A stretch of DNA of 37,861 nucleotides from Chloroflexota bacterium (GCA_029777225.1 JAKOSR010000197.1:1-37861), one strand, 5' to 3'; counted from the first letter of the stretch, positions 1 through 37,861 are shown. The notes: generated from the letters alone by a model not told the origin. Numbers and translations are program-made.

Positions 1-635
1 ATCCACATATGCAGCGGGAAAATCGCCATGGCAATGGCCAATCCGAAAACAATCAGCATCGACGCGCGCAGGATGAGTGGGCTTGCGCTCGGCGCGGTCT
101 CAATCCCGGAGAGCATCAAACCACTCAGCAAAATCATGTTCATGCCCAGCGTCTCAAAAATCAGGTAACGCAATAATCCCGGTCCAGCCCGCGCGCCTCG
201 GGGGGAAAGCAGTGGCACGCTCAAGAGCGCGATAATTTCGATGATGAGCGCCGCGTACAGGAAGGGCTCTACCGCCAGCACGGCAATCCAGAGGCTGGTG
301 AGGATGAGCGAGAGCGCGTTGAACCACATGCTGATTTTGAAACTGCGTGATGGCAGGTTCCACAGCGTATTCAAAACGAACAGCCACGCCACCAGGGTCA
401 GGTCTTCAGGCCCAACGGTAAGCTGCCGCCCAAGCACGCTTAGCGTTTCCGAAAAAACAAAGCGTCTCCCCGCGAACTGGATGACGAGGTCATCTGGCAT
501 GAAGAGGGCTAGCGCGGCCAGCAGCATGGATGCCACGCACACAATCGCCACGGAGGCCTTGGGTTTCCGCGCCAATGGCATTAGCGCCACGCCCACCGCC
601 AGCGGGAACAGGATGAACAGCACGGGCGTTATCAT
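1..635 (-). CDS. Proton-antiporter-like membrane subunit, HyfF/NuoM-like, partial
   Basis: This is an open frame missing from the ORF track because it has no stop inside the window. I translated it by hand from the ATG at 635 to base 1, about 211 residues. It overlaps the stop of the upstream HyfE-like gene by ATGA, which supports the start. The protein is a string of hydrophobic helices and reaches FPLHMWI at the window edge, the signature before transmembrane helix 8 of proton-pumping antiporter subunits (NuoL/M/N, MrpD, HyfB/D/F). A glutamate in ALIIEIIALL sits where the conserved helix-5 Glu is expected. The lysine normally seven residues before the His of PLH is an alanine here. Its place after HyfD-like and HyfE-like genes suggests HyfF of a hydrogenase-4 or complex I-related module. 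The exact complex is inferred. Confidence 0.8.
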   Translation of the reverse strand, partial: MITPVLFILFPLAVGVALMPLARKPKASVAIVCVASMLLAALALFMPDDLVIQFAGRRFVFSETLSVLGRQLTVGPEDLTLVAWLFVLNTLWNLPSRSFKISMWFNALSLILTSLWIAVLAVEPFLYAALIIEIIALLSVPLLSPRGARAGPGLLRYLIFETLGMNMILLSGLMLSGIETAPSASPLILRASMLIVFGLAIAMAIFPLHMW

Positions 636-1231
636 CTTGTCTCCGGTTCCTCGTCCTTGACGATGATATACGCGCCAACCAGCGCCAACCCCAGGTTGAC
701 AGCCGCAAAAAGCGCTTCAAGCACTGTGGAAAACTCCATCGAGCCATACAAGAGCTCAAAGCCGGAAAGAAAAGTCAGTAATCCAATAATCACATACAGG
801 GGTTCGGTAATCATCCCCAGCTGCAGCAGGCCTAGGATGACCAGGCCCAGGCTCGCGGTGAGCACCGGCAGGCTGGTCAGCGGGAAGACCTCCGTCCGTA
901 ATCCCGGTGTGAAGAGGGTGACCGCGATAATCATGAATATCCCGGCCAGACCTCTGAAAATCTCTCCCAGGCTGAACCGAAAAATGTACTGCAATGGCTG
1001 GAGCGTCCCCAGGGAGACCAGGGTCAGGTAAAGGACAAGCGTCACCATCAACCCCACCAGCAGCTTGATAATCCCCAGGCTGGGGTTTCGGAATGTGATG
1101 AGCAGCAGGAAGACCATCCCGTACTGCAGCGCGAGCGCGCCCATGTTCACCAGCCACTGCCTCCGCACGAGGTTGATGAGCGCCATGAGCAGGCACGTGT
1201 AGACAATCACCATTTGCAGGCTTGTGCTCAT
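632..1231 (-). CDS. HyfE-like membrane subunit (hydrogenase-4 / complex I-related)
   Basis: A 199-residue, almost wholly hydrophobic protein with about six predicted membrane helices and a short charged tail ending KDEEPETR. Length and position between two antiporter-like subunits match HyfE of hydrogenase-4, which has a NuoK-like part. The ORF track starts 20 residues earlier, but the ATG at 1231 overlaps the upstream stop as ATGA, and the extra residues would be hydrophilic and lie inside the neighbour, so I chose MSTSLQ. It overlaps the downstream gene by ATGA too, so the three subunits are probably translated together in a fixed ratio. It should sit in the cytoplasmic membrane as part of an ion-translocating arm. 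The family call rests on size, hydropathy and order more than on a catalytic motif. Confidence 0.7.
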   Translation of the reverse strand: MSTSLQMVIVYTCLLMALINLVRRQWLVNMGALALQYGMVFLLLITFRNPSLGIIKLLVGLMVTLVLYLTLVSLGTLQPLQYIFRFSLGEIFRGLAGIFMIIAVTLFTPGLRTEVFPLTSLPVLTASLGLVILGLLQLGMITEPLYVIIGLLTFLSGFELLYGSMEFSTVLEALFAAVNLGLALVGAYIIVKDEEPETR

Positions 1232-2841
1232 GGAACGGCCACCCGGGCCAGGAAGAGCATAATCATCGCGATGAGCAACACAACGGACCACAGCACCCCG
1301 CCGGCTCCCTCCAGGATGTTCGTCAGGTATCCCGCGCCCTTCTCCACTCGCTCAAATATCCACCCAAACGTGCTGAACAGCCAGCGCATGCTGAGCAGAC
1401 TGCTCATGCCGGTCAAAAACGCGCTCACCGCCCGATATCCGGGCATGGTCTCTGCCAGGCTCGCCAATGACCGCCGCGCGCCCAGCTTGAGGAACGCGAA
1501 CCCTCCCAACAAAACCACGGCCAGGCTAGCCACGCTGGCCCACCAACGCCCCAGGGTCAATATTCCCGGCCAGGCCATCAATCCCAAAACCACGATGGTC
1601 TGGCCCACCAGGATTAATCCCAGCGGATAGGTCACCCGCGCGTGCTTTTCCAACCCCGTGATGGTGCTGTTTCCTTCGTAAATGAAGCGGAGGTAGCCCA
1701 GCACCAGCATCGCGTGGGAAATAATCATGAAAAACCCTGCCGCCGATATCCCTTGACCAACCAGGCCGTCCCAACCGCCGGCCGCGGGCGTGAAAGGCAA
1801 CGCCACCAATCCCCACAAACCAAAGGCCATCAAAAAACGGATTCTGCGGATGGGCGGGTCAAACAGGAAAAGCAAGCCCCCTGAAAGTATCAGCGCCAAC
1901 CCCCAAACCCGGCTGGCCCCCGCCTGGTTGTTCAGCGCGCACTGCACCGCGAACGCGGAAAGCGCGGCAATCCAATACGGCCGCCCTTCGTACGCGTCTT
2001 TCCTCGTCAACCACATGCCGGAGGTGTACACGGCGGCAATAACGGCCAGCACCTGGATGATGGTAATCCAATATTGGCGCAACACCAGGAAGTCCGCCGG
2101 CAGCCACGCGATGAGCACCAGCGCCGAAGCCACCGGCGCGAACCGGAATACCAACCCGCTGCTCCGCCGCAATTCCGGTGTATCCAAAAACGGGAGGTGC
2201 AGGGGTAAAACACCCAAGCGCAAGCCGGCGGCCGCCAAAAAGTACAACCCCGCGTTGGCTGGGATTTCGTTCAGCAAAAATTGCGGCTTCACCTGCCACC
2301 CAATTACCGTGGCAGCCACCAGGGCGAAGGTGCTCGCCAGGCGCAAGCCATACACTGAGACGATGTGTGTATTATCCAAAGAGACGCTGCGGACGCGCAG
2401 CAGGTGGACTAACTCCACCAGGTCAACCAATCCCCAGGCCAGCGCCATCGTGAAGGGATTGCCAGCCAGGATGGCGGCAAGGTTGATGGCGGTAATGGCC
2501 AGGGTGCCCGCCCATCCCAACGGCGCTTCTGCCAGTTGGGCGCGGGTGGAATCAGTAAACAGCACCGCCATGCAGATGGTCAGCATGGCCACCGCGTAAG
2601 GCCAGTTGGAATAATCCAACACCAGCGCGGGGAAAGCGAAAAACAGGTTTTCTGGCTTCCACACCAACAACGGGACGTCTGTCGGCAGGTACAGCCGCAT
2701 GAAAAACAGGATGAGCCATGCCAGCAACGAACCAGCCAGCGCAGTGAACCACGCCCGGCCAACCTTCATTCTCGTGGCCTGGCTAAATGTGATTATGATT
2801 GCGGTAGCAATCAACACACCGAAAACGGCGAGTACTGCCAT
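1228..2841 (-). CDS. Proton-antiporter-like membrane subunit, HyfD/NuoM-like
   Basis: A 537-residue polytopic membrane protein with roughly 14 helices, the usual length for NuoM/HyfD-type subunits. LRLGVLPLHLPF near residue 210 matches the helix 7/8 signature of the family, and LVDLVELVHLL keeps acidic residues at the helix-5 position. Two features are unusual: the helix-7 lysine is an arginine, and the helix-8 segment lacks the LLK lysine seen in canonical subunits. The family is known to move protons through these lysines, so this copy may be a structural or altered channel subunit. It lies 20 bases downstream of the hydantoinase gene and overlaps the next gene by ATGA. No strong Shine-Dalgarno sequence precedes the ATG, so coupling to upstream translation is possible. 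Confidence 0.75.
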   Translation of the reverse strand: MAVLAVFGVLIATAIIITFSQATRMKVGRAWFTALAGSLLAWLILFFMRLYLPTDVPLLVWKPENLFFAFPALVLDYSNWPYAVAMLTICMAVLFTDSTRAQLAEAPLGWAGTLAITAINLAAILAGNPFTMALAWGLVDLVELVHLLRVRSVSLDNTHIVSVYGLRLASTFALVAATVIGWQVKPQFLLNEIPANAGLYFLAAAGLRLGVLPLHLPFLDTPELRRSSGLVFRFAPVASALVLIAWLPADFLVLRQYWITIIQVLAVIAAVYTSGMWLTRKDAYEGRPYWIAALSAFAVQCALNNQAGASRVWGLALILSGGLLFLFDPPIRRIRFLMAFGLWGLVALPFTPAAGGWDGLVGQGISAAGFFMIISHAMLVLGYLRFIYEGNSTITGLEKHARVTYPLGLILVGQTIVVLGLMAWPGILTLGRWWASVASLAVVLLGGFAFLKLGARRSLASLAETMPGYRAVSAFLTGMSSLLSMRWLFSTFGWIFERVEKGAGYLTNILEGAGGVLWSVVLLIAMIMLFLARVAVP

Positions 2842-2861
2842 GCTTTAGAACACCATCCTGG

Positions 2862-4277
2862 TTATAGTATCTCTCCGGTTTTGCGGTAAAGGAAGCGTCC
2901 CTGTCCGGCAGAACCGAACCACTCACCATTCCGCACGATTGTCTTGCCACGCAGGAGTACCTGCACGGGATAACCGCGCAATTTCCAGCCTTCATAAAGG
3001 TTGTAATCGGTGCGGTGCTGGGCTTGGGCTACGCCATAGGTCACTTCTCTTTTGGGGTCCCACAGCGCCAGATCTGCGTCAGACCCAACCTCGACGCATC
3101 CTTTTTGAGGATACAACCCAAAGATTTTGGCCGGATTGGTGGAAGTTAATTCCACGAATTGATTGGGTGTCATCATGCCGCCACTGACGGCGTGGTTCCA
3201 AAAAACCACCAACCGGTCACCCAAACCCGGCAGTCCGTTGGGAATCTTAGTAAAGTCGCCCATCCCCAGCTCCTTGCCAGGGATGCGCACGGGCTCGCCT
3301 TCGTAGAGAATGCTTTTTGTCCCATCATAGAAGAACGGGCAGTGATCTGTCGAAAGCACCTGGATGGTTCCATTTTCCAGTCCATTTAGCAATCCTTGCT
3401 GGTCCTGCGCCTTCCGCAATGGTGGCGAGCAAATCCATTTCGCCCCATCCGGCCGTTTCAGGTCATCCTCGGTGAAAAACAGGTATTGCGGGCAGGTTTC
3501 ACCCATCGCGGGCAGTCCTTTGGACCGCGCGTACGCCAACTGGTCAACTTCCTCCGCTACGTTCATGTGCACCAGGTATACCGGCGAATCAGCCTGAGCG
3601 CCAATCGCGAACGCCCGCAGGCTGGCTTCCACTTCGCCCCATGCCGGCCGGGTCCGCGCATGCCAGATGGGTTCCTTGTGCTCGGCCGAAAGCGCTTCGC
3701 TGACCAGTAAATCGATGATGTCGCCATTTTCCGCGTGCACCATCGTCAGCAACCCCGCTTTTCCGCCAATGCGCATCACCTTGAAAATATTGCCGTCATC
3801 CAACCGCAGCCGGCCGTTGTACGCGGTGAACACTTTCACGCTCGTGATGCCAAACCCCGGCAAGTCCTTCAACTGGCTTTCAACAGCATCGTCAAACCGC
3901 GTGATGTTCATGTGCGCGCTGTAATCAATGCTTGTCTTTGGGTCTGCCATGGCCCTGTGACGGACGATGTTATCCTCCAGGCTACCTTTTTCCAGCGAGA
4001 CAAAATCAATCATCGTGGTGGTGCCCCCAAACGCGGCCGCCTTGCCGCCGGTGTAGTGGTCATCACTCGAGACGGTGCTAAACATGGGCAGTTCGAGGTG
4101 CACGTGTGGGTCAACCCCACCGGGCAAAACCAGCAGATTTGTGGCGTCAATCACCTCGCAATCCTCGCTCGGCAAATCCACCCCAATCCACGCAATCTTT
4201 TCCCCATCAATCAGAATGTCGGCCTTGTACGTTTTCTGCGCGGTTACGATGGTGCCATTTTTAATGAGTCTTTTCAT
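2862..4277 (-). CDS. hyuA: Dihydropyrimidinase / hydantoinase
   Basis: Cyclic amidohydrolase of about 471 residues that hydrolyses a cyclic amide such as dihydropyrimidine, hydantoin or a ureido-hydantoin. Metal ligands are visible in order: His58 and His60 in GGVDPHVHLE, the likely carboxylated Lys148 in TSVKVF, His181 in HAENGD, His237 in YLVHMN and Asp311 in STDHCPF. These fit the two-metal hydantoinase centre of the amidohydrolase superfamily. The start at 4277 is preferred over 4289 because GAGAGG lies just before it. The gene sits 28 bases after an unknown ORF and in the same leftward run as carbamate kinase and an 8-oxoguanine deaminase, which suggests a catabolic role for a purine- or pyrimidine-derived ring. 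The natural substrate cannot be read from the sequence. Confidence 0.9.
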   Translation of the reverse strand: MKRLIKNGTIVTAQKTYKADILIDGEKIAWIGVDLPSEDCEVIDATNLLVLPGGVDPHVHLELPMFSTVSSDDHYTGGKAAAFGGTTTMIDFVSLEKGSLEDNIVRHRAMADPKTSIDYSAHMNITRFDDAVESQLKDLPGFGITSVKVFTAYNGRLRLDDGNIFKVMRIGGKAGLLTMVHAENGDIIDLLVSEALSAEHKEPIWHARTRPAWGEVEASLRAFAIGAQADSPVYLVHMNVAEEVDQLAYARSKGLPAMGETCPQYLFFTEDDLKRPDGAKWICSPPLRKAQDQQGLLNGLENGTIQVLSTDHCPFFYDGTKSILYEGEPVRIPGKELGMGDFTKIPNGLPGLGDRLVVFWNHAVSGGMMTPNQFVELTSTNPAKIFGLYPQKGCVEVGSDADLALWDPKREVTYGVAQAQHRTDYNLYEGWKLRGYPVQVLLRGKTIVRNGEWFGSAGQGRFLYRKTGEIL

Positions 4278-4305
4278 GTTTCCTCTCACGCAGTCAATAA
4301 CCCAA

Positions 4306-4866
4306 TTATCCCTGCCGCTTTAGGCCGCTCAACAGGGCCAGGATGGCGGGGTCGAGCGCCGCTTGGGGCAGTTCTGTCGCCCGGTACTCGTTGGCCAGCA
4401 GCGCCCTTTCGCGCAACGCGTGCCAGAGTACGTCCCTCTCCTCGTCATGCACAGGCAGGTCTGCCAGTTCCTCCGCCGAACACAATCGGCCGGCCGTCGT
4501 GTAAAAGAACAACACCCTGCGCCAATTCCCGGCCGGGATAGGGTGGTCCAGTTCAATCAATGGTCCGAGCACGATTTTGAAATACTCTTCCGACGCGCGT
4601 GGATGGTCAGGCTGGTCCTGTAACAGCTCCGCGCGGGTTCTCAATTCGTGCCCAAGCACCGGCGCGATGTACCTGATTTGCCAGCGTTGGTCCACCGGGT
4701 AGGCCCCGCCCTGGTAAAAAGCAATGTAATCCACGGAAATAACCTTGGGCGAGCTTTTCAGCGGCACCCGGTACCAACCCAGCAGCCGGGCGATATCCAG
4801 GTCGCGCTGGTTGGGCACCAGCGCGACCAAAACAAGATCACTTTCAGGAATTTCCTGGAGATTCAA
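4306..4866 (-). CDS. Conserved hypothetical protein, 186 aa, in the catabolic operon
   Basis: I do not recognise a family. The 186-residue protein is soluble, has no signal peptide or membrane segment, and has a compact N-terminal part (VLVALVPNQRDLDIARLLGWYRVPL) followed by KVISVDYIAFYQGGAYP, which looks like an alternating strand/helix fold. The rest is rich in acidic residues and tryptophan. The start is TTG at 4866, preceded by AAGAGGA that overlaps the TAA stop of the PLP enzyme gene, so it is very probably translated by coupling. It ends 28 bases before the hydantoinase. Strict operon placement between two enzymes hints at a role tied to them, but no function should be assigned. Confidence 0.75.
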   Translation of the reverse strand: MNLQEIPESDLVLVALVPNQRDLDIARLLGWYRVPLKSSPKVISVDYIAFYQGGAYPVDQRWQIRYIAPVLGHELRTRAELLQDQPDHPRASEEYFKIVLGPLIELDHPIPAGNWRRVLFFYTTAGRLCSAEELADLPVHDEERDVLWHALRERALLANEYRATELPQAALDPAILALLSGLKRQG

Positions 4867-4874
4867 ATGTCCTC

Positions 4875-6344
4875 TTACACGCTCACGCCGGATTTCTGGT
4901 TAAACTCTTCGATTAACGCGTCAATTTGCGGGGCTTGCTCCTGCACCTCGGTCCAGTAATCCGGGTCATCCCACTGGGCCAGGATTTCTTCGTAAGTTTT
5001 GCCCTGCTGTTCAACCCAGGTGTAATACTTCAGGTTGTGGATGCGCTTGCGTCCCCAATGGGTCAGCTCTTCCATATTGTCGATGCCCTGTCCCTTCAGG
5101 TAGCGGGCGTCATCTGCAACGGCGTTTTCGCGGGTGTACGCGCCGAATTCCTCGTGCATTTCAAGCAGCCGGCTCTGGTAAAGCTCCATGGAGTCCGTCA
5201 ATACCGTGAGCACCACGTCGTCTTCGGTCAGCTCGTTGTACTTGGCAAACTTGATGGCCGAGAGCACGTTGGAGATGCCGGAGAAGCCGAGTAAATCCAG
5301 CTGGCTCACCAGGTTTTCATCAACACCCGAATCAATCAGGTATTGCTTGCCGGTTGGCTCATTGAACAGCCGGGATAGGTTCACCACGGCGTTGTCATCA
5401 ATCGCGGTGACAAAGTCCGTGTTGCGTGAGTTGTGAATCCACGGCACGTGCTTGTCGCCAATGCCTTCAATCCGGTGCGACCCAAAGCCGTTGTTTAGCA
5501 AAGTCGGGCACTGCAGCGCTTCGCTGGCCACCACTTTGCTGCCGGGGTACAGTTGCTTGAGCTTGTCACCGGTGGCAATCGTTCCGGCCGAGCCGGTGGC
5601 GGAAACGAATCCCGCATACCGCATCCCCGGGGTCAGGGTTTGCTTGAGTAGCTCTCCCATGGCGCCGCCAGTGATGGTGTAATGCCACAGGTAGTTGCCC
5701 AGCTCATCGAATTGGTTAAAAATCATCAGGTCCTGCCCGCTACGGCGCAGTTCCCAGCACTTGTCAAAAATTTCCTTCACGTTCGATTCCGACCCCGGGG
5801 TGGCAATCACCTCGCTGGCAATCATTTTCAGCCACTCAAAACGTTCACGGCTCATCCCCTCGGGCAGAATAGCGATGGAGTCGCACGCCAGCAGCGCCGA
5901 ATCATACGCGCCCCCACGACAATAATTGCCCGTGGAGGGCCACACCGCTTTTTGATGCGTGGGGTCAAACTGGCCGGTGACCAGCCGTGGAACCAGGCAA
6001 CCAAACGCCGCGCCAACCTTGTGCGCACCGGTCGGGAACCACTTTCCCACCAGCGCCAAAATGCGCGCTTTCGTCCCGGTCAGGCTGGAGGGGAATTCGA
6101 GGTAGTTCAAGCCACCATACAGGCCGCCAAAGCTCTTGGGTTCATTATGCCAGGTGATGCGGAATAGGTTGAGTGGATGCAAATCCCAAAGCCCAATCCC
6201 CTGCAGTTTTTCCTTGATATTGTCTGGAATCAGGCTGGGGTCCTGTTGCTGCGCCAGGGTGGGGATGATGATGTGCCTGTCGCGAACACGCTCAAGCGTT
6301 CGTTCAAGCCGGTCATTCATGAGGGTGAGGTCTATTTTTGTCAT
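4875..6344 (-). CDS. Fold-type II PLP-dependent enzyme (cysteine synthase/ammonia-lyase-like)
   Basis: A 489-residue pyridoxal phosphate enzyme of the tryptophan synthase beta superfamily. The likely Schiff-base lysine is Lys109 in PTGAHKVGAA, followed by PSTGNYCRGG (the substrate-carboxylate loop) and a glycine-rich SATGSAGTIATGD segment for the cofactor phosphate. It is longer than cysteine synthase (about 310) or diaminopropionate ammonia-lyase YgeX (about 400) and carries an extra C-terminal domain of about 100 residues rich in Trp, Tyr and Glu. Enzymes of this fold do beta-elimination or beta-replacement on amino acids. With hydantoinase and carbamate kinase in the same run, an ammonia-lyase acting on an amino acid released from a ring compound is plausible but unproven. 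AAAGGA precedes the ATG by six bases. Confidence 0.8.
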   Translation of the reverse strand: MTKIDLTLMNDRLERTLERVRDRHIIIPTLAQQQDPSLIPDNIKEKLQGIGLWDLHPLNLFRITWHNEPKSFGGLYGGLNYLEFPSSLTGTKARILALVGKWFPTGAHKVGAAFGCLVPRLVTGQFDPTHQKAVWPSTGNYCRGGAYDSALLACDSIAILPEGMSRERFEWLKMIASEVIATPGSESNVKEIFDKCWELRRSGQDLMIFNQFDELGNYLWHYTITGGAMGELLKQTLTPGMRYAGFVSATGSAGTIATGDKLKQLYPGSKVVASEALQCPTLLNNGFGSHRIEGIGDKHVPWIHNSRNTDFVTAIDDNAVVNLSRLFNEPTGKQYLIDSGVDENLVSQLDLLGFSGISNVLSAIKFAKYNELTEDDVVLTVLTDSMELYQSRLLEMHEEFGAYTRENAVADDARYLKGQGIDNMEELTHWGRKRIHNLKYYTWVEQQGKTYEEILAQWDDPDYWTEVQEQAPQIDALIEEFNQKSGVSV

Positions 6345-6359
6345 AATTTTCCTTTGGGT

Positions 6360-7340
6360 TCACTTTTCTTTGATCGGATTAGGTTGGTTCAGCCGGGTGG
6401 GGTCCAGTTCGTCGCTGGGTCCTTCCGACACAATATACAAGGGACGTCCTTTGGCTTCGTCGTAAATGCGGCCGATATATTCCCCCAGGATTCCCATGCC
6501 ACACAGAATTAATCCCGAAAGGAAGATAACGGTCAGCCACACGGCCAAAATCCAGGTGAGGTCAAAATGCGCGACCAATGCCAGCAACAGGAAAACCGCC
6601 AGCAAGGCGACGCTCAGACCCATCAGCGCCGCGCCGATGCTGAAAATCACCTGCAGCGGCCAGGCTGAAAAACCAGTTACTGCGTTCATGGCCAGTTTCA
6701 ACATTTTCTTGAAAGGATAATGGGTGGTGCCGGCGTGCCTGGCCGCGCGTTTATATTCCACCCCGATTTGCTTAAATCCAACCCAGGAGCCCATTCCCCG
6801 CAAAAACCGGTTGCGTTCCCGCATTCGATCAAGCACATTCAGTGCCTGCCGGTCGATGAGCCTGAAATCCCCGGTATCCAGTGGGATTTTGACATCCGTG
6901 ATTTTGTCAATCATCCGGTAAAACATGGATGCCGTGGTTTTCTTGAACCAGCTTTCGCCTTCCCGTTCGGTGCGGATGGCATACACGATTTGGTAGCCTT
7001 CGCGCCATTTCTTAATCATCTCCAGGATGACTTCCGGCGGGTCCTGAAGGTCCGCGTCAATGATAACAACCGCGTCCCCGCGGCTGTAATCCATCCCCGC
7101 CGTGACCGCGATTTGGTGCCCAAAATTGCGCGAGAAGATTACCGGGCGCACCCGGCCGTCCTGCGCTCCCAGCTTGCGAATCACCTCCGTGGACCCATCT
7201 GCACTACCGTCATCCACGAGGATTAACTCCCATAGCTCCCCGCTCTGGTCCATCACTTCGCGCAGCCGCGCGTAAAGCAGGGGCAGGTTTTCCAGCTCGT
7301 TGTAAATAGGCGCGATGATGCTGAAAACCGGTTTATCCAT
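6360..7340 (-). CDS. Family 2 glycosyltransferase, GtrB/DPM1-like
   Basis: A 326-residue GT-A fold glycosyltransferase. The N-terminal catalytic domain has FSIIAPIYNE, LVDDGSADGS and DADLQDPPE, which are the nucleotide-sugar and DXD-type metal-binding motifs of dolichol/undecaprenyl-phosphate sugar transferases. Two strong membrane helices follow at about residues 230-290, as in GtrB/ArnC-like proteins that load a sugar onto undecaprenyl phosphate at the inner face of the membrane. The ATG lies inside the end of the threonine synthase-like gene (8-base overlap), so translation is coupled. The function does not match the catabolic genes on either side. It may simply have been inserted into the operon, or it may serve envelope glycan synthesis with the GT cluster at the right end. 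Confidence 0.88.
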   Translation of the reverse strand: MDKPVFSIIAPIYNELENLPLLYARLREVMDQSGELWELILVDDGSADGSTEVIRKLGAQDGRVRPVIFSRNFGHQIAVTAGMDYSRGDAVVIIDADLQDPPEVILEMIKKWREGYQIVYAIRTEREGESWFKKTTASMFYRMIDKITDVKIPLDTGDFRLIDRQALNVLDRMRERNRFLRGMGSWVGFKQIGVEYKRAARHAGTTHYPFKKMLKLAMNAVTGFSAWPLQVIFSIGAALMGLSVALLAVFLLLALVAHFDLTWILAVWLTVIFLSGLILCGMGILGEYIGRIYDEAKGRPLYIVSEGPSDELDPTRLNQPNPIKEK

Positions 7341-8577
7341 GCAGCAATCCTTTCAAGGCTGCCAGGGTGGGCTCAATCACCGGGGCTGGGTTCACGGCCA
7401 TGGTGGCCGCGCGCACGTCCTTCAGCCCGCTGCCAGTGCACAGCACCAACGCCGGCGCGGCAGGGTCAAGTAATCCCTCCCGCAAGGACTTTAACAGCCC
7501 GGCATAAGCGGTGGCCGCGGCCGGCTCTACGAACAGCCCGGCCTTCCCCAGCGCGGGGATGGCCTTGAGGATTTCCTCATCTGGCACGGTCACATACCAG
7601 CCACCAGTCTCCCGCACTGCTTTCAGCGCCCGCAGGCCATCGCGTGGCAGGTCCACCGAGATGCTGTCCGCCAGCGTGGTCGCGCTGATGGGCATGATGG
7701 TGTCCGACCTGCTGAAAAACGCATTGGCAATCGCCGCGGAGCCATCCGCCTGCACCCCCACCAGGCGTGGCAGCCGGTCAATCCAACCGAGGTGCAGCAG
7801 GTCCTTGAACCCTTTGGCCAGCCCCGATAGGATGTTCCCATCGCCCACAGGGATGAACACTGTCAACGGCTCGGACCTTTCCGGCATGTGCCGCAGCACC
7901 TGCTCCCAAATCTCGTAGGCGGCGGTCTTTTTTCCTTCAACCGTAAAGGGGTTGTACCCTGTGTTGCGGTTGTACCAGCCAAACTCATGGCTGGCTTCAA
8001 TGCTCAGGTCAAATGCCTGGTCATACGTGCCCTCCACAAGGATAACCTGGGCGCCAAAGGTGAGCAGTTGGGCAATCTTGGCCGGGGGCGCGCTGCGCGG
8101 TGCCAAAATAATGGCCTTGCGCGCAACACTGGCCGACATGCACGCCATCGCTGCCCCGGCATTCCCCGTGGACGCGGCGACGATGGTTTTTACGTCCGTC
8201 TCAATCGCCCTGGCAATCACAACCGCGCTGGCCCGGTCCTTGAACGACGCGCTGGGGTTGCGGCTTTCATCCTTGATCCAAAGCTCCCGCATGCCCAGCG
8301 TCTTTTCCAGTAGGGGTGGCCGGTAAACCGGCGTCATCCCCACCGCGTGCAGCGGTGTGGGCTGAAAACCCGGGTCCGAAACCGGCAGCAGCGCCGTATA
8401 GCGCCAGATGGACATCTCCCGGCTGTCAAGGATGCCTTCCTTGGAGACCAGGCCGGGATTAAATTCGTAATCCAGGCGTGTGTCCAGGTTACCGCCGCAA
8501 TCCGGGCAGACATACGTCACCTCATCGGGTGAAAGTGTTTTCCCACAACATGAGCACTCAAAATGATGTATGGCCAT
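7333..8577 (-). CDS. thrC: Threonine synthase-like PLP enzyme with N-terminal zinc ribbon
   Basis: A 414-residue fold-type II PLP enzyme. The first 30 residues form a zinc ribbon (CSCCGK and CPDCGG), common in archaeal-type and class I threonine synthases. The Schiff-base lysine is in NPSASFKDRA, the substrate loop is ASTGNAGAA, and VFIPVGDGN supplies the phosphate cup. The expected reaction is O-phosphohomoserine to threonine. The neighbours are not threonine pathway genes, so a lyase acting on another phosphorylated or hydroxylated amino acid remains possible. The ATG at 8577 has AGGGAGG four bases upstream; a TTG directly before it is also possible. A perfect hairpin lies in the gap from carbamate kinase. 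Confidence 0.8.
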   Translation of the reverse strand: MAIHHFECSCCGKTLSPDEVTYVCPDCGGNLDTRLDYEFNPGLVSKEGILDSREMSIWRYTALLPVSDPGFQPTPLHAVGMTPVYRPPLLEKTLGMRELWIKDESRNPSASFKDRASAVVIARAIETDVKTIVAASTGNAGAAMACMSASVARKAIILAPRSAPPAKIAQLLTFGAQVILVEGTYDQAFDLSIEASHEFGWYNRNTGYNPFTVEGKKTAAYEIWEQVLRHMPERSEPLTVFIPVGDGNILSGLAKGFKDLLHLGWIDRLPRLVGVQADGSAAIANAFFSRSDTIMPISATTLADSISVDLPRDGLRALKAVRETGGWYVTVPDEEILKAIPALGKAGLFVEPAAATAYAGLLKSLREGLLDPAAPALVLCTGSGLKDVRAATMAVNPAPVIEPTLAALKGLLHG

Positions 8578-8594
8578 CAAGCCTCCCTATGCGA

Positions 8595-8620
8595 GTTCCG
8601 GCAGGAAAACCTGCCGGAAC
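8595..8620 (-). promoter_or_regulatory. Perfect 11-bp hairpin between arcC and thrC-like genes
   Basis: GTTCCGGCAGG and its exact complement flank an AAAA loop. No U-run follows in the leftward direction, so it is a weak terminator at best. It may stabilise the upstream message, mark an RNA processing site, or lower expression of the downstream genes. It ends 17 bases before the downstream ATG and just ahead of the AGGGAGG ribosome binding site. Confidence 0.6.
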
Positions 8621-8636
8621 TGTCTGTTTCGTTTTC

Positions 8637-9584
8637 TCAGGGCACAATCCAGGTGCCGGTTTTCCCATCCAGGGCTTCCTTGATGTGTTCAGGGTCGGTG
8701 ATGAGGGCTTTCCTTCCGCCTTTTTCCATGTATTTGAGAATAGCCTGGATTTTTGGCAGCATAGAGCCTTTGGCAAAGTGACCCTGCGCCATGTACTCCT
8801 TGGCTTCTTCCACGCTCATTTGGTCCAGGAATTTCTGGTCAGGTTTATTGAAATTAATCGCCACCTTCTCGACTGCGGTGCTAATCAGGAACAGGTCGGC
8901 ATCAATCATGCTCGCCAGGATGGCGCTCCCAAAATCCTTGTCGATAACCGCTTCCACACCAGTCAGGCTTCCGTCAGGCATTTGCTGCACCGGAATGCCG
9001 CCGCCTCCTACCGCGACAACCACGAATCCCTCATCAATCAGCCCGCGGATGGCATCCGCCTCAACAATCACCTGCGGGATGGGGGAGGGAACCACGCGCC
9101 GCCAGCCGCGGCCGGCGTCCTCAACCATCGTCCAGCCCAGCTCGGCCATCTTTGCCTTGGCTTGCTCCTCGCTCATGAACGAGCCAATCGGTTTGCTGGG
9201 GTTCTGGAACGCGGGGTCCTTGCTATCCACCACCGTTTGCGTGATGATGGTCGCGGCTTGCTTCTTGATGCCCCTTTTCAGGAATTCGTTGTGCAGCGCC
9301 TGTTGGAACATGTAACCAATGGAGCCCTGGGAATCTGCGCCGCAGTAGTCCAGCGGCACTTCGTGCAGCTCATGCGCGGAAAGTTCTGACCTGCGCAGGA
9401 TGAAACCCACTTGTGGACCGTTGCCATGCGTGACCACCACATCCCAGCCATCCAAAATCATGTCCGCGATGTGTACCATCGTGTCCACAGCTGCCTGGTA
9501 TTGGTCCTGGACTGTTTGGTGGTTTTTATCCTTAATTAATGCGTTGCCGCCCACCGCGACGACTGCCAAACCTTTTCTTTCCAT
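8637..9584 (-). CDS. arcC: Carbamate kinase
   Basis: A 315-residue kinase of the amino acid kinase family that converts carbamoyl phosphate and ADP to ATP, carbon dioxide and ammonia in fermentative degradation of arginine, allantoin or purines. Family motifs are visible: VAVGGNALI at the N terminus, VVTHGNGPQVG, IVEADAIRGLIDEG, VVAVGGGGIPV and GVEAVIDKDFGSA. The ORF track begins 19 residues upstream, but AGGAGAG sits at normal distance before the ATG at 9584 and the resulting length is typical. No arginine deiminase or ornithine carbamoyltransferase lies nearby. The source of carbamoyl phosphate is therefore probably a ureido compound made by the hydantoinase route, which is inference. Confidence 0.93.
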   Translation of the reverse strand: MERKGLAVVAVGGNALIKDKNHQTVQDQYQAAVDTMVHIADMILDGWDVVVTHGNGPQVGFILRRSELSAHELHEVPLDYCGADSQGSIGYMFQQALHNEFLKRGIKKQAATIITQTVVDSKDPAFQNPSKPIGSFMSEEQAKAKMAELGWTMVEDAGRGWRRVVPSPIPQVIVEADAIRGLIDEGFVVVAVGGGGIPVQQMPDGSLTGVEAVIDKDFGSAILASMIDADLFLISTAVEKVAINFNKPDQKFLDQMSVEEAKEYMAQGHFAKGSMLPKIQAILKYMEKGGRKALITDPEHIKEALDGKTGTWIVP

Positions 9585-9597
9585 ATATTTCTCTCCT

Positions 9598-9615
9598 AAA
9601 ATTGACATCAATTTT
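9598..9615. promoter_or_regulatory. AT-rich palindrome upstream of arcC (possible operator)
   Basis: AAAATTGA and its exact complement TCAATTTT are separated by two bases, directly upstream of the arcC ribosome binding site. The size and symmetry fit a site for a dimeric repressor, but it could also be a chance AT-rich repeat. A second inverted repeat lies within a few bases. Confidence 0.4.
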
Positions 9616-9617
9616 TC

Positions 9618-9640
9618 TGTTTCCGTGTGTTTCGGAAACA
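9618..9640. repeat. Inverted repeat TGTTTCCG-N7-CGGAAACA
   Basis: This is an 8-bp perfect inverted repeat with a 7-base spacer, starting just after the stop of the amidohydrolase gene. In the leftward transcript it is followed by GAAAAAUUG, not a U-run, so it is not a standard terminator. It could be a processing hairpin or, with the adjacent palindrome, a protein-binding site. Confidence 0.4.
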
Positions 9641-9646
9641 ATAATT

Positions 9647-11032
9647 TTACTCCGCAATCAGCCGTCGTGAAGCTTTGTTGTGCCTTTCCACATGCGTTGG
9701 CAGGTCCAGCGTGCGCAGTTGTCCATCCCCGACAATAACTTCCCCACCCACCACGGTCCAGTTGGCTTTGACAGGCGCGCAGAACACGACCGCGGCCACC
9801 GGGTCTTCCAGCGCGCCGGCATAATCCACCTTGTTCAGGTCAATGGCGAAGAAATCCGCGCATTTTCCCACTTCCAGGCTGCCGATATCCGTCCGACCCA
9901 ACACTGAAGCTCCCCCGCGTGTGGCCACCCGCAAAGCCTGCCTGGCGGTCATCAGTGGTGGCGCGTCTGGTGCGGAGCGTGAAGCGCCCTTGATTCCGCT
10001 GTGCAACCGGGCCAGCAGCATGGCCTGCCGTGCCTCATTCAGCATGTGCGAGCCGTCGTTGCTCGCCGACCCGTCCACACCCAAGCCCAGCTTCACTCCC
10101 CGCGCGAGCATTTTCATCACCGGCGCGATGCCTGAAGCCAGCCGCATGTTGGAGGACGGGCAATGTGCCACACCACAGCCATGCTGGGCGTAAAGGTCCA
10201 CCTCGGCGTCATTAACCCACACGGAATGGGCGAACCACACGTCGTTTCCAATCCAATCCACGCTCTGCATATACGCCACGGGTTTTTGTCCGAACTTTTG
10301 CAGGCAGAAATCATCCTCGTCCTCGGTCTCCGCCAGGTGCGTGTGCAGGTGCACATGGTATTCCCGCGCCAGCTGCGCCGACTGGCGCATCAATTCACCG
10401 GTAACACTGAACGGCGAACACGGCGCCAGCACAATCTGCAACTTTGAACCAGGCTCCGGGTTGTGGTATCTCTGGATGACCCTCAGGCTGTCCTTCAGGA
10501 TGTTTTCTTCGCTATCGGTCACGCTGTCCGGGGGCAGCCCGCCCTCGGATTCCCCCAGGCTCATGGACCCGCGTGCGGCGTGTAACCGCAGACCCACAAT
10601 TCTTGCGCCTTCGATTTCATCGTCCAGCCTGGCACCATTGGGGAACAGGTACAGGTGGTCCGAGGATGTCGTGCAACCCGTGAGCGCCAGTTCGGCCAGC
10701 GCAGTTTGCGTGCTGATGAACACGTCCTCGGGTGTCATACGTGCCCAAATGGGATACAGCGTTTTCAACCAGTTGAACAGGTTGGCGTCCTGTGTTCCAG
10801 GCACCGCGCGCGTCAGGGTTTGGTAGAAATGGTGGTGCGTGTTCACCATGCCGGGAAAAACAATGTGGCCGGCCAGGTCCAACACTTCGTCCGCGTCCTG
10901 AGGCAGTGCTTCAACCGGGCCAATTTGCTCGATAAAGCCATCCCGGCAAAAAATGGCCGCTCCGCGCAACTCGCGGAGGGCATCATCCATGGTTACGATC
11001 ATTTCGGCGTTTTTTACCAATAAGGTCGTCAT
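9647..11032 (-). CDS. 8-oxoguanine deaminase-type amidohydrolase
   Basis: A 461-residue metal-dependent deaminase of the amidohydrolase superfamily (AtzB/TrzN/SsnA/guanine deaminase group). NTHHHFYQTLTRAVP near residues 64-78 is the sequence I associate with 8-oxoguanine deaminase, which releases ammonia from 8-oxoguanine to give urate. Metal and catalytic residues are present: His66 and His68, His230 and His232 with Glu235 in HTHLAETE, His269 in FAHSVW and Asp320 in GLGVDGSASND. AGGAGAG precedes the ATG. It follows folD by 19 bases and precedes carbamate kinase. If the substrate call is right, the operon would feed urate or a related purine into ring cleavage. Other s-triazine or cytosine-like substrates are possible. 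Confidence 0.82.
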   Translation of the reverse strand: MTTLLVKNAEMIVTMDDALRELRGAAIFCRDGFIEQIGPVEALPQDADEVLDLAGHIVFPGMVNTHHHFYQTLTRAVPGTQDANLFNWLKTLYPIWARMTPEDVFISTQTALAELALTGCTTSSDHLYLFPNGARLDDEIEGARIVGLRLHAARGSMSLGESEGGLPPDSVTDSEENILKDSLRVIQRYHNPEPGSKLQIVLAPCSPFSVTGELMRQSAQLAREYHVHLHTHLAETEDEDDFCLQKFGQKPVAYMQSVDWIGNDVWFAHSVWVNDAEVDLYAQHGCGVAHCPSSNMRLASGIAPVMKMLARGVKLGLGVDGSASNDGSHMLNEARQAMLLARLHSGIKGASRSAPDAPPLMTARQALRVATRGGASVLGRTDIGSLEVGKCADFFAIDLNKVDYAGALEDPVAAVVFCAPVKANWTVVGGEVIVGDGQLRTLDLPTHVERHNKASRRLIAE

Positions 11033-11051
11033 GGCTCTCCTGTTCGTGGAA

Positions 11052-11942
11052 TTACTTTTGGGTGTTCAAATCCGCCAGTTCGCGCGCGTGCAGCGTGTTT
11101 TGCAGCAGCAGCGCGATGGTCATAGGTCCAACTCCGCCGGGAACCGGTGTGATGGCCGAGGCAACTTCCGCGGCTTCTTCATACGCCACGTCGCCAACCA
11201 GCCGGCTGCCTTTGGGGGATGTCGGATCTTCAATCCGGTTGATGCCCACGTCGATCACCACCGCGCCTGGCTTTATCCAGTCTTTTTTAACCATTTCTGG
11301 CTGTCCAATCGCTGCCACCAACACGTCCGCCTGTCGGCAAACCCCGGCGAGGTCCCGCGTGCGGGAGTGGCAGATGGTCACTGTCGCGTTGGCTTTCACC
11401 AGTAACAGCGCCACAGGCATTCCCACGATGTTCGAGCGCCCCAGCACCACGGCATTCGCGCCAGCCAGCTTGGCCCCCGCCCGCTCCAACAGCACCATCA
11501 CACCCGCAGGTGTGCACGGCACAAACAACGGCGTACGCCCTTTTTGTGCCAGCCGCCCGATATTAATCGGGTGGAAACCGTCCACATCCTTGCCAAGCTG
11601 GATGGTGGCCAGTATCTTTTCTTCATCCAAATGAGCCGGCAGCGGTAACTGCACCAATATGCCGTTGATGGTGGGGTCCTCGTTTAGCTCTCGCACCTTC
11701 GCTTCCACCTGTTCCTGGGTGGCATCCCCCGGCAATTCCACGCCGATTGAATGGATGCCAACTTCCGCGCAGGCCTTCTGCTTGTTGCGCACGTAGACCT
11801 TTGAAGCCGGGTTTTCCCCCACCAATACTGTGGCCAGCCCGGGCACGGGCAGACCTTTTGAGACTCGCAGCGCGACGGCCTCCTTCACTTTTTCCCTGGT
11901 TTCAGCGGCTATTTGTTTTCCATCGATGATAGTAGCGGTCAT
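11052..11942 (-). CDS. folD: Methylene-THF dehydrogenase / methenyl-THF cyclohydrolase
   Basis: A 296-residue bifunctional enzyme that interconverts 5,10-methylene-, 5,10-methenyl- and 10-formyl-tetrahydrofolate in the cytoplasm. Signatures are SKVYVRNKQKAC (with the catalytic Tyr and Lys), GILVQLPLPAH, GKDVDGFHPINIGRL, LGRSNIVGMPVA for NADP binding and PVPGGVGPMTIALL near the end. The length is typical. It is the first gene of the leftward run, with a TATAAT 20 bases before the ATG and GGAGAG as ribosome binding site. It could be simple housekeeping. In known purine-fermenting bacteria, one-carbon units from the purine ring pass through methenyl-THF, so its place at the head of this operon fits a catabolic role. 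Confidence 0.96.
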   Translation of the reverse strand: MTATIIDGKQIAAETREKVKEAVALRVSKGLPVPGLATVLVGENPASKVYVRNKQKACAEVGIHSIGVELPGDATQEQVEAKVRELNEDPTINGILVQLPLPAHLDEEKILATIQLGKDVDGFHPINIGRLAQKGRTPLFVPCTPAGVMVLLERAGAKLAGANAVVLGRSNIVGMPVALLLVKANATVTICHSRTRDLAGVCRQADVLVAAIGQPEMVKKDWIKPGAVVIDVGINRIEDPTSPKGSRLVGDVAYEEAAEVASAITPVPGGVGPMTIALLLQNTLHARELADLNTQK

Positions 11943-11961
11943 ATGTTTCTCTCCGGCAGTG

Positions 11962-11967
11962 ATTATA
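11962..11967 (-). promoter_or_regulatory. -10 element for folD operon
   Basis: A perfect TATAAT reads leftward, ending 19 bases before the folD ATG, and would give a leader of about 13 bases containing GGAGAG. No good -35 is seen. It faces away from the udk -10 element, which lies only 14 bases to the right. Confidence 0.65.
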
Positions 11968-11981
11968 TCTTAAACAGTAGG

Positions 11982-11987
11982 TATAAT
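11982..11987 (+). promoter_or_regulatory. -10 element for leaderless udk
   Basis: TATAAT within AGGTATAATT lies six bases before the udk ATG. Transcription would begin at or next to the start codon, giving a leaderless mRNA. There is no ribosome binding site, which agrees. The rsmG start has the same AGGTATAATT sequence. Confidence 0.7.
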
Positions 11988-11993
11988 TCTGTT

Positions 11994-12623
11994 ATGGCTA
12001 TCAATCGTGAACCACTGGTAATCGGCATTGCGGGTGGATCTGGCTCCGGGAAAACTACCCTCGCCCAGTCCATCCTGCATCAAATCGGGGAGAGCCGTAT
12101 CGCTTTCCTCCCCCACGACGCGTATTATCGCGATCAGGCTGACCTCCCTTACGAGGAGCGCGTGAAGGTTAACTACGACCACCCGGACGCGCTTGAAACC
12201 GGTTTGCTCATCGAGCATATCGAATCCCTGAAGGCCGGCCACTCGATTGACCTGCCCGTGTACGACTTTGTCGCCTATACCCGCTCCCCTGAGACCATCC
12301 GCGTGGAACCCAAGTCGATAATCCTGGTGGAAGGGATTCTTATCTTCGCTGAGCCAAAGCTGCGTACCCTCTTTAACATGAAGTTGTTTGTGGATGCCGA
12401 CCCCGACTTGTGTTTCATCCGTCGCCTCCAGCGCGACATCACCGAACGCGGCCGCCCGCTCGAATCCGTCATCCAACAGTACCTTTTCACGGTCCGTCCG
12501 AGCTACATCGAGTTCGTGGAACCCTCCAAGCGCTTTGCCGATGTCATCATTCCCGAGGGGGGCAAAAACGCTGTTGCCCTGCAGATGGTCATCGCGCGCC
12601 TCAAGGGCATGCTCGACGAGTAA
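11994..12623 (+). CDS. udk: Uridine kinase
   Basis: A 209-residue nucleoside kinase that phosphorylates uridine or cytidine for pyrimidine salvage. The P-loop GIAGGSGSGKTTLAQ is at the N terminus, followed by DAYYRDQADLPYEERVKVNYDHPDALE, the typical substrate-binding stretch, and then DADPDLCFIRRLQRDITERGR, the lid region. Length is normal for the family. The ORF track begins 27 residues earlier, but those residues cross the promoter; the ATG at 11994 directly follows a TATAAT and is the likely leaderless start. It is divergent from folD and heads a short rightward run with two membrane proteins, the next beginning seven bases after the stop. Confidence 0.95.
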   Translation: MAINREPLVIGIAGGSGSGKTTLAQSILHQIGESRIAFLPHDAYYRDQADLPYEERVKVNYDHPDALETGLLIEHIESLKAGHSIDLPVYDFVAYTRSPETIRVEPKSIILVEGILIFAEPKLRTLFNMKLFVDADPDLCFIRRLQRDITERGRPLESVIQQYLFTVRPSYIEFVEPSKRFADVIIPEGGKNAVALQMVIARLKGMLDE

Positions 12624-12629
12624 ACCTCC

Positions 12630-13178
12630 TTGGAACCCGCTCCCGCTCTTACAAAAAAACAGGTCATCCTCCGCGTTTTCTTGCTGGCCCTCGTGCTGGC
12701 CGGCACGGTCCTGCTGATAGTTTTCCGCGATAAACTCCAAAGCCTCGAATCCCTGGGTTACCCGGGAATTTTTCTGCTCTCCCTGCTCTCCAACGCTACC
12801 ATCATTGTCCCACTGCCGGGTGTCATTATCACCTCGGCCATGGCCATGGTCTTCAACCCGTTTTGGGTGGCCATCGCGGCCGGCCTGGGCGCGGCTCTGG
12901 GGGAGCTCTCCGGCTACCTTGCCGGCGTCGCGGGCCAGGTGGTCCTCCAGGACTCGGAAAATTTGCGTAAGTTGTCAGGTTGGATTACCAGGCATGGGGA
13001 GTGGGCCATTCTGTTCCTTGCGCTGGTGCCCAACCCGCTTTTCGACATGGCCGGCATCCTGGCCGGCTCAAGCCGCATGCCTGTGGCCAAATTCCTTTTC
13101 TTCTGCGCGGTTGGCAAGATTATCAAAATGTTGCTTTTCGCCTACCTTGGGGCGGGTCTGTTTTCCATCTTCCGCTAA
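12630..13178 (+). CDS. VTT-domain (DedA/YqaA-like) membrane protein
   Basis: A 182-residue membrane protein with about five helices and a VTT/SNARE-associated fold, the family that includes DedA, YqaA and TVP38. The first helix is at residues 13-31; the central part holds GYPGIFLLSLLSNATIIVPLPGVIIT and the C-terminal part FLALVPNPLFDMAGILAGSSRMP, which match the re-entrant loop motifs in weakened form. The conserved acidic and arginine residues of classical DedA are largely absent. Family members are linked to lipid scrambling or undecaprenyl phosphate transport. The start is TTG seven bases after the udk stop; no clear Shine-Dalgarno is seen, so the start is uncertain, but no ATG lies near. 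A true DedA follows, so the two may be diverged duplicates. Confidence 0.78.
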   Translation: MEPAPALTKKQVILRVFLLALVLAGTVLLIVFRDKLQSLESLGYPGIFLLSLLSNATIIVPLPGVIITSAMAMVFNPFWVAIAAGLGAALGELSGYLAGVAGQVVLQDSENLRKLSGWITRHGEWAILFLALVPNPLFDMAGILAGSSRMPVAKFLFFCAVGKIIKMLLFAYLGAGLFSIFR

Positions 13179-13241
13179 AAACCATTCGCTTTTTCAGTGA
13201 TAGAATGACAGGCTGCAAAAACAAGTAAGACTGGAAAATGT

Positions 13242-13907
13242 ATGACACATATCATTGAAATGTTGCGCGTTTGGTCCGAAGGCATCATGATGGCGCTGGG
13301 TTATCCCGGCATCACCCTCGTGATGTTCCTGGAATGCGTTTTTCCGCCCATTCCTTCCGAAGTGGTCATGCCCCTCGCGGGTTTCCTGGTCAGCCAGGGC
13401 AAATTCAACTTTTGGGCGGTCATACTGGCCGGCACCCTGGGCTCCATCATCGGTGCCCTGCTCCTTTATGGCTTGGGGGCCTGGGCGGATGAAGCTGTCC
13501 TGCGTAATTGGGTCCGCAAACATGGCAAATGGATACAGGTGGGCGAGGACGATTTGGACCGCGCCAGTGCCTGGTTTGGCAAGTATGGCGAGCCGGTCAT
13601 CTTCTTTGGCCGCCTCATTCCCATCGTCCGCAGCCTCATTTCCATCCCCGCGGGTCTCGACCACATGCCCATGCCCAAGTTCCTGGGCTTCACCCTGCTT
13701 GGTTCGTTTATGTGGAACATCGTTTTGGCCTACGGCGGTGTGTTGCTTGGTGAAAACTGGCAAAAAATCATCGGCTGGCTGGACCTTTACCAAAACGTGG
13801 TCCTGGTCATCCTGGTCATTGCGTTTGTCGCCTTCCTCGCCTGGCTTATTACCCGCGCCCGTAAAGCCCGCCTGGCCCGCCCGTCCGAAACACCCAACCA
13901 GGACTAA
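13242..13907 (+). CDS. DedA family membrane protein
   Basis: A 221-residue DedA protein with about five or six membrane segments and a basic C-terminal tail. It has both family signatures: MFLECVFPPIPSEVVMPLAGFL with the conserved Glu near residue 31, and FFGRLIPIVRSLISIPAGLDHMP with the conserved arginines. DedA proteins are needed for membrane potential and envelope integrity, and some recycle undecaprenyl phosphate across the membrane. The gene follows the shorter VTT protein by about 60 bases and is closed by a strong terminator. A TAGAAT about 35 bases upstream could give it its own promoter, but this is weak evidence. Confidence 0.9.
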   Translation: MTHIIEMLRVWSEGIMMALGYPGITLVMFLECVFPPIPSEVVMPLAGFLVSQGKFNFWAVILAGTLGSIIGALLLYGLGAWADEAVLRNWVRKHGKWIQVGEDDLDRASAWFGKYGEPVIFFGRLIPIVRSLISIPAGLDHMPMPKFLGFTLLGSFMWNIVLAYGGVLLGENWQKIIGWLDLYQNVVLVILVIAFVAFLAWLITRARKARLARPSETPNQD

Positions 13908-13929
13908 ACCATCTCCAAAAACCAAAAGT

Positions 13930-13955
13930 CCCGCCCACCCAGGGCGGGCTTTTTT
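13930..13955 (+). terminator. Rho-independent terminator after DedA
   Basis: CCCGCCC pairs with GGGCGGG across a five-base loop and is followed by C and six T. It closes the udk-VTT-DedA run and separates it from rsmG. Confidence 0.9.
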
Positions 13956-14000
13956 CACCCTGAAGTCACCATTTTCAATAGGTCCCAGCCGGTTTACAGG

Positions 14001-14006
14001 TATAAT
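14001..14006 (+). promoter_or_regulatory. -10 element for leaderless rsmG
   Basis: TATAAT lies seven bases before the rsmG ATG in the context AGGTATAATT, nearly the same as at udk. No ribosome binding site is present. No -35 match was found at 16-18 bases, so the GG before TATAAT may act as an extended -10. Confidence 0.7.
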
Positions 14007-14013
14007 TTCCGCC

Positions 14014-14733
14014 ATGCAAACATGGATGGACTCCGCCCGGGAATGGCTGGGGATTACGCTGACCAATGCACAGGTCGAAATGTTTCAGCGCTTTGAAGAT
14101 GAATTGTTGGAGTGGAACCAGCGCTTCAACCTGACCGCCATCCGCGATTCTGAAAGCGTCCAGCGCCGTCATTTCCTTGATTCCCTCAGCTGCCTGCTCG
14201 CGCTCGACCCAACCCAGCCCCCTGCCTCCCTCATCGACATCGGCACGGGTGCCGGCCTGCCGGGCATCCCGCTCAAGATTCTGTTTCCCTCAATGGCGCT
14301 CACCCTCGTCGAATCCATCCAAAAGAAGGCCAACTTCTGTGCTCACATGGTGGAAACGCTCCAGCTTTCAGATAGCCACGTGCTCGCCCTCCGCGCGGAA
14401 GACGTCGCCCGCGACCCCGCCCAGCGCGACGCCTATGCCCTGGCCACCGCCCGGGCTGTGGCTGGCACGCCCACGCTGGTGGAATACCTACTGCCCCTCG
14501 TCCGCGTGGGTGGCTTGGCCATCATGCAAAAAGGCGCTAACATCGAGGATGAACTCCATCAGAGTGCCAATGTCATCCGCCTGCTCGGCGGCCGGTTGCG
14601 CTCGGTCATCCCCCTCACCGTGCCTGGTGTGGAAGGGAATCGTACCCTGGTCGTCCTGGAGAAAATCAAGCCCACTCCTCTGGGCTTCCCCCGCCGCACC
14701 GGCCTGGCGGCCAAAGACCCCATCCTAAACTAA
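14014..14733 (+). CDS. rsmG: 16S rRNA (guanine-527-N7)-methyltransferase
   Basis: A 239-residue SAM-dependent methyltransferase that modifies G527 of 16S rRNA. The N-terminal helical part has LLEWNQRFNLTAIRD and RRHFLDSLSCLL, both typical of RsmG (GidB), followed by the SAM site LIDIGTGAGLPGIPLKI and VESIQKKANF, then ALATARAVAGTPTLVEYLLPLV. The ORF track lists a 426-residue frame from 13453, but its first half is a shadow frame of dedA. The ATG at 14014 sits right after a TATAAT and gives the normal family length. A short tail (FPRRTGLAAKDPIL) is typical as well. The gene is likely monocistronic or co-transcribed with the next ORF, 22 bases away. Confidence 0.95.
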   Translation: MQTWMDSAREWLGITLTNAQVEMFQRFEDELLEWNQRFNLTAIRDSESVQRRHFLDSLSCLLALDPTQPPASLIDIGTGAGLPGIPLKILFPSMALTLVESIQKKANFCAHMVETLQLSDSHVLALRAEDVARDPAQRDAYALATARAVAGTPTLVEYLLPLVRVGGLAIMQKGANIEDELHQSANVIRLLGGRLRSVIPLTVPGVEGNRTLVVLEKIKPTPLGFPRRTGLAAKDPILN

Positions 14734-14755
14734 AAAATTGATAGGTAGTACAACC

Positions 14756-15769
14756 ATGCAAAATAAACCCGACCTGACCTTTTTCTGTGAACTTCCCGCC
14801 AGGGAGCTTGCCGCTTTATTCGAGGACCGCTTCGTACTTGATGACCTCAAAACCCTCAACGCCGCGGTTTCCCTTGGCATCCTTGACCTTTCCCCGGAGC
14901 GTGCCGAAGTTGTTCGCAAGATGAACCTACTCAACATCCCGGTCATCGCCTGGTTGCTTTTACCCAAAGACCAGGGCTATTGGTTCAACCTCGAAAACTA
15001 CCCCTATGCCATTGCCCGTTATGAAGACTTCAAGATTTGGTCGCGCGAAAACGACCTCCGTTGGGCCGGCATCGGCTTGGATATCGAACCCGACTACAAC
15101 CAGATGGAAGCCTTCCACACCCACGATCCCCGTTTCTACGTGGATGCGTTCAAACGCCTTAATGACCACCTGGCTTACGACCAGGCTATGTTGGCTTATA
15201 CCGGCCTGGTGCACCAGGCTCATGCCGACGGTTTCGAGGTGGAGGCCTACCACATCCCCCAAATTACCGACGACCGTAAAGCCGGTTCGAACGTGCTCCA
15301 ACGCCTGGTTGGGTTGGTGGACGTGCCCGTTGACCGCGAAGTGCTGATGCTCTATTCCAGCTTTTCACCTTCAAAAGGCCACGCGCTCCTCGCCGAGTAT
15401 GCCAGCGAAACTGATTCTGTCGGTATCGGCAACACTGGCGGCGGCGTCCAAATCGAGGGCTGGGATGAAGAGCCTTACCTGACCTGGGAGGATTTTTCCA
15501 CTGACCTGCGCCTGGCCTGGCAGACCGGCAAACCTGTGCACATCTTCAGCCTGGAGGGTTGCGTCCGCCAGGGCTTCCTCGACCGGTTAATCACCTTTGA
15601 CTGGAACCAGGCGGTGCCAACCCAGCCGGATACCAACCCGGTCAAGCTGATGCGCAAGGGATTGCAGACCCTGCTTTGGGCAGTTCAGCGTCCCTGGGTT
15701 ATCCTGGCAGGGCTTTCCGCCCTGGTGGGTGGCCTGCTTTTTAGAAAAGGCAGTAACAAGAATAACTAA
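14756..15769 (+). CDS. Unrecognised TIM-barrel-like protein with C-terminal membrane anchor
   Basis: A 337-residue protein that I cannot place in a family. Alternating strands and helices, VIAWLLLPKDQGYW, WAGIGLDIEPD around residue 102, and a later GIGNTGGGVQIEGWDEEPYLTW resemble a (beta/alpha)8 barrel; the DxE in LDIEPD recalls the active-site strand of GH18-like glycosidases, but DxxDxDxE is not complete. A single helix near residues 307-328 (WAVQRPWVILAGLSALVGGLLF) followed by a basic end suggests a membrane anchor with the barrel on one side; there is no N-terminal signal peptide, so the barrel is probably cytoplasmic. The ATG at 14756 is preferred over the TTG at 14738. It converges on ksgA with a 41-base gap. 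Confidence 0.75.
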   Translation: MQNKPDLTFFCELPARELAALFEDRFVLDDLKTLNAAVSLGILDLSPERAEVVRKMNLLNIPVIAWLLLPKDQGYWFNLENYPYAIARYEDFKIWSRENDLRWAGIGLDIEPDYNQMEAFHTHDPRFYVDAFKRLNDHLAYDQAMLAYTGLVHQAHADGFEVEAYHIPQITDDRKAGSNVLQRLVGLVDVPVDREVLMLYSSFSPSKGHALLAEYASETDSVGIGNTGGGVQIEGWDEEPYLTWEDFSTDLRLAWQTGKPVHIFSLEGCVRQGFLDRLITFDWNQAVPTQPDTNPVKLMRKGLQTLLWAVQRPWVILAGLSALVGGLLFRKGSNKNN

Positions 15770-15810
15770 CTCCCCCTTCGGAGCAAAAAAACTAATCCAC
15801 ACGCCGTCCC

Positions 15811-16680
15811 TCAGGCCGTCGCCTGCGTGGCAGGCGCGTCCGTGTTTTCGCGCGCGGGCCACGCCGCCACCAGCGCGTTCCATTCCGATATGCTGAGCGT
15901 CTCGGCTCGTCGCTGCGGGGCGACCTTTGCCTTCTCCAACAAACGCTCGGTTTCTTCCGTTTTGATTCCCATCCCTCCCGAGAGCGAATTGCGCAAATTT
16001 TTCCGCTTCTGGGAGAAGCCCGCCCGCGCGAGCGAGAAGAATAAATCCAGGTCTTGCGGCCGGACCAGCGGCGTGTCATACAGGTCAATGGTCAAAACCG
16101 CAGAATCCACGTCCGGTGCCGGGAAAAAGCACCCGGCTGGGATGCGCGCGGCCATCTCTGGTTTGCCGAAAATGTGCACCGAGAGTGCCAGCAGGCTCAT
16201 CTTCCCGTCCTGGGCCACAATCCGCTCCGCTACTTCCTTCTGGATGGTCAATGTGATACGCGTCGGTTTTTGCTCGGCTGCCAACAGGTGCCGGATTAAG
16301 GCCGACGTGATGTAATAGGGGATGTTGGCCACCACCTGGTACCCCACGTGTGGCATAATTTCACCCGGGTTCAACGCCAGCATGTCCCCTTCAATAATCC
16401 TGACGTTGTCTTTTCCCGCCAGCGCTTCCCGCAAAGGCGCGATGAGGCCGCGGTCCACCTCCACCGCGCACACCGACGCGGCGCGTTGGGCCAGCAGGTA
16501 CGTCAGGCTCCCCACCCCCGCCCCGATTTCCAGCACATGGTCGCCTTCTGCCAATTTCGCGGCCTCCATCACCTTGTGCAGCCCGGAAGGCTCTGTGAGG
16601 AAGTTTTGCCCGAGCGATTTGCGCGGTTTGATGTTGTGTTTCTTGAGCAAAGCCTGGGTGTTCAGATATTGATAGGTCAT
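15811..16680 (-). CDS. ksgA: 16S rRNA dimethyladenosine transferase
   Basis: A 289-residue RsmA/KsgA enzyme that dimethylates two adjacent adenines near the 3' end of 16S rRNA during small-subunit maturation. It has KPRKSLGQNFLTEP at the N terminus, the SAM motif VLEIGAGVGSLTYLLA, acidic VEVDRGLI, IIEGDMLALN and the catalytic VVANIPYYITSALIRHLL (NIPY form of NLPY). RAGFSQKRKNLRNSL in the C-terminal domain is also characteristic. The ATG at 16680 overlaps the stop of the G5/3D gene as ATGA, so I dropped the 19 extra residues of the ORF track. There is no clear ribosome binding site, consistent with coupling. A short proline/alanine-rich tail ends the protein. Confidence 0.96.
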   Translation of the reverse strand: MTYQYLNTQALLKKHNIKPRKSLGQNFLTEPSGLHKVMEAAKLAEGDHVLEIGAGVGSLTYLLAQRAASVCAVEVDRGLIAPLREALAGKDNVRIIEGDMLALNPGEIMPHVGYQVVANIPYYITSALIRHLLAAEQKPTRITLTIQKEVAERIVAQDGKMSLLALSVHIFGKPEMAARIPAGCFFPAPDVDSAVLTIDLYDTPLVRPQDLDLFFSLARAGFSQKRKNLRNSLSGGMGIKTEETERLLEKAKVAPQRRAETLSISEWNALVAAWPARENTDAPATQATA

Positions 16681-18071
16681 GGTAGCACCAATGGGATGTA
16701 AGCGGGAACCGGTGTTAAAAAGTATAACGTGGTCCAATCATGCCAGCCAACGTAGTTGGCATCATCGTACCCCAGGTCAATCCAATATCGGTCCGGCATG
16801 CCCCCTCCGGAATCCGCCACGATAGCCCGCCCATATCCGGGCACAAACACTGGCTGAAACGCCATCACGCCATACCAGGCGCTCGATACCGCGATAATCC
16901 CCTTCGTCAGGGCTAAACCCGAGCGTGTCTGGTCCCCGTAACTGAATTCTGCCGGATGGTACGAAGTCGCGTAGACCGTGATTTTCCGCCAGTACTCAAT
17001 CGTCTCCCCGTCCACCACTTCGGTCCGGATGACCACCTTGCTGCCGCGCCCAAGTACGCCGTCCACCGGGTCGCTGGCTTTCCAGGGTCCCTCGGTCAGG
17101 CTGCTTACTTCCACACCATCTTCCAGCCTTGCCCGCGTACGTGTGACCACGTACCCCAGTTGCCCGGGCACCAGCACCGAAACGGTGTCCAACTCTGCGT
17201 TAGGGTCTTCCTGGTAGCTGTTGGTATAGGCGGTTTCCTCCTTGGCCAGCATGATTTCTTCAACCACGCGTACCAGAGTCACCTGACCATCCTCCGGGAT
17301 GGGCTGGTCCTCGGCCGGCAAGGTGTAGTCAAGGTTCTGTGGTGGCAATCCGCCATCCCGCAACGCGCCAGCCACGCTCTCCGCGGCGCTTTCAAAGCTG
17401 ATGGTCGTCTCCCCGGTGCGCAGGGTGACGGTCCGCGCTTGCCTAAGCGCGAACGCACTTCCCTCGGTCAACCACGTATCTGCGGGTGCCGAAAGCACAT
17501 CACGTGGCTGCAAGGTGATGCCCTTTTCCTCCAGCGCCTCCGCCAGGGTCCGTGCCTGTGTGAATAACACCCGTTCCTGTCCGTTCACGTTCAGGCTGAT
17601 CCGCCGCGCGGGCACAAATTGCAGCACCACTGCCTCGCCCTTCCCCAGCGGAAGCGTGGGGTCGATTTCGGCGCCATTGATGAGCACCATGTCTTCCGGG
17701 AAAAGCGTGATGCCCTTCATCGCCAACAGGTTGGCCGGGATGACCTCGGTGCTATTGAACGTGATCGTCTCATCCGGCGTAAAAATTGTCACTGGGCGAG
17801 AGCGGTCAAGCCGGATGCTCTGTGGGAGGAACACGCCGAAACGCTCAGCGGAGGGCCAAACGTTATCCTCCGCCGCCAGTTCATACCCCACTTGCCGGAC
17901 AAGCCCCCGCGGCGTAAAGGCGATGGTGCGTATTTCGATAGGCTTGTCATCCACAACGAGGGTGTAGCTCCTCAGCAGCGAAAAATAAACCATGCTCGCC
18001 CCGCCGAGCACCATCGCGGCAGCCAGGCTTATTAATAGCCATTTAGAGTTCTTAATAGGCTTCTTTTTCAT
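16677..18071 (-). CDS. G5 and 3D domain cell-wall protein (YabE/RpfB-like)
   Basis: A 464-residue exported protein. A basic N terminus and one hydrophobic helix (residues 10-33) act as signal or anchor. Then come three or four DUF348-type ubiquitin-like repeats (about 35-250), a G5 domain (about 265-345) with VSVLVPGQLGYVV, and a C-terminal 3D domain (about 370-450) containing ITVYATSYHP, GRAIVADSGGGMPDRYWIDLGYDD, with the aspartates of the family. 3D domains are related to MltA-type lytic transglycosylases, so a role in peptidoglycan cleavage or remodelling is likely. ksgA follows with an ATGA overlap. G5/3D (yabE) or rpfB genes next to ksgA are also known in Firmicutes and Actinobacteria. 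Confidence 0.88.
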   Translation of the reverse strand: MKKKPIKNSKWLLISLAAAMVLGGASMVYFSLLRSYTLVVDDKPIEIRTIAFTPRGLVRQVGYELAAEDNVWPSAERFGVFLPQSIRLDRSRPVTIFTPDETITFNSTEVIPANLLAMKGITLFPEDMVLINGAEIDPTLPLGKGEAVVLQFVPARRISLNVNGQERVLFTQARTLAEALEEKGITLQPRDVLSAPADTWLTEGSAFALRQARTVTLRTGETTISFESAAESVAGALRDGGLPPQNLDYTLPAEDQPIPEDGQVTLVRVVEEIMLAKEETAYTNSYQEDPNAELDTVSVLVPGQLGYVVTRTRARLEDGVEVSSLTEGPWKASDPVDGVLGRGSKVVIRTEVVDGETIEYWRKITVYATSYHPAEFSYGDQTRSGLALTKGIIAVSSAWYGVMAFQPVFVPGYGRAIVADSGGGMPDRYWIDLGYDDANYVGWHDWTTLYFLTPVPAYIPLVLP

Positions 18072-18085
18072 GCGGGCTTAAATGT

Positions 18086-18091
18086 ATCATA
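18086..18091 (-). promoter_or_regulatory. Possible -10 element for the G5/3D-ksgA pair
   Basis: TATGAT reads leftward and ends 14 bases before the ATG. The leader would be about seven bases and has no Shine-Dalgarno sequence. No matching -35 was found. Confidence 0.4.
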
Positions 18092-18164
18092 CCCGGGCCG
18101 GCCACGAAAATCGGACGAAATGGACCCTGTCTCTTTTCCAGGCATCTGTCTTCCTCGAACGGTT

Positions 18165-21100
18165 TTAATCCGTTTGCTTTGTGGCCAGGTGTTTCAATAC
18201 CCCCAACAAGGTCAGTTTCCACTCCGCGCTTTCCGGGTTTACCTTCACCCAGTAAGCGTTTTTTCCTGCCCGCGCCAACGAACCAATATCCCTAAGCCCC
18301 CTGTCGGTCACTCCCTTGGGCAACGCGGGGTACGTGAGCACAATCTGGTTGCCCACCAACCCGATGGACTCCAATCCGACCGCTTCCCCCAATAGCTTCA
18401 CCTTCATCTGGTACAGCAAATCGCGCACGCTTTGAGGCAGCTCGCCAAACCGGTCTTCAAATTCGATTTCCGTGCGTAAAATTTCCTCGTCACTGCGCAG
18501 CGAGGATATCCTCCGGTACAGGGTCAGGCGCAGTTCCGCGTCCGGGATATAGCTGGTGGGTATCTCGCTCGAAAGCGGCAGTTCCACGTTCACCGCCAGG
18601 CTCGGTCCTTCCAGCCAGGGTGTTGTTTCCCCTAATTCGGGTTTCAGACCGGCATCCTCCCGTAGCCCCCTGACTGCCTGGTTCAACAAGCGCGTGTAAA
18701 GCTGGAAGCCCACCGCCGCGATGTACCCGGACTGCCGAGTGCCCAACAGGTCCCCGGCTCCACGCATTTCCAGGTCGCGCATGGCGATGGCATACCCCGC
18801 CCCCAGTTGGGAGTTGTCCGCCAGCACCTCCAGCCTTTCCTCACCCTCAGGTGTGGGCATCCTGCGCTTATCCCTGAACAGGTACGCGAAAGCCCTTTGC
18901 GCCCCGCGTCCCACCCGGCCACGCAGCTGGTAAAGCTGCGCCAACCCAAAGGTATCCGCCCGGTCCACGATGAGCGTATTAGCATTTGGAATGTCCAGCC
19001 CGGATTCGATAATCGAGGTGCACAAAAGCACGTCAAATTGCTGCGTCGTAAACGCGTGCATCACGTCTTCCAGTTGCTCTTCTGGCAATTGCCCGTGGGC
19101 GATGCCGATGCGGGCTTCCGGCACCAGAGTCTGCAGGTGGTTGTACATCGCGCCGATGCTCTGCACCCGGTTATGCACAAAAAAAACCTGCCCGCCCCGT
19201 TCCAGCTCCCGGACGATGGCTTCCCGCACCAGTTTCGGCTCGTACGGTCCCACGTGCGTGATGATGGGCAGGCGTTCCTCCGGTGGGGAGGTGATGTTGG
19301 AAATGTCCCTCACGCCGCTGAGCGCCATGTAAAGCGTTCGCGGGATGGGCGTCGCGGTCAGCGTCAGCACATCCACTTCCGAACGCAGCTTCTTAAGGTG
19401 TTCCTTGTGCGAAACACCAAAGCGTTGTTCCTCGTCGATGATAACCAGCCCCAGGTCCTTGAAAACTACGTCCTGGGAGATGAGCCGATGTGTGCCAATC
19501 AGGATGTCCACGTCCTTGCGTGCCAGGCGTTTGATGATTTCTGTCTGTTCCTTCTGGCTTCGGAAGCGCGAAAGCATTTCCACCTGCACCGGGAAAACCG
19601 ATAGCCTTTCCCGAAAAGTGTCAAAATGCTGTTGGGCTAAAACGGTCGTCGGCACCAACACCGCCACCTGCTTGCCATCCGAAACCGCCTTGAAGGCCGC
19701 CCGCAGCGCGATTTCCGTCTTGCCATAGCCCACATCGCCACACAGCAACCGGTCCATCGGCCGGTCAGATTCCATGTCCGCCTTCACCTGCTGGATGGCT
19801 TTCAGCTGGTCCGTGGTCTCAATGTAGGGAAACGAGGCTTCCAGTTCATGCTGCCAATCGCTGTCACCCGAAAACGCGAAACCCTTGGCCGTCTGCCGTT
19901 TGGCGTAAAGCTCCAGCAGGTCCGCCGCCACTTCCACCACGGCGTGTTTCACCTTGGATTTGGTCAGCGTCCATTCCGCGCCGCCCAGCCGGCTGGGGGA
20001 GGGCGCTGAGCTGTCCGGCCCAATATAGCGCGAGATGCGGTCCGCCTGGTGAATCGGAACATACAACAGGTCATTGTCCTTATACTGGATGGTCAGGTAT
20101 TCCCGCTGCACGTTGTCCAACACCGGATGATGCAGCCCAATGAACTGCCCGATGCCGTGGTCCACGTGCACCACCCAGTCCCCTGACTTCAGGTCGCCAA
20201 ATACGGCCTCCGGCGCTTCGGTCGTGATGAACGGCCGCCTGCGGGGTTGCGGCCGGCTCCAGCCAAACACCTCGCTGTCCGTCAACAGGTGCTGGTCTTT
20301 GCCTCCGCTGCCATGCAACACCCAACCTCCGGAGAGCGACCCCTCGATGAAGTGTTCCTCTTCCGGGCCGCCCCCATCGGCTCCGAGCTGGGATTCCTCC
20401 CAAAGCTGCCGCAACCGGGCTGCCTGCCGTGAAACCACCACCCAGGGTTGGCCTTCCTTTTGCAGCGTTTCAATGTGAAATTGGAATTCCTTCAGCCGCC
20501 CCGCGAAGCGAGGACCCGGGTCAAATACGGCCGCCAGGGCTGACCCCTCTTCGACGTTGGTGTGGCCCAGTTCCAACACCTGCCGGTCGTTGAAACTGTC
20601 TTCAATCTCAGACCATGTGACGTATGGCACGGGCGCGTCAGCGTCAAGATAGCCATCTGCGATGGCGTTCTCGCGGCGCTGCAGCGCTTCCTCTTCAAAA
20701 TTGTTGACCGCCGCGGAAATGAATTCCTCGCCGTCCAGCAAAATGAGCGCGGTTTCGGGAAGGTAATCCATCAAACTGGAGGGGTACCGGTACAGCGTCG
20801 GGAGGTCGAATTCATTCAAATCGATGGGCGATATGCCGGCTTTTTCCGCAATGGCCGGTACCGCTTCTGCCGCCGGCACCACCAGCGTTTTCTCCAGTTT
20901 GCCCTCTGTGCGCTGGGTGGCGGGGTCGAATTCACGCAGCGTATCCACTTCGTCGCCAAAGAACTCAAAGCGCACAGGCAATTTTTCTGACGGCGACCAG
21001 ACATCCAAAATTCCGCCCCTGCGTGAGAACTGGCCGGGTTGCACCACGATATTGCTATACTCGTACCCCAGCCCCACCCAGGCTTTGGTCATTTCCACAA

Positions 21101-21599
21101 GGTCCCTGCGTTCGTTCACGGTCACCCGTTGGGTAAGCCGTAAAAATTCCCTGCGTGGCAACGTGCGCGTCATGATAGCCCGCACCGGCGTCACAATTAC
21201 AGGCGGTATCGCCGGCCGGTTCACTCCCGGCAGCAGGTACTTGCTCAATTCCGCAAATACCATCAATCGGTCCCGCCGGGTGGATTCGGACCAGGGCAGC
21301 TTTTCGTAGAATAACGGGTTAGGTTCGGGAAAGTAGAGGTTATTATGCTCAGGTAGCCAGAAATTGAGCTCGTCAAACAGCCCCAGCGCCCGGTCTGCCC
21401 GGTTGGTCACCAGGATGATGGGTGCCTGCAAATCCAAATGCAGCGCAGCAAGCAGTGCCAGCCTGGCTGCGCGTGGCAGCCCCAGGCCTTTGCGGGCCTG
21501 TTTCGCGTGTTGCCCCTGTTCAAGCCCACTTAGCAGCGCCTGGTAGGCTGGCAGCCCGGCAATATGCTTGAGGATGGGATGCTTAACCGACTTCGCCAT
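18165..21599 (-). CDS. mfd: Transcription-repair coupling factor
   Basis: An 1144-residue DNA translocase that removes stalled RNA polymerase and recruits UvrA to damaged template strands. The N-terminal UvrB-like region (about 1-400) is degenerate as usual. The RNA polymerase-interacting CarD-like domain is near 480-560 (GDWVVHVDHGIGQFIGL, DLLYVPIHQADRISRY). Helicase motifs follow: FPYIETTDQL and RLLCGDVGYGKTEIALRAA near 620-635, IIDEEQRFGV near 720, TLTATPIPRTL, then TSIIESGLDIPNANTLI and QLYQLRGRVGR in the second RecA domain. The C-terminal TRCF domain covers roughly the last 120 residues. Its ATG lies inside the end of pth (17-base overlap), so both are one operon. Confidence 0.97.
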   Translation of the reverse strand: MAKSVKHPILKHIAGLPAYQALLSGLEQGQHAKQARKGLGLPRAARLALLAALHLDLQAPIILVTNRADRALGLFDELNFWLPEHNNLYFPEPNPLFYEKLPWSESTRRDRLMVFAELSKYLLPGVNRPAIPPVIVTPVRAIMTRTLPRREFLRLTQRVTVNERRDLVEMTKAWVGLGYEYSNIVVQPGQFSRRGGILDVWSPSEKLPVRFEFFGDEVDTLREFDPATQRTEGKLEKTLVVPAAEAVPAIAEKAGISPIDLNEFDLPTLYRYPSSLMDYLPETALILLDGEEFISAAVNNFEEEALQRRENAIADGYLDADAPVPYVTWSEIEDSFNDRQVLELGHTNVEEGSALAAVFDPGPRFAGRLKEFQFHIETLQKEGQPWVVVSRQAARLRQLWEESQLGADGGGPEEEHFIEGSLSGGWVLHGSGGKDQHLLTDSEVFGWSRPQPRRRPFITTEAPEAVFGDLKSGDWVVHVDHGIGQFIGLHHPVLDNVQREYLTIQYKDNDLLYVPIHQADRISRYIGPDSSAPSPSRLGGAEWTLTKSKVKHAVVEVAADLLELYAKRQTAKGFAFSGDSDWQHELEASFPYIETTDQLKAIQQVKADMESDRPMDRLLCGDVGYGKTEIALRAAFKAVSDGKQVAVLVPTTVLAQQHFDTFRERLSVFPVQVEMLSRFRSQKEQTEIIKRLARKDVDILIGTHRLISQDVVFKDLGLVIIDEEQRFGVSHKEHLKKLRSEVDVLTLTATPIPRTLYMALSGVRDISNITSPPEERLPIITHVGPYEPKLVREAIVRELERGGQVFFVHNRVQSIGAMYNHLQTLVPEARIGIAHGQLPEEQLEDVMHAFTTQQFDVLLCTSIIESGLDIPNANTLIVDRADTFGLAQLYQLRGRVGRGAQRAFAYLFRDKRRMPTPEGEERLEVLADNSQLGAGYAIAMRDLEMRGAGDLLGTRQSGYIAAVGFQLYTRLLNQAVRGLREDAGLKPELGETTPWLEGPSLAVNVELPLSSEIPTSYIPDAELRLTLYRRISSLRSDEEILRTEIEFEDRFGELPQSVRDLLYQMKVKLLGEAVGLESIGLVGNQIVLTYPALPKGVTDRGLRDIGSLARAGKNAYWVKVNPESAEWKLTLLGVLKHLATKQTD

Positions 21600-22170
21600 T
21601 GTACTTGTTCATGGCGGCTTCAATGCCGGCCCTGATGAAGGTCTCCGCCGCGTCAGCAGCCTGGTCCAACACCATCTTCTTCAGTTCAACTTCCTGGGCC
21701 TGGAAGGGCTGCAAAACATAATCCACGGGGTCCATCTGGCCCGGTGGCCGACCGATGCCCAGCCGCATGCGTGGGAATTCCTGTGTGCCAAGCCTGTTAA
21801 TAATGGAAGCCATCCCGCGTTGTCCGGATGAACCGCCTTGTGGGCGCAACCGCACGCTTCCCAGCGGCAGGTCCAGGTCATCATGCATCACCAGCAGGTT
21901 GCCCAGCGGCACCTTAAAATACCGGGTCAGCGGCCCCACCGAGTTCCCTGAGTCGTTCATGAAGGTGAGCGGTTTGGCCAGCACCACCAATTTTCCGTCC
22001 AGCCTGGTTTCAGCAATCATGGCCTTGAACTTCATACGCTTGAGGGTCACGTTCAGCCGGCCTGCCAGGTGTTCAATGGTCATGAATCCGAAATTATGGC
22101 GGGTATGCTTGTATTCCAGCCCCGGGTTTCCCAACCCTACGATTAAATAATTATCTTCGTTCAGTTCCAT
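21583..22170 (-). CDS. pth: Peptidyl-tRNA hydrolase
   Basis: A 195-residue esterase that frees tRNA from peptidyl-tRNA dropped by ribosomes. NYLIVGLGNPGLEYKHTRHNFGFM contains the catalytic His and the Asn of the family, followed by LAKPLTFMNDSGNSV, LLVMHDDLDLPLG with the catalytic Asp, and RPQGGSSGQRGMASI. Length is normal. I start at the ATG at 22170 because GGTGG lies eight bases upstream; the ATG five codons earlier (22185) is possible but has poor spacing. The order pth-mfd is conserved in many bacteria, and the two overlap here by 17 bases. Confidence 0.95.
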   Translation of the reverse strand: MELNEDNYLIVGLGNPGLEYKHTRHNFGFMTIEHLAGRLNVTLKRMKFKAMIAETRLDGKLVVLAKPLTFMNDSGNSVGPLTRYFKVPLGNLLVMHDDLDLPLGSVRLRPQGGSSGQRGMASIINRLGTQEFPRMRLGIGRPPGQMDPVDYVLQPFQAQEVELKKMVLDQAADAAETFIRAGIEAAMNKYNGEVG

Positions 22171-22205
22171 TTTTATATCCACCATCCTGCGCTATGCAAT
22201 CTTTA

Positions 22206-22211
22206 ATTTTA
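22206..22211 (-). promoter_or_regulatory. Possible -10 element upstream of pth
   Basis: TAAAAT within GTTAAAATT reads leftward about 35 bases before the pth ATG. A TTGGAG lies 19 bases further upstream and could serve as a weak -35. Evidence is modest. Confidence 0.35.
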
Positions 22212-22269
22212 ACACGAAACCCGCCCAATTCTCCAATCCCTGGCAGCCTATATTTCACCCATACAACGA

Positions 22270-22297
22270 AACAGGCTGCCCAACCGGGCAGCCTGTT
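22270..22297 (-). terminator. Hairpin terminator after the tail-anchored protein gene
   Basis: AACAGGCTGCCC pairs perfectly with GGGCAGCCTGTT across a four-base loop, a 12-bp stem, 17 bases after the stop of the 226-residue gene. The following leftward sequence is only moderately U-rich (UUUCGUUGU), so termination may be incomplete. It separates that gene from the pth promoter. Confidence 0.75.
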
Positions 22298-22314
22298 AAT
22301 TGAGGGATGTGAGT

Positions 22315-22995
22315 TTACATCAAGAACGGAACAACCATGCTGGAGTTCCGCACCCAATCCAACGCCCCGGAGAAGATTACCAACAGGGGGCACGCGATGC
22401 AGATACACAACACGAGCAGCACGATTAACACGATGGCCCAGGTCGGGAACTTGCCTTTCTTGGCCGGCTCACTGGCTTTAACGCCCGCGGGCGGCAGTCC
22501 GGTGCCCACCGGTTTGGCTTCCACGATGACGGGCTCTGCGGGTTTGGCCACAGGTTCAGCTTCTGGCGAGTAAATTTCGCTCGTCCACCGGTTTGCGTCC
22601 TCGCTCGCGGCGGGGGCAGGCGTGCCCCAACGGTCAGCTTCAACAGGTTCGGGTTCCTTCGCGGGTTCCGCGGGAACTTCCTTGCTCCAGCTTTCAGCCG
22701 AGGCCTGCATGAATTCGTCTTTTACTTCTACTACTTTTTCGGTTGTCGGTTCAACCACTTTGTTGACCGCTTGCCATCCGCCTTCCACGACCCCGGCGGC
22801 TTTTTCCTTCACGGCTTCAGCTTCCTGCGCGACTTCACTCACCTGCTCTTTGCCTTCTTCCACAAGGCCAGCGGCTTCCTCCTGGATTCCTTGGGTCTGT
22901 TCAGCGGCGTCATCCATCGCTTTCCAGGCATTATCAGCAGCTTGATTGAGGCTGTCATTGGCTTCTTCAGCAGCATGCTCTAAATTATCGTCCAT
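22315..22995 (-). CDS. Acidic coiled-coil, C-terminally membrane-anchored protein
   Basis: A 226-residue protein with no recognised family. Residues 1-105 are rich in Ala, Glu, Gln and Val with regular spacing (AEEANDSLNQAADNAWKAMDDAAEQTQ), as in amphipathic helices or apolipoprotein/LEA-like repeats. Residues 106-175 are Pro/Glu/Ala-rich and probably disordered (EVPAEPAKEPEPVEAD). A single strong helix WAIVLIVLLVLCICIACPLLVIF at about 184-206, rich in cysteine, is followed by a short hydrophobic tail. This is a tail-anchored layout, with the coil probably cytoplasmic. GGAAGG precedes the ATG by six bases. Low-complexity composition makes any homology claim unsafe. Confidence 0.7.
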   Translation of the reverse strand: MDDNLEHAAEEANDSLNQAADNAWKAMDDAAEQTQGIQEEAAGLVEEGKEQVSEVAQEAEAVKEKAAGVVEGGWQAVNKVVEPTTEKVVEVKDEFMQASAESWSKEVPAEPAKEPEPVEADRWGTPAPAASEDANRWTSEIYSPEAEPVAKPAEPVIVEAKPVGTGLPPAGVKASEPAKKGKFPTWAIVLIVLLVLCICIACPLLVIFSGALDWVRNSSMVVPFLM

Positions 22996-23038
22996 GGATA
23001 CCTTCCTTTTTTGGCGTGGTGGCTTGATAACTGAAGTT

Positions 23039-23044
23039 ATTATA
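23039..23044 (-). promoter_or_regulatory. -10 element for the tail-anchored protein gene
   Basis: TATAAT in TTGTATAATAAC reads leftward 43 bases before the ATG. A small palindrome, ATAACT-GA-AGTTAT, overlaps its downstream edge and could be an operator. No strong -35 is visible. Confidence 0.5.
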
Positions 23045-23145
23045 CAATATAGTCACCCTATGGTAGCTACTGGACAAGGTTGTAAAGGTTTTATGCCTGC
23101 CTGTCGAGTGGCCTCAACTTGTTTTATCTGTTATTGGAGGAATGC

Positions 23146-23601
23146 ATGAAAAAATTTTTAATGGAGTACAAGGATTTTATTTCGAAAGGTAATATGCTCG
23201 ATCTCGCCATTGGTGTAGTTATTGGCGGAGCCTTCGGCGAGATTGTTAACTCGCTGGTCAAAGATTTAATTATGCCCGCCGTCGGTTTGCTGTTGGGCAA
23301 GGTTGATTTCGCGAACCTTTACATCCAGCTGAACCGCTCTGCGGTGCCCCTGGCACCCCGCACACCCCTTGCTGCCGCGTTGGAGCAGGGTGCGGTTGTC
23401 CTGGCTTATGGAAGTTTTCTCAACGCCATCATCACCTTCCTGATTATCGCCCTGGCCATCTTCACGCTGATTAAAGCCATTCGCAGGCCCAAGGCCGAAG
23501 CAGCCCCGGCTGAACCCACCGAAAAGACTTGCCCCTTCTGCCAGACCGCCATCCCGGTCAAAGCCACCCGCTGCCCTCATTGCACCTCGCAGCTTGAGTA
23601 A
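23146..23601 (+). CDS. mscL: Large-conductance mechanosensitive channel with C-terminal zinc ribbon
   Basis: A 151-residue MscL that opens under membrane tension to release solutes during osmotic downshock. The N-terminal helix and TM1 ([39 protein letters not shown]) are classic, with TM2 at [22 protein letters not shown]. The usual cytoplasmic helical bundle is replaced or extended by a proline/alanine linker and a zinc ribbon CPFC-N10-CPHC (Cys129, 132, 143, 146). The ATG at 23146 has TTGGAGG five bases upstream, so the earlier TTG in the ORF track is not used. The gene is probably monocistronic, closed by a terminator. Confidence 0.95.
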
Positions 23602-23620
23602 TTTTGTCTTCTTTTTCATC

Positions 23621-23656
23621 CAGGAGCTGGCTTATGCTGGCTCCTGTTCTTTTATC
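23621..23656 (+). terminator. Rho-independent terminator after mscL
   Basis: CAGGAGC pairs with GCTCCTG across a 12-base loop that can itself pair partly, followed by TTCTTTTATC. It lies 20 bases after the mscL stop. Confidence 0.8.
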
Positions 23657-23669
23657 GTCCCCACCGTGT

Positions 23670-23675
23670 TAAAAT
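23670..23675 (+). promoter_or_regulatory. -10 element for leaderless DNA methyltransferase
   Basis: TAAAAT in GTTAAAATC lies seven bases before the ATG, with no ribosome binding site between. The spacing matches udk and rsmG. The upstream mscL terminator supports a new transcript starting here. Confidence 0.6.
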
Positions 23676-23682
23676 CATCTCC

Positions 23683-24528
23683 ATGCATAGCCAGGTACAC
23701 CTCGCCGATAACCTTACCGTCCTCAACGCCCTCCAAAGCGCTTCCATCGACCTGGTTTACATCGACCCACCTTTCAATACCGGCAAAATTCAGGCGCGCC
23801 GCGAACTCAAAACCACGCGCGACTCCTCCGGTGACCGTGTTGGTTTCGGCAGCCACACGTATAAAACAGAAGTCCTTGGCACGCGTGACTACCGGGACCA
23901 ATTTGACGACTACCTCGCTTTCCTCGAGCCGCGCCTGCGCGAAGCCCATCGTATGCTCAAGCCAACCGGTTCCCTGTATTTCCACATCGACTACCGTGAA
24001 GCCCACTACTGCAAGCTGCTCCTGGACGAAATCTTTGGCCGCGAGAACTTCCTGAATGAAATTATCTGGGCATACGACTTCGGCGGGCGCGCCCGGGACC
24101 GCTGGCCGGCCAAGCATGATACGATTTTCTTCTACGCCAGGCAGGCCGGCTCTCACATCTTCAATCGCGACGCGATTGACCGTATCCCCTACATGGCCCC
24201 CGGCCTGGTAGGGCGTGAAAAGGCCGAGCGCGGTAAACTGCCCACCGATACCTGGTGGCACACCATCGTGGGCACCAACAGCCGCGAAAAAACCGGTTAC
24301 CCTACCCAAAAACCTGTGGCCATCCTGGAGCGTATTCTCAAAGCCTCCACCAATCCGGGCGATTGGGTGCTGGATTTCTTCGCGGGCAGCGGCACCACCG
24401 GCCAGGCCTGCCTCAATCTCGAGAGAAACTTCATCCTGGTGGATAACAACCCCCAGGCCTTCCAGGTGATGAAAAAGCGCTTTGCCAACAACCCCGCCAT
24501 CGATTGGTTTGAGGAACAACAGCCATGA
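23683..24528 (+). CDS. Orphan site-specific DNA methyltransferase (beta class)
   Basis: A 281-residue SAM-dependent methyltransferase of the N4-cytosine/N6-adenine type. The catalytic motif IV DPPFN (residues 28-32) precedes the SAM motif DFFAGSGTTGQA (231-242), the order of beta-class enzymes such as CcrM and many type II and III modification subunits. RDYRDQFDDYLAFLEPRLREAHRMLKPTGSLYFHID fits motifs V-VI, and the central 60 residues (RDRWPAKHDT onward) probably form a short target recognition part. No restriction enzyme is adjacent, so it is likely a solitary methyltransferase for gene control or repair, or it protects against an enzyme elsewhere. Its stop overlaps the next ATG as ATGA. The target sequence cannot be told. 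Confidence 0.9.
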   Translation: MHSQVHLADNLTVLNALQSASIDLVYIDPPFNTGKIQARRELKTTRDSSGDRVGFGSHTYKTEVLGTRDYRDQFDDYLAFLEPRLREAHRMLKPTGSLYFHIDYREAHYCKLLLDEIFGRENFLNEIIWAYDFGGRARDRWPAKHDTIFFYARQAGSHIFNRDAIDRIPYMAPGLVGREKAERGKLPTDTWWHTIVGTNSREKTGYPTQKPVAILERILKASTNPGDWVLDFFAGSGTTGQACLNLERNFILVDNNPQAFQVMKKRFANNPAIDWFEEQQP

Positions 24529-25316
24529 CCGAATTACCTAACCTTCCTATCCTGGATTTTGATCCCACTGTGCCGGCCATCATCGAACCTTCCGTCGTCA
24601 TTCCCAAGGCCGATGTCCCGCATCACTTAGTCTTGTGCTTCTTCCAGGAAGTGATAGACGCCCTGGTCGCCACGCACGACGCGAAAATTGTCCACACGCT
24701 ACGTTCCGAAGTGCGTGAATTCCCGATGTACGAAATTTCCTTCAAGGGTCAGCGTCTGGCCTTCATGCACCCCGGTGTGGGCGCGCCGCTCTCAGCCGGC
24801 CTGATGGAAGAAGCCATCGCCATGGGCTGCGGCGCCATCCTGGCCTGCGGCGGTTGCGGTGTGCTGGACCGTAACCTGGCTGTTGGGCACCTCTTGCTGC
24901 CTATCGCCGCGGTTCGCGACGAAGGCACGTCATACCACTACCTCCCTCCCGCCCCGGAGGTCCAGGCCAACCCAGTCGCCCTGTCTGCCATCGAAAACGT
25001 GCTTGAAAAAATGGCGGTACCCTATTTGAAAACCAAAACCTGGACCACCGATGCTTTCTACCGCGAAACACCCGCCCGTGTCGCCCGCTACAAGGCCGCC
25101 GGCTGCCTGACCGTGGAAATGGAAGCCGCCGCCCTTATGGCCGTGGCCCAATTCCGGGGTGTCACATTTGGCCAAATCCTCTACGGCGGCGATACGGTGA
25201 TTGAGGGGGCCTGGGACAGGCGTGAGTGGCACACCCGTACCGAAATCCGTGAAAACCTCTTCTGGCTGGCTGCTGAGGCCTGTCTCAATCTTCCTGATAG
25301 GAGCGTAAATGCCTGA
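24525..25316 (+). CDS. Nucleoside phosphorylase family protein
   Basis: A 263-residue member of the PNP/UDP phosphorylase family, which splits nucleosides with phosphate to base and ribose-1-phosphate. Visible are YEISFKGQRLAFMHPGVGAPLSAGLMEEAIAMGCGAILACGGCGVL, the phosphate and ribose region, and CLTVEMEAAALMAVAQFRG with the MEAAA motif that binds ribose and helps choose the base. The usual N-terminal GDP-x-R phosphate motif is replaced by PKADVPHHLV, so phosphate binding may differ; nucleosidase activity with water is an alternative. It overlaps the methyltransferase by four bases and the phosphodiesterase by eight, so the three are translated as a unit. Confidence 0.82.
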   Translation: MTELPNLPILDFDPTVPAIIEPSVVIPKADVPHHLVLCFFQEVIDALVATHDAKIVHTLRSEVREFPMYEISFKGQRLAFMHPGVGAPLSAGLMEEAIAMGCGAILACGGCGVLDRNLAVGHLLLPIAAVRDEGTSYHYLPPAPEVQANPVALSAIENVLEKMAVPYLKTKTWTTDAFYRETPARVARYKAAGCLTVEMEAAALMAVAQFRGVTFGQILYGGDTVIEGAWDRREWHTRTEIRENLFWLAAEACLNLPDRSVNA

Positions 25317-26595
25317 TTTCAAAGACCTGGTTCTTCCCAAGCTGGCAATGCCGGACCCTCGCCTCATGGATGGGAAAAATGACATCCTCCTGCCCAGCTA
25401 CAACGGCTTTGGCCTAACCAACCTGCCTTCAACCATCAGCATGTGGCTGGGCGGTCCCCGCCTGGAGTCGCCTGCCCTGGACCCGGTCATCCTGTCCTAC
25501 TTTAAACCCCGCTACAAACGCGTCATCCTGCTCCTGGTGGACGCGCTTGGCTACAACTACCTCGCCCGCCTCATGGCCGCCGGCAAGGCGAATTTCTGGC
25601 GCGATAACCTGCCCAAAGGCCTGCTTTTTCCCATCACCAGTGTCTCACCCAGCACCACCGCCTCCGCCCTCACTACCATCTGGACCGGAGCAGCGCCATC
25701 CTCGCATGGCATCATCGGTTACGAGATGTGGGTCCCTGAATTGAGCATGGTCATCAATACCATCCTGCATACGCCCACCACCTTCGTCGGGGATGCCGGC
25801 GGCTTAACCCGCGCGGGCTTCGTCCCCAACGCCTTCATGGGTCTTGAAACCTTCGGCCGGCGCCTGCTCACCAAGGGCATACGCTCCCACGCCTTCCTGC
25901 CGTCCAGCATCGGCAACTCGGGTCTCTCCCAAATGCACCTGGATGGCAGCCAGCTGCACACCTACACGGCGGAGAGTGACCTGTGGGCCAACATGCGCGA
26001 TATACTCAACGAACGCCCGGATGTTCCCAGGTTCGTGTACGGCTATTGGTCGCATGTGGACTCGCTGATGCACCGCTATGGCACCAACGATGAACGGGTG
26101 GAGGAGCAGTTCGCGCTCTTTACCCATGGGCTCCAAAAAATACTCCTCGAAGGCATGGCGGATTGGGCCCGCGAGGATACGCTTCTGCTGCTCACCGCTG
26201 ACCATGGCTCCATCCCCACCCCTGCCGACGAAAACTACAATCTGCGCGCGCACCCGGGTCTCACCCGCCTGCTCGTCATGCAGCCCACCTGCGAAAACCG
26301 CCTCCCATTCCTGTACATCAAGCCGGGGGCCGAAAACGCGGTGCGCGATTACTTTGCCAACACCTGGCCAGGCAAATTCACGCTCATCACCCGCGACGAA
26401 GCACTGGCCTTGCACTTGTTCGGCACGCGGGACCCGCACCCGGATTTGCTGAACCGCATTGGCGACCTCGTCGTCATCAACCATGACGATGCCTACCTCT
26501 GGTGGGCCCACAAAACCAACATGCTCATGGGTCGGCATGGTGGCTTCCATCCGGATGAGATGCTCGTCCCCTTGTATTCAGTTTCTTTGGGTTAG
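25309..26595 (+). CDS. Type I phosphodiesterase / nucleotide pyrophosphatase family
   Basis: A 428-residue alkaline phosphatase-superfamily enzyme. Metal and catalytic residues are in place: Asp78 in VILLLVDALGY, the threonine nucleophile in SVSPSTTASALTTIWTG (about residue 116), YWSHVDSLMHRYG with Asp and His, LLLTADHGS, and a final GRHGGFHPDEMLVPL. The family hydrolyses phosphodiesters or pyrophosphates such as nucleotide sugars or dinucleotides. There is no signal peptide, so the enzyme is likely cytoplasmic. AGGAG precedes the ATG, inside the end of the phosphorylase gene. Together with that gene it could act in nucleotide breakdown and salvage. Its end overlaps the convergent metallophosphoesterase by four bases. 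Confidence 0.87.
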   Translation: MPDFKDLVLPKLAMPDPRLMDGKNDILLPSYNGFGLTNLPSTISMWLGGPRLESPALDPVILSYFKPRYKRVILLLVDALGYNYLARLMAAGKANFWRDNLPKGLLFPITSVSPSTTASALTTIWTGAAPSSHGIIGYEMWVPELSMVINTILHTPTTFVGDAGGLTRAGFVPNAFMGLETFGRRLLTKGIRSHAFLPSSIGNSGLSQMHLDGSQLHTYTAESDLWANMRDILNERPDVPRFVYGYWSHVDSLMHRYGTNDERVEEQFALFTHGLQKILLEGMADWAREDTLLLLTADHGSIPTPADENYNLRAHPGLTRLLVMQPTCENRLPFLYIKPGAENAVRDYFANTWPGKFTLITRDEALALHLFGTRDPHPDLLNRIGDLVVINHDDAYLWWAHKTNMLMGRHGGFHPDEMLVPLYSVSLG

Positions 26596-27275
26596 CTGGG
26601 TTGGGTGGTTTGCGCTTGGGCGGGCGCGTTTTTTCCCCGGCCTGGTAAATCGAAGGTCACTTCCCGGTAGCCATACGCGTTGATGATGCGTGTGCCATGG
26701 AAAACAGTCTCCCGGGGTATCAGCGGGTTGTAAAGATGCACATGCCCGTGCAGGGCAAGCGCCGGCCTAAAGGTTCTGATGAGCCAGCGGAAGGCTTTCA
26801 CCCCGCGGTGTGCCCGGTCCGTGTCATCATGGATTCCTTCCGGCGCGCTGTGCGTCACAAAAATATCCAGGTACCTGCCATACAGCACTTTGTTCAACAA
26901 TAAACGTGGCACCAGTCCCAGCGTAATCCGCCACATTTGGAATTGGTTGTACTGGTGCTTGCCGCGGTTGTAACGCAGGCTTCCTTCAATCCCGGCCAGC
27001 AGCAGGCCGTTTTGCTTTTGCCGGATAACCTGCCTGTGCAGGTTCGTGGCACCCCAGGGTTTGTCCTGCACCTCGTCATCCGCCAGCTTGATTTCTTCCA
27101 CATGGTTCCCGTTTACGTAATAGACCGGCACATTGAGCATCGAAATCACGTATTCAAGGTAATAATGGGGCAGGTCGCCACACGCGACCACCAGGTCCAC
27201 GTGTCCAAAACGCTCCAGGATGCGGGTGCTGTAAACGGCGGGTATTTCGATGTCGCTCAGAGCCAGGATATTCAA
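26592..27275 (-). CDS. Metallophosphoesterase
   Basis: A 227-residue calcineurin-like phosphoesterase. Motifs include ILALSDIEI (in place of the usual D-x-H), VVACGDLP, VYYVNGNHVE, FVTHSAPEG and LHGHVH, which bind the two metals. In the first motif the usual histidine of D-x-H is a glutamate, which may change metal binding. The ORF track begins at an upstream in-frame ATG, but the better start is the TTG at 27275: GGATAGGAG, formed partly by the acpS stop codon, lies just upstream. Substrates in this family range from nucleotides to phosphoproteins and UDP-sugars, so I do not assign one. It ends tail to tail with the type I phosphodiesterase. Confidence 0.82.
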   Translation of the reverse strand: MNILALSDIEIPAVYSTRILERFGHVDLVVACGDLPHYYLEYVISMLNVPVYYVNGNHVEEIKLADDEVQDKPWGATNLHRQVIRQKQNGLLLAGIEGSLRYNRGKHQYNQFQMWRITLGLVPRLLLNKVLYGRYLDIFVTHSAPEGIHDDTDRAHRGVKAFRWLIRTFRPALALHGHVHLYNPLIPRETVFHGTRIINAYGYREVTFDLPGRGKNAPAQAQTTQPS

Positions 27276-27282
27276 AACGCTC

Positions 27283-27645
27283 CTATCCCTGCGCCACGAC
27301 CATGGCCACTGCCAAACCATTCTCATGCGTGATTGAAACTGCCCAGTCCGTCAGCCCTTTTCGCTCGGCGATGGTTTTTGCCAGTCCCCCCAGGCTGATG
27401 ATGGGTTCTCCACTTTCCATGTGTAGGATTTCAAAATCCTGCCACCCAACCTTGCCAATCCCCGTGCCCAGTGCCTTCGAAGCGGCTTCTTTGCACGCGA
27501 ACAGCGCCGCCAGCGTCTGGTTGTCATCCCGGGCTTGTTGTTGCTCAGCCTGGGTATATACGCGTCGGATGAACCGTGCCCGGATGGCCGGGTTCACCTC
27601 AGCCAACCGCGCAACGCGTACCAGGTCCACGCCACATTTTATCAT
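27283..27645 (-). CDS. acpS: Holo-[acyl-carrier-protein] synthase
   Basis: A 120-residue phosphopantetheinyl transferase that moves 4'-phosphopantetheine from coenzyme A to a serine of acyl carrier protein. KCGVDLVRVARLAE at the N terminus holds the magnesium-binding Asp, and LAALFACKEAASKALGTGIGKVGWQDFEI holds the conserved Glu and Lys of the W/FxxKEAxxK motif. The length is typical of AcpS. The ATG overlaps the M16 stop as ATGA, with GGGAGAG upstream, and the TAG stop forms part of the next ribosome binding site. It is the penultimate gene of a compact run. Confidence 0.95.
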   Translation of the reverse strand: MIKCGVDLVRVARLAEVNPAIRARFIRRVYTQAEQQQARDDNQTLAALFACKEAASKALGTGIGKVGWQDFEILHMESGEPIISLGGLAKTIAERKGLTDWAVSITHENGLAVAMVVAQG

Positions 27646-28931
27646 GCCAGTGCTCTCCCGGCCGATGTAATCACCAGCTTTTCAGGGTCCCAGTACCGGC
27701 GCGCCGCCTCCAATATTTGCTGCGCGTTCACAGCCGCCAATCTTTCCGGCAGCTTCCGCAGGTAGTCCAGTTCCAGCTGATAGCGTTCCATGCTCACCAG
27801 GGTGCCGGCAATCCCGGCGTTGGATTCCAACGCCAGGGGCAGTCTGCCCAGTGCCTGTGACCGGACGTCGTCCAGTTCTTCATCGCTAACCGGCTCATTG
27901 ATGAAGCGCTTTATTTCCTCCAGGATGAGCCCAATGGCCTTATCCAGGTTGTCTGGATTCACGCCGGCTTCCACCCGCCAACTCACCGGCCCCAGTCCGC
28001 CTTCCAGGTTGCTATGCGCGTAGTAAGCGAGGCCGGCTTTTTCCCGGACGCTCTCGCCAATCCTGCCCATCATGCCAAATTGGCCCAGGATGGAATCCCC
28101 AAGCGTGCAAGCCTGGTAATCTGGTCCGTGGGTTTTGGGGGCAAGCGTCCCGATGACCAGGTCGGTCTGGCTTTTTTCTTCCAGCGGCACGTGCTCCCTC
28201 CGGGTTTGGCTCACGCCCACGTAGGGGGGTAGCTCGGGACGGGCTTGCTGTGCCGGGTTGTCCCAGTTCCCAAAGATGTCCGCGAAGCTTTCCAACGCTT
28301 TTTCAGGTTCCACACCACCAGAGAACGCCATCACCATGCCCTTGGGGCCGTAGTGCCTGTGGTGGAATTCAACCACATCCTCGCGTTGGATGCCGGCCAC
28401 GTCTTGCGTATAGCCAATGTCCGGGATGGCGTAGGGATGGCTCCCATAAAACAGCCGGTCATATGCCTCGTCCGCCATTTCCGCCGTGTCCTGCTGCATG
28501 ATTGCGATGGCCGTCAGCGTCTGTGTTTTCACCCGCTGCAAATGGTCCTCCGGAAATGCCGGCTCTCCCAGCATTTCCCGCAGCAACTTCAGCAGGGTGC
28601 CCAGGTCTTCCTGAAGGCAATTTCCACCTATCGTGGTGGCCAGTTTCCCTGAACTGATGGACAGCGAAGCTCCCATGGACTCGATGGCATCATGCAGCGC
28701 CTGGAAGGCATGTCGCCGCGTTCCCGCCATCAGGGTGGAACTGGTCACGTTGGCCAGCCCGTTTTTTCCCGCTGGCTCCGCGATGGTGCCCGCTGGCAGG
28801 TAACCCCGAAAAGCCACCGCGGGGCTAGAAAAATTGGCCCTGCACAAAACAGTGGCCCCGTTAGCCAGCCGGTTGCGCAGGATGTCTTCCGGTCCGGGCA
28901 GGCTGCTAATCGAAAATGGAATTACAGTCAT
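27642..28931 (-). CDS. M16 family peptidase homologue, catalytically inactive subunit
   Basis: A 429-residue protein with the M16B (processing peptidase/pitrilysin-like) fold. In place of the zinc-binding HxxEH it has GLANVTSSTLM (N-V-T-S-S), so it cannot hold zinc. The C-terminal half keeps GRIGESVREKAGLAYYAHS, with the Arg and Tyr that in M16 heterodimers reach the active site of the partner. This makes it the non-catalytic half of a heterodimer with the gene 10 bases upstream, as in mitochondrial alpha/beta processing peptidase and several bacterial pairs. No signal peptide is seen, so the complex is probably cytoplasmic. Confidence 0.92.
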   Translation of the reverse strand: MTVIPFSISSLPGPEDILRNRLANGATVLCRANFSSPAVAFRGYLPAGTIAEPAGKNGLANVTSSTLMAGTRRHAFQALHDAIESMGASLSISSGKLATTIGGNCLQEDLGTLLKLLREMLGEPAFPEDHLQRVKTQTLTAIAIMQQDTAEMADEAYDRLFYGSHPYAIPDIGYTQDVAGIQREDVVEFHHRHYGPKGMVMAFSGGVEPEKALESFADIFGNWDNPAQQARPELPPYVGVSQTRREHVPLEEKSQTDLVIGTLAPKTHGPDYQACTLGDSILGQFGMMGRIGESVREKAGLAYYAHSNLEGGLGPVSWRVEAGVNPDNLDKAIGLILEEIKRFINEPVSDEELDDVRSQALGRLPLALESNAGIAGTLVSMERYQLELDYLRKLPERLAAVNAQQILEAARRYWDPEKLVITSAGRALA

Positions 28932-28941
28932 GGTTTTCTTC

Positions 28942-30219
28942 TCAGGCTTTGGGGAGGTAGACGCCTATCACGCGCGCGTCCGGGTTTAAATAAGTCCGGG
29001 CAACCCTCTGCAGGTCTTCCGGGGTCACCCGCGCGAGCCGGTCTACGTAGTCCAAGAACCAGTCATAATCGGCAAAACTGCAGGCGTAACCCATCCAAAA
29101 AGCCTGGTTGGTGATGTTGTCGCTCCCATACGCGAACAGGGCGCGCGCCTGCTTCACAGCTCTGTCTATCTCTTCCTGGGTGACCGGATTGTCAAGTATC
29201 TGGGCGATTTGCTTGTCAAAGGCCTTGATTAATTTCTTATGGCCGTGCCTGGGATGGGCGGTAAGGTTGAAGGTGTAAGTGCCCGGGTCAATGCTGGCAT
29301 TCAGCCCGCCATACACGCTTACGGCCAGTTGCTTCTCCACCAGCGCGCGGTAAAGCCGGCTCGTCCGGTTGCCAATCCCACCGCTCCCAAACATGTTCAG
29401 GCTCGAAGGTCCCGCAAGCAGGCTGTCCAAAATTGTGTACGAGAAAAAATCCGCGCTGTTGGCGGCAGGGGTGCGGTACGAAATTTGGATGAAGGTGGTC
29501 TCACCCGGTCCGCGCTGTTCCACTTCTTCAAAACCTTCCAGGCGCTCTTCCGGCACGGGAATCTGCCGCGTGATGGGGTTTGACGCGAGCCAGTCGAAAT
29601 ACACCTCCACCTGCTCCCTCACCGTGTCGGGGTCTATATCCCCGGCGATGCACAGCGTGGCGTTGCCCGGCTGGTAGTAGTTTTGGTAATGTCCAAACAG
29701 ATCCTCGCGGCTCAGGCTCAGAAGGTCTTGCTTGCTTCCAATCACCTCGTTCCGGTACGGATGCCGCTTGAAGCACTTTGCTTGCACCGCCTCGCCCAGC
29801 AGGAATTGGGGGTCATTTTCCGAGCCTTCACGCTCAGAAATGATAACTGTCCGCTCCGTTTCTGTTTCCAGTGGGTCAAACAGGCTGTTCCGCATGCGGT
29901 CAGCCTCAATGCTCAGCGCCAGGTCCAGCTTGTTGGCCGGCAGCGTCTCAAAATAGGTTGTCCAATCGGTGCTGGTGAAGGCATTCCACATGCCCCCAGC
30001 TTTGGCCACCGCGTGGTCCATGTCTTGCGCGCTGCGCTGGGTGGTCCCCTTGAACTGCATGTGTTCCACCCAATGGCTCAAACCCGTCTTCCCTGCCACC
30101 TCGTTCCGCGAACCGACCGCGTACCAGGCCCAGCTGCTCACAATCGGGGCGGTATGGATGGGCTTCAGCATCACGTGCAAGCCATTGGGAAGGGTGTAAT
30201 CAATTAAATCGGTTGGCAT
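28942..30219 (-). CDS. M16 family zinc peptidase, catalytic subunit
   Basis: A 425-residue M16B metallopeptidase. GLSHWVEHMQFKGT near residues 46-59 contains the inverted zinc motif HxxEH, and TERTVIISEREGSEN about 70-80 residues later supplies the third ligand Glu. The middle LFGHYQNYYQPGNATLCIAGD is typical of the family. The C-terminal half has lost a clear R/Y pair, which its inactive partner keeps, so the two genes are complementary. Both TTG (30222) and ATG (30219) could start it; GAGGA lies upstream and favours either. A TATAAT 30 bases before the ATG, directly after a hairpin, gives the pair its own promoter. Confidence 0.93.
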   Translation of the reverse strand: MPTDLIDYTLPNGLHVMLKPIHTAPIVSSWAWYAVGSRNEVAGKTGLSHWVEHMQFKGTTQRSAQDMDHAVAKAGGMWNAFTSTDWTTYFETLPANKLDLALSIEADRMRNSLFDPLETETERTVIISEREGSENDPQFLLGEAVQAKCFKRHPYRNEVIGSKQDLLSLSREDLFGHYQNYYQPGNATLCIAGDIDPDTVREQVEVYFDWLASNPITRQIPVPEERLEGFEEVEQRGPGETTFIQISYRTPAANSADFFSYTILDSLLAGPSSLNMFGSGGIGNRTSRLYRALVEKQLAVSVYGGLNASIDPGTYTFNLTAHPRHGHKKLIKAFDKQIAQILDNPVTQEEIDRAVKQARALFAYGSDNITNQAFWMGYACSFADYDWFLDYVDRLARVTPEDLQRVARTYLNPDARVIGVYLPKA

Positions 30220-30248
30220 CAATGGAGTGTCCTCGACATCAAGTGGGC

Positions 30249-30254
30249 ATTATA
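30249..30254 (-). promoter_or_regulatory. -10 element for the M16 operon
   Basis: TATAAT reads leftward immediately after the hairpin that ends the upstream transcript. The predicted leader is about 23 bases and carries GAGGA. No strong -35 is visible; that region overlaps the hairpin. Confidence 0.6.
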
Positions 30255-30262
30255 ACAGAAGC

Positions 30263-30285
30263 GCCTGCCATAATTTCTGGCAGGC
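30263..30285 (-). terminator. Hairpin after the small membrane protein gene
   Basis: GCCTGCCA pairs perfectly with TGGCAGGC across a seven-base loop, about 50 bases after the stop of the 163-residue gene. The leftward sequence after it (GCUUCUGUU) is only partly U-rich, so it is a moderate terminator. It leads directly into the M16 promoter. Confidence 0.6.
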
Positions 30286-30333
30286 CTGTCTCCGGTTAAT
30301 ACTCTTTAGCTTGTAGGGCGTATGTTTTGTGCC

Positions 30334-30825
30334 TTATTCGCCTGGTTTTCTGCGGTAGCGCACCTGCATCAGCAGGCCAATGGCGATGATTCCCATCCCA
30401 ATCATCAGCCCCCGGGATTGCAGCGTGCCTAAAAACACGTTCGGGAGAGGGTTGGTCCCGAAACCAAAGGCATCCGCCAACGCGGTGAACACGCACATCA
30501 CGTAGCCCGTTGCCACCGTGCGTTTGCCAAAGTCCGCCAGTAGTGTCTTGGGTGTGTTGGTCCAAAAGATGCTGAGGACAATATTGGCACCCCAGCTCAA
30601 CAAGCCCAATCCAAACAGCAGTGTCAAAATCTGCACAAAACCAATCGAAATACTTCGGTCAAGGCCAAACAAGGCTGGCTTTATCCCGATGAGGAAAATC
30701 AGAAATCCGATCAGGCTCAGGGTCTGGCCAAACCTGCCTCGAAAACGGACGGCAGCTTGCCTACCGTTGATCAGGGTTTCATTTATTCCGGTTGTTTCAG
30801 AGTGATTGTGAGCTAAATCTGTCAT
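30334..30825 (-). CDS. Small four-helix membrane protein, unknown function
   Basis: A 163-residue protein with a hydrophilic N terminus of about 35 residues and four predicted membrane helices (LSLIGFLIFLIGIKPALF, FVQILTLLFGLGLLSWGANIVLSIFW, TGYVMCVFTALADAFGFG and LMIGMGIIAIGLLMQV), ending in basic RYRRKPGE. I recognise no family. The ATG lies inside the end of the dipeptidase gene (29-base overlap), so it is probably expressed with it. The ORF in another frame at 30296-30565 is a shadow. A hairpin terminator follows. Confidence 0.72.
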   Translation of the reverse strand: MTDLAHNHSETTGINETLINGRQAAVRFRGRFGQTLSLIGFLIFLIGIKPALFGLDRSISIGFVQILTLLFGLGLLSWGANIVLSIFWTNTPKTLLADFGKRTVATGYVMCVFTALADAFGFGTNPLPNVFLGTLQSRGLMIGMGIIAIGLLMQVRYRRKPGE

Positions 30826-31927
30826 GGTTTCGCGCTGGACAGGCGGGTAAACTGGATTCTAACACACGCAGGAAGTTCCCCGCGTCAATTCCCCTCACCG
30901 CCTCGTCAGAATACCCCATTTCCAATAAGAACGGGTTGAGTTTGGGCAAATCAGCGATGGAATCCACCTCCGCGGGCACGGATTCGACGCCATAGCCGCC
31001 GTCGAAATCGCTGCCAATGCCCACATGCCTTGCATCCCCCGCCATCTGGCAAATGTAATCCACCTGCTCCGCCAGCATCCGCAATGAAACCTTCTGCCGG
31101 CTGCCTTCTGCCTTCCAGTTCCAGTTCAAAAAGCTATTGAGCGGCACCACCCCGATCACGGCATCCCGTTCCAGCAGTGCCCTCAGCAGGTCGTCCTCCA
31201 GCAGGCGGTTGAACATCGCCCCTTTCACCAGGCTCTTCGCGTTGGCATGGCTTACAATCACCGGACCCTCGTAAATTTCCAGGCTCTGGAATGCCGCCTC
31301 CGGGTCCATGTGCGAAAGGTCCAGGATGAAACCGTTGGCCCCCATTTCCCGCAGCAGCGTCCGGCCGGCCGCAGTCAGCGGACCAGGTTCGCGTGTGCCC
31401 CCGCAATAGGCGTTTCCCGCCCACGCCGGTCCAATGATGCGCAACCCTTGCCCAAACCACTCCGCCAGCTCCCGGACGTCCGCAATGCCATCCGCGCCTT
31501 CCATCAGCGGTACAAGGCCCACAGGGTGCGGCTGGCTCTCGTCCTCCCACTCAACCAGGTGCTTTCCCAGCTCACTTTGGCTACCAATCAAACGGAATTT
31601 ATCCGCGCGCGTGTCGCACAGGCGCTGGTAACTGCGCAGTTGCTGCCAGTAAATCCTGTTCGCTTCCGCGGGGTTGGTGTATTCCTGGCTGTCGGGGTAG
31701 ATGTGCGCGGAGAGCCGCGCTGGTCCGGCGAAAAGCGTCCCAAAAACAATGGCCACGCGCGCTTTCTGATACTCAGGCCAGCCAAGCAGCGTATTTCCGT
31801 TGTAACTGGGGATAGCACTCCCCGCTTCCAGCCGGCGTGTCTCCGCCACGGACCGTGTGTAATCGCGGCCAAACGCGGCCATGTTATAGGCCAGGTCCTG
31901 GTGGGCGTCCAAAAAGAGGTGTGTCAT
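30797..31927 (-). CDS. Membrane dipeptidase family (M19)
   Basis: A 376-residue zinc dipeptidase of peptidase family M19, with a TIM-barrel amidohydrolase-like fold. Metal ligands are visible: the DAHQDL motif near the N terminus (normally DxHxD/N), Glu in PLMEGAD, His in DLSHMDP, His in VSHANAKSL and GIGSDFDG near the end. DAHQDL has H-Q-D as in many M19 members. No signal peptide is present, so it is likely cytoplasmic and may split dipeptides or hydrolyse D-amino acid containing peptides. The start is forced to be near 31927 because DAHQDL is at residue 7, yet the rpsA terminator U-run ends three bases upstream and no ribosome binding site is seen. Confidence 0.88.
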   Translation of the reverse strand: MTHLFLDAHQDLAYNMAAFGRDYTRSVAETRRLEAGSAIPSYNGNTLLGWPEYQKARVAIVFGTLFAGPARLSAHIYPDSQEYTNPAEANRIYWQQLRSYQRLCDTRADKFRLIGSQSELGKHLVEWEDESQPHPVGLVPLMEGADGIADVRELAEWFGQGLRIIGPAWAGNAYCGGTREPGPLTAAGRTLLREMGANGFILDLSHMDPEAAFQSLEIYEGPVIVSHANAKSLVKGAMFNRLLEDDLLRALLERDAVIGVVPLNSFLNWNWKAEGSRQKVSLRMLAEQVDYICQMAGDARHVGIGSDFDGGYGVESVPAEVDSIADLPKLNPFLLEMGYSDEAVRGIDAGNFLRVLESSLPACPARNHDRFSSQSL

Positions 31928-31930
31928 GGC

Positions 31931-31971
31931 AAATAAAAAGCGCCGGAGATGCGGTCAGGCATTCCGGCGCT
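31931..31971 (-). terminator. Rho-independent terminator of rpsA
   Basis: AGCGCCGGA pairs with TCCGGCGCT, extended inward by ATGC/GCAT with one bulged base, around a six-base loop. In the leftward RNA it is followed by UUUUUAUUU. It lies after the rpsA stop and ends three bases before the dipeptidase ATG. Confidence 0.92.
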
Positions 31972-31984
31972 GGTTTCCAATGCT

Positions 31985-33346
31985 TTATTCAGCTTCTTTT
32001 TCTTCTGTCGGGGCAGCTTCAGCCTCGGGTTCAGCGGCGGCTTCCGCCTCGGGCTCAGCCGCGGCTTCAACAACCGGTTCTTCCACGAGCGCTTCTTCAT
32101 GGCCCGTTATTTCACCCAGGGTCTCACCTGCAGTGGAGGGGTTTAAGTCGTAATCCGCGGCCAGCGTCTTCCAATCCATGTCCGCGTACGCGGCGGATTC
32201 GACCCGGCGCATGCTCAGGCCAATACGATGGTTTTCTTCATCAATCTTGATGATGCGCAACGGCACAATTTCGCCAACCTTGATGACTTCCTTCGGGTGC
32301 TCAACGCGTTTCTCGCTCAGCTCGGAGATGTGGATTAAACCTTCCAGGTCGCCGGGCAGTCGGAGTATGGCAAAGGCGCCAAAGTTGGTCAGGCGGGTGA
32401 TTTCACCCTCAACCAGTTGGCCAACCTTCAGGGCCTTGATTTGGTTGGACCAGGGGTCACCTTGCAGCTGGCGGATGGAAAGGCCGATGCGGCGGCGTTC
32501 CTTATCCACGCTGATGATCTTGACCTTGACCTCGTCCCCAACTTTCAGAGCCTGGCTGGGGTCTTCCAACCGGTCCCAGGAAATTTCAGAGAGGTGCACA
32601 AGCCCGTCGGCGCCGCCGATGCTCACAAAGGCACCAAACTTCGCCAGGCTGGTCACGCGCCCGGTGCGGATATCACCTTCATGCAGGTCGTCCATCACCT
32701 TGTCGCGGATCATGTCGCGGGTTTCGTTGCTGGCAGCGCGTTCGCTCAGGATGAGGCGATGGCGTTCGCGGTCCACTTCAATAACGCAGACGTTGATTTT
32801 CTCGCCAATCATTTCCTTGTACTTGGCCTCGGGGGTATCCCCGGAGATGGCCAGGCGCCGGCTCAGGCTGATTTGAGACGCGGGGATAAAGCCGCGGATG
32901 GTGGCCATTGGCACGAGCAGGCCGCCCTTGTTGTAGCCCACCACGGCGGATTCAAAACTCTCACCGGATTTCAGCAACGCTTCCGCGTCAATCCAGCTTT
33001 GTTCTTCAACCGCGCGGATGAAGGAGAGGATCAGGTTCCCGTTTTGGTCTTCTGGCGTAACAACATACACTGGAATGGCTTTTCCAACGCTGAGGGTCGC
33101 CAAAATGTCTGCGGGGATGGCCTCGTATTCCTTGCCTGTAATCAGGCCTTCGGATTTCGCGCCAACGCTAACCAAAATCTGTCCTTCGGACAGGCTGGCG
33201 ATAATGCCGTCTCGGATTTCGCCGGCTTTGGGGAAGTCGATGTTTAATCCTTCAGCATCCAGCAATTCACCCATGAGACTTTCCATGGTCTCTTCAGGCT
33301 CATCCTGCGGTTGAGCCTGATTACTAACTACATCGTTGTCTGTCAT
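31985..33346 (-). CDS. rpsA: 30S ribosomal protein S1-like, four S1 domains
   Basis: A 453-residue RNA-binding protein with four S1 (OB-fold) domains at about 40-110, 125-205, 217-285 and 303-373. The last two are the most canonical (GRVTSLAKFGAFVSIGGADGLVHLSEISWDR; GEITRLTNFGAFAILRLPGDLEGLIHISELS). Proteobacterial S1 has six domains; four is usual in several other phyla. It helps mRNA bind the small subunit. The C-terminal 35 residues are an Ala/Glu/Pro tail with internal repeats. TTGGAG lies nine bases before the ATG at 33346, so the five-residue extension in the ORF track is rejected. A good promoter and a strong terminator make it a single-gene unit. Confidence 0.93.
   Translation of the reverse strand: MTDNDVVSNQAQPQDEPEETMESLMGELLDAEGLNIDFPKAGEIRDGIIASLSEGQILVSVGAKSEGLITGKEYEAIPADILATLSVGKAIPVYVVTPEDQNGNLILSFIRAVEEQSWIDAEALLKSGESFESAVVGYNKGGLLVPMATIRGFIPASQISLSRRLAISGDTPEAKYKEMIGEKINVCVIEVDRERHRLILSERAASNETRDMIRDKVMDDLHEGDIRTGRVTSLAKFGAFVSIGGADGLVHLSEISWDRLEDPSQALKVGDEVKVKIISVDKERRRIGLSIRQLQGDPWSNQIKALKVGQLVEGEITRLTNFGAFAILRLPGDLEGLIHISELSEKRVEHPKEVIKVGEIVPLRIIKIDEENHRIGLSMRRVESAAYADMDWKTLAADYDLNPSTAGETLGEITGHEEALVEEPVVEAAAEPEAEAAAEPEAEAAPTEEKEAE
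32016..32063. repeat. Tandem 24-bp repeat in the rpsA tail
   Basis: Two adjacent 24-base units (GCTTCAGCCTCGGGTTCAGC... and GCTTCCGCCTCGGGCTCAGC...) differ at three positions and encode two copies of AAAEPEAE. A third partial copy follows. The length of this tail may vary between strains. Confidence 0.8.
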
Positions 33347-33378
33347 TAATGAGAACTCCAAGTTAAGATTTGTGTTTT

Positions 33379-33407
33379 ATTATAGATGAATGAGGGGATT
33401 CATGCAA
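33379..33407 (-). promoter_or_regulatory. Promoter of rpsA (-35 and -10)
   Basis: TTGCAT and TATAAT read leftward with exactly 17 bases between them; the -10 ends 32 bases before the rpsA ATG. The -35 matches TTGACA at only three positions, though spacing and -10 are ideal. The 103-base gap here is AT-rich compared with its surroundings and holds nothing else clear. Confidence 0.75.
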
Positions 33408-33449
33408 GCATATTAGCAATACTCGTCAAATAAATCCCAAATCACGCCA

Positions 33450-34562
33450 TTATCTGCCTTCCCATCCATGCAAAACTTGGCAAACGCGCAAGATAGCTTC
33501 TTCTTCAAGTTGGGGGTACATTGGCAGGCTCAAAATCCGCTTCACCAGCTTTTCGGTCACCTCGAGCTTGCCGCTGGTTCGAATTCTGCCGCGGTAGGCT
33601 GGCTGCTGGTGCACCGCTTGCGGATAGTGAATCCCACTACCAATGCCTGATTGCAACAGGTGGACTTGCAGGGCATCGCGGGCTTCGGTTTCAATCACGT
33701 ACAGGTGAAACACATGCCGCTGCCCGCCAAATTGCCTGGGCAGGCTGAGCGCCGTCCCGGCAAGCGTGTCAGCATACAAACCAGCCAGCGCGATGCGCTT
33801 TTCATTTTCCTCTTCCAGGTATTTGAGCTTGACGTTTAGGATGGCCGCCTGGATTTCGTCAAGGCGGGTGTTCATGCCGGCCATGTCGCTGATATACCGG
33901 TTTTTCCACCCATATTCCCGCAGCCAGCGCAACTTGTCATACAGGCCGGCGTCATTACAGACCACCGCGCCGCCGTCGCCGATTGCCCCCAGGTTCTTGG
34001 TTGGGTAAAAGCTGAAACAGGCCACGTCCCCGAAGCTGCCAACTTTCTTGCCGTCAATCATCGCGCCATGCGCCTGGGCGCAGTCTTCAATCGTGTACAG
34101 CTGATGGGCTTTGGCGAATTCAACCATTTCAGCCATCGGCGCGGGTTGCCCATATAAGTGAACAGGAATCACGGCCCTGGTCCGTTCACTCAGCGCTTTT
34201 CCCAGGTCGCCCGGCTGCATGCAGCGAGTCGCCTCGCTGACGTCCACCAACACCGGTATCGCGCCCACCAGCTCAATCGCGGCCACCGTCGCGACCGCCG
34301 TGTGGGAGACGGTAATCACCTCGTCACCCGGCCCAATCCCCAGCCCCCTGAGCGCGAGCACCAGCGCATCTGTGCCGCTGTTCACCCCCACGCAGTGCCG
34401 GCTCCCGATAAAGCCCGCGAACGCTTCCTCAAAAGCGCTCACTTCCGCGCCCAGGATGTACCGCCCACTGTTAAGTACGTGTTCAATCGCGCGCGTTATT
34501 TCTGCCTGGTGGGCCAAAAAAACCGCGCGTGGGTCGGCCATGGGGATAAATGCTTCGCTCAT
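33450..34562 (-). CDS. DegT/DnrJ/EryC1/StrS sugar aminotransferase
   Basis: A 370-residue PLP-dependent aminotransferase that adds an amino group to a nucleotide-linked keto sugar in the cytoplasm. VGVNSGTDALVLALRGLGIGPGDEVI is the cofactor phosphate site, IEDCAQAHGA contains the Asp that binds the pyridine nitrogen, and CFSFYPTKNLGAIGDGGAV contains the Schiff-base lysine. HVFHLYVI and GIGSGIHYPQAVHQQPAY are typical C-terminal features. The ATG at 34562 follows TAGGTGAG formed with the epimerase stop, and the gene lies seven bases downstream of that gene. Neighbouring glycosyltransferases point to amino sugar synthesis for a surface glycan. The sugar is not known. Confidence 0.93.
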   Translation of the reverse strand: MSEAFIPMADPRAVFLAHQAEITRAIEHVLNSGRYILGAEVSAFEEAFAGFIGSRHCVGVNSGTDALVLALRGLGIGPGDEVITVSHTAVATVAAIELVGAIPVLVDVSEATRCMQPGDLGKALSERTRAVIPVHLYGQPAPMAEMVEFAKAHQLYTIEDCAQAHGAMIDGKKVGSFGDVACFSFYPTKNLGAIGDGGAVVCNDAGLYDKLRWLREYGWKNRYISDMAGMNTRLDEIQAAILNVKLKYLEEENEKRIALAGLYADTLAGTALSLPRQFGGQRHVFHLYVIETEARDALQVHLLQSGIGSGIHYPQAVHQQPAYRGRIRTSGKLEVTEKLVKRILSLPMYPQLEEEAILRVCQVLHGWEGR

Positions 34563-34568
34563 GCTCAC

Positions 34569-35558
34569 CTACCAGTACTTCTCGTGGAATTCACGGTAAT
34601 ACGCCAGGGTCGTTTTCATCCCTTCCACAAAGGGAGTCTTGGGTTCCCAGCCAAAGGCGCGTTGCGCCTTGCGATAATCACCCTGGTAGTCGCCTATATC
34701 GATGGTCTTTCGTTGAGGAGGGAAGGGCGCGTATTCATATGTTCCGCCCGGTTGCAGGCCGGCCATCAGCTCGGCGGTCTCGGTCAGCGAGAACAATTCC
34801 TTGTTCCCCAGGTTGTAAACTTCCCCATCAAATCGTTCCGAGCGCGCTGCCAAAACCAGGGCGTCCACCACGTCATCCACGTAGTTGTAATCCCTCAGCT
34901 GGCTGCCGTCTCCAAAGATGACCATCGGCTGGTTTTCCAACAACCGCCTGATCCAAACACCCAAAAATGTTTGTCGCGCATCCACCACGCGCATCCTGGG
35001 CCCATAAGTATTGGTCAGCCTCAGGATTATCGACCGCACGCCGTAAACATCGTTATAGAGCCGGTGGTATTGCTCGCCGGCCAGTTTATGGATTCCGTTG
35101 ATGTCCACGGGTGCCAGGGGGTGGCTTTCATCAACCGGGATGCGTATCGGCCGGCCGTAAATCTGGCGCGTGCTGGCGAAAACCACTTTAATGTCTTGGT
35201 TGAAGTGCCGGCAGGTCTCCAGGATGTGGAGCTGGGCCCGCGCGTTGATGTCCAAATCCGTCTCCGGGTCCTCCATCGAGTCCATATGGCTGGTTTGGCC
35301 GGCCATGTTGAACAGGTAATCCTGACCTTGCAGCAGGCACTTTAATGAAAACGGGTCCCGGACGTCCGAGATATTCACCCGCGCCAAATGCTTAATCGGC
35401 TCGATATTCCACAGGTTGCCCCCATATTGCGGGATAAGGCTGTCGACGAGCGTCACATTCGCTCCCGTGCCAACCAGGCGAATGGCCAGGTTGGAGCCGA
35501 TGAAACCAAGCCCACCTGTAATGAGCACCTTTTTATTCTCGAAGGATTCCATGATCAT
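34569..35558 (-). CDS. NAD-dependent epimerase/dehydratase (extended SDR)
   Basis: A 329-residue extended short-chain dehydrogenase acting on a nucleotide sugar. The NAD site GGLGFIGS (Gly15, 18, 21) and VDS after the second strand are clear; FNMAGQTSH replaces the common HLAA motif, and RLTNTYGPRM and FGDGSQLRDYNYVDDVVDA are typical of the sugar-binding domain. The active-site YxxxK is altered: PVDINGIHKLAGE has Asn154 where Tyr is expected, with Lys158 kept. I believe the same Asn occurs in a related group of epimerase-like proteins, so this may be a true subfamily. The ATG at 35558 has GTGGAAG upstream. It is 14 bases after the glycosyltransferase stop. Confidence 0.88.
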   Translation of the reverse strand: MIMESFENKKVLITGGLGFIGSNLAIRLVGTGANVTLVDSLIPQYGGNLWNIEPIKHLARVNISDVRDPFSLKCLLQGQDYLFNMAGQTSHMDSMEDPETDLDINARAQLHILETCRHFNQDIKVVFASTRQIYGRPIRIPVDESHPLAPVDINGIHKLAGEQYHRLYNDVYGVRSIILRLTNTYGPRMRVVDARQTFLGVWIRRLLENQPMVIFGDGSQLRDYNYVDDVVDALVLAARSERFDGEVYNLGNKELFSLTETAELMAGLQPGGTYEYAPFPPQRKTIDIGDYQGDYRKAQRAFGWEPKTPFVEGMKTTLAYYREFHEKYW

Positions 35559-35572
35559 GTTCGCTTCCACAC

Positions 35573-36328
35573 CTAATTGGTTTGCTTTTCCGCTGCGTGT
35601 TCTTTTTTCACCACCAGCTTCCACCAAAGCGCGGTCAGTTGCTTAAACGTCCGCCAAAGGTGTTTCCAGTTGAAAAACTGGGATTTCCCATAAGACCGGT
35701 AGTAGTGGTTGACCGGCACCTCCGCGAAAACGTACCCGGCATCCTGGAATTTCTTCACCATTTCCAGGCAAATGGTTCCGGTCCTGCTTTCCAGCGTTAT
35801 CTCGTCAAAGATTTTGCGCCGGATAAGCCGAAAATCGCAATCCACATCCCGCAGCTTGAATCCGAACGCGAATTTCACGATGTAGTGATACATCCTGCCG
35901 ATGATAATTCGAATGAGCGGGTCGTGGCGCGAGATTTTATACCCGTTGACCACATCCACACCATCCCGTAGCGCTGCGCATAGCTTTACTAATTCCAGCG
36001 GATTGTATTGCCCATCGCCATCCGTGTAGAAGACCCAGTCTTTTGTCGCCGCCCCAAAACCGCTGCGCAACGCGCAGCCATAGCCCTGGTTTTTTTCATG
36101 CTGGAGGACCCTGAGCTCGGGAAATCGGCTGGCCATCTCGGCCAAAACTTCGCCGGTCATATCCTGGCTGCCGTCGTTGGTGACAATGATTTCAAGGTCG
36201 TCCGTCACTTGTCTTAGCGCGATGAGCGCGCAAAGAACCATGCTCGGGATGGTGCCCCCATCGTTGTAGGCAGGAAATACCGCGCTGATACTGGATATCT
36301 TGTTGGTCATCGGGGTGTCGTTTTTCAA
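35573..36328 (-). CDS. Family 2 glycosyltransferase, soluble
   Basis: A GT-A fold transferase of about 251 residues. SAVFPAYNDGGTIPSMV, VTNDGSQDMTGEVL and YTDGDGQYNPLEL (the DXD-like metal site) are typical of polyprenyl-phosphate sugar transferases; RDVDCDFRLIRRKI and the final VPVNHYYRSYGKSQFF also fit this group. It has no C-terminal membrane helices, so it may work with the GtrA protein encoded just upstream. The TTG at 36328 is the preferred start because AGGAG lies seven bases before it; the ATG at 36310 has no ribosome binding site. Confidence 0.9.
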   Translation of the reverse strand: MKNDTPMTNKISSISAVFPAYNDGGTIPSMVLCALIALRQVTDDLEIIVTNDGSQDMTGEVLAEMASRFPELRVLQHEKNQGYGCALRSGFGAATKDWVFYTDGDGQYNPLELVKLCAALRDGVDVVNGYKISRHDPLIRIIIGRMYHYIVKFAFGFKLRDVDCDFRLIRRKIFDEITLESRTGTICLEMVKKFQDAGYVFAEVPVNHYYRSYGKSQFFNWKHLWRTFKQLTALWWKLVVKKEHAAEKQTN

Positions 36329-36348
36329 GCGTGTGCTCCTGTGGGCAA

Positions 36349-36813
36349 TCAAGGTTTTGTGCGCAACTGAATGGTTTTAAAAGTGATAATGGAATTAAGC
36401 AGGTACGAGAGCAAGGCAATCGGTAGCGTGACGATGGCTTCCGCGATGAGTTTGTTCACCCCCAGCCTGTCAATCAGTAGGCCAAGCAACACCACATGCA
36501 CGCCGTAGGTAAGCCCGTACACCAAAACGAAACGGGGCAGCAGCGCGTTCTGCTGGTTCTTGAACACAATCCGGCCGGTGGTGAAAAAGTTAAAAATGAT
36601 TCCTAAAATTGTAGCGATGAGTGTTGCCAGGCTGTAATGCAGACCCAACAGCACCAAAACCGTGTAAATCAGGTAGCTAAACAGCGTGTTAACGACCCCA
36701 ATCACCAGAAATCGGAAGATTCTGATTTCCCAAACCTTCCTCACCCATTCAGAAAGATGCCGGAACGGGGATGGCGAGTTTTCTTTGGCCGTTGTTGACA
36801 ATTCTTCGCGCAT
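36349..36813 (-). CDS. GtrA family membrane protein
   Basis: A 154-residue protein with four membrane helices and a hydrophilic start. IFRFLVIGVVNTLFSYLIYTVL, LATLIATILGIIFNFFTTGRIVFKN, FVLVYGLTYGVHVVLLGLLID and EAIVTLPIALLSYLLNSIITFK match the GtrA/DPMS family, thought to flip or help move undecaprenyl-phosphate-linked sugars. It sits next to a family 2 glycosyltransferase, its usual partner. The ATG at 36813 is chosen over the TTG at 36834, because TATAAT ends directly at 36834 and the transcript probably begins after it. Confidence 0.88.
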   Translation of the reverse strand: MREELSTTAKENSPSPFRHLSEWVRKVWEIRIFRFLVIGVVNTLFSYLIYTVLVLLGLHYSLATLIATILGIIFNFFTTGRIVFKNQQNALLPRFVLVYGLTYGVHVVLLGLLIDRLGVNKLIAEAIVTLPIALLSYLLNSIITFKTIQLRTKP

Positions 36814-36833
36814 ACCTGGTGGATCCCCAGCCA

Positions 36834-36839
36834 ATTATA
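36834..36839 (-). promoter_or_regulatory. -10 element for the gtrA-glycan genes
   Basis: TATAAT reads leftward directly after the stop of the partial transferase gene and 20 bases before the GtrA ATG. It may start a separate transcript for GtrA, GT2, epimerase and aminotransferase. No clear -35 is seen. Confidence 0.5.
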
Positions 36840-36841
36840 GT

Positions 36842-37861
36842 TTATTGGCAAATCTCCGGCCCGTAGTACTGCTGGCAGAAGCCATCCCGGATGTAAAGCA
36901 ATCCCACATCTTCCCGCAGCAGCAGGTAATACCCCTGCAATTGGTCCGTATCCGCGTCGCGATAAAAAACGCGGCTTTGCTCCAGGCCCTCTGCGTCCTG
37001 GCTGGTCACTTCCGGGTTGAGATAATCTCGGATGCGCTGCTGGGAAAGAAACAGGAGATCAAAATTCCGGCTGTTTATAAAGTCATACGTCAGCAGGTCA
37101 AACGAATTCTCAGTTCTCCAGCCATCCTTCCCCGGCATGTACAGTCGGTAGTCGAAGTACACGTTGGCCTGCCCTCGTACCGGCTCAAGCGTCTCAAGCG
37201 CGTCATTGTAAAAAATGATGGCCGGGTTATCTTTTGCCCGGTTAGTTCTCAGCGTGAAGTTTTTGGCCGACGTCCTCACCCAGGCGGCCATTTGCGCGCC
37301 TATCAGTACAAGCAGTAGCACGTTGCCGGCCAGGAGCAACCTGTTTCGCGGCCAATCGGTCTTTTTTTCAGGCACCAGCAAAATCAGGTTGGAGAGCATC
37401 GGCAAGGCCACCGGCAACCAATACTGGTACTTGAAATGTGAAAAGAACATTAAGTAAACCGATAGCGGGATGAACCACGCCAGGGTCAAGGCATACAAAA
37501 ACCGCTCTTCCTTTTTCCAAATCCCCCACGCTGTCACGCCCAGCGTAACCAGCAGGAAGACCGCTTGCCCGTAAAACGCGTGCATGGTTGGCCAGGCCAC
37601 CCTCAACCCCACCGGGTACGTGACGCCATAACCCTGCGATGTTTCCGTCATCTCCCGCTGGATGAAATACCATGCATCCGCGCGCTCACTTGGGAAAACC
37701 AGGTAAGGGTTGCCAATGACCACCGAAACCGCCATCACGGCGATGAACAACACCGCGAGCGTGAAAAAACGCTTCCAGCTCAGCTTCTTCTCCACCAGCC
37801 CCCAAACCAGCGTCATCCCGATGGCCAGGAAAAAGAAGAATCCAATCAGCTTGAGCGCAAT
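36842..37861 (-). CDS. ArnT/PMT-like membrane glycosyltransferase, C-terminal part
   Basis: The frame is open to the right edge; I extended the track's ORF upstream by 15 residues (IALKLIGFFFFLAIG), so at least 339 residues are present and the N-terminal part with the catalytic acidic residues lies outside. The visible part has about five or six membrane helices (for example FTLAVLFIAVMAVSVVIGNPYLVF, AVFLLVTLGVTAWGIW, LYALTLAWFIPLSVYLMFF) and a soluble C-terminal domain of about 120 residues with many aromatic and acidic residues. This layout fits polyprenol-phosphate-sugar dependent transferases of the ArnT/protein O-mannosyltransferase class, which act on the outer face of the membrane. The neighbouring GtrA and GT2 support this. 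Confidence 0.75.
   Translation of the reverse strand: MALKLIGFFFFLAIGMTLVWGLVEKKLSWKRFFTLAVLFIAVMAVSVVIGNPYLVFPSERADAWYFIQREMTETSQGYGVTYPVGLRVAWPTMHAFYGQAVFLLVTLGVTAWGIWKKEERFLYALTLAWFIPLSVYLMFFSHFKYQYWLPVALPMLSNLILLVPEKKTDWPRNRLLLAGNVLLLVLIGAQMAAWVRTSAKNFTLRTNRAKDNPAIIFYNDALETLEPVRGQANVYFDYRLYMPGKDGWRTENSFDLLTYDFINSRNFDLLFLSQQRIRDYLNPEVTSQDAEGLEQSRVFYRDADTDQLQGYYLLLREDVGLLYIRDGFCQQYYGPEICQ

Follow-up and report, generated by a model that had tools for sequence, protein, structure and literature searches.

A conserved unit of three membrane genes, here called M1, M2 and M3, directly follows a hydantoinase gene in an Anaerolineaceae draft genome, and we give an even chance to the reading that it encodes a free-standing, redox-free ion-conducting module of the Mrp, HyfDEF or DabB kind, expressed in this lineage with a ring-degrading operon. 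The genome comprises 2.07 Mb in 207 contigs and is 92% complete, and the stretch of DNA that was analyzed, referred to below as the window, is the whole of contig C85 (37,861 nucleotides). The original prediction took the three genes for HyfD-, HyfE- and HyfF-like subunits that might share a transcript with the hydantoinase gene, and it proposed that the catabolism of a nitrogenous ring may thereby be tied to a hydrogenase-4 or formate-linked membrane complex. A literature search found no description of the M1-M2-M3 trio.

The locus and the complete M3 gene

The geometry first proposed for the locus, in which a hydantoinase gene is followed after a 20-nt gap by three overlapping membrane genes, is exact in the gene coordinates on the minus strand (Table 1). 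The hydantoinase scored 492 bits against TIGR02033, for which the cut-off is 393, and both the M1/M2 and the M2/M3 junctions are ATGA overlaps of 4 nt. The order hydantoinase-M1-M2-M3 is kept in dozens of relatives, most of whose loci have an M2/M3 spacing of exactly -4 nt. We note that in genome G047 (locus L049) a glycosyltransferase-like gene at 6714-7901 lies between M2 and M3 and breaks the usual direct overlap.

Table 1. Features of the window discussed in the text, listed from the presumed operon promoter to the contig end
Feature	Position	Strand	Basis or remark
TATAAT of presumed operon promoter, 5' of folD	11962..11967	minus	sequence
folD	11052-11942	minus	first gene of catabolic block
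8-oxoguanine-deaminase-type amidohydrolase	9647-11032	minus	PRK08203 model; SsnA model not passed
Carbamate kinase	8637-9641	minus	family match
Threonine-synthase-like PLP enzyme	7333-8580	minus	family match
GT2 glycosyltransferase	6360-7340	minus	family match
PALP enzyme	4875-6344	minus	family match
186-aa protein	4306-4866	minus	no family match
Hydantoinase (D-hydantoinase/dihydropyrimidinase family)	2862..4277 (ATG 4277, stop 2862)	minus	TIGR02033 and PF01979; last enzyme gene ahead of the trio
Intergenic gap, hydantoinase/M1	2842..2861 (20 nt)	minus	no promoter of its own
M1	1228..2841 (537 aa)	minus	NuoL-fold antiporter-like membrane subunit (predicted fold)
M2	632..1231 (ATG 1231, stop 632; 199 aa)	minus	HyfE-like by size and place
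M3, N-terminal part	1..635 (211 codons, runs off contig end)	minus	NuoN/HyfF-type antiporter-like subunit; PF00361

The remainder of M3 is found on another contig of the same genome. The first bases of contig C67 (L038), ATTTTCCCGCTGCATATGTGGAT, are identical to the reverse complement of window bases 1-23, and the sole PF00361 match of the genome lies at the very start of this contig. Through this 23-nt overlap the window and bases 1-807 of C67 join in frame into a full M3 of 472 aa, and the joined protein is colinear with the intact M3 proteins of relatives. Beyond base 1, where a catalytic partner was to be sought, C67 encodes past M3 only a coiled-coil protein, SelB, a phosphoglycerate-dehydrogenase-like protein (serA) and a carboxypeptidase, in that order; neither a NiFe large subunit, a formate dehydrogenase, NuoH nor any other complex I gene was found past M3 on this contig, and no gene there qualifies as the catalytic partner. 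The carboxypeptidase gene, of the M32 type (C67, 4987-6495), is split by an in-frame TAG in this genome and is intact, at about 502 aa, in relatives.

The coiled-coil gene precedes selB in most loci, and 76 of the order's 81 genomes encode the coiled-coil protein. M3 and the coiled-coil gene are separated by a spacer that carries a TATAAT, often with an extended -10, in 55 of 57 loci (at 847-852 on C67), which argues that the coiled-coil gene and selB form a separate unit. Because it has a promoter of its own and is also present without M1, the coiled-coil gene is ruled out as a dedicated partner of the trio. SelB, a translation factor encoded behind it, is likewise ruled out.

Promoter pattern and the catabolic operon

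The trio probably shares the hydantoinase transcript in the window's lineage, as the original prediction supposed it might. The gap between the hydantoinase gene and M1 is short and kept, at 3-27 nt in most of 38 adjacent loci, and a scan of 2842-2861 for a promoter, the sign of independent regulation, found no site within the gap. The scan also picked up a single weak terminator-like stem within M1, which is below chance expectation. None of 38 hydantoinase-adjacent loci has TATAAT 5' of M1, and 1 of 37 has it 5' of the hydantoinase gene, versus 11 of 12 loci for folD, the head of the catabolic block; the background in random windows was 155 of 4,000 (3.9%), and the next promoter lies past M3. 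Moreover, an extended -10 (mostly TGATACAAT or TGATAAAAT) stands 5' of M1 in 23 of 36 loci in which the hydantoinase is not adjacent and in 2 of 38 in which it is, against a background of 8%, and since the loci used for all of these promoter counts are related by descent, the counts are not independent. In the window's lineage the pattern fits a predicted single operon that runs from folD through M3; elsewhere it fits a putative independent M1-M3 unit.

The catabolic operon itself, which appears from its genes to be of the purine/hydantoin type, resembles a reductive uric acid cluster, although a resemblance is not an identification. HyuA and carbamate kinase participate in the reductive uric acid cluster, and a Chloroflexota variant of that cluster exists (PMC12507026). 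The GT2 glycosyltransferase and the 186-aa protein, whose genes lie within the operon, are kept in most relatives that have it.

Distribution of the trio and its neighbors

The trio appears to belong to one order. Eighty trio loci were found in a scan of named genomes, and the clearly named ones are nearly all from Anaerolineae, with Longilinea arvoryzae (where hydantoinase, M1, M2 and M3 follow one another at locus L107), Anaerolinea thermolimosa and Brevefilum among them. When 300 genomes from across the phylum were searched, strong M1 matches came only from the order Anaerolineales, across which the M1 profile matches 67 of 81 genomes and M1-M2-M3 are kept as a unit with ATGA coupling. What stands upstream is less constant: the hydantoinase gene lies directly 5' of M1 in 38 of 75 loci and other neighbors do so in about half, and another large clade has a divergent DUF3048 gene instead of the hydantoinase gene. 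On the M1 tree, a minimum of 6-8 changes is needed to account for hydantoinase adjacency, which is strongly clustered.

Such variation is what mere adjacency would produce, and perhaps the trio does a general job and its position after the hydantoinase gene carries no functional meaning. The promoter-like site 5' of M1 in other lineages points the same way, as does the coiled-coil-selB pair, which follows whatever stands upstream. We nevertheless consider mere adjacency somewhat unlikely. The hydantoinase neighbor recurs in family groups f1, f7 and f14; in family f9 a similar catabolic cluster adjoins the trio with the hydantoinase gene missing; and it is precisely the hydantoinase-adjacent loci that lack a separate promoter for M1.

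Identity of the three subunits

M1, M2 and M3 are better written as NuoL-fold, HyfE-like by position and NuoN/HyfF-like, respectively, than as HyfD-, HyfE- and HyfF-like. M3 is a member of Proton_antipo_M (PF00361; E 9e-13, 48.5 bits against a cut-off of 21.5), a family matched by 17 of 19 M3 family members, and its profile is close to HyfF (3.1e-20), but NuoN is nearer (1.6e-23) and HyfD is weaker than either.

M1 is recognized by its predicted fold. No sequence match to M1 was found in Pfam, NCBIfam or PDB, 0 of 18 members match PF00361 at its curated cut-off, and M1 and M3 compared as profiles gave no significant match. The AlphaFold model of M1, built from 67 sequences (pLDDT 84.9), matched NuoL, ND5 and MrpA chains in Foldseek with probability 1.00 and TM 0.65-0.72, the best match being E. 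coli NuoL (E 1.1e-11), and the M1 profile also matches a canonical NuoL from the same class (E 3e-9). Thus, a NuoL fold is supported by prediction, and the model places M1 nearest NuoL rather than HyfD, a label that no sequence test supports.

M2 recalls HyfE only by its size, its position and its topology. Its AlphaFold model (pLDDT 91.0) has seven predicted TM helices arranged 3+1+3. Searches of Pfam, NCBIfam and PDB by sequence gave no significant match, and a comparison of the model with PDB folds gave none either, the best being a complex I ND2 chain (E 0.26). HyfE was the best of 18 tested proteins for the M2 profile and was colinear, but the match was not significant (E 0.15), and an internal NuoK-like duplication was not detectable in M2. 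Any relationship of M2 to NuoK or HyfE is at most putative, a point that counts against the module reading.

Charged residues and the question of a soluble partner

Antiporter-like subunits carry a Glu in TM5 and a Lys in TM7 (NuoL E144 and K229; NuoN E133 and K217), and NuoN cannot do without K247 and K395, whereas its K217A variant still pumps (PMC13073174). M3 has Trp, Leu or Ala at the K217 site in TM7 (Lys in 0 of 47) and mostly Pro or Gln at the K247 site in TM8 (Lys again in 0 of 47); the K395 site is Arg or Lys in 37 of 47, and the TM5 Glu site is displaced by about one turn. M1 has Arg at the TM7 site (R208, 67 of 67) and a small residue at the TM5 Glu site, with D140 (67 of 67) and E143 (64 of 67) one or two turns off. 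In M2, E159 and E166 are near-invariant (63 of 67). The trio therefore retains conserved charges without the canonical pumping set, and with those residues degraded the module may not move ions at all. DabB2, however, has a NuoL fold and no redox partner and works without the TM5 Glu (PMC13144422), and so the loss of canonical residues is no proof of inactivity.

The same example suggests that the trio could serve a soluble enzyme from the membrane, in the way that DabB serves DabA, with ion flow driving a cytoplasmic reaction that is perhaps one of the operon's own. We think this unlikely, even though DabB2 shares the NuoL fold, the lack of a redox partner and the missing TM5 Glu and even though the trio ends the operon in the window's lineage. 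No soluble gene was found to accompany the trio in every lineage, as the neighbors vary by clade, and the adjoining coiled-coil gene is excluded on the grounds given above.

Quite improbable, in our view, is a transporter of substrate or product (purine, ureide or ammonium) that evolved from antiporter-like subunits. The loss of the usual pumping lysines and the predicted co-transcription with catabolic genes would suit such a transporter, but the trio is also found in lineages without adjacent catabolic genes. Moreover, we know of no PF00361 complex of the trio's kind that carries organic solutes.

Search for catalytic partners in the genus

Two subunits expected of a hydrogenase-4 or FHL-2 complex were not found in the window's genus. 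PF00346 (NuoD/HyfG) and PF00146 (NuoH/HyfC) were each detected in 0 of 29 genus genomes by searches that did find them in 11 of 14 control genomes and in the greater part of the wider order; as MAGs are incomplete, it is the consistency across many genomes that carries these absences. In 26 of the 29 genus genomes there is exactly one PF00361 match and, among the places listed, that match is the M3 gene. In G044, a family member assembled as one contig and 99% complete, M1-M2-M3 are present at locus L154, and neither PF00346 nor PF00146 was found. The absence of both families from the genus and from G044, with M3 as the lone PF00361 protein, argues that the trio is an orphan membrane arm.

The genome of the window does encode two NiFe hydrogenases, on C98 and C130, one of which is accompanied by NuoF/NuoG-type diaphorase genes. 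Both are ruled out as partners of the trio, as they are group-3-like and no membrane subunits were seen adjoining them. Formate dehydrogenase alpha was over the cut-off in about six of 19 genus genomes searched. It was not over the cut-off in the window's own genome, a 92%-complete MAG that encodes FdhD and from whose draft formate dehydrogenase may therefore be missing, and formate dehydrogenase was found neither in a 96%-complete genus member carrying the trio nor in others with the trio.

Two further observations concern the hydrogenase contigs. Beside the NiFe hydrogenase genes on C130 (L006), a gene at 3133-4437 encodes a fusion in which an FdhD domain (residues 209-431) follows an N-terminal portion that, read by eye, resembles a hydrogenase maturation protease. 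In addition, one stretch of a NuoG-type gene is present on both C94 (L060) and C130 in slightly different versions, and so the two contigs are probably neighbors or strain variants in the assembly.

The proposed link to hydrogenase-4 or formate, in which the trio would supply HyfDEF to a hydrogenase-4 or FHL-2 with its catalytic genes elsewhere and ring catabolism would be coupled to formate or H2, is close to refuted and in our estimation highly improbable: the arrangement and lengths of the genes are reminiscent of HyfD-HyfE-HyfF, HyfF is among the nearest matches to M3, and FdhD in this genome and formate dehydrogenase in some genus members would fit, but HyfG/NuoD and HyfC/NuoH are missing from 29 of 29 genus genomes, the NiFe hydrogenases present are group-3-like, formate dehydrogenase is patchy in the genus, no partner lies past base 1, and M1 is NuoL-like rather than HyfD-like.

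A proposed free-standing module and the known systems nearest to it

As a free-standing module, M1-M2-M3 would be built of complex-I-type parts, with a NuoL-fold subunit, a small HyfE-like subunit and a NuoN/HyfF-like subunit that may assemble into a three-subunit complex. The complex would conduct H+ or Na+, like the cores of Mrp, HyfDEF or DabB, and would use or balance an ion gradient rather than build one from a redox reaction. In the window's lineage the trio would be expressed as the final part of a purine/hydantoin-type ring-degrading operon, and from that position its service is probably needed during such catabolism. The role could be, for example, ion balance or an ion-coupled exchange tied to ammonia or substrate.

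Each of the known systems resembles the trio in part. HyfDEF of hydrogenase-4/FHL-2 likewise consists of three consecutive membrane genes in the order large antiporter-like, small HyfE-like and large antiporter-like, whereas the trio is without hydrogenase or formate dehydrogenase genes, its M1 is nearest NuoL, and the match of M2 to HyfE is not significant. HyfDEF can be removed from FHL-2 with H2 production retained and has no defined function (PMC7384014), and thus a free-living relative is plausible. The Mrp core (the N-terminal part of MrpA, MrpC and MrpD) also unites a NuoL-like and a NuoN-like subunit with a small one and has no redox module (PMC7419157). The trio differs from Mrp in that no conserved genes of the MrpB, MrpE, MrpF or MrpG type were seen beside it in 19 relatives or 80 loci, in that M2 has seven TM helices versus three, and in that M3 is without the TM7 and TM8 lysines. 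DabA-DabB (DAB2), which serves CO2 uptake, has a NuoL-fold membrane subunit outside a redox complex that has lost the TM5 Glu (PMC13144422), but no DabA-like (PF10070) gene was recognized among the neighbors of the trio, which has three membrane subunits rather than one. Finally, the membrane arm of respiratory complex I shares with the trio the PF00361 membership of M3 and the predicted NuoL fold of M1, but NuoH and NuoD were not found in the genus, and the trio is without the key lysines.

We speculate that the trio may exemplify a previously unrecognized class of three-subunit machine that is made of complex-I-type parts, stands alone and is confined to Anaerolineales, with redox-free ion flow driving or balancing anaerobic nitrogen-ring degradation, although as a whole this broader proposal is more doubtful than probable. 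"Hydrogenase-4 subunit" annotations in Anaerolineae should meanwhile be read with caution, as they are not evidence of hydrogen or formate metabolism. The trio adds an unexplained membrane component to a nitrogen-ring degradation operon of Chloroflexota. A lineage that has the trio, and in which neither complex I nor a group 4 hydrogenase was found, would offer a clean test of what antiporter-like subunits do without a redox engine. Ultimately, if the proposal is true, the trio would be the first demonstrated case of a HyfDEF-like module that lives and functions independently.
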